Below the pieces are notes generated by a model. It had not been told where the DNA came from. It searched no databases and saw only the letters and a list, made by a program, of their open reading frames with translations. Shown here piece after piece: positions 1 through 64,000 of a stretch of DNA of 64,000 bases. The stretch's first letter is position 1; every line of letters begins with the position of its first letter. The position numbers and the translations under genes are program-made. The stretch is from Gonapodya prolifera JEL478 (Eukaryota; Monoblepharomycota; Monoblepharidomycetes; Monoblepharidales; Gonapodyaceae): positions 189,012 to 253,011 of the forward strand of contig KQ965733.1 in assembly GCA_001574975.1 (NCBI GenBank). Reading direction: 5' to 3'.

Positions 1-3000
1 ACGATTCCGTGCGTCAGTCAGAGGCTTCACGACATCGTGGCAATAAGTGAAGAGGAAGACTCTTACGTCGTGCTCGTGAGTGTCTCGGTCGTGACACTGC
101 GTGCGTTGCCACAGGTGTTGCAAAAAAATCGAAACCAGGCGCACGTGAGAAAACAAGTGTCACAAAAACGGGCGTTGGGTCGTCATACCTGGTCGTTGAA
201 GACGTCTCTGACGTTGTAGCGGTGGTCGTAGGTGTCTCTGATGTTGTCGCAGTGGTCTGTGTGAAAGAAATCATTGAGGATTTGAAACTGGGCGGCAGGC
301 GACAACGGCATCACCACAAATCATACTTACAGTTGTTGTGACAGCGAGCCTTCTTTCCACAATGTACCCTTCTACCAAAAGTTCGCTTCCAGGTTGAGGG
401 TCGCACGCAAGGTCGTTCAGACTGCCGTCGTTATTGTACCTTCAAGAAATCGTTCACTTGTTATCCCAAGAAGCCTGGCAAACGTGGAGCTCCAAACGGT
501 CCGAAAGGAAACTCACATGATGACACACTGCTCCACTCCATTGACGTTGTTGGGCTCGTTCGGAGTGAAGACAACCGCCGCATACGTGCTGTTCCAAACA
601 ACCTCACTGACGGCATAGCTTGCGGAAGAGAAGAATGATCGATCTCCCTAATGGTACCACAGGTGTTATTTTGGACGGTCAAAATTTCTCTCTCTGGAAA
701 CGTGCTGAACTAGCAAGAAACCCACACTTTGCCCGACGCTGTCAATGCCAACCCAGGAACTGCCCAACAAAAGCAGAGGCTTGAAATAAATTCACTGACG
801 CACGGATGGTCTACTCACATAATGCTCATGTCTGAGATGACGCTAAACACAGCCGCTTGGTCGGCAGGGGACTGTATTCTGACGAGTTCCGCCTTGGAGT
901 TTTGGTATAAAAATTGAAATGAATACCAGCACAAGTAATGCCAAGCAAGCGACTGGCAGCAAACCTGATATATCAACGCCGCATTTGCAACCGCCTCAAA
1001 CCAATTGAGAGTCGCTGGTGCTCGCACAAATCTCACAGCTCTGCCGTTGACGATTGTGAAACCATTTGTAGCAGCATCGGAGGGAGTACTTTTGCAATAA
1101 AATGGGTTGGTAGGTCAGTTAAAGACTAATGACTTTGAGCCCAAGCGCATAATACTGCATACATGTATTCAGCAGGAGGGACGATCCCAATTTGGGAGCC
1201 TCCGGTTTCTGCAAGTGTGGCCGTGCATATGCTTCCGTTGGTTGAAACTGTGCCGCCACGCGCAAGGCACCACGCTGAAGTCACACCACCACTAACTGTT
1301 GCGGTGGTAGGGGTCGCAGATGTGGTGGTGTAAGTGGTGCTTTTACTTCAAGATCCATTGGTGAGGGGGAAAGACGCAAGCAGGCGCCCAAACATCCAAT
1401 CAGCTCTTTCTTCTTTACTCCTTGGAAAAACGCGAGAGCTCCCACCTGGTCGTCGACGATGTCAGTGTCTGGGTTTCCGTGGTGGTTTCTGTGGAAGTTT
1501 GAGTCTCGGTGGACGTTGGTGTCTCGGTGACACTGCGTGCAACGCCAAAAGTGTTGCAAGAGATCGAAACCAGGTGCATGTGTGAACACAAGTGCCACAA
1601 AAATGGCCGCTAGGTCACCATACCTGGTCGTTGAAGACGTCTGCGTCATCGTGGTCTCGCTACGGGGTATGTCAACACATGCAAACGGCAGGCCATGAGA
1701 GATTTCGCGTGAGTCAGTCAGGGACCTCACGACATCAAACTCGCGTGGCAACAAGCGGAGAGTAAGATTCTTACGTTGTGCTCGCGGATGTCTCGGTCGT
1801 GACACTGCGTGCGTTGCCACAAGCGTCGCAAAGGTAATCGGAACACCGAAAATTGTAAGGCGCGGATTAAAGAGTTGAGTGACAGTAAGAAAACATATGC
1901 GAGAGAAAGGGGGGCCGTTAAGTCCGTACCCGGTCGTTGAACTTCTCTGCGTCGTCTCGGTCGTTGCGGTCGCTCTGTACCCATTGACGTCATGTGATAG
2001 AATTCGCGCAAAGTTTGGTCAGTCCCAGTCTTGCACGCACGTCACACTCCCCCAGTCACCACCACGCTCTAAAATTATCTCACGTCGTGGTGGTGGATGT
2101 CCACGTCGTCGTGGTTGTCTCCGGGGGAGGAGGAGGAGCGAGCCGCCGCTCGGCAAAATAGGCTGTCCCGTAGCCTTGAAACGTTAAGACGTCAATATCA
2201 GTGCAGGCGTAGTCGTTCAGATCGCCGGCGGGGTACCTGGATGCGGAAGGAAAAGGTCACGCCAGCGGCCGGCAGGGAGGAGGTACGTTGTGGGTAGAGA
2301 GAAAGTGAAGAACAATGGACACGACTGGAGCGCGTTTTTCCGGGTAGGATCACTCGCCTCCGGCGGACGCCTCGGTGAGTACTTCCCACTTAGGCCTCTT
2401 AGGCCTCGACTGCCCCCCGCCCCCCTCCTCTCTCCTCCCAGCGCCCACATTAAAAAAAAAAGAAAAGACGTACAATTGGAGACATTGCTCATCACCCCCC
2501 GAGTTGCTTGGTTCCCCGACGTCGAAAGACAGGTCTTGGGTATTGACGGACACGGTGGCGGCGTAGCTTGCCGAAAGGTAGTAAGGCTGGTTTCCCTGGA
2601 AGTGGAGGTGCGTGATTGTAATGAGTGCGAGGGGCCGTGGGTGGGTGAGAACACGCAAAGGCAAACAAGCGAACTGACTGGCTGTCCGACGCTATCTAAC
2701 CCGATCCAAGCGACGCTATAAAGAAACGTGTATGGGAGAAGGAGAACAAGAAAAGAAAGCTTTGGAACATGATGATGGATGTGGGAATCGAAATACGGCA
2801 GCCGGCATTCTCGCAGGTGTTTTTGGACTGCACGCGACCGTAACAACGGGAATGTAAAAATGATTTGAAACGCACTTGTCCGATTGGATAAAGGTCGGCT
2901 GCTCAGAGGCTGACTTGATTCCAAGGAGCTCGGCCTGGGAGGGAGGGAAGGAGGGAGGAAGAAGGGAAAGGGGGAAGTGGGGTTCAGTGGTTCTTTATTC

Positions 3001-3497
3001 AGGTAGAAGAGTGCAGAGTGAAAAGTGCAGCTTGATAGGGGACACAGACCTGGTGGTTCACAGACGCGTCGGCGACGGCTTGGAGCCATGTCATGTTGGG
3101 TGCGAGGAAGAGTTTGTACGCTCGGTTGTTGGGGGCGTCAATCGTCCAGCCGTTCGCAGTGGCGTCGGCGGTGGTTCTATAGAGGAGGAGTGTGTGAGTG
3201 TGTGTGAGTGTGTGTGAGCGTGAGGCACTTTTGTGGGCGTTACATTAGGTGACCGGGTGGCACAACGGCAACCTGAGAGCTGCCAGTTTTTGGAAAAGTA
3301 ATCGTGCACAGCGGAGAGTTGCCCGCCGAAAGCGATCCCCCGCGAGCAGTGCACCATGATGCGGTGACTCCGCCGTTTAGGAGTGCTCCAAGAGAAGGAG
3401 ACGGAGTGGAGGCTAGGATCGCGAGAAGCAGCAGCGATGGGGAGACCAGCAAGGACGAGAGGGAGGATGAGAGGGATCGGAGGGAGAGCGAGGGCAT
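1..3497 (-). CDS. Secreted protein with two C-type lectin domains and a Thr-rich stalk (3' end outside window)
   Basis: I assembled 18 exons by GT-AG borders and phase: 3244-3497, 3050-3176, 2876-2934, 2679-2715, 2474-2595, 2084-2236, 1930-1974, 1775-1804, 1624-1659, 1446-1532, 1163-1345, 965-1088, 819-892, 726-759, 517-647, 331-439, 189-256 and 67-96. The first exon starts with ATG at 3497 and encodes a Ser/Leu-rich signal peptide. Two homologous modules follow, each spread over six matching exons with the same intron phases: domain 1 at 2084-3420 and domain 2 at 331-1310. C-type lectin landmarks are WIGLDSVG / WVGIDSVG, the EPS or EPN sugar-binding motif followed by EQC, and an LND motif in place of WND before the next Cys. 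Between and after the domains lies a Thr/Ser/Glu stalk coded by tiny exons. The family predicts Ca2+-dependent carbohydrate binding outside the cell. The stop codon lies beyond base 1. Confidence 0.85.
67..256 (-). repeat. Duplicated stalk exon-intron unit, copy 3
   Basis: Exon 189-256, a 92-nt intron (97-188) and exon 67-96 match the units at 1446-1974 in both exon and intron sequence. The intron after exon 67-96 also resembles the one after exon 1775-1804, so the copied block was probably larger and continues past the left edge. Confidence 0.8.
1446..1974 (-). repeat. Duplicated stalk exon-intron units, copies 1 and 2
   Basis: Two consecutive units, exon 1930-1974 plus intron plus exon 1775-1804, and exon 1624-1659 plus intron plus exon 1446-1532, share the same design. 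The first exon ends near TCAACGACC at a phase-2 donor. A similar intron then ends in a CACGCAG acceptor, and the next exon opens with TGTCAC. Similarity extends through the introns, so whole exon-intron blocks were copied. A third copy lies at 67-256. Confidence 0.8.
2345..2412 (-). repeat. Dispersed GC-rich hairpin repeat, copy A (in lectin intron)
   Basis: Read on the minus strand this stretch carries GAGGCCTAAG, an ACCGAGG block and CCGCCGGAGGCGAGTGATC. The same blocks occur at 32155-32280 and 44996-45366. It lies wholly inside an intron of the lectin gene. Confidence 0.65.
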
Positions 3498-4061
3498 CTG
3501 TGGGGAGTGGTTCGAGGACGAGTCGGATTTGGAATGGCATGTATCGGCAATGTAGTATATTGAAGGGATATATATTGGAGCGATCTGGAGAGAGGCGAGG
3601 GGGACAGGAGGGCAGACGAGAGGAGACGCGATGACATCCATGTGCGAGGCCAAAATGCAGAGGGTGCATAGAGTGTGGGAAGGGGAGTTCGGCCAACTCA
3701 GTTTGCCCCTCGTTGCTGTGGACATCTTCTCACATCCAAAGGATTGTTTGTTTTTCACCCTCGTCCTTCATTTCTCATGTCGGTCCCTGAGGCCATGAAT
3801 TTTTCGCGGCGAAACTCTTTCGATGGCGGAGTTGTAGTGGTGAGTCAATAGTTCAATACCAACGGATGCATATACACGGAATCGCATGATAACGATGTTA
3901 TGCAGGTGACCATGCTCAGTCAGACCATGACGAGCCTAAGGCAAGGCTCATGTTGCTTTGGGAGTTACAACTTACAAATGTGTGGTTTTGGCGGTCGGAA
4001 CGTGACGAGGATTCCTCCAAAGCACAGCACTAACAAAATAGTAAACATGACCGAAGAGCAA
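3498..4061. other. Intergenic, no gene seen
   Basis: This is the 5' flank of the lectin gene. I see no open frame with family features on either strand and no clear repeat. Confidence 0.4.
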
Positions 4062-5015
4062 TCAATCACCCACCTGAACACCACGCAGCCTGTGTGTTCT
4101 GCACATGTCGCGTCGCCACCCAAACAACCGCACTATACGGGCCACCTTAAACACACTCCCGCCACGCGCATTCGCATCCGCACCACGATCCAACCATAAA
4201 GTCACCGCACCGGCCTTCCCACTCTCCGCGGCCGCAATGAGCGCCGCGTCGTCACCTTGGCGAATGTCCACCAGCAGTCCGGGCAGTCAACTTGTGTACA
4301 TGCACGAGGCCGTCCAGCACGTTGACGCGGTCCTGGAAGGAAGTGATGGGCAGCAGGCGCCGCGCGGCGAGCTGGGCTGTGCCTGGGGTGCCGAACCCGA
4401 GAAGTACGCTCGCGAGTGGGGCAGTGAGGCCCTCACGCAGCACGGCGGTCCAGAATGCGTTCGTGGTGATCATGCCGACGTCTTTCGCGAGGATAGAGCA
4501 GGATCAATTTGACAGCCCCCATGTGCCCGACGCGTACGGCGGTGTGGAGGAGGGACGTGGGGTCGATCCGGATCGTGCTCGAGGGGTGCAGGTCCCGGAG
4601 GACGCCCATATTGGACCGCGACGGCGGCGCCGTGATCAAGCAGAATCCAGACTGAGTCGGCGTGGCTCTCTGTGCAGGCAGTGCTGAGAGCGGCACACAG
4701 CGCGTCCGTGGTGAAGGCAGCGAGACCCAGGTCGGCGTTGGGGTAGCGGTCGAGCAGGGCTCGCCGAGGGTCCACGCAGGTTCGTTCTGCTACGAGAATG
4801 AGGAGGTCACGGTCGACGTGTTTGGGCGAGGCCGACGCAATGGGCAAGGGTGTCTGGATCATCCCGACGGGACAGTGCTGGACTGCCATGCGCAGGACAA
4901 GGAGTACACCGCCTCCACCTCCGCTTTGGGCTTCAGTTTCGGCTTCGGCTTCGGGTCTCGCAACCAAGTTGGACGGCGCAAGCAGTATTTCGACGCGGGA
5001 CGTTTCTCCCTCCAT
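4062..5015 (-). pseudogene. Ankyrin-repeat protein relic with frame breaks
   Basis: Minus-strand translation shows ankyrin-like helices in successive but different frames. About 4620-4690 contains SVWILLDHGA, about 4520-4570 contains LLHTAVRVGHMGAVKLILL, about 4330-4480 contains NAFWTAVLREG, and 4180-4275 contains DDAALIAAAESGKAGAV followed by LDRGADANA. Passing from one to the next needs a one-base shift near 4620, 4500 and 4290. I could not place introns of normal size there. Neighbouring genes of greater length read cleanly, so decay is more likely than poor sequence. The 5' end, possibly up to about 5300, is unclear. A small unconventional gene structure cannot be excluded. Confidence 0.5.
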
Positions 5016-5375
5016 GGGGCGGTGGCAGTCGCACTTTCACGCACGCCGAGGAGTGTGACTGGGCAGTCCAGCGATTGTTTGTCGGTGGGTGGTCGCACAG
5101 AAGATCCACACTGCGAGATCGCCGCGAGACGCTTCTGCAGGAAGGGCGAGAGCAGGTGAGCGAAAGTGGCGAAGGGCTCTGTCTAAAATTGAGGCTGACT
5201 GTCCGACGACATTGCAGAGGAATAATTTGAGCGGGAACGCGAGTCTGTTTTGCAGCAGAATGCGCCAACGCCGGCGATCAGCGGGAAGATGTGAGGGCTG
5301 CGGACGCTGCTCATTGCGGCCACAGCAACCCTCGACGATTTACGACGATTTACGACGCTGCAGTCCTGTCCCACC

Positions 5376-7655
5376 ATGCAGACACACGACGCGCACTCAG
5401 TCCCGCTGCCGGTGCGTGGCTATCGACTCACCCACTCACCCACTCTCTCACTACTCTCACTCTCACTCATCCCCCCGTCTCAACCCCACACACTCCTCGC
5501 TCTCCCTCATCTTCCCAACGTCTAGGACGAACTCATCCAAGTTATTCTCTTTTTCCTGCACCCAATTGAAAACCGACACGCTCTCCGCTCCGTCGCTCTC
5601 TCCTCTCGCAGACTCTCCCGCCTCGCGCTCCCCGTGCTCTGGCGCGCGCTGCCCCCATTGGACTCGCTCAGACTCGCCAGATTCATTCAATTCACTACAA
5701 TGCACCCCTCATATCGCGAACGAACGTCGGGTCCTCGTGGATCCGAGTCTCCATCTGCGTCAAAGTCTGTCAGAAACAAGCACCCGTTCTCATTCATCAA
5801 GGCCGTGTCGCTCGTGGGGCTCTTTGACCAATCTCACGTTCCTTATTTGGCAAAACTCGTCAAGGTGTTCCGCGTCTTCGACGTCCGGCTCGAATCACTC
5901 GACCTTTCCACCGCACTCAACCTGTCGTTCCTGAGCTGGGGCAACACGCAGCACAAGGCCCTCGAGGCGTTTGTGTGGGCGTGTTGGTCCGCTGGGTGGC
6001 CTCTCAGATCCGCCCTCGACTTCCAAGCCCACTCTGCCACCTCCGCACCACCCAACGGCTTGCCCACCCCTTGCCTCAAAACTCTTCTTCTCCCCCTATC
6101 CGGATCCCTGCCATCTCTCACCTGGCTCCGCGCGCTGGCCGTCTCCATCCAAGTGCGATACAAAGACGCCGCGTCCACTCACCAGCCATTGCCATCATCT
6201 CTCGACTCCTCCACCCCCACAAACGCCACCACACCACTGCCACCGTCGCTGCACCACCAATCCCTTTTCGCCACCCTCACCATGCTCTCCATCCCTTGCG
6301 ACCTGAGCACCACAAGCACCACCTCCGCAACCGCTCTCCTGGCCCTTCTCGTTCCCAACCCGGCAAGCTTGCGCCACCTCACACTCATCTTCCACGAATA
6401 CGACCGCGATCCCCACGACGGCGGCACGGGCACCGCGGAAAATGCGCCGCCCGGATCCGAACCCCCCGCCGCCCCACACACCTCCCTTCTCACCTCCCTC
6501 GCCTCCCTCACCCTCGACTTTGGGATCGTCACGCGGTACCCGGCGCGGGACCCCAAACCCATCCGCTTTGCCTGGCGCAGCATATTCAGTCTATTCGCAA
6601 CCTCGCGCAGCGCCCTCACCGTCCTCCGCATACGCAACCTCGCCCTGCGCCTGTCCATCTTCAACCCCATGAACGCCGCGTGGACCCAGGGCGGGGTGCA
6701 GGCGCCCACGATGGTGCCTCTGGAGGATCTGGTCGACTTCGAGGTGCTCAGGACCGTTGCGGGGTCGGTCGTCGAGCTGGATTTGGCAGGGTCCGTCGTG
6801 AGGGCGTCGACCCTGCGGCGGTTGTTTGGGTCCGCTGCCACGCCGACCGCTGGGATGCCCACACCGTCCGCGCCCGCCTCTGCCTCCGCGTCATGGATCG
6901 ACACTGACGACCGCCCAACCGCGCCCCTCGAGGCATCCACGACCCCGCACCTCGCGTTCCCCCGTCTGCACACGCTGCACCTAGACTGCTCGCACACCGC
7001 GTCCCCGTCGGACCTCCCCGACTCGGTGCAGCGGGACATCCTTCACGCCGACCCGGGCGTCGCAGCCCAGTTGCGAAGTCTGCGAGCGCTGGCGGTTTAT
7101 CTCCCCGACCAGCAGATGTGGTACGGTATTGCTGGGTTGCCCGGGGGGGATGGCGGGAGCCAGGGCGGGCTGGGCGCGGATGTTATGGACCTTGCCGCGT
7201 CGGGTGCGGGGGGTGCGGGGCTTGCGGCGGGGGAAGGGACACCGGAGGAGGAGAAGGAGCAGGAGCTGACCCAGGCGCAGACCGAGATCCGGATCCACGT
7301 ACACATGGCCCAACGCGCGTCCCCGCTCTCCCTCGCCGCACAGGCTGCGCAGCTCGCGGCGGTATTCCCCGTTACTGAAGGCGCGCGCAGTCTGGTACGG
7401 CGGTGCACGTTGCACGTGGCCCGGCCCGTGCGGCTGGACGCCGTGGGGCTGCTTCGGGAGGCCCTGGAGCACTTCCCGCGGTGCGAGGCCGTGGCGGTTG
7501 TGGAGGAGGAAGGCAGGGGTGTTGGGTGGACGGGCGAGAGCACGTTGAGGAACGTTGTGCGGGCAAGGTGCCCCGACGCGGAGATGGAGAGTGTCGGGGG
7601 GTCCGAGGGGTATGTGTTTGGCAGGGAGCAGATGGAGAGGTTGGTCAGGGCTTAG
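5376..7655 (+). CDS. F-box protein
   Basis: Two exons, 5376-5411 and 5526-7655, encode about 721 residues. The intron splits the F-box, so the spliced N-terminus reads LP-DELIQVILFFL followed by the HALRSVALSSRRLSRLALPVLWR segment, a textbook F-box at residues 11-50. F-box proteins join substrates to SCF-type ubiquitin ligases through Skp1. The rest is Leu-rich and irregular, as in many fungal F-box proteins with degenerate leucine-rich repeats, and contains a Gly/Ala/Glu-rich insert near 7140-7270. The substrate cannot be inferred. GC content is higher than in neighbours. Confidence 0.8.
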
Positions 7656-7859
7656 TTGTGGTGGGGTCGAGTGGCATGTGGAGGTACGGAAGTGGAAGAT
7701 CATTGTTTTGAATTAGCGTGCATGTTAATTGATGTTATTTGCAAGAGGGCGTATGCTATTTTCATTGGGAAGCCTTGGCGAGTGGGAGATGCACTCAATA
7801 CAAACAGTCCGTCATGTGGCCACGGCTGCCGATTACTTCCTTTCCATCACGAGACACCG

Positions 7860-10800
7860 ATGTCGGGTTCCATCCTTGAGAACCTGCAACGACTCCAACG
7901 GTAATTCATTGATGCCAGACTTCCACGGTGGATTCCTTCCTCACCCGTCCTCGTGAACCCCCTGGGTAGAGACCAAACTCAAATCCGAAACATTTGCATC
8001 CTCGCGCACGTCGACCATGGCAAGACGACCCTCTCGGACCGCCTCATTGCCACAAACGGCATCATCTCGACCAAGCTGGCGGGGAAAATACGGTACCTGG
8101 ACTCGCGGGAGGATGAACAAATCCGAGGTATCACAATGAAATCGTCCGGCATATCCCTCTATTTCAAGGTCGTGTCTGGCGGGGCTGCACAGCAGACACA
8201 GGCACAGCGTGCACAGGACGCCGCGGATGGCGGGGCAGCTTCTCCTCCTGGCCAATCGCCCACCTCGGACCTCAACACCCCCCATCCCACCGCCCGCGAC
8301 TACATCATCAACCTCATCGACTCTCCAGGCCACGTGGATTTCTCAAGCGAGGTCAGCACCGCGTCGCGACTGTGTGACGGTGCGCTCGTCCTTGTTGACG
8401 TCGTGGAGGGTGTTCAGACACAGGTACGAGTACCCCGTTTGGTGCTTGCAGGCCGTCTCGCATTCGTGGTAACGCCGCGCCAAGACGTACACTGTGCTCC
8501 GCCAAGCCTGGGAGGAGAACCTCCGTCCCATTCTCGTGCTGAACAAGATCGACAGGCTCGTCACAGAGCTCAGAATGACAACCATGGAGGCCCACGCGCG
8601 CTTAGCGCAGATCGTGGAGCGGGTCAACGCCATTGTGGGAGGGTTGTTTGCCGGAGAGAAACAGAAGAAAATCAATAGGATGGCCGAGGGGGACCAGACC
8701 TCCCCTGTCGCGGAAGGTCGGGATCGTGTGCCGGTCGAAGGGCAAGAGTCCCGTTCCGCGAAAGAAAACATGGATGATGAGTACGTCGAGGACGAGGAGG
8801 AGGAAGATGCGGACCTGTATTTCGCTCCGGAGCAGGGAAACGTGATCTTCGCCAGCGCGGGGGATGGGTGGGCTTTCCGGTGGGTTCACACTGTTGTTGG
8901 TCTTGTTCCTGTATCCACGATGATAAGCCACTGCCCTTGCTAGACTCTCTCACTTCGCTCATTTGTACGCTACACGCTTGAAGATAAACGAAAGACATCT
9001 CCTGCGGCATTTGTGGGGTGACTATTACTTGGACCCCAAGTCACGAAGGGTTCTGGCTACAAAGCATTTGAAGGGGCGGCAGCTCAAGACTATGTTTGCA
9101 CAGTTTGTGTTGGATAACATTTGGGCGATTTACGAGGCAGTTATGATAAGTCAGTGAGTTTGAAAAGACTCATTGATTTATAATGTGCTATTGGTGGTGA
9201 CCTGTCGGCACATCTCAAGTGATAGGGAACGCATAACGAAAATCGCAACTTCTTTGGGTCTCAAGCTTCTTCCCCGAGACCTCTCCTCCAAAGACCACCG
9301 GTCGCTCGTGCAGACCATGTTTTTGCAATGGCTTCCCCTGTCGTCTGCCGTCCTTCTCGCAGCTGTGGAGTTGGTTCCCGACCCACGAACTGCTCAACGC
9401 CTTCGAATGGCTGGCATTCTTGGTATGATTACAGGTTCAACGAACACAGCTCTCATGTCGTACGGCATGAAGGGTAGGGAAGTGGAATTCCCACCGCTAC
9501 CCGACGATACGTCCCAAGTAGAGCGGTCAATTTGCGATTGCAAAGACGGTGCCGATGTTCCAGTGGTTGCATACGTCAGCAAAATGTTCCATGTGCCCAA
9601 GAATCTCATCGTGGAAGGAAAACAGGCGGTGGATGCCGCCGCAGATCTGCGAGAGCGGAGGAGAGAGGTTGCGCGGAGGCGTGAGATGGAGCAGAGAGCG
9701 GAGTCTGGGGATGCTTCTTATGTCGAAGACCCTCTTGCGACTAAGACGACGACTGAACCTCAAGAAGATGCAGTGATTGCGTTTGCTCGGGTGTTCTCTG
9801 GCACACTGCGTCCTGGGCAGGAGATTTATGTTTTGAGTCCGAAGTACGACCCGAGGAAACCCAACACGTCGCATTACGTACGAGTGACTATATCGGCTCT
9901 TTATTTGATGATGGGACGTGAGCTGCAAGAGCTGGATAGCGTACCCGCCGGGAACATTTGCGGGATTGCTGGTTTGGAGGGCCACGTGATAAAGACCGCG
10001 ACCTTGTCTTCCAGTCTGGACTGTCCAAGTTTCGGTCAACTAAAAATTGCGGCTCAGCCAATCTTGCGAGTCGCGGTCGAGCCAGCTGTTCCAGGGAAAG
10101 ATTCGATGGCGAAGCTTGAAGAGGGATTGAAGATGCTCAATCAGTCGGATCCCGTCATCGAAGTTGTGGTGCAAGAAACGGGCGAGAACGTTATAGTTGC
10201 AGCGGGGGAGCTTCATTTGGAGGTAACGTATGCGATCGTTGTTTTGAAACCGGCGGTTTGGAAATCCTGCCGAATTGTATAAAGCGGTGCTTGAAAGACC
10301 TCCGGGAACGATACGCAAGGATTCCAATACGTGCCAGTGCACCGATCGTTCCCTTTCGCGAGACGATATCGAACCAACCTGCCGTCCAATATGGCATCCA
10401 ATCTACACGCGATGAAGCGACTGGTCAAGGTTTGTTGAAGAGAGACGGCATCCTATAGTTTTCTTTCACTGAATGAGATATTTTGTAGGGATGGACGAAG
10501 CCAAACTTGATGAACGCACTTCAAGTGGCAATGATATCGATGACATTCCCTTGACACGACGAGGACCGCACGTAGAACGAGAGCCAACCGCCCCTTTACC
10601 GCAAGGCACTGTTCTTACTTCTTCATCTAACCGCCAGTTTTTTGTCCGAGTACGATGTGTCCCATTACCGCAGAACGTAACCGACTTTTTGGCAGAGAAC
10701 GGATCGAGCATAAGAGCAGTTGTTGAGGGGCGAAGTACAAGGCGAGCGAAGTCACATACAGATAGAGATTCCACAGGAAAGGATAATCTTGACGAGATCA

Positions 10801-12267
10801 GCGCTGAGTTTATGAAGTCTCTGAGGAAGGAATGGTGGGATGCATACAAGAATAGCAGTATCTCTGTCGAATATGGTGAGGAGGCATGGATGAGTTTAGT
10901 AGACTCTCTTTGGTCTTTTGGACCGAGGAAATGGGGCTCAAATATGCTAGTAAATGGAGTAAAGGGATTTCGACGACCTCCGTAAGTCACGTGTTTTAGT
11001 GTCCCGTAAGTCTTTTTTAACCCATCAAACCTAAAGTTGGGGTGCGACCTCGAACTCCGCGGCCAATGGTAAACGTTCCAAAGCGACCCCAGTGACTGAA
11101 ACTGACGTTTCATCACCACTAAGTGAACCTCATTTGGCCTCGCAAAATAATTTCACCAGTGTCGCCCACCCGAAAGTGGAAATTGTGGACACGGAAGTTG
11201 CACTTTCGGAAGTACCAGCATCCGAATCAAGTTTTGACCCTGCTATCGAGATTGCAAGTGGAGATGTAGACCGGTCGCAAGATGCCCTGAATCGAAATGA
11301 CGCTCGGGTATTCGAAGGAAACATTGAAACGGGTTTCCAGCTGGCAACTTTGAATGGTCCACTATGTGCCGAACCGCTGACTGGTTGCTGCTTTATCCTT
11401 GAGGAAGTGAAGGTTTTGTCACCCGACAAGGATGGAGAAGGTAAGCAACTGTTCACAGTGGAAATGTAGTGCATGAGACATCATACGGCATCCCTGCATA
11501 GAGAACCCTACCCAGAAAACGTCTTTGGCGGGCCATGTTATATCAACTGTTAAGGAAGCGTGCCGAAGTTCCTTTCTACAATGGTCTCCACGACTCGCAT
11601 TGGCAATGTACTCATGCGAAATACAGGCCGATGGTAAGATAAAACGAAATTGCTTCGCTTCATAAAGTTATCTCAAATAAATCTTTCTTTGACCCTTCAG
11701 CGGAGGTTCTTGGCAAGGTTTATGCAGTAATTGCAAAACGGCGAGGACGGATTCTATCAGAAGAACTCCAGGAAGGGACCAGCTCTGAACTTTTTACAAT
11801 CAAAGCAGTGCTTCCGATTGTGGAAAGTTTTGGTTTTGCTGATGGTAAGCGTGTGTTAGAGAATGCTCTACGTAAAATTTATTTCTCCTGGGCTCACAGA
11901 TCTAAGGAAGCGAACGTCAGGAGCTGCGAATCCACAGTTGATTTTCAGCGGGTAAGTTCCAAATTGCTTTCACAGTCTCTGCTTCTTTCTGAAGTTGCCA
12001 TGGTGGGCATAGATATGAGGTTCTGGACCAAGACCCGTTCTGGGTTCCAACCACCGAGGAAGAACTCGAGGACTTGGGTGAGAAAGCTGATCGTGAAAAT
12101 CTCGCCAGGCGGTACATGGATAGTGTGCGTTCGCGGAAGGTAAATAGTTTTATTTTCGCGTTCCTTCACGTACCAATCACACTGGACCCCTTTTCATTCA
12201 GGGAATGTTTGTTGAACGTAAAATAGTAGCAAATCCAGACAAACAGAAGACTCACAAACAGAAATAA
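7860..12267 (+). CDS. EFL1: Elongation factor-like GTPase 1 (60S ribosome maturation)
   Basis: Thirteen exons (7860-7900, 7970-8423, 8485-8879, 8944-9153, 9220-10222, 10285-10429, 10489-10981, 11037-11440, 11502-11633, 11701-11844, 11900-11951, 12013-12139, 12202-12267) give about 1,221 residues, near the family length. The N-terminus has the P-loop AHVDHGKTT (residues 26-34), an effector region with [22 protein letters not shown] and NKID. Family C-terminal signatures include [23 protein letters not shown] and [20 protein letters not shown]1 (yeast Ria1) works with SBDS to evict eIF6 from 60S subunits in the cytoplasm. A low-complexity Ala/Gln insert sits before DSPGHVDF, and an acidic one at about 8760-8830. 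The start was chosen because splicing a 13-codon first exon restores the usual N-terminus; the main exon has no in-frame ATG. Confidence 0.96.
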
Positions 12268-12472
12268 ACGTTCATCTTATTCTTATTTGGAGTGACCAAA
12301 GTATTCCCTTCCACTTCGTCGGTTTGATTTGAGCGATGGCCGCTACAGACCCTCATCTCGACCAATCGTCCCTCATCACAAAACTTTTGGGTATATAGCT
12401 CGCTTGTGTCCTTTTGCCCTTGTCTTAAATTGATTGCAATGTCTGAAATGAAGAGGGAGAGCACGATGGACA

Positions 12473-14513
12473 ATGTCCCGTCAAGCAACATTTTTCTGCG
12501 CTTTTGGACTCTCCGTCGGAATTGCTCAAGGTGATTTCCCTTTTGTAATCATTTGCGTGTCCCGATCATCAATAAACCGATGTGGGCTCTACAAGCTTCC
12601 CTCGCTCAACGATGCCGACCCGTCTAAGCTTCAACACGGAAGCGTTGTACGGTTCCGATGCATGATACAGGTATGTTTTCTCTGGTGGAGAAGGGTTCTA
12701 GTACTCCAATAATGAGTGCTCTGTTCTAGGACAATTCTTTGGACCAAGAAATTTACCAAAAAGATCGTCGAGTGGCAAACACTGATGGTTCAATTGTAAG
12801 CTTTGTCTGAAATAACTTATTTGCTGATATGGCGTTCATCTCTGGATTTTCAGAGGCACGTATCATCAAAGTACAGCGATTCACCGTCGTTGAAAGAAGG
12901 AGAAACATTTGTGGACGACATGTCAGAGTATCCGCCATCTAATGCACTGGCTGAACGGCAATCATACTACTGCGTCTCAGTTCCTGGAGAGAATGAATGG
13001 GTCCGGGATGGTTGGAATGAGACTCGTTTGAGCAACGTTTCAAGGGGAAACTCGAAGCTTCGAAGCCGGAAGTACCCGCTAGGGCAAGCTCCTCACGCAT
13101 CAGCAGTTGCGCTCGTCTACGATGAACGAGCGCTCAAGTTTAACGAGGTTGTCGAGTTTGTGGGCGTGATCAGCTTGCCAGTCGTGGGTGAAGAGGACTC
13201 TGAAGTTGTGACAAACGCGGAGGAAAGCGACACAGCTGGTTGGGATGCCTGGGGAATTCAACTTCCCAACGTACCACGACTGCATGTGATTTTGATGAAG
13301 CCCGTGGCATACCTTGGCAATCCATACTTGAACGCGAATGTGGACATCGAAAATACAAGTTTGTGGTTCTTTATCTGTGATTGCTGCGATGTGTTGTATG
13401 ACCTATGTCCGAATTGAAGTTGCACACTTGAATGTACCCCTCCTTCGAGAGAAAGTCCTGGAACGTCTTACATACGCCTGCAACGGTGACTCGCTCGCTG
13501 CAGAATTAGCGCTTTTGGCAATAATTTCCCGTGCACACCACCGCGAGTCCACGCGCATTGGTTCGATGAATTTACGTCTTGTATCTCCGGATGGACTCCC
13601 TCGACTCCAACCACTTTTAGAGGAGCTACTCCCCCGCCTGCACAGAATCTCCCTGACTTTGTCAGAGCTGAACACGAAAGTTTATTTACCTCAAATGTCG
13701 GAACGAAATGGATTGCTCGCTGGCGAACTCCAGCTCGCCGAAGGTACCATTCTTCTCGTTGACGAGACCAAATTGGAGGCTGGGCAAGTTCGCGGGCGGG
13801 GCGTTCTCAACATGCACGGGCTGAAACAGGTTAAAGACTTTGGAAAGGTTCCTGTCGGAATACGACCAAGCTCTCAAGATACAGATGGTGCGGAAGTCAA
13901 CGAGGGATGGATGGACCAAGAAGTGGACTTGCCCATCATTGTTGTTGGTTCCACAAACACCGGAATCCTTTCGGTGGGAACTTACTTCAATTGCGACCAA
14001 ATGTTGCTGTTAACATACTTTCTTTACTCTTTAGGCTGATGTTGTTGTGCCCATTGTGCCCGAGCGTGTGTCGGACGAGTTATCCTCCGGGTTGAAACGC
14101 CTCGCAATACAAGGCGACGATCTGCTGCGACAATTGCGCTGCTATTTGAGCATTGTGCGCCAAGGAGAAATAGCGCTATCAGAGGAAGTGAGCCAGGTTC
14201 GTCGACCACGCTTTGATGTTGTGGATTGTAACGGAGATGGTGAACAAACTTGACCATTCCAGTTCATTGAGAATGACTTCGTCACCTCCCGCGCAAGAGC
14301 TGCTCAGCATCACCAACGTCTCCCCGGTCAGACAGACCTGTTTCACTGGGTCGGAGCTGCCAAGTAAGATTGCAAAGACCCGAACTGATGTCATCTCAAT
14401 ATTTAATTCGTCTTTATAGACTTCTTTCCCTCAGCCTTGGAAAGTCCGAACTTACTCGAGAAACATATCTCCGGATGAAGAGTCTTGAGCAAGCTCGACT
14501 TCTCCGTTTCTAA
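12473..14513 (+). CDS. MCMBP: MCM complex-binding protein
   Basis: Exons 12473-12670, 12730-12795, 12854-13358, 13420-13973, 14035-14196, 14263-14363 and 14420-14513 give about 559 residues. Family signatures are LPSLN followed by GSVVRFRCMIQ, the ERQSYYCVSVPGENEWV block, FNEVVEFVGVIS, PRLHVILMK and YACNGDSLAAELALL. MCMBP binds MCM3-7 and is needed for pre-replicative MCM handling in the nucleus. The first exon is uncertain. The reading used here is open and resembles other N-termini only weakly, and in-frame upstream ATGs at 12439 or 12466 belong to another frame. It follows EFL1 on the same strand after 205 bp. Confidence 0.93.
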
Positions 14514-14774
14514 TGCTTTTGATGGTGAAGGGAATCCACACATTTGTTGTGGTTCGCATGTGGACGACAGAACTCCCCCGAGCACAGCGAGTACCTGTAT
14601 AAGGCATAGCCCAATTGACGGTTTTGATGAAAATCTACGTGATGTATTGTACGCTACGTGAGCTAAGAGATCTATAAGTATCAAGCGTTGTTCATCTGCA
14701 CTCTGCTGCCCCGTGTCGCTGCATAGGAGTAAGGATGCGTTATTCATAATGCAGGGGAAAAAAAACAGCCGAAC

Positions 14775-17700
14775 TTACACCATCGGGTAGGGAACATCTG
14801 TGTGGGGAGAAAACCGACGGAAGAGTTGAACAAAGGTAGAATTGTAAAGCAGCACAGCGATCACATTACTAACCTGCAAACCTGCAATATCTTGCGAGTA
14901 TTTGATTGGCCTGATCTTCCTCAGAACAACGATACGCAACGCCACATAGGCCCACATTACAAAGCCCCAACCGATTGGAATCAGCCATAACAACGGACTC
15001 AACCTCCATGAAGTACTGAATGGGATGTTCATGAACGGGGGATACACGATGAACATTGCGATTAAAGTGGCGAACAAGATGCAGGGATAGCTGTACTTGT
15101 TGCTGCAGGGGAGAAAGAGAAGGGTTGAAGGGTTGTTTTGGGGGTGGAGGGGTTTTGTTCAGCTGCCATCTCATGCAAACGACGCCCTGACCGATACGCA
15201 CGAAATCATGAACCATCCCCACGGAAGGCTGAGCTTGGCCTTCACCAAGAACAAGTTCCAACACTGGCAAAACAGCATGGCTAAGAAAAAGGCTGACTGA
15301 GCTTGCCGAAGAGCGTCAAATTGATCGGGTCCTGAAAGTACTCGTCCAGAAGCGGTAGTGAAGTTTTCCCCACTTTCGGTAAGGTAACCGTGGTCCGATG
15401 ATCCCTTCTGCAAATTCCACGCATCCGTAGGAGTTATACCGTAGCTGTGCCATCTATTTGCTCACATCGAATCAAAACCCATGTACCACGAAATGGCCCG
15501 CGTTGTAACTCACAGCGCAACAAAGTAGGTGATGAAAGCTCCAATCGTTTCAATTGTGCCCATTTCGAGCATGCAATAGCTGAGGAGTTCAGCATCAACG
15601 AGGACCTCTTCATCCGTTTCTTCGAATGATTCTCTCCAATATTCGGCTGTGAAAACACGGCGCACACCGCCAAGCATGGAAGAAAACGCGCTTTTTCCTT
15701 TCACGTGACCAGTCTCTGGGTCGACTTCTTGCGGACCCTGTCGGGCTTGCTTCCGTAGGATTCGCTCGATTGACTGGTCAGTGACAGGTTTGCGGGGTTG
15801 CAACTTCATCAAACCAGTTTTGCTCTCAGCAGGGTCAAATGCGAAGGACAAGCCGTTGAAAAGTTCGAAACCAAGATCGACAAACACAATCTGAAGTGCT
15901 GTGAGCGGATACGGGATTGGTGCAACAACAAATGCCAACTGTGCCCAAACTTCCTGATGAAAAAAAAGATATTGAATATGAAACCGCGAAGAAAGACTTT
16001 GTAAAATCATCAACGAACGGGTAGAATGTGTGTCATAATGTATCGCTGCGTTTTCGGGGGCGTTTTGAGGACCAATGATAATCTACGTGTGCAGTGAGAG
16101 CTAACTCACAACAGATTTCTTCAAGTTGAGGAAAATGAGACGTCCTATCATGGAACCCGGTTCCTATGGGAATTTGAAGGTAGAAAACGCTCACCAAGAC
16201 TCACCTTCTTCGATTCCCGACACGGTCGAAGCGAAATTATCATCTAAGAGCACCATGGCAGCTGCTTCTTTGCTCACGTCTGAGCCACTGATGTTCATAG
16301 CAATTCCAAGGTCCTATCACATTTGCTCGGTATAAGTCAATGCTTCGACATGATTGCTCATTAAACTTACCGCTTTCTTCAATGCCGGCGAATCATTGAC
16401 ACCATCTCCAGTGACCCCAACAATGTGACCGCGACTTTGCGCATGTTTAACGATTTGCAATTTGTGCTTTGGGGACGTTCTGGAGGAAATATAGAAATGA
16501 TTACGATCTTGTATGAATAACTTCAAAGATTGAACCCACTTACCTTGCGAATATGATCTCTTCTTTGCTGAAAATGTTCTCCCAATCCTTTTCACTAAGA
16601 CTGTCGATTTGCTCCCCGTGAATGACGATAGCGTCATATTCATCGTCTCCAATTTGGTCGATCGGTCTTCCACTTTTGGCAGCAACCATTTCCTTCGTGT
16701 CTTGGACCATTAAGTTAATCTTTCGTCCAATAGCTTCGGCCGTGAGAGGGTGCTAATGAAAGGTGGATTTAGGGAGCGTCGAGCGAGAGTATACCTCGAA
16801 AGTCTCACATCACCAGTGACCATCATAACTTGAACACCTGCTTCTCTGCAATGACCAATTGCTTCACGAACACCATGCTTTGGAGGATCTTCCAGGGAGA
16901 CAAGACCTTGGAAGACAAGGCCCTTGTTCGGATAGTTGGGAGGATCTTTAACGAATTCAAAGTTCTCCGGGAATTGGTCGCCAGGAAGGTCTAACTTCGC
17001 GAAGGCCAGAACACGGTGACCCTTTGACGCCATGAATTTGTAAGTTTCATCGAATTTTTTCTTGTGGGCTTCTTCGAGGGGGATAGCCTTCAAATTGGAC
17101 GACAGTGAATTCACCCGGGCTTCCACATTGAACGGAAGGAAATGCTCACATCCTTTCCATCAAAAATTTTGTCGCACAAGCGTAACACACGCTCTGGGGC
17201 ACCTTTCAGGAAAAGTGTAAGTGCTCCTTTGGAATGCGACTTTTTGTTGATGGTCATGGCCCATTTATTCTCGCTGTTGAATGGAACTTCGAACACTTTT
17301 GGGAACTGGTTCAAGGCATCATCTGCATCCGGTAAACGGGTAGCTGCACATCGAAGGAGACCTGCTTCTGTGGCATCCCCAAAAACCTCTCTAGAGACCA
17401 TGGGTAGACAAACGTCAGAATGACGGAACGCCCCTCTCGAGTCTTCGAATGGGTGACCCACCGTTGGTTAACCGGAACATCTATTCTATCAAACTTTGCT
17501 TTCGTGCAAAGAGCACTCGTGTAAAGGAAGTCCATCACACCAGGTTTGGCTGGGTCCATAACGCTTCCCTGGGCAGTACCGCCAACCTGTGCGGTGTACA
17601 AATCTAATCCAGTCCACAAATAGGAAACCGTCATTTGATTCCGAGTAAGAGTTCCGGTCTTGTCAGTCGCCAGGAGAGTGATGGCTCCAAGAGTCTCTAC

Positions 17701-19393
17701 TCCTTGGAGATCCTTCACCAGCACATTCCCTTCGAGAAACAGTTTCAACCCCAGAACCGGCGAAACATGACATAGTAATTAAAGCTTACTTGAAGCCATC
17801 CTCTTGGCCGCAATACTCAAAAGCATAGTAACGGTGGCCGGCAATCCTTGTGGAACCCACGCGACAAATGTACCAATGGCGAAAGTCACCGCTGCGGCCC
17901 AGCTCAAGTTTGTGACGACTTTTCCAATGATGAAGAATATTACTGCGGTAACGAAAGCCACACTCGCGATCTTATAGACAAACAAAGTAATCTCCTCGGA
18001 CAATGGCGATTCGTTCTTCTTCTCTGTCGTGGTAAGTTTTGCAATCTAGGAGCGAATCAATGGTCACGCCACCGTTTCGTTTCCGAACTCCTCAATATTG
18101 CCACCATACCTGTCCGATAACCGTGTTGTCACCAGTGCGAACAACGATTCCATATCCATCGCCGTTTACGCAAAGGGTCCCATTGAACACCAAGTTCGTT
18201 GCCTCAAGCGGGTTCTCATTTGTGTTTCTTTTTGTGCGCTCCTGAGGTTCACTTTCTCCTGTCAAACTCGAGTTGTCCACTTTCAGGTCTGTGGCCGCTA
18301 CAATTACACAGTCAGCTGGGACTTTGTCCCCAAGTCGGAGGTAAACGACGTCTCCAGCCTATTAAACAAAGCCTCATTTTCACTGAAAGCAAATTATTAC
18401 CGTTTGAGAAACTCACCACAAGTTCAACTGCCGACATTGGGGCTTGAACACCTCCTCTAACGGCGGTCGATCGCGAAGGAATCAAGTTCTGCGGCATGGA
18501 AATACGTAGAAGAATGTTTCATAATGCGTTATATGGTATTAAGAGCACGCACCAAGAAGCTCTCCAATATTGCCTGACTCTTTGCCTCCTGATAGTACTC
18601 AATGAAGGAGTTCAAAAACGCGACAGCAATGAGAATTCCACCAATGTAGACATTGGAGCTATTGTTGACAGTATCGATTCCTGTGTCCGGGCTCATCACT
18701 AAGAAGAATTCATGAAAATGTTTGTGGTTGTGGCATACCATATAAGATGTATGTCACGACACCAGCAAATAACATGATGAGATTGAATAATCCTCGAAGT
18801 TTGTCAAGGAATTTCAACCACCCTGGGCGCCTCGGTGGACTATTGAAAGGTATTCGAAGTCCATTTGTGGTACGACATGGAAGACCGTTTACTCACGGAG
18901 TTAGCATGTTTGGTCCGTTCTCCGCAAGGCGCTTTGCTGCTTCTTCCGCGGAAAGACCCTTCAAGTGGTGTGTAACAAGAAATGAGGAGTGCTGAGGCTG
19001 TGCGCCTCGTCATTGACGCACCAGACTGTTGGCAGGCTTCGCTGCGTCAAACTTTGTCTGGTATTTCGCTTCCAGCTCTTCTAATGTCATGAGGTGCTCC
19101 GTCACGTCCAGCTGCTTCGCCGGCGCGGGTTTTGGTTCCTCGGGTTTGCTCTCCACATTGGACACCGCGGGAGGAGGTTGATGCCGCTTCGGTTCTGGCA
19201 TCTTAAACTCCAATTTGGGCCTAGCAGGAGCAGCAGACGGCTCTGGGACTACTGCAGCTCCATTGGCAAGAAGAGAACCATTGCTGGCTTCGGGTGATGG
19301 AGGCGCGGTAGACGCGCCAACACCCGCTTCAGAATTGGCAGGCAGGTTCGCAGTTGAATCTGTCGTGGACATTGGAGTGTGGTGAGACCACAA
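14775..19393 (-). CDS. P-type cation ATPase, Na+/K+-ATPase-like (type IIC)
   Basis: Eighteen exons give about 1,181 residues: 19022-19393, 18897-18958, 18739-18839, 18553-18698, 18417-18488, 18110-18358, 17790-18045, 17462-17729, 17150-17390, 16809-17087, 16544-16752, 16371-16479, 16205-16313, 16110-16144, 16019-16045, 15514-15953, 15202-15444 and 14775-15102. Key motifs are LTGESEP (about residue 284), the phosphorylation site DKTGT (Asp about 442), KGAPERV and [11 protein letters not shown] (about 775). The M4 motif reads VPQGLPATV where animal pumps have VPEGLLATV. The N-terminal 90 residues are Pro/Ala-rich. By family it exchanges Na+ and K+ or H+ at the plasma membrane; no beta subunit is visible here. 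The last exon may contain one more intron, so the extreme C-terminus is uncertain. ATG 19372 is an alternative start. Confidence 0.93.
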
Positions 19394-19659
19394 TTGGCTG
19401 GTGGTAAATAAAATGTGGCTACACGGCCCGCGCCAAGAAGGGACTGTGGAAAGGGATTGGTGACTTTATGTTCATTATTGGTATAAAGAGGAACTAAGCT
19501 ACCACGACCGGATTTATCTCTGTACAATGGTTATTTGGCAGCGTAGCACCTCTTCGAAAAGGAATCTTTTGGATGTGTGGGACGGGAAACGAAACATTCT
19601 CTTCCGGCGGCTTCTAGCCGCACATTGCAATGAATACAATGAATAGGTCGTTTCTTGTT

Positions 19660-21150
19660 TTACAATTCTACATCATCTGGTATTTGAGGGATGTCCTGTT
19701 GCCCAAACAGAAACGGATCCAAATTAGGCAATAAAGACAGCACGAAAGTGTAAACCACTGCGAGAGTATCTCTCAACAACCGCTGAGGTAGGGATGTCCC
19801 TGGAGCACCGTCGTTAGGGCGATGCGGTGGTGCTGCGGTTTCATTGCTGTTTTGATTTTCCGGGGTATTCTCCGCGACGGGGCGCGCTTCAAGGCCTAGA
19901 ATGAAGTCTCGCAATTTCCGCCATCCATCCCATCCCGTAATAGTGTCAATACGTAAGACACCAGTCTGTAAGACATAGACGAGAAATGCACTGAACAGCA
20001 ACAACGCGAAACGGTCCGTGCTTGCATTTTGTCCAAACAAATAGACCACAAACACAAGGCGCACCAAGAGCATCACGTGGACGAACGGATTTGCTGCCAC
20101 TAAGTCTCCTGGCAACACAGCCCGCAGTCGGGCAGCAGCCTCTCGCGCATGAGCAAGTAGAACTTCTTGGGGGTTCCATAGGATATTTCGAAAAGCATCG
20201 TTTTGCGCCGCCTGTTGGATATCAGCTAGAGGAGGATTGCGCTGTGGTGCTGGTTGCGTGACATTGTGATCCTGCGACGGGGTTGTCACATTGGCATGTT
20301 GGGGTGTTTGTAACGGTTGCGCCAGATGGGAGAACCCTGTTGCGATAAATGGAGGGTAAAACCCGGGCGCCACTGGCCAATATGCCAGCGATGATATCGG
20401 GACGTTCGCGATCACGTATGGAAGGCCCCTACGACATCAGTCGATAAACATGGGGTTGAGTGAATCCACAATGTTCAAACCTACCCCAGAGTCACAATAT
20501 GCGGAGAGAACCCCGTCGGTTGTAGCGTTTGCGGAAGTGCTGATGCTTCCGAGAAAGCAGCGTTTGGCGAAGAATGCACTGGAAGCGTAGAGGACGGTGT
20601 GGTCTGAGGTTGAGAGGTATCGAGGGCTGAAGGCTCGCGGTTTGTGGACCGCTGAGAGGAAGAGACATCGCGTGGAGTAGCGGCACCTCGGGAGACCAGA
20701 ATGATGGTTTGTCGTGTCTCCAAGCTAGCCTGTGCGAAGATCAGCTTTCATGGTCACTTCTGGAGACCATGAGAGACATCTCACCCGCTTAAGAATATCT
20801 CCAATAAAATCGTTGTCGCGCAAAACTCTGCCGCCATACACAAGTGTCTGTTTGCCCGCTTCGGGGTGGTTTGGGTGATCGTGCTCAATTAGGAGCTTGA
20901 GGTCACGAACCGACGCTCCCCCTTGGCTAGGCAGTTCCACCACGAAGTCTTCATCTGAAACTGAGCGGATGCAGAGTTCGATAGTGTCCTTCCTGGGGTT
21001 GTCCTCATTGGCAGGGGGAGGATCTCGCACGATCGCTTTACCGCGATCCAGAAAACGTCGCCCGTTATCCTCGCTGACTGTTTCTGGAGGGTGAAGAGGA
21101 GATTGTCTGACTTGCAGCGACTGCATGGGTTCATCAACACGACCTTCCAT
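19660..21150 (-). CDS. HERP-like ER membrane protein with ubiquitin-like domain
   Basis: Three exons, 20785-21150, 20485-20729 and 19660-20428, encode about 459 residues. A ubiquitin-like fold covers roughly residues 50-140, with IELCIRSVSDEDF, the VRDLKLLIEHDHP helix and KQTLVYGGRVLRDNDFIGDIL, which closely follows the LIYSGKLL-type motif. A Ser/Thr/Pro-rich stretch follows. Two adjacent hydrophobic segments near residues 300-345 (LLVRLVFVVYLF and FALLLFSAFLVYVLQ) fit the hairpin membrane anchor of HERPUD proteins, which assist ER-associated degradation. It lies between two genes on the same strand; the gap to the bZIP gene is 111 bp. Confidence 0.75.
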
Positions 21151-21261
21151 TCAGCTAGGTTGGAAGGTTTGGAGAGCCGCTCAGCTGGCAATCCGCAAAT
21201 TTCACAAAACAACTCAACGAACTTTTTCCACATTTCACATCACTACAATTGCACAGAACTA

Positions 21262-22641
21262 TCAAGGCTTCGCAGGTGAAGCTATGCATCCCCGTTGCAT
21301 AAGGAGGGGTAGCAAACCAACGTTCACCCCCCCAACGATCACACTTCCAACTTTTCCAAGAGTGGCGACCGGTTGCGGAACGTTCGGGACGTTCACAAGT
21401 TTCTTGGGTGGACGTCCACGCTTCGCAGGCGTGGGGATGGCCAGGTGCACTGGAAGACCAAGTTGTACCCCAGCCAAAGCAGGGGAGGGAGCCACAGCAG
21501 ATGCATTGCCCACAGGTAGAGCGAAAATCTCGCCCTCCTCCGTTACACCCCATGAAGGAGGAGGTAGAGGTCCTCCTGAAACTGCCGGGCTGTTGCCAGT
21601 GACGTGTAAGGACCCATCCCTCCACATAACTCCGTTCTCCTCGTATATCTGCTTAAGAGACTTGAGCGTGGCGCGGCCAGCTTCATCCGTTTTTCCAGCC
21701 TTGCCAATGTCACTTAATCCGCTGGCGGCGAGTCCACGTAGCCAAATGACCTCCATTTCCATTTCCTTTACGCGCCTTTCCAAAATTTCCGCCCTAATAA
21801 TTGCGTCACGAGCAGTATTCTCTACTTGCATTTCCCTCATCTTTTTCTTAGCGCGGAAACGAGCGCTCGCCTGGTTGTTCCGGAGCCGTTTATCTGCGGG
21901 TGGTTGGTTCGATGCTGCACCGAACATTCCAGTCGCGCCATCCGCGGAGCTGATGTCGAGGCTCTCAAGTTGCGAAGGTGATGTTCCTTGTGTGTCTGGG
22001 ACGACACGTGGTCGCTTTGCTGTTGGCTCGTCCAGAACAGGAGAATCAAAGACAAAATCTCTGTTTCGCGAGGAAAGCACGACAATAATGACAGAGTACA
22101 AGGTGAGTTTACGACGTTGAGAAGGAAGGAATCTTGATTCTTACCCTTCAAATTGGGCTGCAAGCATCGCATCGGCATCACGTTTTTCCTTCAGAGGAGG
22201 CATGGAAAGACTAGAAACGCCTTTTCCAGTGTACTGCTGCTTCCTTTGGAGTAGCGCCAAGGCCGTGGACGGAGTTGCAGCGAGTTTGTTAGGCCCCATG
22301 GTCGCGGATCGAGGCAACGTTTGGAGAGTGTACTGCGCAGACATATCCAGGTCCGCCTGCTTTTCTCCATACAGCGACGAAAATTCTGAAGAAAGGATGG
22401 CATCGGTCGTCGCCTGTTCTCCTCGGTCTGGTCCCATGTGGGCATTGAAATCATCTTCAAAAGTGAACTCGGACGGGAAGTTCAGGAACAAATCGTCCAG
22501 GGCTGAGGTGTTTGAGCTATCATTGGCATCATCTTCGAATGGAAGATTGAGAAAAGTGATGCTGTCGTGTTGTCGGAACGTCATTTTCGAAACGGAATCC
22601 GATCGTCTGAAGGTGGTGAAACGCGCCACAGTGCGTATCAA
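21262..22641 (-). CDS. bZIP transcription factor (CYS3/MetR-GCN4 type)
   Basis: Exons 22145-22641 and 21262-22060 encode about 431 residues. The basic region KRLRNNQASARFRAKKK matches the N-x-x-SAR-R signature of fungal CYS3/MetR/GCN4-like factors. It is followed by a coiled zipper with heptad hydrophobics (ILERRV, MEMEVIWLRGL) at about residues 215-275. The N-terminal half is acidic, with LPFEDDAND and FLNFPSEFTFEDDF segments suggesting activation. Near the C-terminus KRGRPPKK looks like an AT-hook. Such factors control sulfur or amino acid metabolism in the nucleus, but the target set cannot be told. ATG 22584 is an alternative start. Confidence 0.88.
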
Positions 22642-23672
22642 CGCAGCCAGACAGGGAAAGGAGGCGGATTGCGTTGTAGCGGGAAGTTACCAGGTGCAAG
22701 TCGGGAGGACAGACATGTCAGGATTGCTTACGAGAGCTCAAGGAAACCAACGTACGTTCAAAGAGTTCGGAGTTTATAGGGGCCCGTCACACACAAGATA
22801 AAAGAAAGTTTCTTTCCAACGACTATCAAGATTGATGGCTTGCTGGGATTGGTGATTGTTTCGGAAGCGGACCGTGATCGTGAAAACACGAGCCAAGAAT
22901 CGCACGGCGTAAAGAAAGATGCGTAGTCGCAAGGATTGTGTTAGTCAGATGCACTATTAAGAAAGGATCAACGTTTCTCGCTGTCAGATTCATCCTCACC
23001 TTTGTGCGGGACTGCAGTCTAGATGTCCCTCTACTCCACCACAACCACAAAACCCAGCAAATCTGTAAATTCCGGCTGATTCCTTCCGTCGGATGGGCTA
23101 CAGGGGTCGGCGACGCTCCCTGATTCTTTGGACGGAGTTGTGAAGAAAACTGCACCACCCGGCCAATCGGGAAGTCCAACTTCATTCCCCCCCTCCCATT
23201 CGCTCCCCATTTCCCGGTAGCAAAATAAAACCCCTTTGATAAGAGCCCGACAGAATTTCAGAGTTTACTACTTTTCTGAAATTCATGAGAGGTCAAAAGA
23301 ATTGAACTCTTCAAAAGCAAACGCAGTTGCAATGATAATGCGAGAATAATGAGACCTAGATAGCTTTCCAATTGTGAAATCTTGCAAGCACTGGCTTGTA
23401 TTTTCTCCAAGCCCTTTTGCCCAGTCTCTTGGCATCCATGCCCAGAGTGTTGCTGGTATGTATAAATAAGTGATACCGAAATTTTCAAGAGCTCCTCTAT
23501 CACTCTATCATCTCCTGGACGGTTGTTTCTGTCTCCCCAGGATTGAATTGAGCTTCCCAAATTGGTATGGCGAAATTTGCGGCTGTGTCTGTGTCCACAG
23601 CAAGGTTTCCATGAGGGCGCACAAAATGTGGCGCCTCTTCGATCTTTCACCGCGCAACGAGACACCGTCGCA
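22642..23672. other. Intergenic region between divergent bZIP and fasciclin genes
   Basis: About 1 kb without a supportable gene. A minus-strand 176-residue frame at 23258-23788 has no family features and overlaps the fasciclin start. A TATAAATA string at 23460-23467 and a minus-strand TATAAA near 22775 are possible core promoter elements only. Confidence 0.4.
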
Positions 23673-25182
23673 ATGAGACTTCTTGCATTCCTGGCTGCCG
23701 CGGGCGCCGTGCTATCGACCGTTAATGGACAGACAATCGCAGATCTCATCAAGGCGAATCCCAACATGGTGAGCGTCGTTGGTCTCATGTTCCCTCAACG
23801 TCGGTTGACCATTCGTTTTCGCAGACCGAAATAGCAAAGGTACGTCTGCAGAGAACGGAACTGCAAGAATCGGATGGTTGAGAGATCGAAACACTTCTCG
23901 TACCAGCTCATTCCCGCCAACCCGGCATGGAGCCAACCTGGCCCGAACAAGACATTGTTTGCGCCTACCGATGCAGCTGTGAGGGCGGCCTACCCCGGCG
24001 GCATCGCTACCGCTCCTGCCCCCCAGGTGAGCTAGGAGACCGTTGGTTATGGTTTACGTTTGGCGGAAGTCTCACAGCCGATTTCAGGGTTTCTTGTTCC
24101 TTGCCAACCAGCTCATCAACCCAACAACCTACAAACGATACGACGTCGTCTCTGACACTGCAGGAACCATCTCCGCCGTTTACGACAACTACCAAGAGCC
24201 TCCTGCCGTTGAGGTGCATCTGCGCACTGGAACCAACGAGGCCATCGGCCGAGCAGGCGACGTTACCTCGAACGCAGGAGGCGTACTTGTTGGTCTCGAC
24301 GGTATTCTCAACCCCAACCTGTCGCCGGTTGCCACTGCCAACACCACAACACAAACTACGATTTCTTTGTGGGCGATGACGGTGCAGCAAGCTGGAATCG
24401 CAACTTACGTCAACTCCCTGAAAGAGAGCACATTGTGAGTGATTCGAATGATTCAAATGTACTTGAATATTGCATTTTATAATTTATCGTGCCTTCAGCT
24501 ACGTTCCTACCAACGCAGCCATCACGGAAGTTGCATCCACCCTCGCGACACTCTCACAAAACCAGATTGCAGCCATTCTTTTGTACCACATCATTCCTCA
24601 GCGTGTGAACTCTGTCGACCTCCCGTCAGACAACAATGTCACGACGGTGCTTGGTGCTCCGTACTCCATTAGGCTGCGATATGGTGGAGAGGGCACCAGC
24701 ACCATTAATGACGCTACACTTGGAATCCCTGGCGATATTGAAACAACCGGAGGACCAATTCAAATCATCAACAAGGTTTGTATTGTGATCACATCAAGGT
24801 TCCCAATCGAGCGTGACAAAACATTTTGCATCACTCAGGTTCTTCTCCCGAACGGTGGCGTTCCTCCTACCGCCATTCAACTTCCCGCCGGTGTTTTTGC
24901 AGCTGCGTCCACCACCGCCGCCGCGTCGTCCAGGTTTGTCATTCAGAGAATTGTGGTTCTTCTAGGAGGATTATTGCTAACGTCTATTCTTGCTTCGTCC
25001 GAATCAGTGCTACCTCGGCGGCGTCTCGTACCGCTGCCGCGACCACTGGCGCTGCTTCTGCAACAACCGCCTCGGCAGCTTCTTCCACGTCGCCTGCCGC
25101 AGCGAAACCAGGTGCTGCCAGCCGCGTGATCGCTGGCTCGTCGCTGTTGGGTCTAATCGCAGCTGCCGCACTGGCACTGTGA
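23673..25182 (+). CDS. Fasciclin (FAS1) domain GPI-anchored surface protein
   Basis: Seven exons (23673-23768, 23825-23839, 23907-24026, 24088-24434, 24499-24775, 24839-24933, 25008-25182) encode about 374 residues. An N-terminal signal peptide (MRLLAFLAAAGAVLS) is followed by one or two FAS1 domains with NKTLFAPTDAAV and an LLYHIIPQRV box. An Ala/Ser/Thr-rich linker and a C-terminal hydrophobic tail (SSLLGLIAAAALAL) fit a GPI anchor signal. FAS1 proteins act in cell-surface adhesion. The second exon is only 15 nt (TEIAK), with clear GT and AG on both sides. Confidence 0.88.
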
Positions 25183-25435
25183 AGTTGAGAGATTCGGGCT
25201 TACGCACAGATAAATTGCAATTTTTTGGCCTATACTTGTGCATGTGGAGAATAAAAGCGCTTGTACGAAGGCATCGAAACATTAATGGGGTTTGTGCCTG
25301 TGCCGTGCGCAAGCCGGCTGAATCTGTCTGTAAACATAGGGCGGGCACACGTTCATATTCATTGGCGCGACATCTTCATAAATCACGTTTTTGGAAACCG
25401 CGGAATATCAGCGACGTCGTCTGATCGCTGCCATA

Positions 25436-28400
25436 ATGGCGTCTCAATCACCAATGCTGCACATTCCACTCAAGAAGACTGAAGAGGTGGACTTTGGACC
25501 ATCGTTTCGGACGTACATTGCCACTACGTATCAAGAAGATCCTGAAAAGTACGCGTTGGAGATCGAAACTCTGAACAAACTGCGCCAGGACATTCGCGGA
25601 GTCGGCAAGGACATGACCGGTCGAGATATTCTTTACCGCTACTATGGCCAACTGGAGCTTTTGGACTTGAGGTTCCCGATTGAAGAGAAGAGCGTGAAGG
25701 TTGTCTTTAACTGGTGTGTATGGGATGTAGCTTCACCTCGCCGTTCACTGTAATCCACACCTCCAAACTCAAAAGGTACGATGCATTTTCCTCCGCGAAA
25801 GTATCTCAGCATTCTGTTGCGTACGAAAAGGCATGCGTAATCTTCAACCTTGCTGGTGTATGCTCCGCTATTGGAGCGTTCCAGAACAGGACTGCAGCCA
25901 TTACAGAAAGTACATCTGCGTCTGGAGCGACGTCTCCAACCGTCTCTTCATCTTCCCAGGGATCGGGCCTCAAGTTGGCATTCAATTACTTTCAATGCGC
26001 TGCCGGCTTATTTCAGTTTATAAATGACAACTTCCTCCATGCCCCATCCGTGGACCTCGGGAGGGACTCCATCAAGTGCCTTTCTGAGCTCATGCTTGCT
26101 CAAGCACAAGAGACGTTTTTGGAGAAGGTACTCCTCGAGAAGAAAAAGGGAGCGCTTCCATCAAAACTGGCGGGACAGTGTGGTGCCATGTACAGTGAGG
26201 TTTACGATGCCATGAACGGTGCTGTGCTCAAGCAGCAATTCGACAGGACATGGAGTCTCCTCTTGCAAGTGAGTACAGCAAAGCGAGCGGTCGTCTGGGT
26301 GTGTATCTGACATCCTTGCAAAGGTTAAGGCGAAATACTTCCAAGCTATGGCGCAATTCCATCGTGCAATCGCGTGTGAAGCAGAACAAAAGGTATGCCC
26401 CTGTTTGTGAAAGAGAAACGTTGGCTATGAATAACATTACTCATCCAGTATGGAGAACGTGTGTCGCGACTCAATCTCGCCGAGACGCTCGCAAAGGAAG
26501 CAAACAAGCTCGCATCCTCGTTCGCATCAGCGTACCCTTCCTTTTTCATTTCCACGGACAATTCTGCTGGAGCGGCAGCTAGTGTGTCATCTGGTGGATT
26601 GTCTGATTTCTTTGGTGTGACGTCTTCGGGAAGCATTCCTTCGACGGCGACCTCTTCGTCGCAAGCAATACTTGATATGACGAGGACTCTACTTGCCAGT
26701 GTCACGGAAATGAAAACACTTGCTCAAAAAGGTAACGTATGCTTTTTACCCCCCGGTCATCACCGATGCTGACGATGCTTTTGACTGGAGATAACGACCT
26801 CATTTACCACGACGTAATACCGTCAGGCGATAGCTTAGGCCCGGTCGCAAAACTTCAAGCCGTTAAGCCCCTCACATTCGCTGAGGTTTGTGCAGGTGGC
26901 CCTACGGATATCCCCAAGATCGTGGGGCCAGACATCTTCGCAAAACTTGTGCCGATTTCAGTCCACGAAGCCTCTTCGTGCTATTCTGAAGAAAAAGCGA
27001 AGATGTGGCGGGGCGAGGAAGCGAAAGCTGCAGAGGCTGATGGTGAACTGCAGGCAACTCTTGCCAGTATGGATATCAACAAAACGTTGGACAGGCTGAG
27101 AAAGTTGGGGAGGCCTGATAGTGGCGCAGACGAGTACAAGAATCTGCCGCCAGAGGTGTCGGAATGGTGTGAGGAAATCAGCAGCAATGAGGGTGGGAGA
27201 GCCGGTGGAGAAAGCGTGGACGAAATGTTGGGTGTCTTGGAAGGATTGAAAGCAAGGGCAAGGGAAGCTCTACAAGGTGTGGGGCTTGCTTTGGATGATG
27301 AGCAAAGGGAGTGTGAAGGGATGAGAATGAAGGTAATTTTCGCAGACTCGGCCAAGACGTTCAGTGGGAATTGAAATCAAACTTTCTATCCAGTTCATGG
27401 AACTATGGACGCAAGAGCCCTCTCTCCGATTAACGTCGAACATTCGTTCGGACATTCGCCGCCATCGCGAGGCACTGGAAAAGGCGCACGAAACCGACGT
27501 CGCACTGACCCGGAAGGTTTCGGACTGCAAGTCTGATTTGGACGTGTTGGCAAAGTCTGTGGAGGAAGTAACACGAATCTATGTGGACTTCATAACAGCG
27601 GGTGATGTCACTGCTGTCTCCGGAGGCGATTCCAACACTGAGGTGCCAGTTAAAGTGGGGACACTGCTCGACGAAGACGTAACAATGCCGGAGAAGGACG
27701 GCGCATTGGGTATTTTGGGGGAACAGCTTCTGATTGAAAGGATGGATAGCTACTTGTCAAAGTTAAAACAGCTGAAAAAGGAGCGCGCTGAAGTTGTCGA
27801 AGAACTAAAAGTCAAGGTGAGAATTTCGGAGATGGCACAACGTTGCTTCTTGCCAACTGTAACACAAACGTAAATTGCAGCTACACTCCGATGATATCTC
27901 CCCACTGCTCCTGCTCAACAAGAACAAGGAGGCGCAGTTGTTCCAGTCCGAGCTTTCCAAGTTTAAAGCATTTCAAGTTCGCCTTCAATCGAACATCGCG
28001 CAGCAGTCACAGCTCTTGGGCGAAATCGGGAATGAGTATTCTAGATTGAAATCAAACTCCTTCGGCATGAAAATTTTGGAGCAGCGAGAGAAGCGGCGTT
28101 CGGCGCTTGTCGGCAGGTGGCAACGAGCGTGGGACACCTGGCGAGAGTGCAGAGATGGCTTACGGAGAGGCATCAAATTTTATGCCGATCTTACGGACCT
28201 TATTGAGAGAACTGGCGAAGAAGCCAAGGACTTCGTGAGGCGTCGAGCTGAAGAGCGCAACTCTTTATCAAAAAGGCTGCATGATGATATGGCGGAAAGG
28301 GGACAAAGGCAGCTGAAGGAACAGTTGGAGCGTTTGAAGCTAGGGAGTGGCCAGTCTCCTACTACCAACGGCTCTCCACCACTCCCACCGCCTATTCCAA

Positions 28401-30531
28401 ATAGACTACCATCCCTAGCTCCAGTCATTTCCCCACCATCAACGGGAGACTTTGGTTCCCCCCCGAATGGCGATGCTGGACTTCCAAATTCCCCATTTGC
28501 GCCTGATCCTTATAACGAGCCGTTTTCTCCCACTGCTCCTCCTGTGAGCCCGTATCCTCCCCAAGCTTCCTCGGGCCAATACGCTGATTCTCAAGGCATT
28601 GCACGATTTTTGTTGCCGGCATCGGCGCCGCCCGCTCCCAGTATTCCATCCTTTGCACACACTCCGCACCCTGCCCCCCCAATGGCCGACCCTGGGGGGA
28701 TCAATCAGCCGATGTCAAACCCTCAGGCACAAGTACGGCAACCTCAGCACATGCTTGGACCTTGGCAGCCACACCAAAACTACAACCAGCAACTACAGAG
28801 TTCAATGCCTCCTCCACCATTGCCGCCTCAGCCGCAACCTCCCCCATCCGCTGCAGCCCCATCAAGTCAGTTTTCGCAACAAGCGCCAAGCGTTCGGCCA
28901 CCATTTCAAAATGGCCTAATGTCTCCAAACATCCCGAACTATCCTCCACAAAATGGCTCGGGATACTTGAGTGGTGCCCGTGTAAACCAGTTTCAATCAG
29001 CACCACAACCCGCACCACAACAATTTTATCACCAACAGACACCTTCTGGAACGTTGCGTGACCCCGATCAATCCTCTGCTCGTTTCGGAGTTCCCCAACA
29101 ACCCAATGCTCCAGGCTACGGGCAAGCGCCTCCCCTTCCCACCCCACCAGCGTCTCAGCCAGCACCACCAATGCCAACTCCACCTCCCGTGAGCCCACCT
29201 GCCTTTGGAGCGCCCAACTACAACTCACAACCGCGACCGCAAAATCTGCCACCGCCTCAGCAGTTCCAAGGACAACCTGGTGGAGCACCATCTCCGCAGT
29301 TCCAAGGACAACCGGGTGCACCACCGCCTCAGCAGTTTCAAGGACAACCGGGTGCACCACCGCCTCAGAACCTTTACCAACAGTATCCGCCACAGGGCGG
29401 AAGAGTGGACGGTCCTTCGCAGCCTCCGTACCAGGTGCCGGGAACTACTGACTCGCAAACATTCGGCCCCACGATGTCAAACCCACTGACTGGCGCGCAA
29501 GGGACCTATCCTCGGGACATGGGTCAGCACTACCCCCCTTCCCAGCAATACCGCCCGGTGGGACCGCCTGGACCTCCTGGACCCCCTGAGCCGCGACCGA
29601 ACCAAGCACCGGCAGCGCCTTTTTATCCCGGTCCTCCCGGTCCTGGTGCACCATCGTATTCTGGAGCGCCTGGGTTCCCGCCACAACAGCCGAGCTACCC
29701 GCTGCAACAGAACTACCCACCGCAGCAGCAGCAGCAGCAGAGCTACCCACCTCAGCAGCAGCAGCAGCAGAACTACGCACCACAACAGAACTACCCGCCC
29801 CAGGCGCAGCAGAACTACCCCCCGCAGCCGCCGCAGCCGCCGCAGAACTACGCTCCACAGCCGCCGCAGAACTACCCTCCGCAACCGCAGCAGAACTATC
29901 CTCCATCGGGTCCCCAACAGTATCAGCAGCCTCCGCCGCCGGTACAGTACGGTCAACCACAGGCCCCACCTGGACCGGTTCCGTATCCCAATTCAGGGCC
30001 CATGGGTGGGCCAAACGGTATGCCTGGCGGTCAGGGACCACCACCGGGACAAAACAACAACCCGTACGGGCAGCCCATGTATCAACAGCAAGGACCACCT
30101 CCCATGTGAGTCCAAATCGAACTTTTTTGCGACGGCTTTGAAGTGAAATTNCCCCCCCTGATGAAACATTGCCAGCCCGCATAAACCCGGAACACTTGGT
30201 AGGTGGCGTGTCATCGTTGTGCACTTGGTTGGCACTGACTGACGTGACCTTTCGCGCCCCACGCAAAAAACACTAGGGGGACCACCACCGCCTCTCCCGT
30301 ACCACTCGCAGCAGCAGCAGCCGCAGCCGCCGGCGCAACAAATGTATGCGGGCCCTCCGCCGGGCCAGCAGGGATGGACGCCGCAAGACGGGTATCCACC
30401 GCGACCTGGACCCGGTGTGCCCGGCCGGCCTCCACCGCAGGTGAGCATTTGTTTGTTTGACTGGGTGATCGGTTGTTGATGGAACTTTGCTGGTCGTGCT
30501 AAAGGCTACGCAGTGGGGCGCTCCGTACTGA
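25436..30531 (+). CDS. ALIX/Bro1-family ESCRT-associated protein
   Basis: Exons 25436-25713, 25776-26268, 26324-26392, 26449-26731, 26791-27332, 27394-27816, 27881-30105, about 30277-30440 and 30505-30531. The BRO1 domain fills residues 1-390 (VDFGPSFRTYIATTYQ, VSQHSVAYEKACVIFNLAGVCS, FQAMAQFHRAIA). A helical V-domain runs to about 830, and a long Pro/Gln tail follows with a three-fold FQGQPGAPPPQ-type repeat at 29265-29365 and CAG-rich runs at 29720-29780. Bro1 proteins bind CHMP4/Snf7 and route cargo into multivesicular bodies. The junction into exon 8 is out of phase by one base beside a G5 run (30276-30280). The frame ending in ATQWGAPY fits the Pro-rich style, so a one-base sequence error or another donor is likely. 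Confidence 0.9.
30151..30151. other. Ambiguous base N
   Basis: The only N in the window. It stands in front of a C7 run within the ALIX intron 30106-30276 and marks locally weak assembly. Confidence 0.95.
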
Positions 30532-30730
30532 ATCGTGGGATGAGACGAGTGTAGATAACATATGAGATTGGATGCAATAGTTATGATGTTTTCGTTTCGT
30601 TAGTCAGTGGAATATATATGAGTACTAGTTATGCAGCAACGACATGTGCGGGACTGGAGTCCAAGGCGAATACACGTCTCCGTCTCCGTCTCCGTCACCT
30701 CCGTCAACCCCGTCAACCCCGCCGACCCCG

Positions 30731-31617
30731 TCAACAATGACCGCGGCATACCCACTTCAACCGCACTGCCGCCGAAGCCGAGTCTGAGCTCTTGTTGGTG
30801 TTTCTTGTCTCGTTGAGGCCACTCGTCGCTGCGGGTCGCAACGTGAAGTTGGCGGTGGAGGTAGGGTCGACGTCGGACAGTTTGACGATCCCCGACACGG
30901 AGACGCCCGTGCACTGGCAGCAGTAAGCTGTTGACCCGGGTGTGCGTTTGGTCTCGCCCATGAGCCTGGCGACGTCCGGGTGAAAATTTCGGAAAAAGAT
31001 GTAGTCGGCTCGCGGCGTCCATTCTGCGTCGGGGATGGATATGCATGCAAGGTCGCACGATGTGCAGCGGAGGCGGTCGCATGCGCTGATGCTGACGTTG
31101 ACGCTGATTGAGTCGAGTCCTCCCGCGCGTTCGCGTCCGAGGTAGGGAGGGGAGCATCTGCGGGGTGCGGTGCGCGCGGGGCGGTTCTGGTGTAGCGACG
31201 GGGGAGGCGAGGCGAGGAGTACGAAGCAAGGACCCACTTTTTTTGCCTGAAGGACGATGTCCGCGAGAGCACTGCGTCGTCCTGGCGTGTGTGCGACACG
31301 GCGAGACGAGTGTGCGACGCGGTCAGGTTGGAAGGTGCGGGGGATGGCGGCGCGGCGAAACGGGCGGCGGGCAGCGAGGAGGGGCTTGATCTGCCGGTGC
31401 CGGTGCCCGTGCCGGTGCCTGTGCTTGAGCAGTGCAGCGAGGAGACTGGACTGCGCTGGATGAGTGATGATGAGCTGCGCGATGAGCGAGGCCGCGGGTG
31501 AGCAGGTTCGCTGGATGCAGCAGGGATCGCAGACTCAGCGCACGACAGGGGCGAGATCCTGGCAAACACGGAGGCCTCGACGTCATCGAGGAGTGCATTG
31601 ATGTCTTCGCACGACAT
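30731..31617 (-). CDS. CFAP418: CFAP418 (C8orf37) ciliary protein homolog
   Basis: Two exons, 31238-31617 and 30731-31157, give about 268 residues; the human protein has about 207. The start was set at 31617, giving the short MSCEDINALLDDVE opening that matches the family start. The conserved C-terminal domain has CSPPYLGRE, the Cys pair in LRCTSCDLACISIPD, DYIFFRNFHPDV, AYCCQC and LKWVCRGH. In animals the protein localises to the base of photoreceptor cilia. Its presence suggests a flagellated life stage. The middle is Ser/Thr/Gly-rich with a GTGTGT-type run. It is divergent from RPC2, with 111 bp between starts. Confidence 0.88.
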
Positions 31618-31728
31618 GCGCTGGGTGTGTGCTGCGGTCGAGGCACGGGTAAACTCTGCTGCGGTCACCCGCACTTCACTCTGACTTGTCGTTTGTCCGA
31701 ATCACACGGACTCTGCGCGTGTGCTGCA
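31618..31728. promoter_or_regulatory. Shared divergent promoter, CFAP418 / RPC2
   Basis: 111 bp separate the two start codons, so both promoters must overlap or extend into transcribed sequence. No specific motif was recognised. Confidence 0.4.
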
Positions 31729-34700
31729 ATGGCATCTGCATCTGCGCAGCCGCCTGCAAAGGGGAAGGGATCGTCCTCGCTCGAGTTCGACACGGTCGCG
31801 AGAGAGGATCTTTTCTACGGAGGGAAGAAAGCGTCGGACCCCATAAACACGGTGGAGGTGAATGTCGCACCGTGAAGCTTGCACTGACTGGCTGCTGCTG
31901 CTGTGAATGCGCACCGCCGCGGGGGTGCTGGTGCCGCATCATTGACTGACTCGCCCACTCCGCTGCACACCACCACACACAGGACAAGTGGAAGCTCGTT
32001 CCCGCATTTCTCAAACTGCGCGGACTCGTCAAGCAGCACATTGACTCCTTCAACTATTTTATCGAGACGGACATCAAGAAGATCGTGCAGGCGAACAATG
32101 AGGTCCGCAGCGACATTGATCCCTCGTTTTTCGTAAAGTGAGTTTTGGGAGGGAGGACTCCGAGGCCTAAGCGCGTTAGCGCTGACCAAGGACCGAGGCC
32201 TAGGCATGAAGTGCCGACCGAGGAGTCCGCCGGAGGCTAGTAATCCCTCGAAGCGGAATACTTTATACACCGCGGAGTGTGAAGGTGCGGGTGGAAGGGT
32301 GTGACGGAGAGATGAAGAGACACTGACTGCACTTCGAATCTGTTGACGCTCCATGGAACAAAAAAAAAAAAAAAGGTTTCTCAACATATGGGTAGAGCCT
32401 CCGGTCGTCACAGACCACCAGACCAACACCACCCACACCACCACGCCTCAGGAGTGCCGACTTCGGGACGTCACCTACGCCGGAGAGATTTTTGTGGACC
32501 TTCGGTACACCCGAGGTCGCGAAACAGTGACTGCGCAGAGGGTCAGCATCGGCCGTATGCCCATCATGCTGCGAAGCAGCAAGTGCGTCCTCAGTGGCAA
32601 AGGCCCGGCCGAAATCGTCAAGCTCGGAGAGTGTCCCTTGGACCCAGGTGCGGACTCTCTCTTGTGTTTCACAGGACTGACCCGCAGAGCTAACGTCGTT
32701 TACTCGTTTACTCATGCAGGAGGGTATTTCGTGCTCCGAGGTGTCGAGAAAGTGATCCTGATTCAAGAGCAGCTCTCCAAAAACCGCATCATCGTCGAAC
32801 TCGACCCCAAAAACCAGTCCGTCACAGCCTCAGTCACATCAGCCACGACCGAACGCCGCACCAAGACCTCGCTCGCCTTCACCAAAAACGGTCGGCTCGT
32901 CGTCAAGCACAACATCTTCGCCACCGCCGACATCCCGCTGGCGGTCATCATGAAGGCCATGGGCTTTGTCTCGGACAAGGAGATCGCCGCCATGGTGTGC
33001 GGCGACGACGAGTCCTACCTCGAGCTCATGCTCCCGACTTTGGAAGAGGCCCACCTGCTCGACATCCACACCCAGCAGCGCGCCCTCGAGTGGCTGTCGG
33101 AGCGCATCAAGCTCCGCGCAGCCTACCAGCCGGGCACGCGCCGCGCAAAGCAGCCCGTCGACGACGCCCGCGACTTGCTGGCCACCAACGTCCTCTCGCA
33201 TATCCCTCTCGAGGCAGAGAACGGCATGCCGAATTTCAAGCGCAAGGGAATGTACCTGGCCCAGATGGCGAAGAGGGTCCTCTCGGCGGTGAAGGATGGA
33301 GGGAATGTCGACGACAGAGATTTTTTGGGCAACAAGCGTCTCGAACTGTGAGCGCCGGTTGTCCTTGTGCAGCGTTGGTGCCGTTGACGGACTGGCTCGC
33401 TGACTGCTCTGCTCTCCTACCCCGCTCGTTCTCTCCGATACAACAGCGCCGGACAGCTTCTCAGTCTTCTGTTCGAGGATTGCTTCAAGTCCTTCATCAC
33501 CCACTTGCAGATCGAGCTCGACAAGCAGATGCAAAAGGCCAGCAGAGCCGCGACGCTGGATGCGTTCCACTACGTCAAGCAGCAATCGAGGTACATCACC
33601 GAGCCGCTCTTCCGGAGTATAAGGTGAGACCCTGTTGCAAGCGACCCAACTCGTGAAAGAACCCTACTCAGCGAAACAACGCATTGTTCGCACGCACGCA
33701 GTTCGGGGAACTGGAAGATTCGTCGGTTCCGTGTCGACCGCGCGGGCATCACTCAAGTTCTCAGCAGGCTCTCGTTTATTTCCGGGTTGGGTATGCTCAC
33801 CCGTATCAACTCCCAGTTCGAAAAGACGAGAAAGGTGTCCGGTCCTCGTGCCTTGCAGGTGCGTCGTCTCATCATTGCACGCAGCCCCCACCAATTTTCA
33901 ATGTCCATCTGTCACCTCTGTTTTAGACTTCTCAATGGGGAATGGTGTGCCCCTCCGACACGCCCGAAGGAGAGGGATGCGGGCTCATCAAGAACCTCGC
34001 GCTGATGACGCACATCACGACCGATATTGAGGACGAGCCCGTGCGTAACCTGTGCTACGCTTTGGGCGTCGAGGACGTCAACGTCTTGTCGGGCCAGGAG
34101 CTCAACGACCCCGAGGCCCACACGGTGTACTTGAACGGCGAACTGCTGGGAACCCACAGCAACGCCGCGGACTTTGTTGCGGCCATGAGGAAGTTGAGGC
34201 GGTCGGGGAGGGTCGGGATGTTTGTGTCGATTTACATTCACGATTCGCAGCGCACGGTCAACATTTCGTCCGACGGAGGGAGAGTCTGTCGGCCGCTTAT
34301 TGTCGTGGATAGAGGACGGCCGCGAGTTACGGATGACGACGTGCGACAGCTCGTGGAGGGGATCAAAGGGTTCGACGATTTCGTCACGGAGGGCAAGATT
34401 GAGTTTTTGGATGTGAACGAGGAGGGAGACGCCAACATCGCCATGTGGGAGAACGAGGTCGTGTACAAGGGCATGATGGCGAAAGACCGCATGCCCGGGT
34501 CCAAGCGGCGGTCTCGAAGTGGTGCGCAGGCCTCGGCCACTACGCAAGTTCTGCCCAACTCGACACACTTGGAGATTGCACCGTTCACGATCCTCGGCGC
34601 CGTCGCTGGTCTGATTCCTTACCCTCACCACAACCAGTCTCCGCGAAACACGTATCAGTCGGCTATGGGGAAGCAAGCCATGGGTGTTATTGGGTTCAAC

Positions 34701-36203
34701 CAGTTTCAAAGAATCGATACCCTGCTCTACTTTTTGTGCTATACGCACCAGCCAATGGTTAAGAGCAAGACCATTGAGCTCATTGGTTACGACAAGATTC
34801 CAGCCGGCCAAAATGCGACTGTGTGTGTGATGAGTTACTCTGGATATGATATCGAAGACGCGTTGGTAATCAACAAGGTGAGAAAGTGTCGGGGGTACAA
34901 ATACTGTGTCCCTGGAAACCCACTAAATCAAACGTGCCACATCTCCCCCCTAGTCGTCACTCGACCGGGGCTTTGGGCGTTGCCAAGTGAACCGCAAGTT
35001 TGCCACCATGGTGAAAACCTACCCCAACGGCACGTACGATCGGTTGGGTGACGCGCTGAGGGACAAGGACGGAAAGGTTTCGTTCCGGTACGGCGTCATT
35101 GGAGAGGACGGGATCGCCGAGGTTGGGGAGCGCGTGAATAAGGATCAAATTGTGATCAACAAGCAGAGCCCGGAGGAATCGCTCGGCGGTGAGTCTTCGC
35201 ACCTTCTCTTGGGTTTCGCTATCGCTAATTGAGGCCACACCTCGCATGAACGTCCTTGCGCTCAATTAGAGGAGGCCGGTGCGAGTGGTACAGTTGTCAA
35301 ATACAAGCCATCCCCTCTGTCCTACAAGTACCCAGGTGATGGTGTCATTGACAAAGTAAGCAAATCTGCTCGAGTGTACGAAAAGGAGGGACGCGCTAAC
35401 GTATCAATTAGGTTCTCCTGGCGTACAATGAGGAAGACCAACTTCTGGTCAAGGTGAATGTGCGGCAAACACGGAGACCCGAACTTGGAGACAAGTTCTC
35501 CTCCCGGCACGGGCAGAAAGGAGTTTGCGGCATCATCGTCAATCAGGAAGACATGCCATTCTCGGACCGTGGGATATGTCCCGACATTATCATGAACCCG
35601 CACGGTTTCCCGTCACGGATGACAGTTGGCAAAATGATTGAGTTGCTCGCAGGCAAGGCGGGCGTCTTGGTAGGCAAGCTGCAGTACGGTACAGCTTTCG
35701 GAGGCTCCAAAGTCGAGGACATGTCCCGCATTCTCATCGAGCACGGCTACAACTACTCGGGCAAGGATTACGTCACGAGCGGGATCACCGGTGAACCTTT
35801 GGAAGCGTACATTTTCTCAGGGCCGGTGTACTATCAGAAACTGAAGCACATGGTGATGGACAAGATGCATGCACGTGCTCGCGGACCCCGAGCCACCCTC
35901 ACCCGGCAACCCACAGAAGGTCGGTCACGAGATGGTGGGCTCCGTGTGGGAGAAATGGAGCGTGACTGTCTCATCGGACACGGAGCGAGCTCGCTGCTAA
36001 TGGAGCGGTTGTTACTGAGCTCGGACATTTTCGACATTTATGTCTGCCAGGCATGCGGTCTCATTGGGTACCACGGATACTGTCCGTACTGCAAGCGGCG
36101 AAAGGAGGTGTCCAAGATACAGATACCGTATGCGTGTAAGTTGCTGTTCCAAGAACTTTTCAGCATGAATTGCGTGCCTAGATTACGTTTAGCCGATGTA
36201 TAA
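31729..36203 (+). CDS. RPC2: RNA polymerase III second-largest subunit
   Basis: Ten exons (31729-31857, 31983-32137, 32376-32647, 32720-33347, 33447-33623, 33702-33858, 33927-34877, 34954-35188, 35270-35355, 35412-36203) give about 1,193 residues, close to yeast Ret1. Signatures are [85 protein letters not shown] and the C-terminal zinc site [16 protein letters not shown]. It forms half of the active-site cleft of Pol III, which makes tRNA and 5S RNA in the nucleus. Intron 2 (32138-32375) is unusually long and holds a copy of the dispersed hairpin repeat and an A15 run before its acceptor. Confidence 0.97.
32155..32280 (+). repeat. Dispersed GC-rich hairpin repeat, copy B (in RPC2 intron)
   Basis: Contains GAGGCCTAAGCGC, a loop GTTA and GCGCTGACC, forming an AGCGC/GCGCT stem at 32170-32183. 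A second GAGGCCTAGGC block and TCCGCCGGAGGCTAGTAATC follow. It shares these blocks with copies at 2345-2412 and 44996-45366. Confidence 0.75.
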
Positions 36204-37278
36204 TTAGCCGTAATTTAACCGTAATTGGTGCCCACAGCAATCCGAAACCTACGGCACATGTTATTCATGATGTTCCCGGTGGGACCCATACCGAAGTACA
36301 CAATGCTAAGATAAAGAATTTGATTGACTAGATCATATAATAGCAAGCGCATTGGTTCTATGCGCCAGTCGGTTCAATAGATCAAATATCACGTACTTAA
36401 GTGAAGCAGGAAACAGCCCGCGTCGATGCAGGCCTGACTGCAGCCGTAGAGGAACGTGCTCGCACCAATCCAAGGCACACGCATGACAAGCCGCACTGCT
36501 GCCGGCGTGGCGCTTGCTGAGGAGCGTTCTATGTGACACAGTAGCAAGGGTGTTGAGCTTGGTCGTTTCTGCGACCCGTGCGATGACGGGAGGAGACGTA
36601 TTTGTCAACCCCCACAATGCACCAGGGTTGTAAACCCATTGTCGTCGGTATGCAGGCCACCCTCGCACAACGCACACCTGCCTTGGAGAACGCTGTACAA
36701 CGTGCTTCTGCTGCACCACCAGGTCCTCGAGTGGACGAGCACTGCTTCTTCTGGGGCGGTGATATTCCACCGAAACGCCGTCATTATGAGGAAAATCCCA
36801 CTGGTGGCGGTTTTGTCCTCTAGTGCGCTGCATGCCTCCACCTCATTCAGCTTACCTCGCATCCACTCGTCCGACCGTATTCCTGCCCTGACGACTGCCG
36901 GGACTGTCATCTTGAGAGCAAGACAGTGCCGAGGAGGGGACAGTCGAAGCCAATTTGGGAAGTAGAGCATGCACGTGTGTGAAGAAGTCGTTCGAGCTCG
37001 CCAATTTGACGCACATAGTTGAAGAACTGAAAATTTTCTGAACCAAATTCACATGTTAGAGAGAAAATTACGGTTAACTCTATGGAGAAAACCTTAATCG
37101 CGATTCATCAGAGCATCTCTGCTGTTCGTGAAAAAATTTGGTGATTGAGGAGCTTCATTGAACCTGACTGTGTCCTGAAAAACGATTTTCATCATCCAGA
37201 ACTGGTCCCCATTGCTGCGCGCGTTCAGCGAGCCGACGCTCTCCATCTTAATCGTGCTCTCTTGTTACTTGTCGAACG
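36204..37278. other. Intergenic, no recognised gene
   Basis: About 1.1 kb between RPC2 and the P5B ATPase. Two overlapping minus-strand frames (36333-36833 and 36605-36970) are open, but I recognise no family and no splice structure joining them. A CCGTAATT motif occurs twice near 36208-36230. The region from 37000 on is AT-richer and is probably the P5B promoter. Confidence 0.4.
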
Positions 37279-40200
37279 ATGATGCAGGACGACGAACACT
37301 TGATGGAGAGCTTCGACTTCGCCGCTCCTGAAGAGGAGAATGTCGTCCAAGTCCCTTTATATGCCACATCACAGAGCGGTGCTCTGGTTTATGCCCTGCT
37401 GTCGATTATTTCATTTGGGGTGCTCCCCCTTCTCTCGCTCTCGTCGGGGAATCGTAGCTCCACGTCTTCATACCACGCTGCCCCCCTTGCTTACTTGTAC
37501 ACTCGCATCGCTCGCAAGAAAGTGGGGACAGCAAAGCATCCCAATCATGGGCGGGCGCTCGTGGTGGACGACGATGTTGAGAACGTTGGAAGTTCATCTG
37601 AAGCGTGTGCCTTGTGTCGAAGAAGGGTCGATTTTGCACTTTTGGGTCCTCCCTGGGAGGAAGTGCGGGTACAAAGGACGATGTTGACAAAGGCGACTGG
37701 TGAAAAAAGTGACTTGCACGCGCATTTCTACATTCACCGGAATTTTCGTCATGTCTATGATCCACGACATGGCGTCTTTCGGCAGCGAACTTTGTCCTTG
37801 TCGAGCACACAAGTATCGTCACTTGGACTGTCTGGAGTCGTAGCAATGAATAGACTCGCACTATATGGGGATAACAATATTAACATTCCTATAGCACCAC
37901 TTGGTTCATTGCTTTGGGGGAAGGTGAGCGCTCCCATCTTCACCCGCGTCTTGGACAAATTGCTCACTTGACTTGTCGGCCACTTTCGTCGGTGCAGCTC
38001 ACACACCCTTTTTACATCTTCCAGCTTCTTTCCGTCGTTATCTGGTTGCTGGAAAGCTACACGACATATGCGCTTTTAATCCTCGGGACGAGTGCACTCT
38101 CCATTGGGTATGAATGCTGGCAGACGCGGACAAATGAACAGCGACTGAGATCTTTGGCAGATGTACGGGAAACATCGACCGGTGATGATCCCTCGAAATC
38201 ATTCGATGCGGTTCCTGTCATTCGGGACGGTGTTCTTAGAACTCTGCCATCTACCAATCTTGTCGTCGGCGACGTGGTTGTCCTTTCAAGTTCCAACGAA
38301 CCTGTCGGAGCCAGACCTGCAGAGCTCCCCATCTTTATGGACGCGCTTACTAAATCAGCAGACCTTGTCGTACTCTCGGGAGAAGTTGTTGTCGATGAAT
38401 CATCACTCACGGGTGAAACTATTCCTGTCGTGAAACGGCAAATACCCTCAGAGGCAAACAAGATCCCGCCCGATAGTCTTGAATTCAAGGCCTCTACAAT
38501 CTTCGCGGGGTCGCGCGTTATCTCTATTCGCTCAGATAAGTCCACAACAAAAGCCATGGTTTCCGCGACGGGCTTTGCAAGCGCCAAGGGACAATTGATT
38601 CACACGGTCTTGTTCCCAAAGGTGCTTGGAAGGACGAGGAAGCAACGATTTCGATTGAGCTACAGCAAATTTATCGACTCTCTTTCTCTCGCTTTTTTCC
38701 CCAGGAGGTTGACTGGAAATTTTCGCGAGATTCTCGTAAATTTATCATGATGCTTGGATCAGTCGCGATTGCGGCTGTCATTATTCGTGTCATTGAGGGG
38801 TGAGTTTTGAAACGAGTTGCTTTATCCTTCAACAGAAAACGGACTATTGGTTTTATTGAGGGTAAAGCGTGGAACGCCAGTCTTGATTACCTTGATCAGC
38901 TCGATGGACCTCGTTACCGTTGCGGGTGAGCTGGCCAATGTTCAATGTTCACGCGTCCACTTCATAGACCCACCTGGGCCGTCTAGTTCCACCTGCGCTT
39001 CCAATCATCTTGACTGTCGGAGTTGGGCTCTCTGTTTCCCGGCTGAAGAATCGTAGAGTCTTCACCGTTGACCCACAACGAATCAACTTTGCAGGACGCA
39101 TCGACACGGCTTGTTGGGATAAGACCGGCACTTTAACAGGAAGCTCCATGCTTTTTACTGGGGTTGATTGCTGGTCGAATGGCGACTTTCGTGGTGCATC
39201 ACCCTTGGACGCGTCCGATACTGTGTCACTCAATGCCCAGCACCCAGTATCAATGCGAGTGGTAATGGCAGCTTGCAACTCGCTTTCTCCGGCTCAAGGA
39301 GATATCGTTCGGGGACATCCCTTGGATGTCGAAATGTTTCGGGTGTCTGCAGCAGAAACGGTACAGGGAATTCTTTCCATCGATTGTGACGGGGCCACGC
39401 ACCCGTCCATTATTCGCATCCAATTAAATGCTGAAGCGACTGCGGACTGGCGGCAATGGGATATTATCAAGCGATTTGAATTTGCGTCGCACTTGCAACG
39501 CGAATCGGTTGTCGCAGTAGCGACACCCTCTCTCGCACACTCACAAGTGAAGCGGGCTTTCCTTTTAACAAAAGGTAAGATGTGGTATTGTTGTGTGTAG
39601 TCGGCCAGTGGTTTTTTTTTGTTTCATCTCATTGTTAACCCCTTCTCTGGAAGGCTCCCCCAAATCCGTTTATTCCATCTGCGATCCTTCGAAACGCCCA
39701 TCTGAGACGGATTATATGTCATGTCTGCGACGACATGCTCTTGGAGGCTATTATGTGCTTGCGATTGCTGCTAAGGAGATCCCGCCATCGGTGCTTGAGA
39801 ATGCTCCAACTGCAAATCGCAGTGATATGGAAACTCAGCTTTCGTTTCTTGGGCTTGTTCTCTTTAGGAACAATCTGAAGCCTACATCGGTCAAAACTCT
39901 GGCAACCTTGCAGCAAGGGGGTGTCCGGAACGTGATGATCACCGGCGATGACGTTTGGACAGCAACTTGGGTCGGAATGGAAGTTGACATGATCAAGAGA
40001 GGCACTCCTTTGGTTATTGTTGACTTGCATGAAGGGAAGCCCACGTGGCATGAGCTCCAGAACCATGATAACGACGTCATACACAGAGACATTGCGTCCC
40101 TCCAAAGTTACCTCACGCGGGTGAAACCTGCAGTCGCTGTCCGTGGAGACGCCATCGCGGCACTTGTCGAGCTTGGTCAATTGGAGCACACGGGGAGCAT

Positions 40201-41714
40201 CACGTTTTCCTCAGAGTATACCGAATCCCCTGCTTTAGGCACTTCCCGACTTCTTGATGTATTGCTGGACAAGGTGACCATATGGGCTTCAGTCAAACCT
40301 GATCAGAAAACATTCATTGTTGAGAGGCTCATTTCACGTGGTCGGGTGGTCAGCATGTGCGGTGACGGTAGCTATCGATTTTCAGTTTACCTCCATACAT
40401 CGCATTATTTCCTTGATTTCGAACAGGCACAAACGATTGCGGTGCATTGAAAGCAGCTCATGTTGGGCTCGCACTTTCCAATGCTGAGGCATCAATGGTC
40501 GCACCTTTCACCTCCGGCCAGCTCGATATTGCAAATATGGTAGACCTTGTAAACGAAGGACGCTGCGCCCTCGAAACGTCATTCGCGAGCTTCCGGTACA
40601 TGATATTTTACCCCCTCATTCAACTTACTGTGAGTTTTAAATGTGTGCTGAAGTACGAAAGCAATGCTCAATCTTTTGCCGTGATAATTGGCAGATGGCC
40701 GCAACACTAGCGCGAATGGATTCGTATCTCTCAAACAACCAGTATCTTTTTGATGATGTAAGTAGCTTCTCCCTGGAGTTGTGTTTAATGGCGACACTGT
40801 TCGATTTTCCCTTCCCCTAGACCACAATTGTCTCCGCGCTGGGTTTTTTGATGCTATATACTCTCCCGTCTAGCGGTATGGTGGCAGAAAGACCAACGGA
40901 CAACTTGTTCGCGCCAAGAGTCATTGCAAGTCTTCTTGGACAGCTGACCATTTGGATTCTTGCATTCGCGACTGTTTTGAAGATGATGTTTGACGATGCA
41001 ACTGACAGGGGTGGATGGTTTTGCAGTATCCAAAAGGCTTCGGTGAACCTTGATCCCTCCACGTTCTTCCCTTTAAACAGCAGCGCACCTCCCAATGCGA
41101 CATTCCCGTGCTACGTCATCAATCCAACTACGGACGTGAACCAAGGAGCGCTACTTGTATGTCATGAGAACGTGGTGGTTTGGGTTTTTGGGCACCTGCA
41201 GCTTGCAACAGCGGCTGTCGTGGTGACTCTATCTGCCCGATACAGACGCCCGTTTTGGACCAACCTTCCTTTTACGCTATATGCGCTTCTGATCTCGGTG
41301 TTTCTGATTACCATGTTGCTAGCCCGAGATAAAAGCGCTTGGGGAGCGTTCTTGTCGCGCCTGTTTGGGTTGCGGGATGGGGTTCCGGAATATTTCCGTT
41401 GGAAGCTCTTCTGGATATGGATAGTCGACACCGGCCTGTCAGTTTTGTGGGAGTGGTTTATTGTCGACGGTTTCTTTGGAGGCAAGGGTTGGCAAGAGCT
41501 TTGGAATGGTTCCCGGAAACTGGTACATACCAAGAGGACGCGCACAAGAGCGACCGAGCCTTCAGAGAATGATGAAAGCGTTGTTCGTCAATCATTTACT
41601 CCAAAGACATCACTCAGGAACATATTCGCCACCGCAAGATCCCCAACAGCCCTTGACGATGTCGAGATTGCTCTGCTTCCTCGAAGTACACGCGATGGTG
41701 CCGACGGGTTTTGA
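37279..41714 (+). CDS. P5B-type ATPase (ATP13A2/Ypk9-like polyamine pump)
   Basis: Nine exons (37279-37923, 37998-38621, 38705-38799, 38861-38925, 38987-39574, 39654-40367, 40427-40629, 40695-40757, 40821-41714) give about 1,296 residues. Diagnostic features are THPFYIFQLLSVVIW, SLTGET (about residue 353), the P5B-specific PPALP in M4 (478-482), PQRIN before DKTGT (Asp about 521), VMITGDD and CGDGTNDCGALKAAHVGL. P5B pumps sit in endolysosomal or vacuolar membranes and move polyamines. The N-terminal 150 residues are atypical for the family, with a basic and polar stretch instead of a clear membrane-embedded N-domain, so that part of exon 1 is less certain. Confidence 0.93.
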
Positions 41715-42118
41715 AAGTTGGCAGTCCTTTTATTTACTTGTCATGTCACGTATAAAATGCATGTATGCACAGTCTGCTGTTTCCACGGTCATCATAAAGT
41801 AAAGCAGGGGAGCGGGAAGTAATATGTAATATGCCCATCGGTTTGGGAAAGGTATTTGAACATTTGAACACTTCAAACCATTTCTCACATCACCTACATC
41901 TGTAAATCGACGAGCAGAAGCGCCAACCATCCCCTTTTCAAGACCTGGGCCCCGATAATCACCAAAATCGTCTACAAAGGGCCTTCTCTACCACTCAAAA
42001 GCGCTCCAACAGCTCCTGTGTGAATATTATAAATGATTATGATTGGCACTCGATGAGCAGGATCCAATCGGTATACATGTGCAAGGACGACGATGATCTC
42101 GTCATCTATTCACTCGTG
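41715..42118. other. Intergenic between convergent P5B ATPase and PTAR1-like genes
   Basis: About 400 bp, AT-richer than its surroundings. No gene or clear terminator hairpin was seen. It should contain both 3' ends. Confidence 0.4.
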
Positions 42119-44285
42119 TCATGTAACAACATCTGCAGCCAAGATATCCTTCATATACCTCCACCGCCTGTCGCTCCTAGAGTTATCGTAGTGAGCAACC
42201 ATCAAGTTCAAAACATCACTTCCCCGCCCCGGCCCGCTCTCCCTCCACGCCAGGGAGGCGCCGCACCACACACCGCAACTCCACGCGTACCATTGAGCGG
42301 GATCGCTGCCCCACCGTGCCGGGTCCGGCGAGTCCAGCGTTGGAGCGGTCCCGGGATCCAGCAATGCCTGGTAGGTTGAAACACACCATTGCGCGGTGGC
42401 GGCGAGGGGGTCGGGCGGTGGCGTAGTAGGCGGGTGCGGGTTCAGCGCCGCGTCACGCTTGTCTGATTGAGCCGTGTGTGGTTGCACGGGGGAATACAAG
42501 AAGCACGCGTGTGCAACCCCGCGCACGTGCATCCACGCGGCTTCGTGCGTGGGGTACCGCCGCGCTAGGGTCTTGGCGAATTCGAGGTGCTCTTCTGCGG
42601 CTGCACGTATGGCGGTGGAGGGCGTGGAAGTGGAAGTGGATGTGGAGGGGGAGGGGGAGGGGGAGGTTGCAGTGCCCGTGCCAGTGCGGAGGAGGTGCAG
42701 GACTCGCACAACATGGTGGAAGGCGGACACGTCGGACGGATGCAGCGGGAGGAACGATGTGGAGTGGTGGGATATGTCGGAGAGGAGCTGTGGACGTGGG
42801 TGGGATGAAATGTGGGTTGGGTGTTAGACACGAGACTGTACCAGAACACAAGTGTCGTCGTTCGCTTCGTTCCTCTCGCCCCCTCCGTCACGAAAGTTCA
42901 CGAGCAGAAGTCTGTTCCTTCTTAACCTCACCCGCGCCCCTCTCGCACCAACCCACTCCATCTTAAATCAACATTCGCAACCACACCACACAACACAACC
43001 ACAACACAACACTCACCACCGCATCGTCTCTCGCACCACCGCCACCGACATCACAACCACCCACGGCCCACTGGAGGGCCCACCCTCGATGCCCCCACGC
43101 GAGGTAATTGGAGTGCTTCTTCTCTGCCGCGCGGAGCGTGAGACGGAGTTCGGTGGGTAGGAGGGCGGAGGGAGTGAATGTGGGCAGGTGGAGGTTTTGT
43201 GTGGTGGTGATGGTGGTGAGGAGCCAGCGGCTGAGACGAGGGGAGTGGAGGGGTAGGGGTAGGGGGTTGGAACGGTTGCGAGAACAGTGGTGATGAGATG
43301 TGAGGTGAATGGGACGCAGAACCGCGGAACGAGTTCGACATGGATGCCACGCAGCAAGGCACGTCCAAGTGCCCTCTTGTTTCAGTTTCGTCTTCCTCTC
43401 CTCCCACCATCAGCATCTCACAGCCCTCCAACATTTCATTTCCCCCCGTCGCCAAACCCGACTCTTGACCCTGGCCTGAGAGAAAGTACTTACCGGTACG
43501 ACCACGCGGCGCTGCTTCCCGGATGTCGGGACAGGACGAGTGCTGACGCTGCGAGCTCTTGGTGGGCACTGGCGGTGCGGATGGTGCGTGTGTGGAGGTC
43601 GACGTCATGCTTGGACGGCGGCCCAGGCAGTGAACAGTGGAAGGAGTGGAGGAAGATGCGACGTCGGACGTTCCACGGCGTGGGGTCTTCGGCGTGGACG
43701 AGGAGGAGGAGGAGGGAGGATGACGCGAGGGAGGCGGTTGCTGGAGACGACGGGAAGGGGAGAAAAGAAGAGAAAATTGAATGCGCGTGTCAAGAGCTGA
43801 TGTGGACAGGAACAGGGGGCCAGAAGCGTGACTTGCACGAGTGCAACGCACCGTCTTCACCCAGTTCGCAGACAGGACACGTCGACGGCGCGTTTTCCAA
43901 TGCATGTCCATGTCTCGCTTCTCCTTCTCTGTCTGCGATCGCTACGATTTGCTCCTCCAGCGCGCGCCTTGCCTCCCAAAACCTGGTACGCGCGATGGTG
44001 TAGATCGGTTTCACCAGGGCTAAGGGCACGCCCAGGTTGAGCGACGGCGGAGAGGAAGACGGGTCCGATGCGAGCGCAAACGGCGCGTGCGGGTTGCCGG
44101 GTCGAGATTGGACCGTGTAGAATGGCGGCAGGGGAGCGAATTCTGCGCTGGGGGAGTGGGAGTGTGCTGAGAGTGGACGGGGTGAGGTGCGCATCGGTCC
44201 CAGGCACGCACATGGAGAGAATGTTTTCGTCGAGAATGGCGCACAGAAGCGTGTAGGCATCTCCGGCTGGTGCTGGTTCGTCCAT
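42119..44285 (-). CDS. PTAR1: PTAR1-like protein prenyltransferase alpha subunit
   Basis: Five exons (44212-44285, 43861-44147, 43494-43740, 43017-43230, 42119-42787) encode about 496 residues. Prenyltransferase alpha-type helical repeats are visible: LLVHAEDPTPWNVRRRIF, ALVLSRHPGSSAAWSYRRWLL, AEKKHSNYLAWGHRGWALQW and AKTLARRYPTHEAAWMHVRG. The last three follow the W-x-x-R pattern of the family, and the order matches animal PTAR1, including the N-terminal LGVPLALVKPIY segment. In animals PTAR1 pairs with RABGGTB as GGTase-III, which adds the second prenyl group to Ykt6. A Thr/Ser/Pro simple-sequence insert (about 42625-42690) lies in exon 5. It is divergent from the gene at 44417 with a 131-bp gap. 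Confidence 0.85.
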
Positions 44286-44416
44286 CGCTGCCGCGACTTT
44301 CGGCAGAACGGGAGCTTGACCGCAGGCAAGTTCACCCGCGCTGCTTAGAGTTGTTACCAACTACTACATTACATTTCATTACACTCCACGACCCCGCGAC
44401 TGCACGGACGCGACTC
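44286..44416. promoter_or_regulatory. Shared divergent promoter, PTAR1-like / membrane EF-hand gene
   Basis: 131 bp lie between two start codons on opposite strands. No motif was recognised. Confidence 0.35.
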
Positions 44417-47400
44417 ATGGGCACAGGCAGCGGTGCAGGCGACGCGCTGGCTGCAATGGACTTGGGCCACGCCGCGCGGGGAAAGGCCGCGATTCTCTCT
44501 GCAGTCGAGGCATCCGCAGACCACCTGGACGTGGGCTCGCGCGCGGCGGCGCTGCGGGACGGCGCGACGTCGCTTGTTTTCTTTGTTTTGGGCGCAGTCA
44601 CGGGACTTGCCGTCATGAACAGCGAAAAAGTCGTGCACGCGGCCAGAGACTGGGTCCACCTGTGGGTGGGACATGTACGGGAGGCGGTGGCGAGCGCGGT
44701 CGAGAGGTCGAGGTCGCGCAGGGCCGCTGAGGAGAGAGTGGCTGGCAAGGCGGCAACACATGAAAACGGGGTCGCCGCGGCGGTGGGCGGTGTGGTCACG
44801 AGAAACGATGGTGGTGGTGTGCGACGACATTCCGTCTTGTCGAAGTCGTCTGCGTCCACGTGCACCGACCACGACGACGACTCGGACAACAGCGAGTGCG
44901 AGTGCAGCTGTGGAGAATCCTGCGACTGCGACTCGTGTTACTCAGAGGACGACGATGTGGACGACGAGGACTCGCACACGTCTGGTGAGTCTCAAGACCC
45001 AAGTCCGAGACCTAAGCGGGGGGGGTCGGGCAACGGAGGCCGGCGAGCGCAGCAAGCCCCGGGCCTAAGCGCCACTAGGCGCTGACCGAGGCTGTTCGCC
45101 GGAGGCGAGTGATTCACGCGGAGTGGATTATGCTCTTGCGGAGCGAGGGCACCGAGGTCTAAGCGCCGTTAGGCGCTGACCGAGGATTCTTTCGCGGAGC
45201 GAACCCGAGGCCTAGGCACCGCGAGGGTGTCCACCGATGGCAAATGATCCCCGGAGAGGAATACACTTTTGCGGAGCGAGGACACCGAAGCCTAGGCGCG
45301 ATAGCGCTGACCGAGGCTGTTCGTCGGAGGCGAGTGATCGGCGGAGCGAAATATACCCTTGCGCAAAAGCTTGGCCAGATGACCGAGCTGTCCTCCCTCC
45401 GCCAACCATCTACTTTCCCACCCACGATCCCACACACCCCAGCACCGTCGCCTAATTCCGCCTCACCCACATCCCGCATTCCCCACCACATCACCACCGC
45501 ACCTACCCCTACCAGCGCCACTGCAACGTCCTCCTCTCGCGTCCGCTCACGCTCTCCATCCCCTCTCCACCGCCTCTTGGCACCCGACGAGCCTCTCCCG
45601 CTCCAACAGCTGCACATGGACGATATGCCGCTTTCTCAGCGATCCTCCATCTCCCCACGATCACCCGACACCGACTCTAGTGTGGAACCGTACACGCGGT
45701 GGAGTGACGCGTTCGAAGGAGGGCATGGAAGTGTTCAGGTGCAGATGCAGGCGCAGACGCAGGCGAATGCGAATTCCGAGCACGCTCCCCGTTCAACGTC
45801 AACACACGCGACAGACTTCCCGGACTCTCCCTCCCACCCATCCGCGCCCGACTCTTCTTCCCACTCATCCGCGCCCGCACCCGACGCTGACGCTGCAGAC
45901 TCAGACTCACCCGACATCACGCTTTCCCACGTCACCTCCACCACACCACAGTCCCTCTCGTCCACACTCTCTGACTCGCCCCTCGACCGCGTACTGTCCC
46001 ACAACTCCGCCTCATCCTCTTCCTCCCCCCGCGACGGTGACGCCGTACTCCACCATCTTGACGCGCGCGAGGAGGGTGATTCGACGCGGGAGGAGGCGGA
46101 GGAGGAGCACCAAGCCGAGGAACGGGACGAGGACGAAGAGGAGGAGGACGAGCCGACCCTGGCTGTGGAGGAGGACACTGGGGTGCTTGGAGGTGGGGGT
46201 GATTTGTGAGTTGAAAGGGGGGAGGGTTGGTGGGTTTGGTTTGGTGGTGCGATGGGCGGGGTGTGTGAGTCGGGGTGTAGTGGGAGGCGAGGCGACGGGC
46301 GTTTTGGGAAGTGGTGGTGCAGGAGAGATTTGCACGGATGCGTGTGTTGGCGATCAATACTTTGTTGGAGGAAGGAGCAAGAAATCTTGAAACGGGCGTC
46401 GCACACGGTCACACCTGGAAGCGTGCTGGAGAGAAACACCGCTGGATAGCATAGCATCTCTCTATGGCCATGCCTTCGTTGGGACTGGGTTGCCAGTGCA
46501 CGCCCAAACTTTTCGCGAGAAATTTGCGCTCATCTATCCCACCTTCCCCCCCCCCCCCCCCTTCCGTCATCCCTCTCTCAGCGTCATCCCACCAACCGAC
46601 GCCGACGCGGGCGCGGACGCCGACGACCCTACATCTCCCCTTTCCGAAGCCCCCACGCTTCTCCGCCTGTGCTACGCCGTCGCCGAAGACGCGTCCCGCC
46701 GGCGCGGGCTCGTGCACCGTGGCACGCGTTGCGACGGGTGCGGCGTGACGCCCATCGTGGGCGTGCGGTACAAGTGCATCAATTGCCCAAACTTTGATCT
46801 GTGTGAGGAGTGCGAGGAGAGGGTCGAGGCGGGGGACGGGGTCGTCGAGCCCGGTAGTGGAGGTGGTGCGGGTGGAGCTGGGTGGGAGGAGCAGAAGCAG
46901 GAGCAAGGCGAGGGAGGAGCTAGAGGAGGAGTAGGAGTAGCAATAACAGCAGGTGCAGGAGCAGGAGCAGATGGGGACGACGACCTCCCCCCGGCGATCC
47001 ACCCGCGCACTCACGTGTTCGCCAAGCTCAAGGTGGCGATTCCCCCACTGGCCAATCGTACGGGTGCGCCGGCGGTCGCCAGAGCGTTTTACCCCGGGAG
47101 GCCGTTCTACCACAGCAGAGTCGCCAAGGAGGTTGTCGAGCGGGTCGGGAAGGAGACGCAGTGTGAGTGTGGTGTGTGGTGTGGGAGTGGGCTGTGACTC
47201 TTTTGGAGCGGTTTTCTGCCGGGGAAATTGATGACGAGTTACGTCAATTTCTGGGTGTACAATCACTGAATTGTCTGTCCACCCTCTCCAACAACCCCAG
47301 TTGACCCCGCCGAGCTTTCGTCCTTCTACACTCAGCACCTGTCTCTCTCGACGGATCCTCGGGGCATTTCGCGGGCCACCTTTGCGCAGTGTTTGGGCCC

Positions 47401-48543
47401 GCTAGGCGCCATGCCGCGCAACCTCATCGCCGACAGGGTGTTTCGGTTCTTCGACCGAGACGGAGACGGGTTCATTGGGTTTGAGGAAATGGCCAGGGGA
47501 CTAGGCGTCATGTGCAAGGGGGGACTGGACGAGCGTGTCAAGTGTGGGTGAGACGCTGTGGTGGTTGTGATTGTGCAGGACCTCCGGCACTCACGCGACC
47601 TGACCCTCCAGATGCCTTTCACTCGCACCAGCTAACACCCCATCCGGCGACGGGCGAGCCGACGCTTCTCCCTGCAGACTTGCGGCGCACTCTCACGGCG
47701 TACTTCCTCCTCTCGACCGAGCTTGTTCGGGACGTCGTCAAAACAATGGAGGAGGGCATGATGGAGGGATTCGACGAGGACGCAAGCAAGCCAGTCAGCG
47801 CCGCATTCACCGCAGGAGTGCCCGCAGGGTCTGCTGGACCTGAGGAAGACGACCAGGAGGGAAAGACGTTCGTTCATGAGGATGAGGATCAAGTTGGCGG
47901 ACTTCCACCGCCAGTGGAGACCAGACCCGGTACACCAGCCACACCAGCGTCAATTGGAGGCTCTGCTTGGGGCGATGTGGGAGACCCTGGGTGGAGCGAT
48001 GAGGACGAGTTGGATCGGGAGTCACGGGCGGGTCGCAGAAGGGATAAGGGCAAGGGCAAGGCGCGGGATGTAGACGTAACGAACGGGTCGACGTCTGGGT
48101 CGGCATCCGCGACCGGACTGCCCCCCGCGCGTGCTCCCACTGCAGCTGACCTCCCACCTCGGGCGGCGCCCACACGGCACAACCGGAGCTTGCGCATCTC
48201 TCCCGGAGGTCCCGCTCCAATCCCTGCAAGCGCCAGCGCGGGGTGGACACCGTCATCAGCCTCCTCTGTCAGATATAGCCCGCACCTGTCGGCGAGCCGC
48301 CACCCGGTTGTCCACACTCTGGCGCAGGACGCCATCCGAGAGATGGTGGAAAGGACGTTCCGTAGAGCTGGGTGTGCAGACGGAGAAGGTATGACCGAGA
48401 AGCAGTTTGCAAAGGCGGTTGAGGAGGATGGGAATTTGTTGGCATGGTAAGTTTAAGTTGGTTGCCGTGGGAAAGCTTGGCTGATCAATTTGTTCCTTTG
48501 CGTTGTCGAAACTAGGTTTGAGGCACTAGGAAGCGTGTTTTAA
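44417..48543 (+). CDS. Probable membrane protein with ZZ zinc finger and EF-hands
   Basis: Exons 44417-44984, about 45335-46192, 46497-47162, 47301-47543, 47612-48446 and 48516-48543. In order: a single hydrophobic helix (LVFFVLGAVTGLAVMN, about residue 55); a Cys/Asp-rich patch; a long Ser/Thr/Pro segment and an acidic run; a ZZ finger (CDGCG then CINCPNFDLCEECE); PPLANRTGAP; and an EF-hand loop DRDGDGFIGFEE with flanking helices. Fungal EF-hand/ZZ proteins share the ZZ-to-EF part, and their function is poorly known. Joining 46192 to 46497 is phase-consistent. Joining exon 1 to exon 2 crosses the hairpin repeat at 44996-45366, and its acceptor is a guess, so these could be two genes. Confidence 0.6.
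44996..45366 (+). repeat. Dispersed GC-rich hairpin repeat, multimeric copy C
   Basis: At least three tandem-like units carry the CTAAGCGC or CTAGGCGC start, a hairpin and GCTGACCGAGG. Perfect stems are AGCGCC (45068-45073) with GGCGCT (45078-45083), and AGCGCC (45162-45167) with GGCGCT (45172-45177). Between them lie CGCCGGAGGCGAGTGAT and GCGGAGCGA blocks. It lies in the presumed intron of the EF-hand gene. Confidence 0.8.
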
Positions 48544-48695
48544 TCGGCGTGTAAATGGTGGATTGCACTTTTTGAAGTGAGGTCATCAGCTCATCAATTA
48601 AGAATGCTTCCTTCATCGATTATTGAATGCAAGACAAAAGAAACAATTGAAATCTAGAATACTACCTGCTAATAATTACAAAACCTGCTCATCAT

Positions 48696-49879
48696 TTAAT
48701 CCACCGAGAGGATGGCCGATTCAACCACTTGCAAGCCCCTTCTGCTGAAATCTTTGACCGCCCCGTATATTTTGACCAATGTTCGCACCATTCCGAACAG
48801 AACAACAACCACCACAATGACCAAGCCCAGTCGCGAAGTGCTGCGAGCACCACCGCCACCACCGAGTGACCATCGACCACCTTGCAAAAGAAAAGACGTG
48901 AAGTACAAGCTCACTAAGTCATTCAAGATTATGACGTTAGGACGAGACATACCAGCGTAGTTCCATTCGGGAAAGGGGGATGTCAAAAAACTCAAGAAAA
49001 CTTGTATCGAAGCAAACACCCCGACGAGAAATGCTCCGGCAAGGAAATGGGAGAAATCGATATTGGTCAGCGCGAGTGACTCCGGTCCAAATGACAGTGT
49101 CCGATAGAGCCAATCGTCATCGTCCTCAGTTTCCACCCTCAGAGGCACACCCGCAGTTATGTCTTCTGGAGAATCAAGCACCCAATAACGGAGCACAAGC
49201 TTAGCGGCAAACCCGGAGAGGAAAACGAGGAGAGAGAAAAGGGTAAATGTTACAAGGAAGAGGACGACTGGCAGCAGTTGGAGCATAGTGTCAGGAAAGT
49301 GACCACGGTCCGCCGGTTCGAGGTCAACTCACGTTCGTTCATCACCATCTTTGCCCAAAATGTCCTCTGAAACCGGTATCGATATTTGCATTGATCACAT
49401 TCATAGAACGACTCCTTCTTCTGTGACTTTTCTCGCCATTCGTTGAGGCATTCTGCACAACGGTAGTGAAGACGTATTGCTGCGTGACGAACGCCAGTCT
49501 TGGACGTACCCAGGTGAACATATCGCATCGAGCCCTTGCATTTGCATGGTGATATGAGTCGTCTGTTGTGATCGCGTTTGAGAAACGGTTAGATCTTCAC
49601 CCACATTAGGTCGAATCTGCAGTCATCGTTAACTCACTTTTCTGGTTCATCATCTCTGGACTGAAAGCATATGCGACACAGCGCCAGATCCAAATCGTCT
49701 GACTTGCGAGAGGGGGGGAGAGCAGCTGTGACAGAATCGAAGGATGTCCGGGTTTGATCCTCCTCATTCGCCCGGTCAGGACCTTTACGGTTCCGGAGAG
49801 AGAAGACATGCGTTTCCGTCGGATGCAGTTGGTAAGTCGCCGTTGTGTCGTCCCAGCTCAGCACTTCGTCGTTCATTGT
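48696..49879 (-). CDS. RING-CH (MARCH-type) membrane E3 ubiquitin ligase
   Basis: Five exons (49638-49879, 49510-49562, 49333-49452, 48953-49267, 48696-48880) encode about 304 residues. The RING-CH domain is assembled across three exons: CRICFQSRDDEPE, SPCKCKGSMRYVHLECLNEWR and YECDQCKYRYRFQRT, with the C4HC3 spacing of MARCH and Doa10 proteins. Downstream are hydrophobic segments (VVLFLVTFTLFSLLVFLSG, FLAGAFLVGVFASIQVF, LGLVIVVVVVLFGMV), giving about three or four membrane helices. It should ubiquitinate membrane substrates. The last intron (48881-48952) is a multiple of three and could be retained. Confidence 0.9.
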
Positions 49880-50025
49880 GAAGCAGGTACACAATTACCG
49901 GATAAAAGCACGTAATTTAAGCGAGATCATAACTTCATCTCTCAGTCTTTTCTCCACTCTTCCTCCCTTCCTCTCTACAGTTTAGCGCTACTGGCTCCTC
50001 CCACTACCGAAAACGAAGCAGAAAA

Positions 50026-53000
50026 TCAGAAATGCATCATATCCTGTGCAAATTTAGACTTACTCATCAAACGCTCGACTGCCTCCGACTCTTCCATTTC
50101 CATCTCGTACTCTCGGTCCCGAGAGGCCTCTACGCGTTCCTCTTTGGAAGCCTGTAAGCGTTCCAACAAAGACTTCCGAGCTGGCTTCCATTCTGCAGCC
50201 AGTCGGGTGAGTTTCAAAACTCGGTTGGACACTGTCATGTTGTCCCGTCTTTGCTTTCCCTCTCGTCTATATCGTCCAATTCGCTCGACAAGGTCCCACA
50301 GTTGGCCTTGAGGCTGCTCTATGAAACCCACTGGAGGAATGTAATCGGGATGTAATGAGAAGAAGTTGTGGGCGAGAACTTTCGGAGGGGCGGGTGGCTG
50401 CGGAGAACGCTTTCCGGGTGAAAGAGCGTTGGGCGCCATTGTCAAATTGACTGGTGGGGGTGCAGGAGTGGGTGTCGCTTGCACTCGTGCCTCCGGGGCT
50501 TTCCTGCCAACAATGACACCCATTTCTTGGAGACGGGCAAGAGCATTTTTCAGTGTCTCCTTGTTATATGCTTCCATGGTGGCCAGGTCGCCTGCGGAAA
50601 GGATAAATTGTTGTAAAGGTGCCACCATGAGCGGTACGAGTCACAAGTCACCCTCGTGGTAAAGCGTTTTTCCAAACATCTGCAATCTCGCCATGAGTGT
50701 GCCTTCATCGACCCAATCAGAGTAGCCACCTCCGTCGTGCACGAGGGTAAAAAGTCCCACTGTGGCAACCCAGTATGCTTCCACGAAGGGCCACAACAAG
50801 AAACAGAACAGATCTTGAATACGAAAACAAGTATTGGTCAGAAAAGAAAGAAACGAAGTAACCTTTCCATTCATCTGCCTCACCGTAAGTCTCTCTCCCA
50901 TTTTTGACCTCTTCCTTTGCGAGTGAGACAGTCCCGCTGAGTTCATCGGCAACACCGGAGCGTTCAACTGCGACAACACCCTTGTCTTCCAAGTAGTTTA
51001 ATGTGTCTCGCACGGTGTTCTCAATCTTGCCAGGCTGGTAAATGAACTCTCCTTTCAGCAACTGTGAGAGGAACGAGACATCATCAAGTAAGTCAGGCTT
51101 GATTCGGATCCTGATTGAGTTGATAGTGAGCAGCTGCTAGGATAGTTTGAAACTCAAGGAATTACCTGCGACGGTTGGAACGGCTCCCCGAACTATTCAA
51201 AAAGGTGCCGGTGGTTAACGTCGGAGAATACGGTATCTACCTTCGACCCTTACTTTTTAATGGAGATGTACTAATTTTTGGATCACAAATGGAGTCAACG
51301 CTTACTGCAAGCACAGGAGTAGAAGTATAAACGTACCATCGACACGGTAAGAATCGCTTCCGAGATGAAGATATTGATGACATTGTTCCGGTACAAGGAA
51401 AGCTCAAACGGCTTGATTGCGTAGTAAACCTTTTCCAGGAGCCCCTTTTGTTCTCCAATGTAGTCCTTGAAGAGTGAACTGTTGTGATATTGAGGCGCTT
51501 CCAAGGATAACCATGAAAATACTCACACGGATAACGGAAAGAGCACGGTCTACCACTGAACCAGTGGCCATACCTCCAAAGTCTGCCACTGTTCCACCCT
51601 TGGCCACGATTTCGCGGCGAAGCCACTCGACTCGCCGAATCAACTGCAAAAAAATAAAATAAATGGTTGGGTGACGCTACGAAAGAATCTCCGGACATTG
51701 AATTACCTCTTCTCGTCCAACTCCATTTCCTCGAAGTGTTAAGAGAACTGTGCCAACCAAAGCAGTAGGCATCACCACTGATGCAGCATTAATGTTGCCC
51801 AGAACTTGGAAGCCAAAAGATTGGAGTAACAGTTGCCTGTGTTCGGCGTTCTCCGCTGGGTTGAAGTTTGGCCGGCTGTGAAACTTTTGCTTTAACCCAT
51901 ACATAAACACAACGGGGACACCAACCGAGACTTACCGCTCTGTCATTACCTCACGTTTTATAAATTCACTCAACAAATAAGGTTTGGCAAACCTAATATC
52001 AATCCGACCAAGTTTCAGCTGAAATACCATTGTTGATGTTGCGGCTCTGAATTCCACCTGCAACCTCAAACACCCACCCCAAGTACTCTACTGGCACTTG
52101 CGACACCCGCAAGGGATTCTGGAGTCTTTTCGGCGCCTAAGAGCTCTGAAGCATAAGTGCTCGTTTCAACGACATTGTCCTGTGGTCGCTTCAATCAATA
52201 CTCAGTTGTTTGTTTAACAGAAAAGAACCCACGTATCCAATACTGAGTGGGACAATGATACAATCTTTTGCCCTTCCGAACAAAACGCTTTCTTGAATCA
52301 TCTTGAGAATGCCAAATCTCGGTGCGAGTAATTTGCCGGTTCGACTCCTTGTTCCCTCAATGAAGACCTCCTGAAATGATTTGAAGATCATTGAGAGGGT
52401 GCGATGAAATCGCGACCACAGTTTGGAATGGGAAGAAGGAAAAAGTTCAAGGGTATTCGGGTCATTGGTAGCCTCGCAAACGGAGGCAGACACCTCGTCA
52501 CAAAACGCACAATGTTGTGTCCTCGGTGGAGAAGAAGATCCACATATTCACGAACAAGCGTTGTGTAGAGAGGTGTGTCTGACCATCCACCCCGTCGAAT
52601 GAAAAATGCACCACATTGACGCAGGATGGGGCCGACAAGTGGGAGGTCTCTGCAATTATTCTCGAAAAAGGGAGCTAGAAGTACGATATTGCATCTTCAC
52701 TCACAAGTTATTGCCCGCAGTTATATGAGGTAATGCGATTCCGAGCCGGTAAAGGACGTACGAGATCACAAGGTAGTCAACGTGTGATTTGTGTGATGGA
52801 AGGAATATCATGGATAGCTGTTCACTCTCCCCCTTGCGGGCCCATTTCTTCAGTTCGATGATCTCGGACTCTCGTATATGTATGCCTTGGTGATACCTGG
52901 TCGATGAGAACCTGTTATTCTACCATGTAACAAGGGAACCCGGTACCAATTCATGGTGGGCAAGTAGAACTGAGGCTGAATACTTGCATGCGGGCCAAGA

Positions 53001-53473
53001 TATTGTTGACCGCGAACTCCATGAACTTGAGAGTCTTCAGGTTTGACATATCCGCAATAAGGTTGTTAATTTCACTATGAACTTTTGTCCATGTCTTCTT
53101 CTTTAGCACGGTCAGCGTTGGGCGGCTCTTTGGAGGCCCAGTGTACGATTCATACTCTGCTTGTGCATACTCCCGTACAGCGGATCTAACTGAGGCAATA
53201 TCACAAAGATGTACGGGTAGGAACGTCATTCACAAGGAATCTCTCACGAGCTTCTGATTTGAACAATTCCTTCCTAATGTCAGCTCCGTATCCTGGATAA
53301 AAAACATTTGCGCCAATGAAATCACGCTCTTCCTTCCATGAGGATGCCCCAAGCCAGTTTTTGGACTTTCCGGGCTCCACAAGTTGGGTTCCTTCCCGAA
53401 GGATGTACGTGGAGTTCCCAGTTTGTTCGTGAATGTCTTGGGTCACCATCACTGGGGCCGTTTTGTATGCCAT
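50026..53473 (-). CDS. Glycerol-3-phosphate acyltransferase (GPAT/PlsB family)
   Basis: Mapped exons include 53234-53473, 52988-53169, 52705-52896, 52511-52649, 52233-52370, about 51936-52179 (with an internal intron near 52060-52105), 51707-51875, 51527-51643, 51337-51465, then about 51060-51200 and on to 50026. Acyltransferase blocks are LPSHKSHVDYL (catalytic HxxxxD), GAFFIRRG, VFIEGTRSRTGK, IVPLSIGYD and FGFQVL with INAASVVMPTALVGT, plus FELSLYRNNVINIF. It makes lysophosphatidate, the first step of glycerolipid synthesis, at a membrane. The intron between 52988 and 52896 starts with GC. The exon order around 51060-51336 is not fully resolved. The C-terminal 200 residues carry a Pro-rich insert. 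Confidence 0.92.
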
Positions 53474-53571
53474 CCTACTAGGATGGCACGGAAATCGCGG
53501 AGATCGGAGTCAGGGGCTCCTTCGTTTGAAGGACAGTCGGGTAATCTTCATCTATTATTATAACATGAAAT

Positions 53572-55550
53572 TTACCAGCCATCCAATGTGTGCTTGAGAC
53601 GATATTTCACCATGTCTAAAGAATTTTTGAAAGTTGTGACAAAACTCGCTCTGCGGTTTCATCTTGGATCAGCTTACCGGCAATCGTAATCATCTTGATT
53701 CCGAACTTCTTCGCAAAGACAGCGAGGTCGTCCCGTCTCGCCATCGTCCCGTCATCTTTTACAATCTCGCAAATGACGCCCACGGGATTCAAGCCTGATA
53801 GCTTGCAAAGATCTACGTAATCGAATCTTGGAATAGTACGTTGAATTCACTTCACACAAGGCGGAACACCTACCAACTGCTGCTTCTGTATGACCTGTCC
53901 GCTTCAATACTCCCCCCCGTTGGGCGCGAAGCGGAAGAATGTGGCCCGGTCGCGCAAAGTCTAACACCATGGCATTAACAAAGGATACCTTCGAGGTGCA
54001 AAGTGTTCACAAGAACATACCTGCCGGTTTCTTCTTTGGGTCAGCAAGTGCTCGAACAGTCGCAGCCCGATCCGCAGCTGAAATTCCCGTAGTGGTTCCC
54101 TCAATGAGATCGACCGTAATGGTGAAGGCTGTTCCCATGTACTCTTTGTTGTCATTCTTCGAGACCATGAGGGGAAGTTCAAGCTCCTCGAGCCGCTCTG
54201 TTGTCATTGGTGCACAACTTTGAAAAGAATTGGTCAAAACAAATGACAGGCACAAAAAATCGAAGTACCAACACAAGGCCACTGCTGTACCGAATGAGAA
54301 ACGCCATTTTTTCCGGGTTCATATGCTCAGCAGCCATAATCAGGTCGCCCTCGTTCTCTCGATCCTCTATGGAACAAAGACGTCAGTATGTCGAATGGAA
54401 TCGAAGGGACCAAGACCTACCATCGTCCACCACTACGAGAAACTTACCCTCGGCTTGTTCGTGTCAGCTTTGAAGGGTAGACACCAGTATGACGCACCGA
54501 AACTCACTAAAATCTTTCAGGCCTTCTTCGATACTGTCAAATTCATACTTCATAGGTGCCTCGGGAGTGGCCTCGTTTTCCTCCAACTTCATCTTCACAA
54601 CCTTCTCCACAACAGCCTCAAGCGCCTTGAGCGCTTGCTCGTCTCCTGTCACACGGCCGGCAACTCCGTCAGGTAACGATCCGAGAGCATGTTGGCGGGC
54701 GGAAGCCAACTGCTCAGACGTCGGTGAAGAGGATGCCGTTGTCACACCAGTACCATTAGAGTGAAGTGTTCGTACGACCCTTTCAACGTACTGCAGCCAC
54801 GGTCGACTTCAGTACATACATCACCAGATCATGAGACACGGGTCGCGCACCTTCCCTACAACGTCGACTTCGACATTAACGCTGTCACCGACAGTCAACT
54901 TCCCGAGGTTGATGTGCTCCAGAGTGTAAGGAACCAACATTACGGAGAACTCTTTCGCTTGTGCGTCCGCACGGATGATGGTGAGGGAGGTGCCATCAAG
55001 TGTGATGAATCCTTTCGGGACAATGTAGGTGAAGGCATCTGCAAGTTGTTCCGTGGATGTCTGCGGGAGGTACAAGGTGAATTCGACTGAATTCGGCGGC
55101 TCTTGGCGTATCGAGCGTATGGTAGCTGTCGTATCAACATGTCCCTGCCACAGTTGGTGTGATGATTCATGTGTTAGCGAGTGTCGAAAGAATTGCAATT
55201 CCGCCTCTGTCAAGACTGATGCGCAGTCTGGAGCGAAAGCTCACCTGAACAAAGTGTCCTCCGAACCTGCTTCCAGGCGTCAACGCCCTCTCAAGATTGA
55301 CCAACGATCCGGGTTTGAGCGAGCCGAGTGCCGTTCTCCGCAGAGTCTCAGGAGTAAGGTCAAAAGAAAACGATGCGTCGGCACTGTTTATCTTGGTAAC
55401 CGTGAGACAAACTCCGTTGACGTTGATTGAGTCGCCCGGTTTTGTGTCGACAACGAGAGTTGCACAATTCCTCACGACGAGTGCCGTCGTGGACACTCCA
55501 GCTTCCAAGGTCCCAACAGTGCCAAGCGCTTCGACGATGCCTGTGAACAT
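53572..55550 (-). CDS. Riboflavin synthase - DHBP synthase fusion
   Basis: Nine exons (55245-55550, 54851-55144, 54508-54790, 54421-54453, 54273-54366, 54021-54217, 53874-53960, 53678-53812, 53572-53615) read as one frame of about 490 residues. Residues 1-207 are riboflavin synthase (RIB5): [20 protein letters not shown], the second barrel GHVDTTATI, and [14 protein letters not shown] at the end. A 70-residue acidic, helical linker follows. Residues 280-490 are 3,4-dihydroxy-2-butanone 4-phosphate synthase (RIB3): [36 protein letters not shown] and GHTEAAVDLC with VGVICEI. No stop lies between the parts, and RIB3 has no ATG of its own before the linker. Both enzymes act in riboflavin synthesis in the cytosol: DHBP feeds lumazine synthase, whose product is the substrate of riboflavin synthase. 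Confidence 0.88.
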
Positions 55551-55680
55551 TTTTCGAAGATTTTCGGCAGATTCGATCTCAAATGCTTTCCGATTGGATG
55601 ACCAATGCAACCCGTGCCCTCAGACTTTGGCCGAACTGTGAGGCGCAATCTGGGTTGGTCGGATACAATTCATCATTTTC
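55551..55680. promoter_or_regulatory. Shared divergent promoter, riboflavin fusion / Rieske-like gene
   Basis: 130 bp separate the two start codons on opposite strands. No FMN riboswitch-like structure or other motif was recognised. Confidence 0.35.
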
Positions 55681-56962
55681 ATGAAAGATGCCGATCGCCG
55701 CACCACGCAATTTGGAGGCAAAGGTTCGCTACACCATTGTGCTCATTTGCAACTGCGTGTCTTGACTTCAAACCGGCTCGATCATTGTCATCCCGCACGG
55801 CAGTGGTACACCAACACTGCAATTTTCGATGCTGAGAGGCGAACTATTTTCAGCAACTCCTGGCTTTTCTGTACGAATCTCCTAAGGCTCAAGGAGAGTA
55901 AAAGTTTGGAGCTTGACGTTTCGGGGTAGGTTCATGTTGAAAGATCAGCAGATGATCATCTCTCTCATTTGAACAATTAAAGACACCATTTGACTCTGAC
56001 AATAAACGAGGACCAAGAAGGACACGAAAAAGTTTCGGCCGTCTGCGGTGACGGATGTTCCTTGACACTCTCCATTACATCGCAATTGTTCGTGTTTGTA
56101 AACTTTTGTGACAAGCCTACACCGTTCTCGGAGTTCTTCAAAGGACTCGAAGCCGAGCTCTCATCGGCGGACTTCAATCCCAGTGAATGGCGTTAGTGAG
56201 TGACGAATGGATAGAATGAATCGGAATCCAGTATTCAACGTTTGGATACAGCGATTCGGAGTTTTTCACAGCTGCCAAGATAAACTGGAAGTCATACATG
56301 GACAATTATGCAGAGTGGTGAGGTATTGTTGGGTTCACAAAGAGTGCTCGAAGTGTGGACTCATCCGTTGCTTTAGTTACCATTGCAAAACAGGGCACCC
56401 CGTGACTTTCAAAGACTATGACTTAAAGTCCTACCGCGTCGACACGCGTTCCAACTATTCTCGGCATTTCTGCTCCCGAAAAGACAGCTCTCTCTCAGGA
56501 AGTAAAGACGGGCTTGGAACCGCAGAGGGTCTTTGGGTGCAGCTTTACCCGAATGCAGCAATATCGATAGTATGTCCAGCTTGACAGTGATACCTTTTAA
56601 CGCAGATATTTGACAATATTGGCCATAAGTACTCCGACGCCATCTCTTGCATGATTGTCGACCCGCGGAGTGCTACTACTTCAAAGTTGCAATTTCAGGT
56701 TTGTTCCGAACGTCAAGTTTCGGTAGCGTTGTGATCCTCACGTGTGTTGCAGGTCTTCTTCCGCTCCACAGCTTCTGAAGCTACTCGCACTGCATTCTAC
56801 TCCGCACTGCACGCAGTTGTGGACGAGGACCTTGAATTATCAGAAGGCGCACAGCGAAATTACGAACTCGGGATATGGGCAACAGGCGCACTTCACCCTG
56901 TGCGAGAAAATGGAGTTATCCACTTTCAATCCCGAGTTCGAGATGACGTGGGGTTGGCATAA
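55681..56962 (+). CDS. Rieske-type ring-hydroxylating oxygenase homolog without Rieske ligands
   Basis: Six exons (55681-55925, 55983-56195, 56252-56317, 56377-56569, 56606-56698, 56753-56962) give about 339 residues, against about 400-450 for family members such as choline monooxygenase. The N-terminus has the family opening WYTNTAIFDAERRTIFSNSWLF. The catalytic domain has LFVFVNF, INWKSYMDNYAECYHCKTGHP with both mononuclear-iron histidines, and a C-terminal LHPVRENGVIHFQ. Where the two CxH and CxxH [2Fe-2S] motifs should stand, about 65 residues are missing and only a short VCGDGCSL stretch remains, in one uninterrupted exon. Without the cluster, normal electron transfer is not expected, so a different role or decay is possible. 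Confidence 0.82.
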
Positions 56963-57085
56963 TTAAAGATTGAAGTGTGCGGTCTATGTTGAAACAATTT
57001 CGATACAAAGTGCTTCCCACTACATCTACGATGGCCAAGTAAAGTGACAGACATAATGCCGGGGGCAGAACGAATCCTCTCCCGC

Positions 57086-58631
57086 TTACTTGCCTCCAGT
57101 GGTTCCAAGACCCATGACAGTCTTGAAGGTGTCTGATGAAAATGCAGTCAAGGTGAGAAAAGCGACCGATTGTCCAATACAACGGGGTTTACATACCGTA
57201 GATCCACCATTGGAAACCTTCATACCACCAAGCAGGCAAAATACAAGATGGTGAGGCCGCCTGTATTCGATGCCGAAAGAAACACAATGAACGCACCTGT
57301 AAGAGTACCGACCATGAGGATACGGGCACCGAGACCCTTGGTCGCGAGCGCGTAGAATCCAGTCTCCGATGCGATTTGGCCAAGGCCCTTGCCCTTGTTC
57401 TCGGCCTTACCCATGAGAGAGACCAGAGAGTCGGCGGGGTGAGAAACGATGGCACAAGCGACGCCGGCAATGTAGCCGGAAGCGAAGGTCACACCAAGCT
57501 GGGTAGCCTTGGAGTACGTCTCTTTCGGAGCGGTGAAGATGTGGGTGTAGAACAGCGACACGGTCTGCGGGTGGCCCGACGAAAGTGAGACGATTCGGTG
57601 GAGAGTTTACTTTTACACGAGGGTCGACCGCTTACCTGCTCGAAGAGCACGAATTTCTGTAATATGTAAACAAGTTATCTGGGGCCATGTCATCGTGACA
57701 GAAACCGAAAAAAACTTACGGCGATGGTGTAAGGGATTTGTCTGCTCCAGAGCGGTACAAGAGAACCGTAGGGGAAGCGAGTGGTCGCACGTTCAGCCCA
57801 CATCTTGGAGGTGGCAGCGCTAAAGGCAACTGGCCAAGTGCCGGCGGGAGAGGTCTGGACCTTGACCTTAACCATTTCAAGTGGGCAAAGCGCAATGTCT
57901 GTTGTGGCATGTCAGCTTCATCAGTATGGTAACTCGAGTTCCAGCGTCAATAGATGAACCAACCGGCGAAGAACTCAGCGGAAGCGGAACCAGCAGCCCA
58001 AATCCACGCCTTGTACTTCTTCGCGTTCTCCTCGCCAGCCAAGTTGGAGTAGGTGTCTTTGAACACCTCGTACAGGCCGTATTTGAAGGCACCCTGGAGC
58101 GAGTACCCAATCAAAGTCGGCGTGAAGCCCTTCCAGATGGCAGCCGAACCCTCCTCCTTCATGATGGTTTTCAAGCCGGAGACCAAGCCGTTGTACTTTC
58201 CAGGGAACACCTGATTGTGGCGAGTTTCGGCGATCAGAGCTTCGAAAGAAAAAATTCATCACAGTCAGGGGCAACGAACCTGCATGTTGCACTTGGTCAC
58301 ATCCAGAGGAGTGATTCCAGCGTGCGTAAGACCACATGCAAGAACTCCACCCCACAAACACTTCTGGTAGTAGTCGACTGACAATCCAAGGGGAAAAGAG
58401 ACGCCATACAAGGTGTAACAATCGAAAGACGAGATGGAAAGGGAGATGTATTACGAATTGATGATGCGGGGACAGCGGAGGAAGTCGAGTACGCGGGGAA
58501 AGAGTGAGACGGAATCAATTCAACGTGGGTGGGGAAAAGAATACATCCAGTCAGGGATGCGGGCGCAGCTTACAGTTGTGGGGAACGGCTCCCGCGTAGC
58601 GAACGTCCCACTGTTTCGTTGCGACGGCCAT
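57086..58631 (-). CDS. Mitochondrial phosphate carrier
   Basis: Eight exons (58574-58631, 58280-58377, 57964-58210, 57720-57898, 57636-57656, 57564 down to 57297, 57197-57217, 57086-57132) give about 312 residues, the normal length. Three carrier repeats show P-x-D/E-x-x-K type signatures: TPLDVTKCNMQ, CPLEMVKVKVQ and SHPADSLVSLM. TLIGYSLQGAFKYGLYEVFK and the KFVLFEQ exon are characteristic of the phosphate carrier (Mir1/PiC). It imports phosphate with protons across the inner membrane for ATP synthesis. Two exons are only 21 nt. It is transcribed toward the Rieske-like gene. Confidence 0.95.
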
Positions 58632-58723
58632 CGACAAGGTGAAGAGGTGAGGGTTGACGGGACGAGAGTGGGCACCACGTTTCCTGAAAAAGCCGGACCA
58701 ATAAATGAGGCTCAGCCCACTAC

Positions 58724-59933
58724 TCACGACCACTGAATGTCTGTATTTACAAATCGCCCAATACGTTGAACGACAGTACTTTCTACAAAAATATCGTTGT
58801 GTCCACGATGTTCGAGCCATAGTGGCGCGACGACGGGGTTATTCGGTGCGGGAAGGCGCGAAGCAGTCCTCGAATTGGTGTAGAGCCACTCTCCGTGAGT
58901 GAAGGGGACTACCTCGTCTTCTCTCCCATGAATAAAAAGAATTGGGAAATCCAGTTCTCGAATTCGCCGATATGACGGGAAGTAATCGAAGAAGGGAATC
59001 GAGAACGGAGCGATAACTTGAGTAGTTGACTTGAAAGGGCTGATGAGTACCATTTTCTTAACTGTACCAAGTCGTTAGGATTTAGGAAGACAGGAAGGCA
59101 TGTGGCAAACAGGTCCCCACCTCTCTTTGTACTCCCTAGCCAAACTGTTGGCCCGCTTCCCACGGATCTTCCCACAAGAATAACGTCACTCCACTGGTAT
59201 GGCTCCCTGTTAGTCACAGATTTTATCCGCTCAGTGGTGAGCCATTCGTATACCGCCAAAATGTTGTTTTGGCAGTTTTGTTCGCTTGCCCGTCCCGAAC
59301 TCCGGCCATATCCCGAGTAGTCGTATACGATGAGACTTGCGCCAGTCGCATCGCTTAGCTCACGGTAGAAGTCGAAGCTCAAAGGGTGGAGGTTCTCTGT
59401 AATGGTGCAATGGGTGAGGAAGCGGTGCGAACGAGGTGCAGGATTACCGGATCATGATTCAAGGCTCCGTACAAGGTCTCTGTACTTTCTCGCTGAGCCA
59501 AGACTCCATGGGGGGGCCCAACTCGAGACGAAATTCCACCTCACTCCCAGTCCCACCTTCCCCAGCACCACGTACCGGCGTTGCCATGGCTGTACAAAAG
59601 CACATTGCGTGAATTTCGCCTATGAAAAGTCATTGCGTTCATTTCGGTTGTTGAGGAATTGCATTCGAGCAACAACTGCACAGAATGCTCACTGTGGTAT
59701 CCAAAGACAGGCAATTTTGCCCTCCTGTCCGTCGTCCAGTTTGGTAGGGATCTTGAAAAACGCTTCACCTTTATATCGCTGCCAAAGTTCGCTTGGAATC
59801 GTGCCATAAGCTTTACATTCACATCCTCCATTGCACATACATTTAAGCGGCTGGTTTCGTCGGATGGGGGATACGCCTGATTGACCGAATCCGCCGGGAA
59901 CACGATGGTGTTGATGGTATCGAAGGGAAACAT
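58724..59933 (-). CDS. ABHD17/BEM46-like alpha/beta hydrolase
   Basis: Exons 59841-59933, 59693-59778, 59576-59619, 59121-59396 and 58724-59061 encode about 278 residues. The fold is marked by LLYSHGNAENL (oxyanion HGN), VYDYSGYGRSSG, the nucleophile elbow GRSVGSGP in place of GxSxG, ILFIHGREDEVVPF with the catalytic Asp, and EHRGHNDIF with the catalytic His. ABHD17 relatives remove palmitate from membrane proteins; BEM46 affects cell polarity. No N-terminal Cys cluster is visible, so the substrate is open. ATG 59933 is the first possible start. Confidence 0.88.
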
Positions 59934-60454
59934 GCCGCTGATGGTGGGACGTGATTGCTGAGACTGTTCCGTTCATCGAACTAAAACACCGAGATTCTGC
60001 CGAAACGGGTGTCCACGGTCATTTGCCCGTCCCAGCAGAAGTATCGTTTCTCGGAATTCAATGAGCAAGATCGTATGTCTTCGATTTTCTGGGGTCTGAG
60101 TAAGTCAGAATAACGCATCGGTCACGGGAAATGACGAGTACTACGCAAATCCCCCTATAATCCACGGCCGCTAACCGTGAAGTTCAGATTTAAACCACAT
60201 GTTCAGATCATACGCCAAACCCTCAGAAATAATACCTTTTTGTTCAGGTTTAATACAATTTGGTTCAGATTTAATCGAAATCTGGTTCGGGAATAATCCC
60301 TACTCATTTTATTAGGTGCATCTCTCTCATTTCATGCCATTTACGGCCGCTTTAACTTCGTCACGCGCAATACCGTATCGCACTGTGAAACAAAAAGAAG
60401 AATCGGTTTTCATCGCTTCAAGATGGAGCTGCACAAGCACATCCCACTCTCTCA
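59934..60454. other. Intergenic with repeated GTTCAGATTTAA-like motif
   Basis: About 520 bp. From 60180 to 60300 the motif GTTCAG(A/G)TTTAA or variants occur about four times. CAGATTT (60266-60272) and AAATCTG (60278-60284) form an inverted repeat with a 5-nt loop. No gene was seen. Confidence 0.45.
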
Positions 60455-61738
60455 CTAACCCTCTTCCTTATAGTAGTCATCGAATCCGACAACTCTCGAA
60501 AGATCTTTGAAGTCCAATATGGACTCTTTGGTCTTCTCGATGCCTTCCGCGGTGTCGTCCTTCATGGCTTCAAGCATGTCGGACATAGCCTTGATAGCTG
60601 CGCTAAAGATGGTCACAGGGTGGATCGCAACGACGTAGCCCAACTTGGCCAGTGCTGGAGTTGGTAAAACGGGCGTCAAACCACCTTCCACAACATTGCA
60701 GCATCTGCCCCGCAAGGGTAGGTTGAGCATATCACATTCAATGCTTTTCAACTCAAAAGTTCTTACTTGAAGCCGGGAATCTCCTTGCAAAGGCGCTCCA
60801 TTTCCTCAAGTGAACGAGGGGCTTCCAAAAAGGTCATGTCGGCGCCAAGCTCGTGGAACTTTTGGCACCTAACGTGATCCCCAAAAATAATGTTGGATGA
60901 AATTGATTCACGGCACGTCGTGATGACCTCACCGATAGATTGCCTCATCAAGGCTGTCGGTCCCTCTCGCGTCTGTGCGCGCCATGATGAATATATCGAT
61001 CCCAGACTCTTTGCGGGCATCGACGGCAGCACGGATTCGGGCAAACGCTTCCTCTCGGCTGACAATAGCCTTGCCTTTCGTATGTCCACATCGCTTGGGG
61101 AATACTTGATCTTCAATCATGATTCCGCCGACCATGGCCTGCGCAAAACCTCTAAAAATGACGCCAGTTCAACATCGTGTGTTTCAATGTATAACGAGAC
61201 AATCAGACACTCACGATACCGTCCGCTTCAAATTCATCGGGTTGCCATAGCCTGTATCTGCGTCGGCAATGACAGGTATGGTGGTGACCGAGGCGATTCC
61301 TTGGACAATGTCGAGCTGGAGGTTGTCAGAACCCTTACCCCACATCTCGGAATGAAAAGAGTACGCACCACTTCCTTGTAGCTGACCAGTCCCGTGTCTG
61401 GATATCCTTTGGTGGCAGCCAGACCGTAGCCGGTCATGAAAGAGGCGGGATAGCCTGCCTTCTCGATCAGCCTGGCTGACAGAGCATCTTCACGAACGGG
61501 AAGCATCAAAGCATGAAGGACCAATCCTGGCTCAGAAAACGGCCTCGACTCACCGAAACAGCACGGCATCTTGACGCATTTGCCTTCGTTCTGATGTCCG
61601 CGGGAACGATGGGCGACGGTCGGAACCAAATGTGCGATCGCCGCGCTCGCAACGGAATCCCACCTGCGCGTTCTGCAGCAGAGTCCTCAGCGCCTGCGCG
61701 CGCGCGTTGGGAGCGAGTCCGGAGCGATCGGGCTGCAT
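60455..61738 (-). CDS. PEP mutase / isocitrate lyase superfamily enzyme
   Basis: Six exons (61664-61738, 61369-61530, 61215-61315, 60933-61151, 60767-60868, 60455-60704) give about 302 residues. Family hallmarks are RLIEKAGYPASFMTGYG, PVIADADTGYGNP (Mg2+-binding Asp residues), IEDQVFPKRCGHTKGK (catalytic KRCGH loop), RTDARGTDS and FLEAPRSLEEM. Members include 2-methylisocitrate lyase, oxaloacetate acetylhydrolase and carboxyphosphonoenolpyruvate mutase, which cleave or form C-C or C-P bonds. The exact substrate cannot be told. The first exon and the 133-nt intron after it are less certain than the rest. Confidence 0.9.
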
Positions 61739-61915
61739 CGAATGTGTGGAGAACGAATTGATTCTTCCCCACCGACGCTATGACGTGAAAACCCGCGGAG
61801 TTGCCGGCCGATCCGATCAGTTTGGAGCGGGGCGGTGAGAGGTAAAAAAAATATTATCGTAAAGAAAGAATGATGTTTATACATATCGTCTAACATTCAT
61901 CTTACAGCTGTTGCT

Positions 61916-64000
61916 CTACAACAGTTTCTGAGTTCCAAGGATGGATTTCGTATAGCCACGAGTCAGGCGGTTTGCACCAGCCATAACTTCAAACGATGCC
62001 GATTTGATCTCATTGTTGTTCCTGGTACTTATGTTCAGGGCAAAGTAGTCAGCGAAGACAGCATCAGTAGAAACCGTCAGCACAAAGTATCCCAGGTACC
62101 AAGCTTCTGACCACTGCAATAGGGCCGTCTGGTTCACCATAATTTTTGCAGAGAGTTCAGCGCCGTTTTGTCCCTTCGACGCGAACGGAGAGGGGGAGCT
62201 GACGGCGCTTCCAACAAATTCCACGCCATATGACCCGTCCCCAGTTGTCGGGTCGTACGAGCCTTCCGTGTCACGAATGTCGAGAACCCAATTGCTGTGG
62301 ATGTCACCTTCAAAAGCGTGTGTGTGTGTGCGGCGGTACGTACTTTTGACATACACGAACGGTCAACTCTCACCTGATTGTCGATTGAGATCCGCCCCAA
62401 TTTGGGAGCGATCCTTCAGTTGTGGCGATTTAAGTCATCGTATAAGCTCTCACCTGAAAGAATGACCACATTCTCGATTCTCATGAGAACGGTCAAAGGA
62501 GGTCTTCCCACCCCAGGCGCACCGCGACTCACTTTTCATCCTTGATACGATTAATGAGCCGTTGTCGCGAGGCAACGTAGCCGTTCCAAGCATCGAAATT
62601 GTCGCCCTGTTTTGGAGAGGACGGACAAAGCGGAGATGAAGTGGCCCGGGGGAGGAGATGTTGTTGCGCCAACCTACCAAAGTGCCAGTTCTGTTCAAAG
62701 AATTGAAAACCACCTGGTTACCCAATAACACGCCATTTAGAACCCCTCTGCTTGGAGTCGGAGAGTGTATCCTTGATCCACCACTCTTGGTCGAACCCTT
62801 CCATCTATTGCTCGTTGAGAAACGGAGCACAAAAACCGATCAGGAAATCAAGCATTCTCGCCGTCCGGTTAGTCCAAGTGGACATATTACCGACGAGTGC
62901 GGTATTTGAATAAATGTCAGTGCTGAGGTAAGTTCTGGTGAGGACGTAATTTCGTGACATTATAACAAGAGAAACACCGTACAGGTCTCGACCCCAGTGC
63001 CTCGTGTCAATCATGATGAGATCAAAGAGGTTGCCAATCGAGAACGATCTCCCGACTTTGCCAGAAAGGTCGAGCTGACGAATCGGTATCCACTGTCACG
63101 AGAACCATAGAATTCGCGTCTTTAGAGCGTGCATTTCGGCCCATGTATGAGTCCGCACGAAGTTACACACCTCAAAATATGCCTTTATTGCGTTCATTTT
63201 ACGGACACTATACGGACCTTGCAAGGTGCTGTTGTGGTTGGCAGCACCGTTTTTCCACGAGTTGTCCGTGACCTAGAACAGGAAACAACGGTTTCTGCTG
63301 TGAATAAGTTAAGTTGCAAGCAACACCGGTGCGTACTTACTTCGTGATCGTCCCATGTAGCCACCCACGGGAATGTCTCATGGCTCAAGCGCAGATCAAA
63401 GTCGTGACAATAGGAAGCATACCGGAGGCGATCTGCGAAACGGAACACAATCAGCGAATGAATGCCAGATGACACGAAGAATAAAGCGATAAGCACAATC
63501 TTCAAGCTCGACAATGTCGCGGTCCCAAGGTTGTGGCACACGGCCCAGTGACGTGCCACTTCCGTAACCGGCATTTCGGTGCTCGTAAATGTAGTCTCCG
63601 AGGTGGCTGGACCAAAACAAGAGTTTAGCACGATGCAGTCGATGTGAAAAAAGCAACAGGGCGATGCTTACACGACAATATCAACATTGTCTTTGCGAGC
63701 AGTGTTCCCGTAGGCGTTGAAGTAGCCTTGTGGGAGGTTGGCGCAAGAATATACGGCGAGTCTCCAGGGCCTCGTCACCTTCTTGTTTGGTTCAGGGAGG
63801 GTCCGAGTGCGGCCAATGCTGGATACAATATCGCGGTTGTACGGGGCAACGAAGCGGTAGAAATAAATTCTGTCAGGTTTTAGGTTTTGGACATCAACCG
63901 CATGTGTCGGTGTGGATGAGAATAAGCACACCCCTGAAATGTGTGTGCCAACTTACCTTGACGCTGTAGGAGACTTCGGCGGTCGTGATGACGTGTCATT
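61916..64000 (-). CDS. PhoD-like phosphatase, 5' end outside window, with two lesions
   Basis: Exons 61916-62307, 62454-62479, 62533-62606, 62678-62797, 62837-62922, 62983-63092, 63171-63272, 63341-63432, 63497-63606 and 63672 to about 63900. PhoD metal-site motifs are CANLPQGYFNAYG, HLGDYIYEH, TWDDHEVTDNSWK, IDTRHWGRDL, NQVVF, FDAWNGY and ILSGDIHSNWV. These are secreted Ca/Fe phosphodiesterases. Two problems are seen. Exon 62678-62797 is one base too long: a CCC at 62721-62723 on the plus strand separates the frames of WRVIG and GNQVVF. The intron after the exon ending near 63958 is of normal size only if it ends in GCG rather than AG. It may be a pseudogene or contain sequence errors. Confidence 0.85.

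Follow-up and report, generated by a model that had tools for sequence, protein, structure and literature searches.

Fungi are usually regarded as what animal C-type lectins recognise, and not as owners of such proteins. The C-type lectin-like domain (CTLD) has WIGL as its core motif and canonically contains an inner disulfide between C2 and C3 and an outer disulfide between C1 and C4, which connects helix 1 to the last strand and is kept in animal C-type lectins. CTLDs that bind sugar in a calcium-dependent manner carry an EPN or QPD tripeptide, a Glu and an Asn-Asp pair as ligands, at positions known from animal lectins, and in those lectins the tripeptide sets the sugar class, EPN being of the mannose type and QPD of the galactose type. 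Among fungi, the anaerobic gut fungi are, like Gonapodya, early zoosporic lineages. A survey of 101 eukaryotes, including 49 fungi, performed in 2010 reported in its text no fungal Lectin-C (PF00059) proteins (PMC2939053). C-type lectins were later named, in 2021, in the gut fungi Neocallimastix californiae and Piromyces finnis (PMC8106346). In the same year, a fungal lectin survey predicted 63 lectin classes; its main text has the term 'C-type' once, in a reference, and its figures and supplements could list C-type lectins (PMC8227253). A study of gene transfer in early fungi counts 26 genes acquired by G. prolifera and, for Neocallimastigomycota, 7 lectins among the genes that were moved in (PMC11291939). 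Going by the naming in gut fungi, CTLDs were not wholly unknown in fungi before; a preliminary description of the present locus was fair in calling them rare, whereas 'unheard of' would have been too strong. The one article found to pair 'C-type lectin' with 'Gonapodya' contains the former term only in its reference list, and none of the literature matches listed, which come mostly from outside subscription journals, describes a CTLD family in this genus.

The gene analysed here lies on the minus strand of a 64,000-nucleotide stretch of the G. prolifera JEL478 genome (the window), whose position 1 falls inside the gene. G. prolifera is placed by the NCBI taxonomy in Monoblepharomycota, chytridiomyceta. 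A gene model was made by hand, splicing by eye at GT/AG sites after the window had been joined to the 9.9 kb that precede its start (L001). The model comprises 27 exons and 26 introns, all 26 of the GT...AG type, and reads as a single open frame of 993 residues from an ATG at 3497 to a stop codon that ends 1895 bases beyond window position 1, so that the gene extends about 1.9 kb past the window start. An upstream exon is possible because the chosen ATG is immediately preceded by CAG. In order, the protein consists of a leader, CTLD1, a first stalk, CTLD2, a second stalk, a hydrophobic helix and a Gly/Ala tail. Eighteen of the 27 exons lie wholly inside window positions 1-3497; the other nine lie beyond the window start (L001 9875 to 8017, or -37 to -1895 relative to the window) and encode what is left of stalk 2 together with the transmembrane helix and the Gly/Ala tail. 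The features within the window, all taken from the splice model and, for the fifth exon of each CTLD, also from the module table discussed below, are as follows.

3244..3497, minus strand: exon 1, with the start codon, a signal-peptide-like leader and the N-terminal Cys-pair subdomain of CTLD1
3050..3176, minus strand: CTLD1 exon 2, entered in phase 2 and left in phase 0
2876..2934, minus strand: CTLD1 exon 3 (AELL...), left in phase 2
2679..2715, minus strand: CTLD1 exon 4, WIGLD motif, left in phase 0
2474..2595, minus strand: CTLD1 exon 5 (EPS...EQC), left in phase 2
2084..2236, minus strand: CTLD1 exon 6 (LND..C, AERR), in which the Thr-rich stalk 1 begins
1446..1974, minus strand: stalk 1, made of four Thr-rich exons, each symmetric (phase 2-2), and their intervening introns
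1974-1930, 1804-1775, 1659-1624 and 1532-1446, minus strand: the four stalk 1 exons
1163..1339, minus strand: CTLD2 exon 1, with the end of stalk 1 and the Cys-pair subdomain, left in phase 2
965..1088, minus strand: CTLD2 exon 2, left in phase 0
819..892, minus strand: CTLD2 exon 3, left in phase 2
726..759, minus strand: CTLD2 exon 4, WVGID motif, left in phase 0
517..647, minus strand: CTLD2 exon 5 (EPNN...EQC), left in phase 2
331..439, minus strand: CTLD2 exon 6 (LND..C, VERR), in which stalk 2 begins
1..256, minus strand: first two exons of stalk 2 (256-189 and 96-67)

As judged from its sequence, the predicted two-CTLD gene is confirmed as real, its model being one open frame. No deposited model of the gene came up in searches of protein databases that together spanned lengths from about 110 to 1738 residues, and it seems to be unannotated. 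The first of these searches scored only the 7989 candidates that shared most words with the query, a list probably filled by words from the Thr-rich stalks, and among them the sole significant match was M427DRAFT_64858, another protein of G. prolifera JEL478.

The identity of the two domains was established by profile comparison. CTLD1 (residues 41-233) and CTLD2 (residues 333-529) scored 26.6 bits (E 1.1e-5) and 28.1 bits (E 3.6e-6) against Pfam Lectin_C (PF00059), both above the family cut-off of 22.6 bits. They are 45% identical to each other and each is interrupted by five introns, in phases 2,0,2,0,2. Because the exons had been picked by eye, a control HMM was built with no input other than three modules taken from Gonapodya proteins in the database; its E values were 3e-51 for CTLD2 and 2e-41 for CTLD1, the best among 2000 shuffles reaching 0.011, and an HMM of seven modules gave 8e-57 and 2e-42, against 0.64 for the best shuffle. 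An unspliced six-frame search with M427DRAFT_64858 alone also recovered four exons of the window gene. The Lectin_C search of the unspliced genome yielded 0 matches, which is no sign of absence because the exons are short and 14 control genomes yielded 0 as well. When a profile of nine Gonapodya modules was compared with solved structures, 91 distinct PDB chain sequences were matched at E <= 0.01, the best 60 of which we take, by name, to be CTLD-containing proteins without exception. The top two rows owe their scores to the sum of numerous weak repeats; among matches over a single stretch, CD23 and mosGCTL-1 were best (1.5e-9 each). With CTLD2 alone, langerin came first (E 3e-4). AlphaFold2, applied to M427DRAFT_64858 with HDU93_009170 of Gonapodya sp. 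JEL0774 as the sole other row, gave a mean pLDDT of 28, too low to count for or against the fold, and the assignment of the CTLD fold to the window domains rests on sequence alone.

These results bear out most of what the preliminary description had read from the letters. The HMM check that it asked for recovered both C-type lectin domains; its 18 exons equal the number found wholly within positions 1-3497; the spans that it gave for the domains correspond to CTLD1 exons 2-6 (3176-2084) and CTLD2 exons 1-6 (1339-331); and the parallel six-exon layout with shared phases, the signal-peptide-like leader, the Thr-rich stalk, which is accompanied by a second one, and the fungal nature of the organism, a member of a zoosporic group, were all recognised correctly.

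The window gene is a member of a family. Six-frame searches of the genome located the module at C3 (the window gene), C166, C102, C6 and C5, counts that are lower bounds, so that at least four loci exist besides the window gene. M427DRAFT_64858 is encoded at C166, with exact exon matches, and the window protein is 55% identical to it over 37% of the query. Like the window gene, it contains the module twice, with Thr-rich linkers and the same intron phases in CTLD1. Unlike it, M427DRAFT_64858 ends in a cellulose-binding domain (CBM_1, E 7.8e-12), shows no second strongly hydrophobic stretch past the leader (best hydropathy 1.14 versus 2.22 in the window gene) and has a stretch that resembles leucine-rich repeats (LRR) by eye and has no Pfam match. 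The deposited model lacks the inner exons of the second CTLD, which can be seen in the copy at C102. C166 and C102 share 779/816 bases (95%) in their first six exons and 360/387 (93%) in the five intervening introns; by sequence, these two CTLD-CBM1 genes represent either recent paralogues or a pair of haplotypes. Their CTLD1 gives a dN/dS of 0.31, with 12 changes of each class, synonymous and nonsynonymous; the value comes from few changes and applies to these two close paralogues, not to the window gene. The CTLD at C5 (L035 ~4118-4549; G000:C5:909117-909548) has no introns and shows EPNN and ND motifs; its N-terminal part is read in different frames, and it is perhaps a processed, decayed copy. 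The gene observed at C6 (L036; G000:C6:264000-273000) combines PAN-like stretches with two CTLD modules, one of them with EPNN..EGEDC, which we take to be a close likeness to animal lectins.

In the sister species Gonapodya sp. JEL0774, HDU93_009170 contains three modules, the third incomplete in the deposit. It shares the module and the Thr-rich linkers with the window gene, and differs from it in having PAN-like stretches (under the Pfam cut-off), QPD in both complete modules where CTLD2 of the window gene has EPN, and a deposited model with no leader-like start. Its first module as deposited includes some 27 residues, two of them cysteines, that resemble an unspliced intron. Lectin_C recognises the second module at C102 above the cut-off (26.9) and the second at C6 under it (13.2); it gave no match at E <= 1 in HDU93_009170 and none in M427DRAFT_64858, C5 or the first C6 module as entered, the C6 rows and C5 being incomplete. 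The family therefore stands at the edge of the Pfam model, which missed the relatives M427DRAFT_64858 and HDU93_009170. Since C102, C166 and C6 also hold two modules each, the CTLD pair is probably, on sequence comparison, older than the individual family genes. The parallel exon layout from which a whole-domain duplication inside the gene had been proposed earlier is confirmed, but the CTLD pair is shared with these other loci.

Nine modules were aligned and tabulated, leaving outside the table the first module at C102, the second at C166 and the incomplete third module of HDU93_009170. The core Trp of the WIGL-type motif, WIGLD in CTLD1 and WVGID in CTLD2, is present in all seven tabulated modules that were entered with the relevant exon (the entries of both C6 modules lack this exon). 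All nine tabulated modules keep the calcium-site Glu and Asn-Asp, and the tripeptide is EPN in six, EPS in one (CTLD1 of the window gene) and QPD in two (both complete JEL0774 modules). Outside the table, the first C102 module has EPN and Asn-Asp; the second C166 module has EPN, yet Asn-Glu replaces Asn-Asp, which brings Asn-Asp to 10 of the 11 modules with a readable site. CTLD2 thus has the full set of calcium ligands (EPN, E, ND), whereas the EPS of CTLD1 departs from a strict EPN/QPD tripeptide. Four cysteines are likewise kept in all nine modules, including both of the inner disulfide (C2-C3); neither position of the outer disulfide (C1-C4) has Cys in any of the nine. C5 has a fifth cysteine at a different place, and the first module of HDU93_009170 as deposited has two extra ones in a stretch excluded from the table. 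Compared with animal C-type lectins (langerin, CD23, selectins, mannose-binding protein), the Gonapodya modules display the same WIG, EPN, E.C and ND..C motifs, and solved animal lectin chains match their profile; they differ in lacking the outer disulfide and in the presence of an N-terminal subdomain of about 45 residues with its own Cys pair. The Lectin_C model does not demand the outer disulfide, so the window domains are still members, and its absence marks them as non-canonical ones.

Beyond the CTLDs, the protein has a hydrophobic leader (residues 13-31; hydropathy 1.92), two stalks of 99 residues (53% Thr) and 262 residues (40% Thr), a single strong hydrophobic stretch at residues 799-817 (helix region from 792; best hydropathy 2.22) and a C-terminal tail of 175 residues (29% Gly, 26% Ala) in which a Pfam search found no domain. 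All eight cysteines of the protein lie in the CTLD modules, four in each. Symmetric exons, with phase 2 at both ends, account for 11 of the 14 that encode the stalks and the membrane helix. Some stalk exons are repeated together with their introns, in changed order, at 85-87% identity (window 36-124 with 1744-1832 and 123-207 with 1558-1642). Judging by these repeats and the symmetric exons, duplication of exons inside the gene seems to have lengthened the stalk recently, the CTLDs being apparently older.

The neighbouring open frames encode a SURP/PRP21 splicing factor, an EF-G-like GTPase and Rpb2. Contamination by animal DNA was rejected: the gene lies on a 1.04 Mb contig among ordinary genes and has paralogues on four other contigs. 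Pieces of a Glycosyl hydrolase family 16 domain were observed in a neighbouring gene (L001 4353-5211, plus strand), one passing the Pfam cut-off and the other falling just short of it, and an open frame with a Fasciclin domain, possibly a second adhesion protein, lies 21 kb away (window 24467-25126, plus strand). Protein-database searches, whose reach depended on shared exact words and protein length, found no relatives outside Gonapodya. A search with the family alignment found none among 5191 candidates at E <= 0.1, under a length rule that dropped even M427DRAFT_64858 and HDU93_009170, and is weak evidence against relatives elsewhere. Scans with two short peptide patterns, which could reveal close relatives only, hit bacterial and archaeal genomes 49 times and viral contigs 48 times, in no case at a relative.

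The product is probably a type I membrane adhesin with two CTLDs on stalks, of which CTLD2 would bind sugar with calcium. From predicted gene structure, homology, motif retention and family context we infer its surface location, calcium dependence, sugar class and adhesive role. The signal peptide would direct the protein to the cell surface, the Thr-rich stalks, probably O-glycosylated, would hold the CTLDs outward, and the single transmembrane helix would act as an anchor with the Gly/Ala-rich tail inside. Mannose- or glucose-type sugars are the most likely ligands of CTLD2; CTLD1, with its EPS, may bind more weakly, recognise another sugar or have a structural role. Adhesion is made more plausible by the transmembrane helix and by the paralogue ending in a cellulose-binding domain, and the likely job would be the attachment of zoospores or the thallus to plant debris or microbial surfaces. 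The preliminary description had spoken of host or substrate; since Gonapodya lives on plant matter, 'substrate' fits better. G. prolifera has been reported to be able to grow on pectin (PMC4494064).

The rival that survives best, though unlikely, takes the CTLDs as a fold without sugar binding that serves protein-protein contact or structure on a stalk protein spanning the wall. Many animal CTLDs bind no sugar, CTLD1 carries EPS, and the Thr stalks and Gly/Ala tail could suit a wall protein, but the retention of E, N and D in 9/9 modules while EPN/EPS and QPD alternate is hard to explain without selection by a ligand. A surface receptor that senses the glycans of microbes or prey, by pattern recognition, would agree with the predicted type I topology and cytoplasmic tail, and CTLDs are common receptor heads in animals; it is considerably less probable, as the Gly- and Ala-rich tail has no recognisable domain and a paralogue devoid of the helix and ending in a cellulose-binding domain suits attachment over signalling. 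A decaying gene or an artefact of hand splicing is scarcely credible: splicing was by eye, no deposited model of the gene was returned and the C5 copy is intronless and frame-broken, but the 27 exons form a single frame with GT/AG introns, an HMM from deposited proteins matches both CTLDs, and their intron phases equal those of an independently annotated paralogue.

The adhesin reading can be extended to the family, in which the module appears joined to other parts, such as the cellulose-binding domain of M427DRAFT_64858 and the PAN-like stretches in Gonapodya sp. JEL0774. The CBM_1 paralogue suggests that the family may be linked to plant material, and QPD in the sister species suggests a possibly re-tuned specificity. 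Tentatively, and at slightly less than even chances, this would be a lectin family evolved in Gonapodya that lost the outer disulfide, gained the Cys-pair subdomain, alternates between EPN and QPD and uses varied anchors (membrane helix, cellulose-binding domain, PAN-like stretches) for different surfaces. Retained calcium sites together with mannose- and galactose-type tripeptides in a family of fungal proteins would mean that this recognition fold is used, and perhaps re-tuned, beyond animals. The finding bears on whether animals and fungi both inherited the CTLD from their common ancestor or one lineage passed it to the other, and provides candidates for how zoosporic fungi may attach to plant matter.
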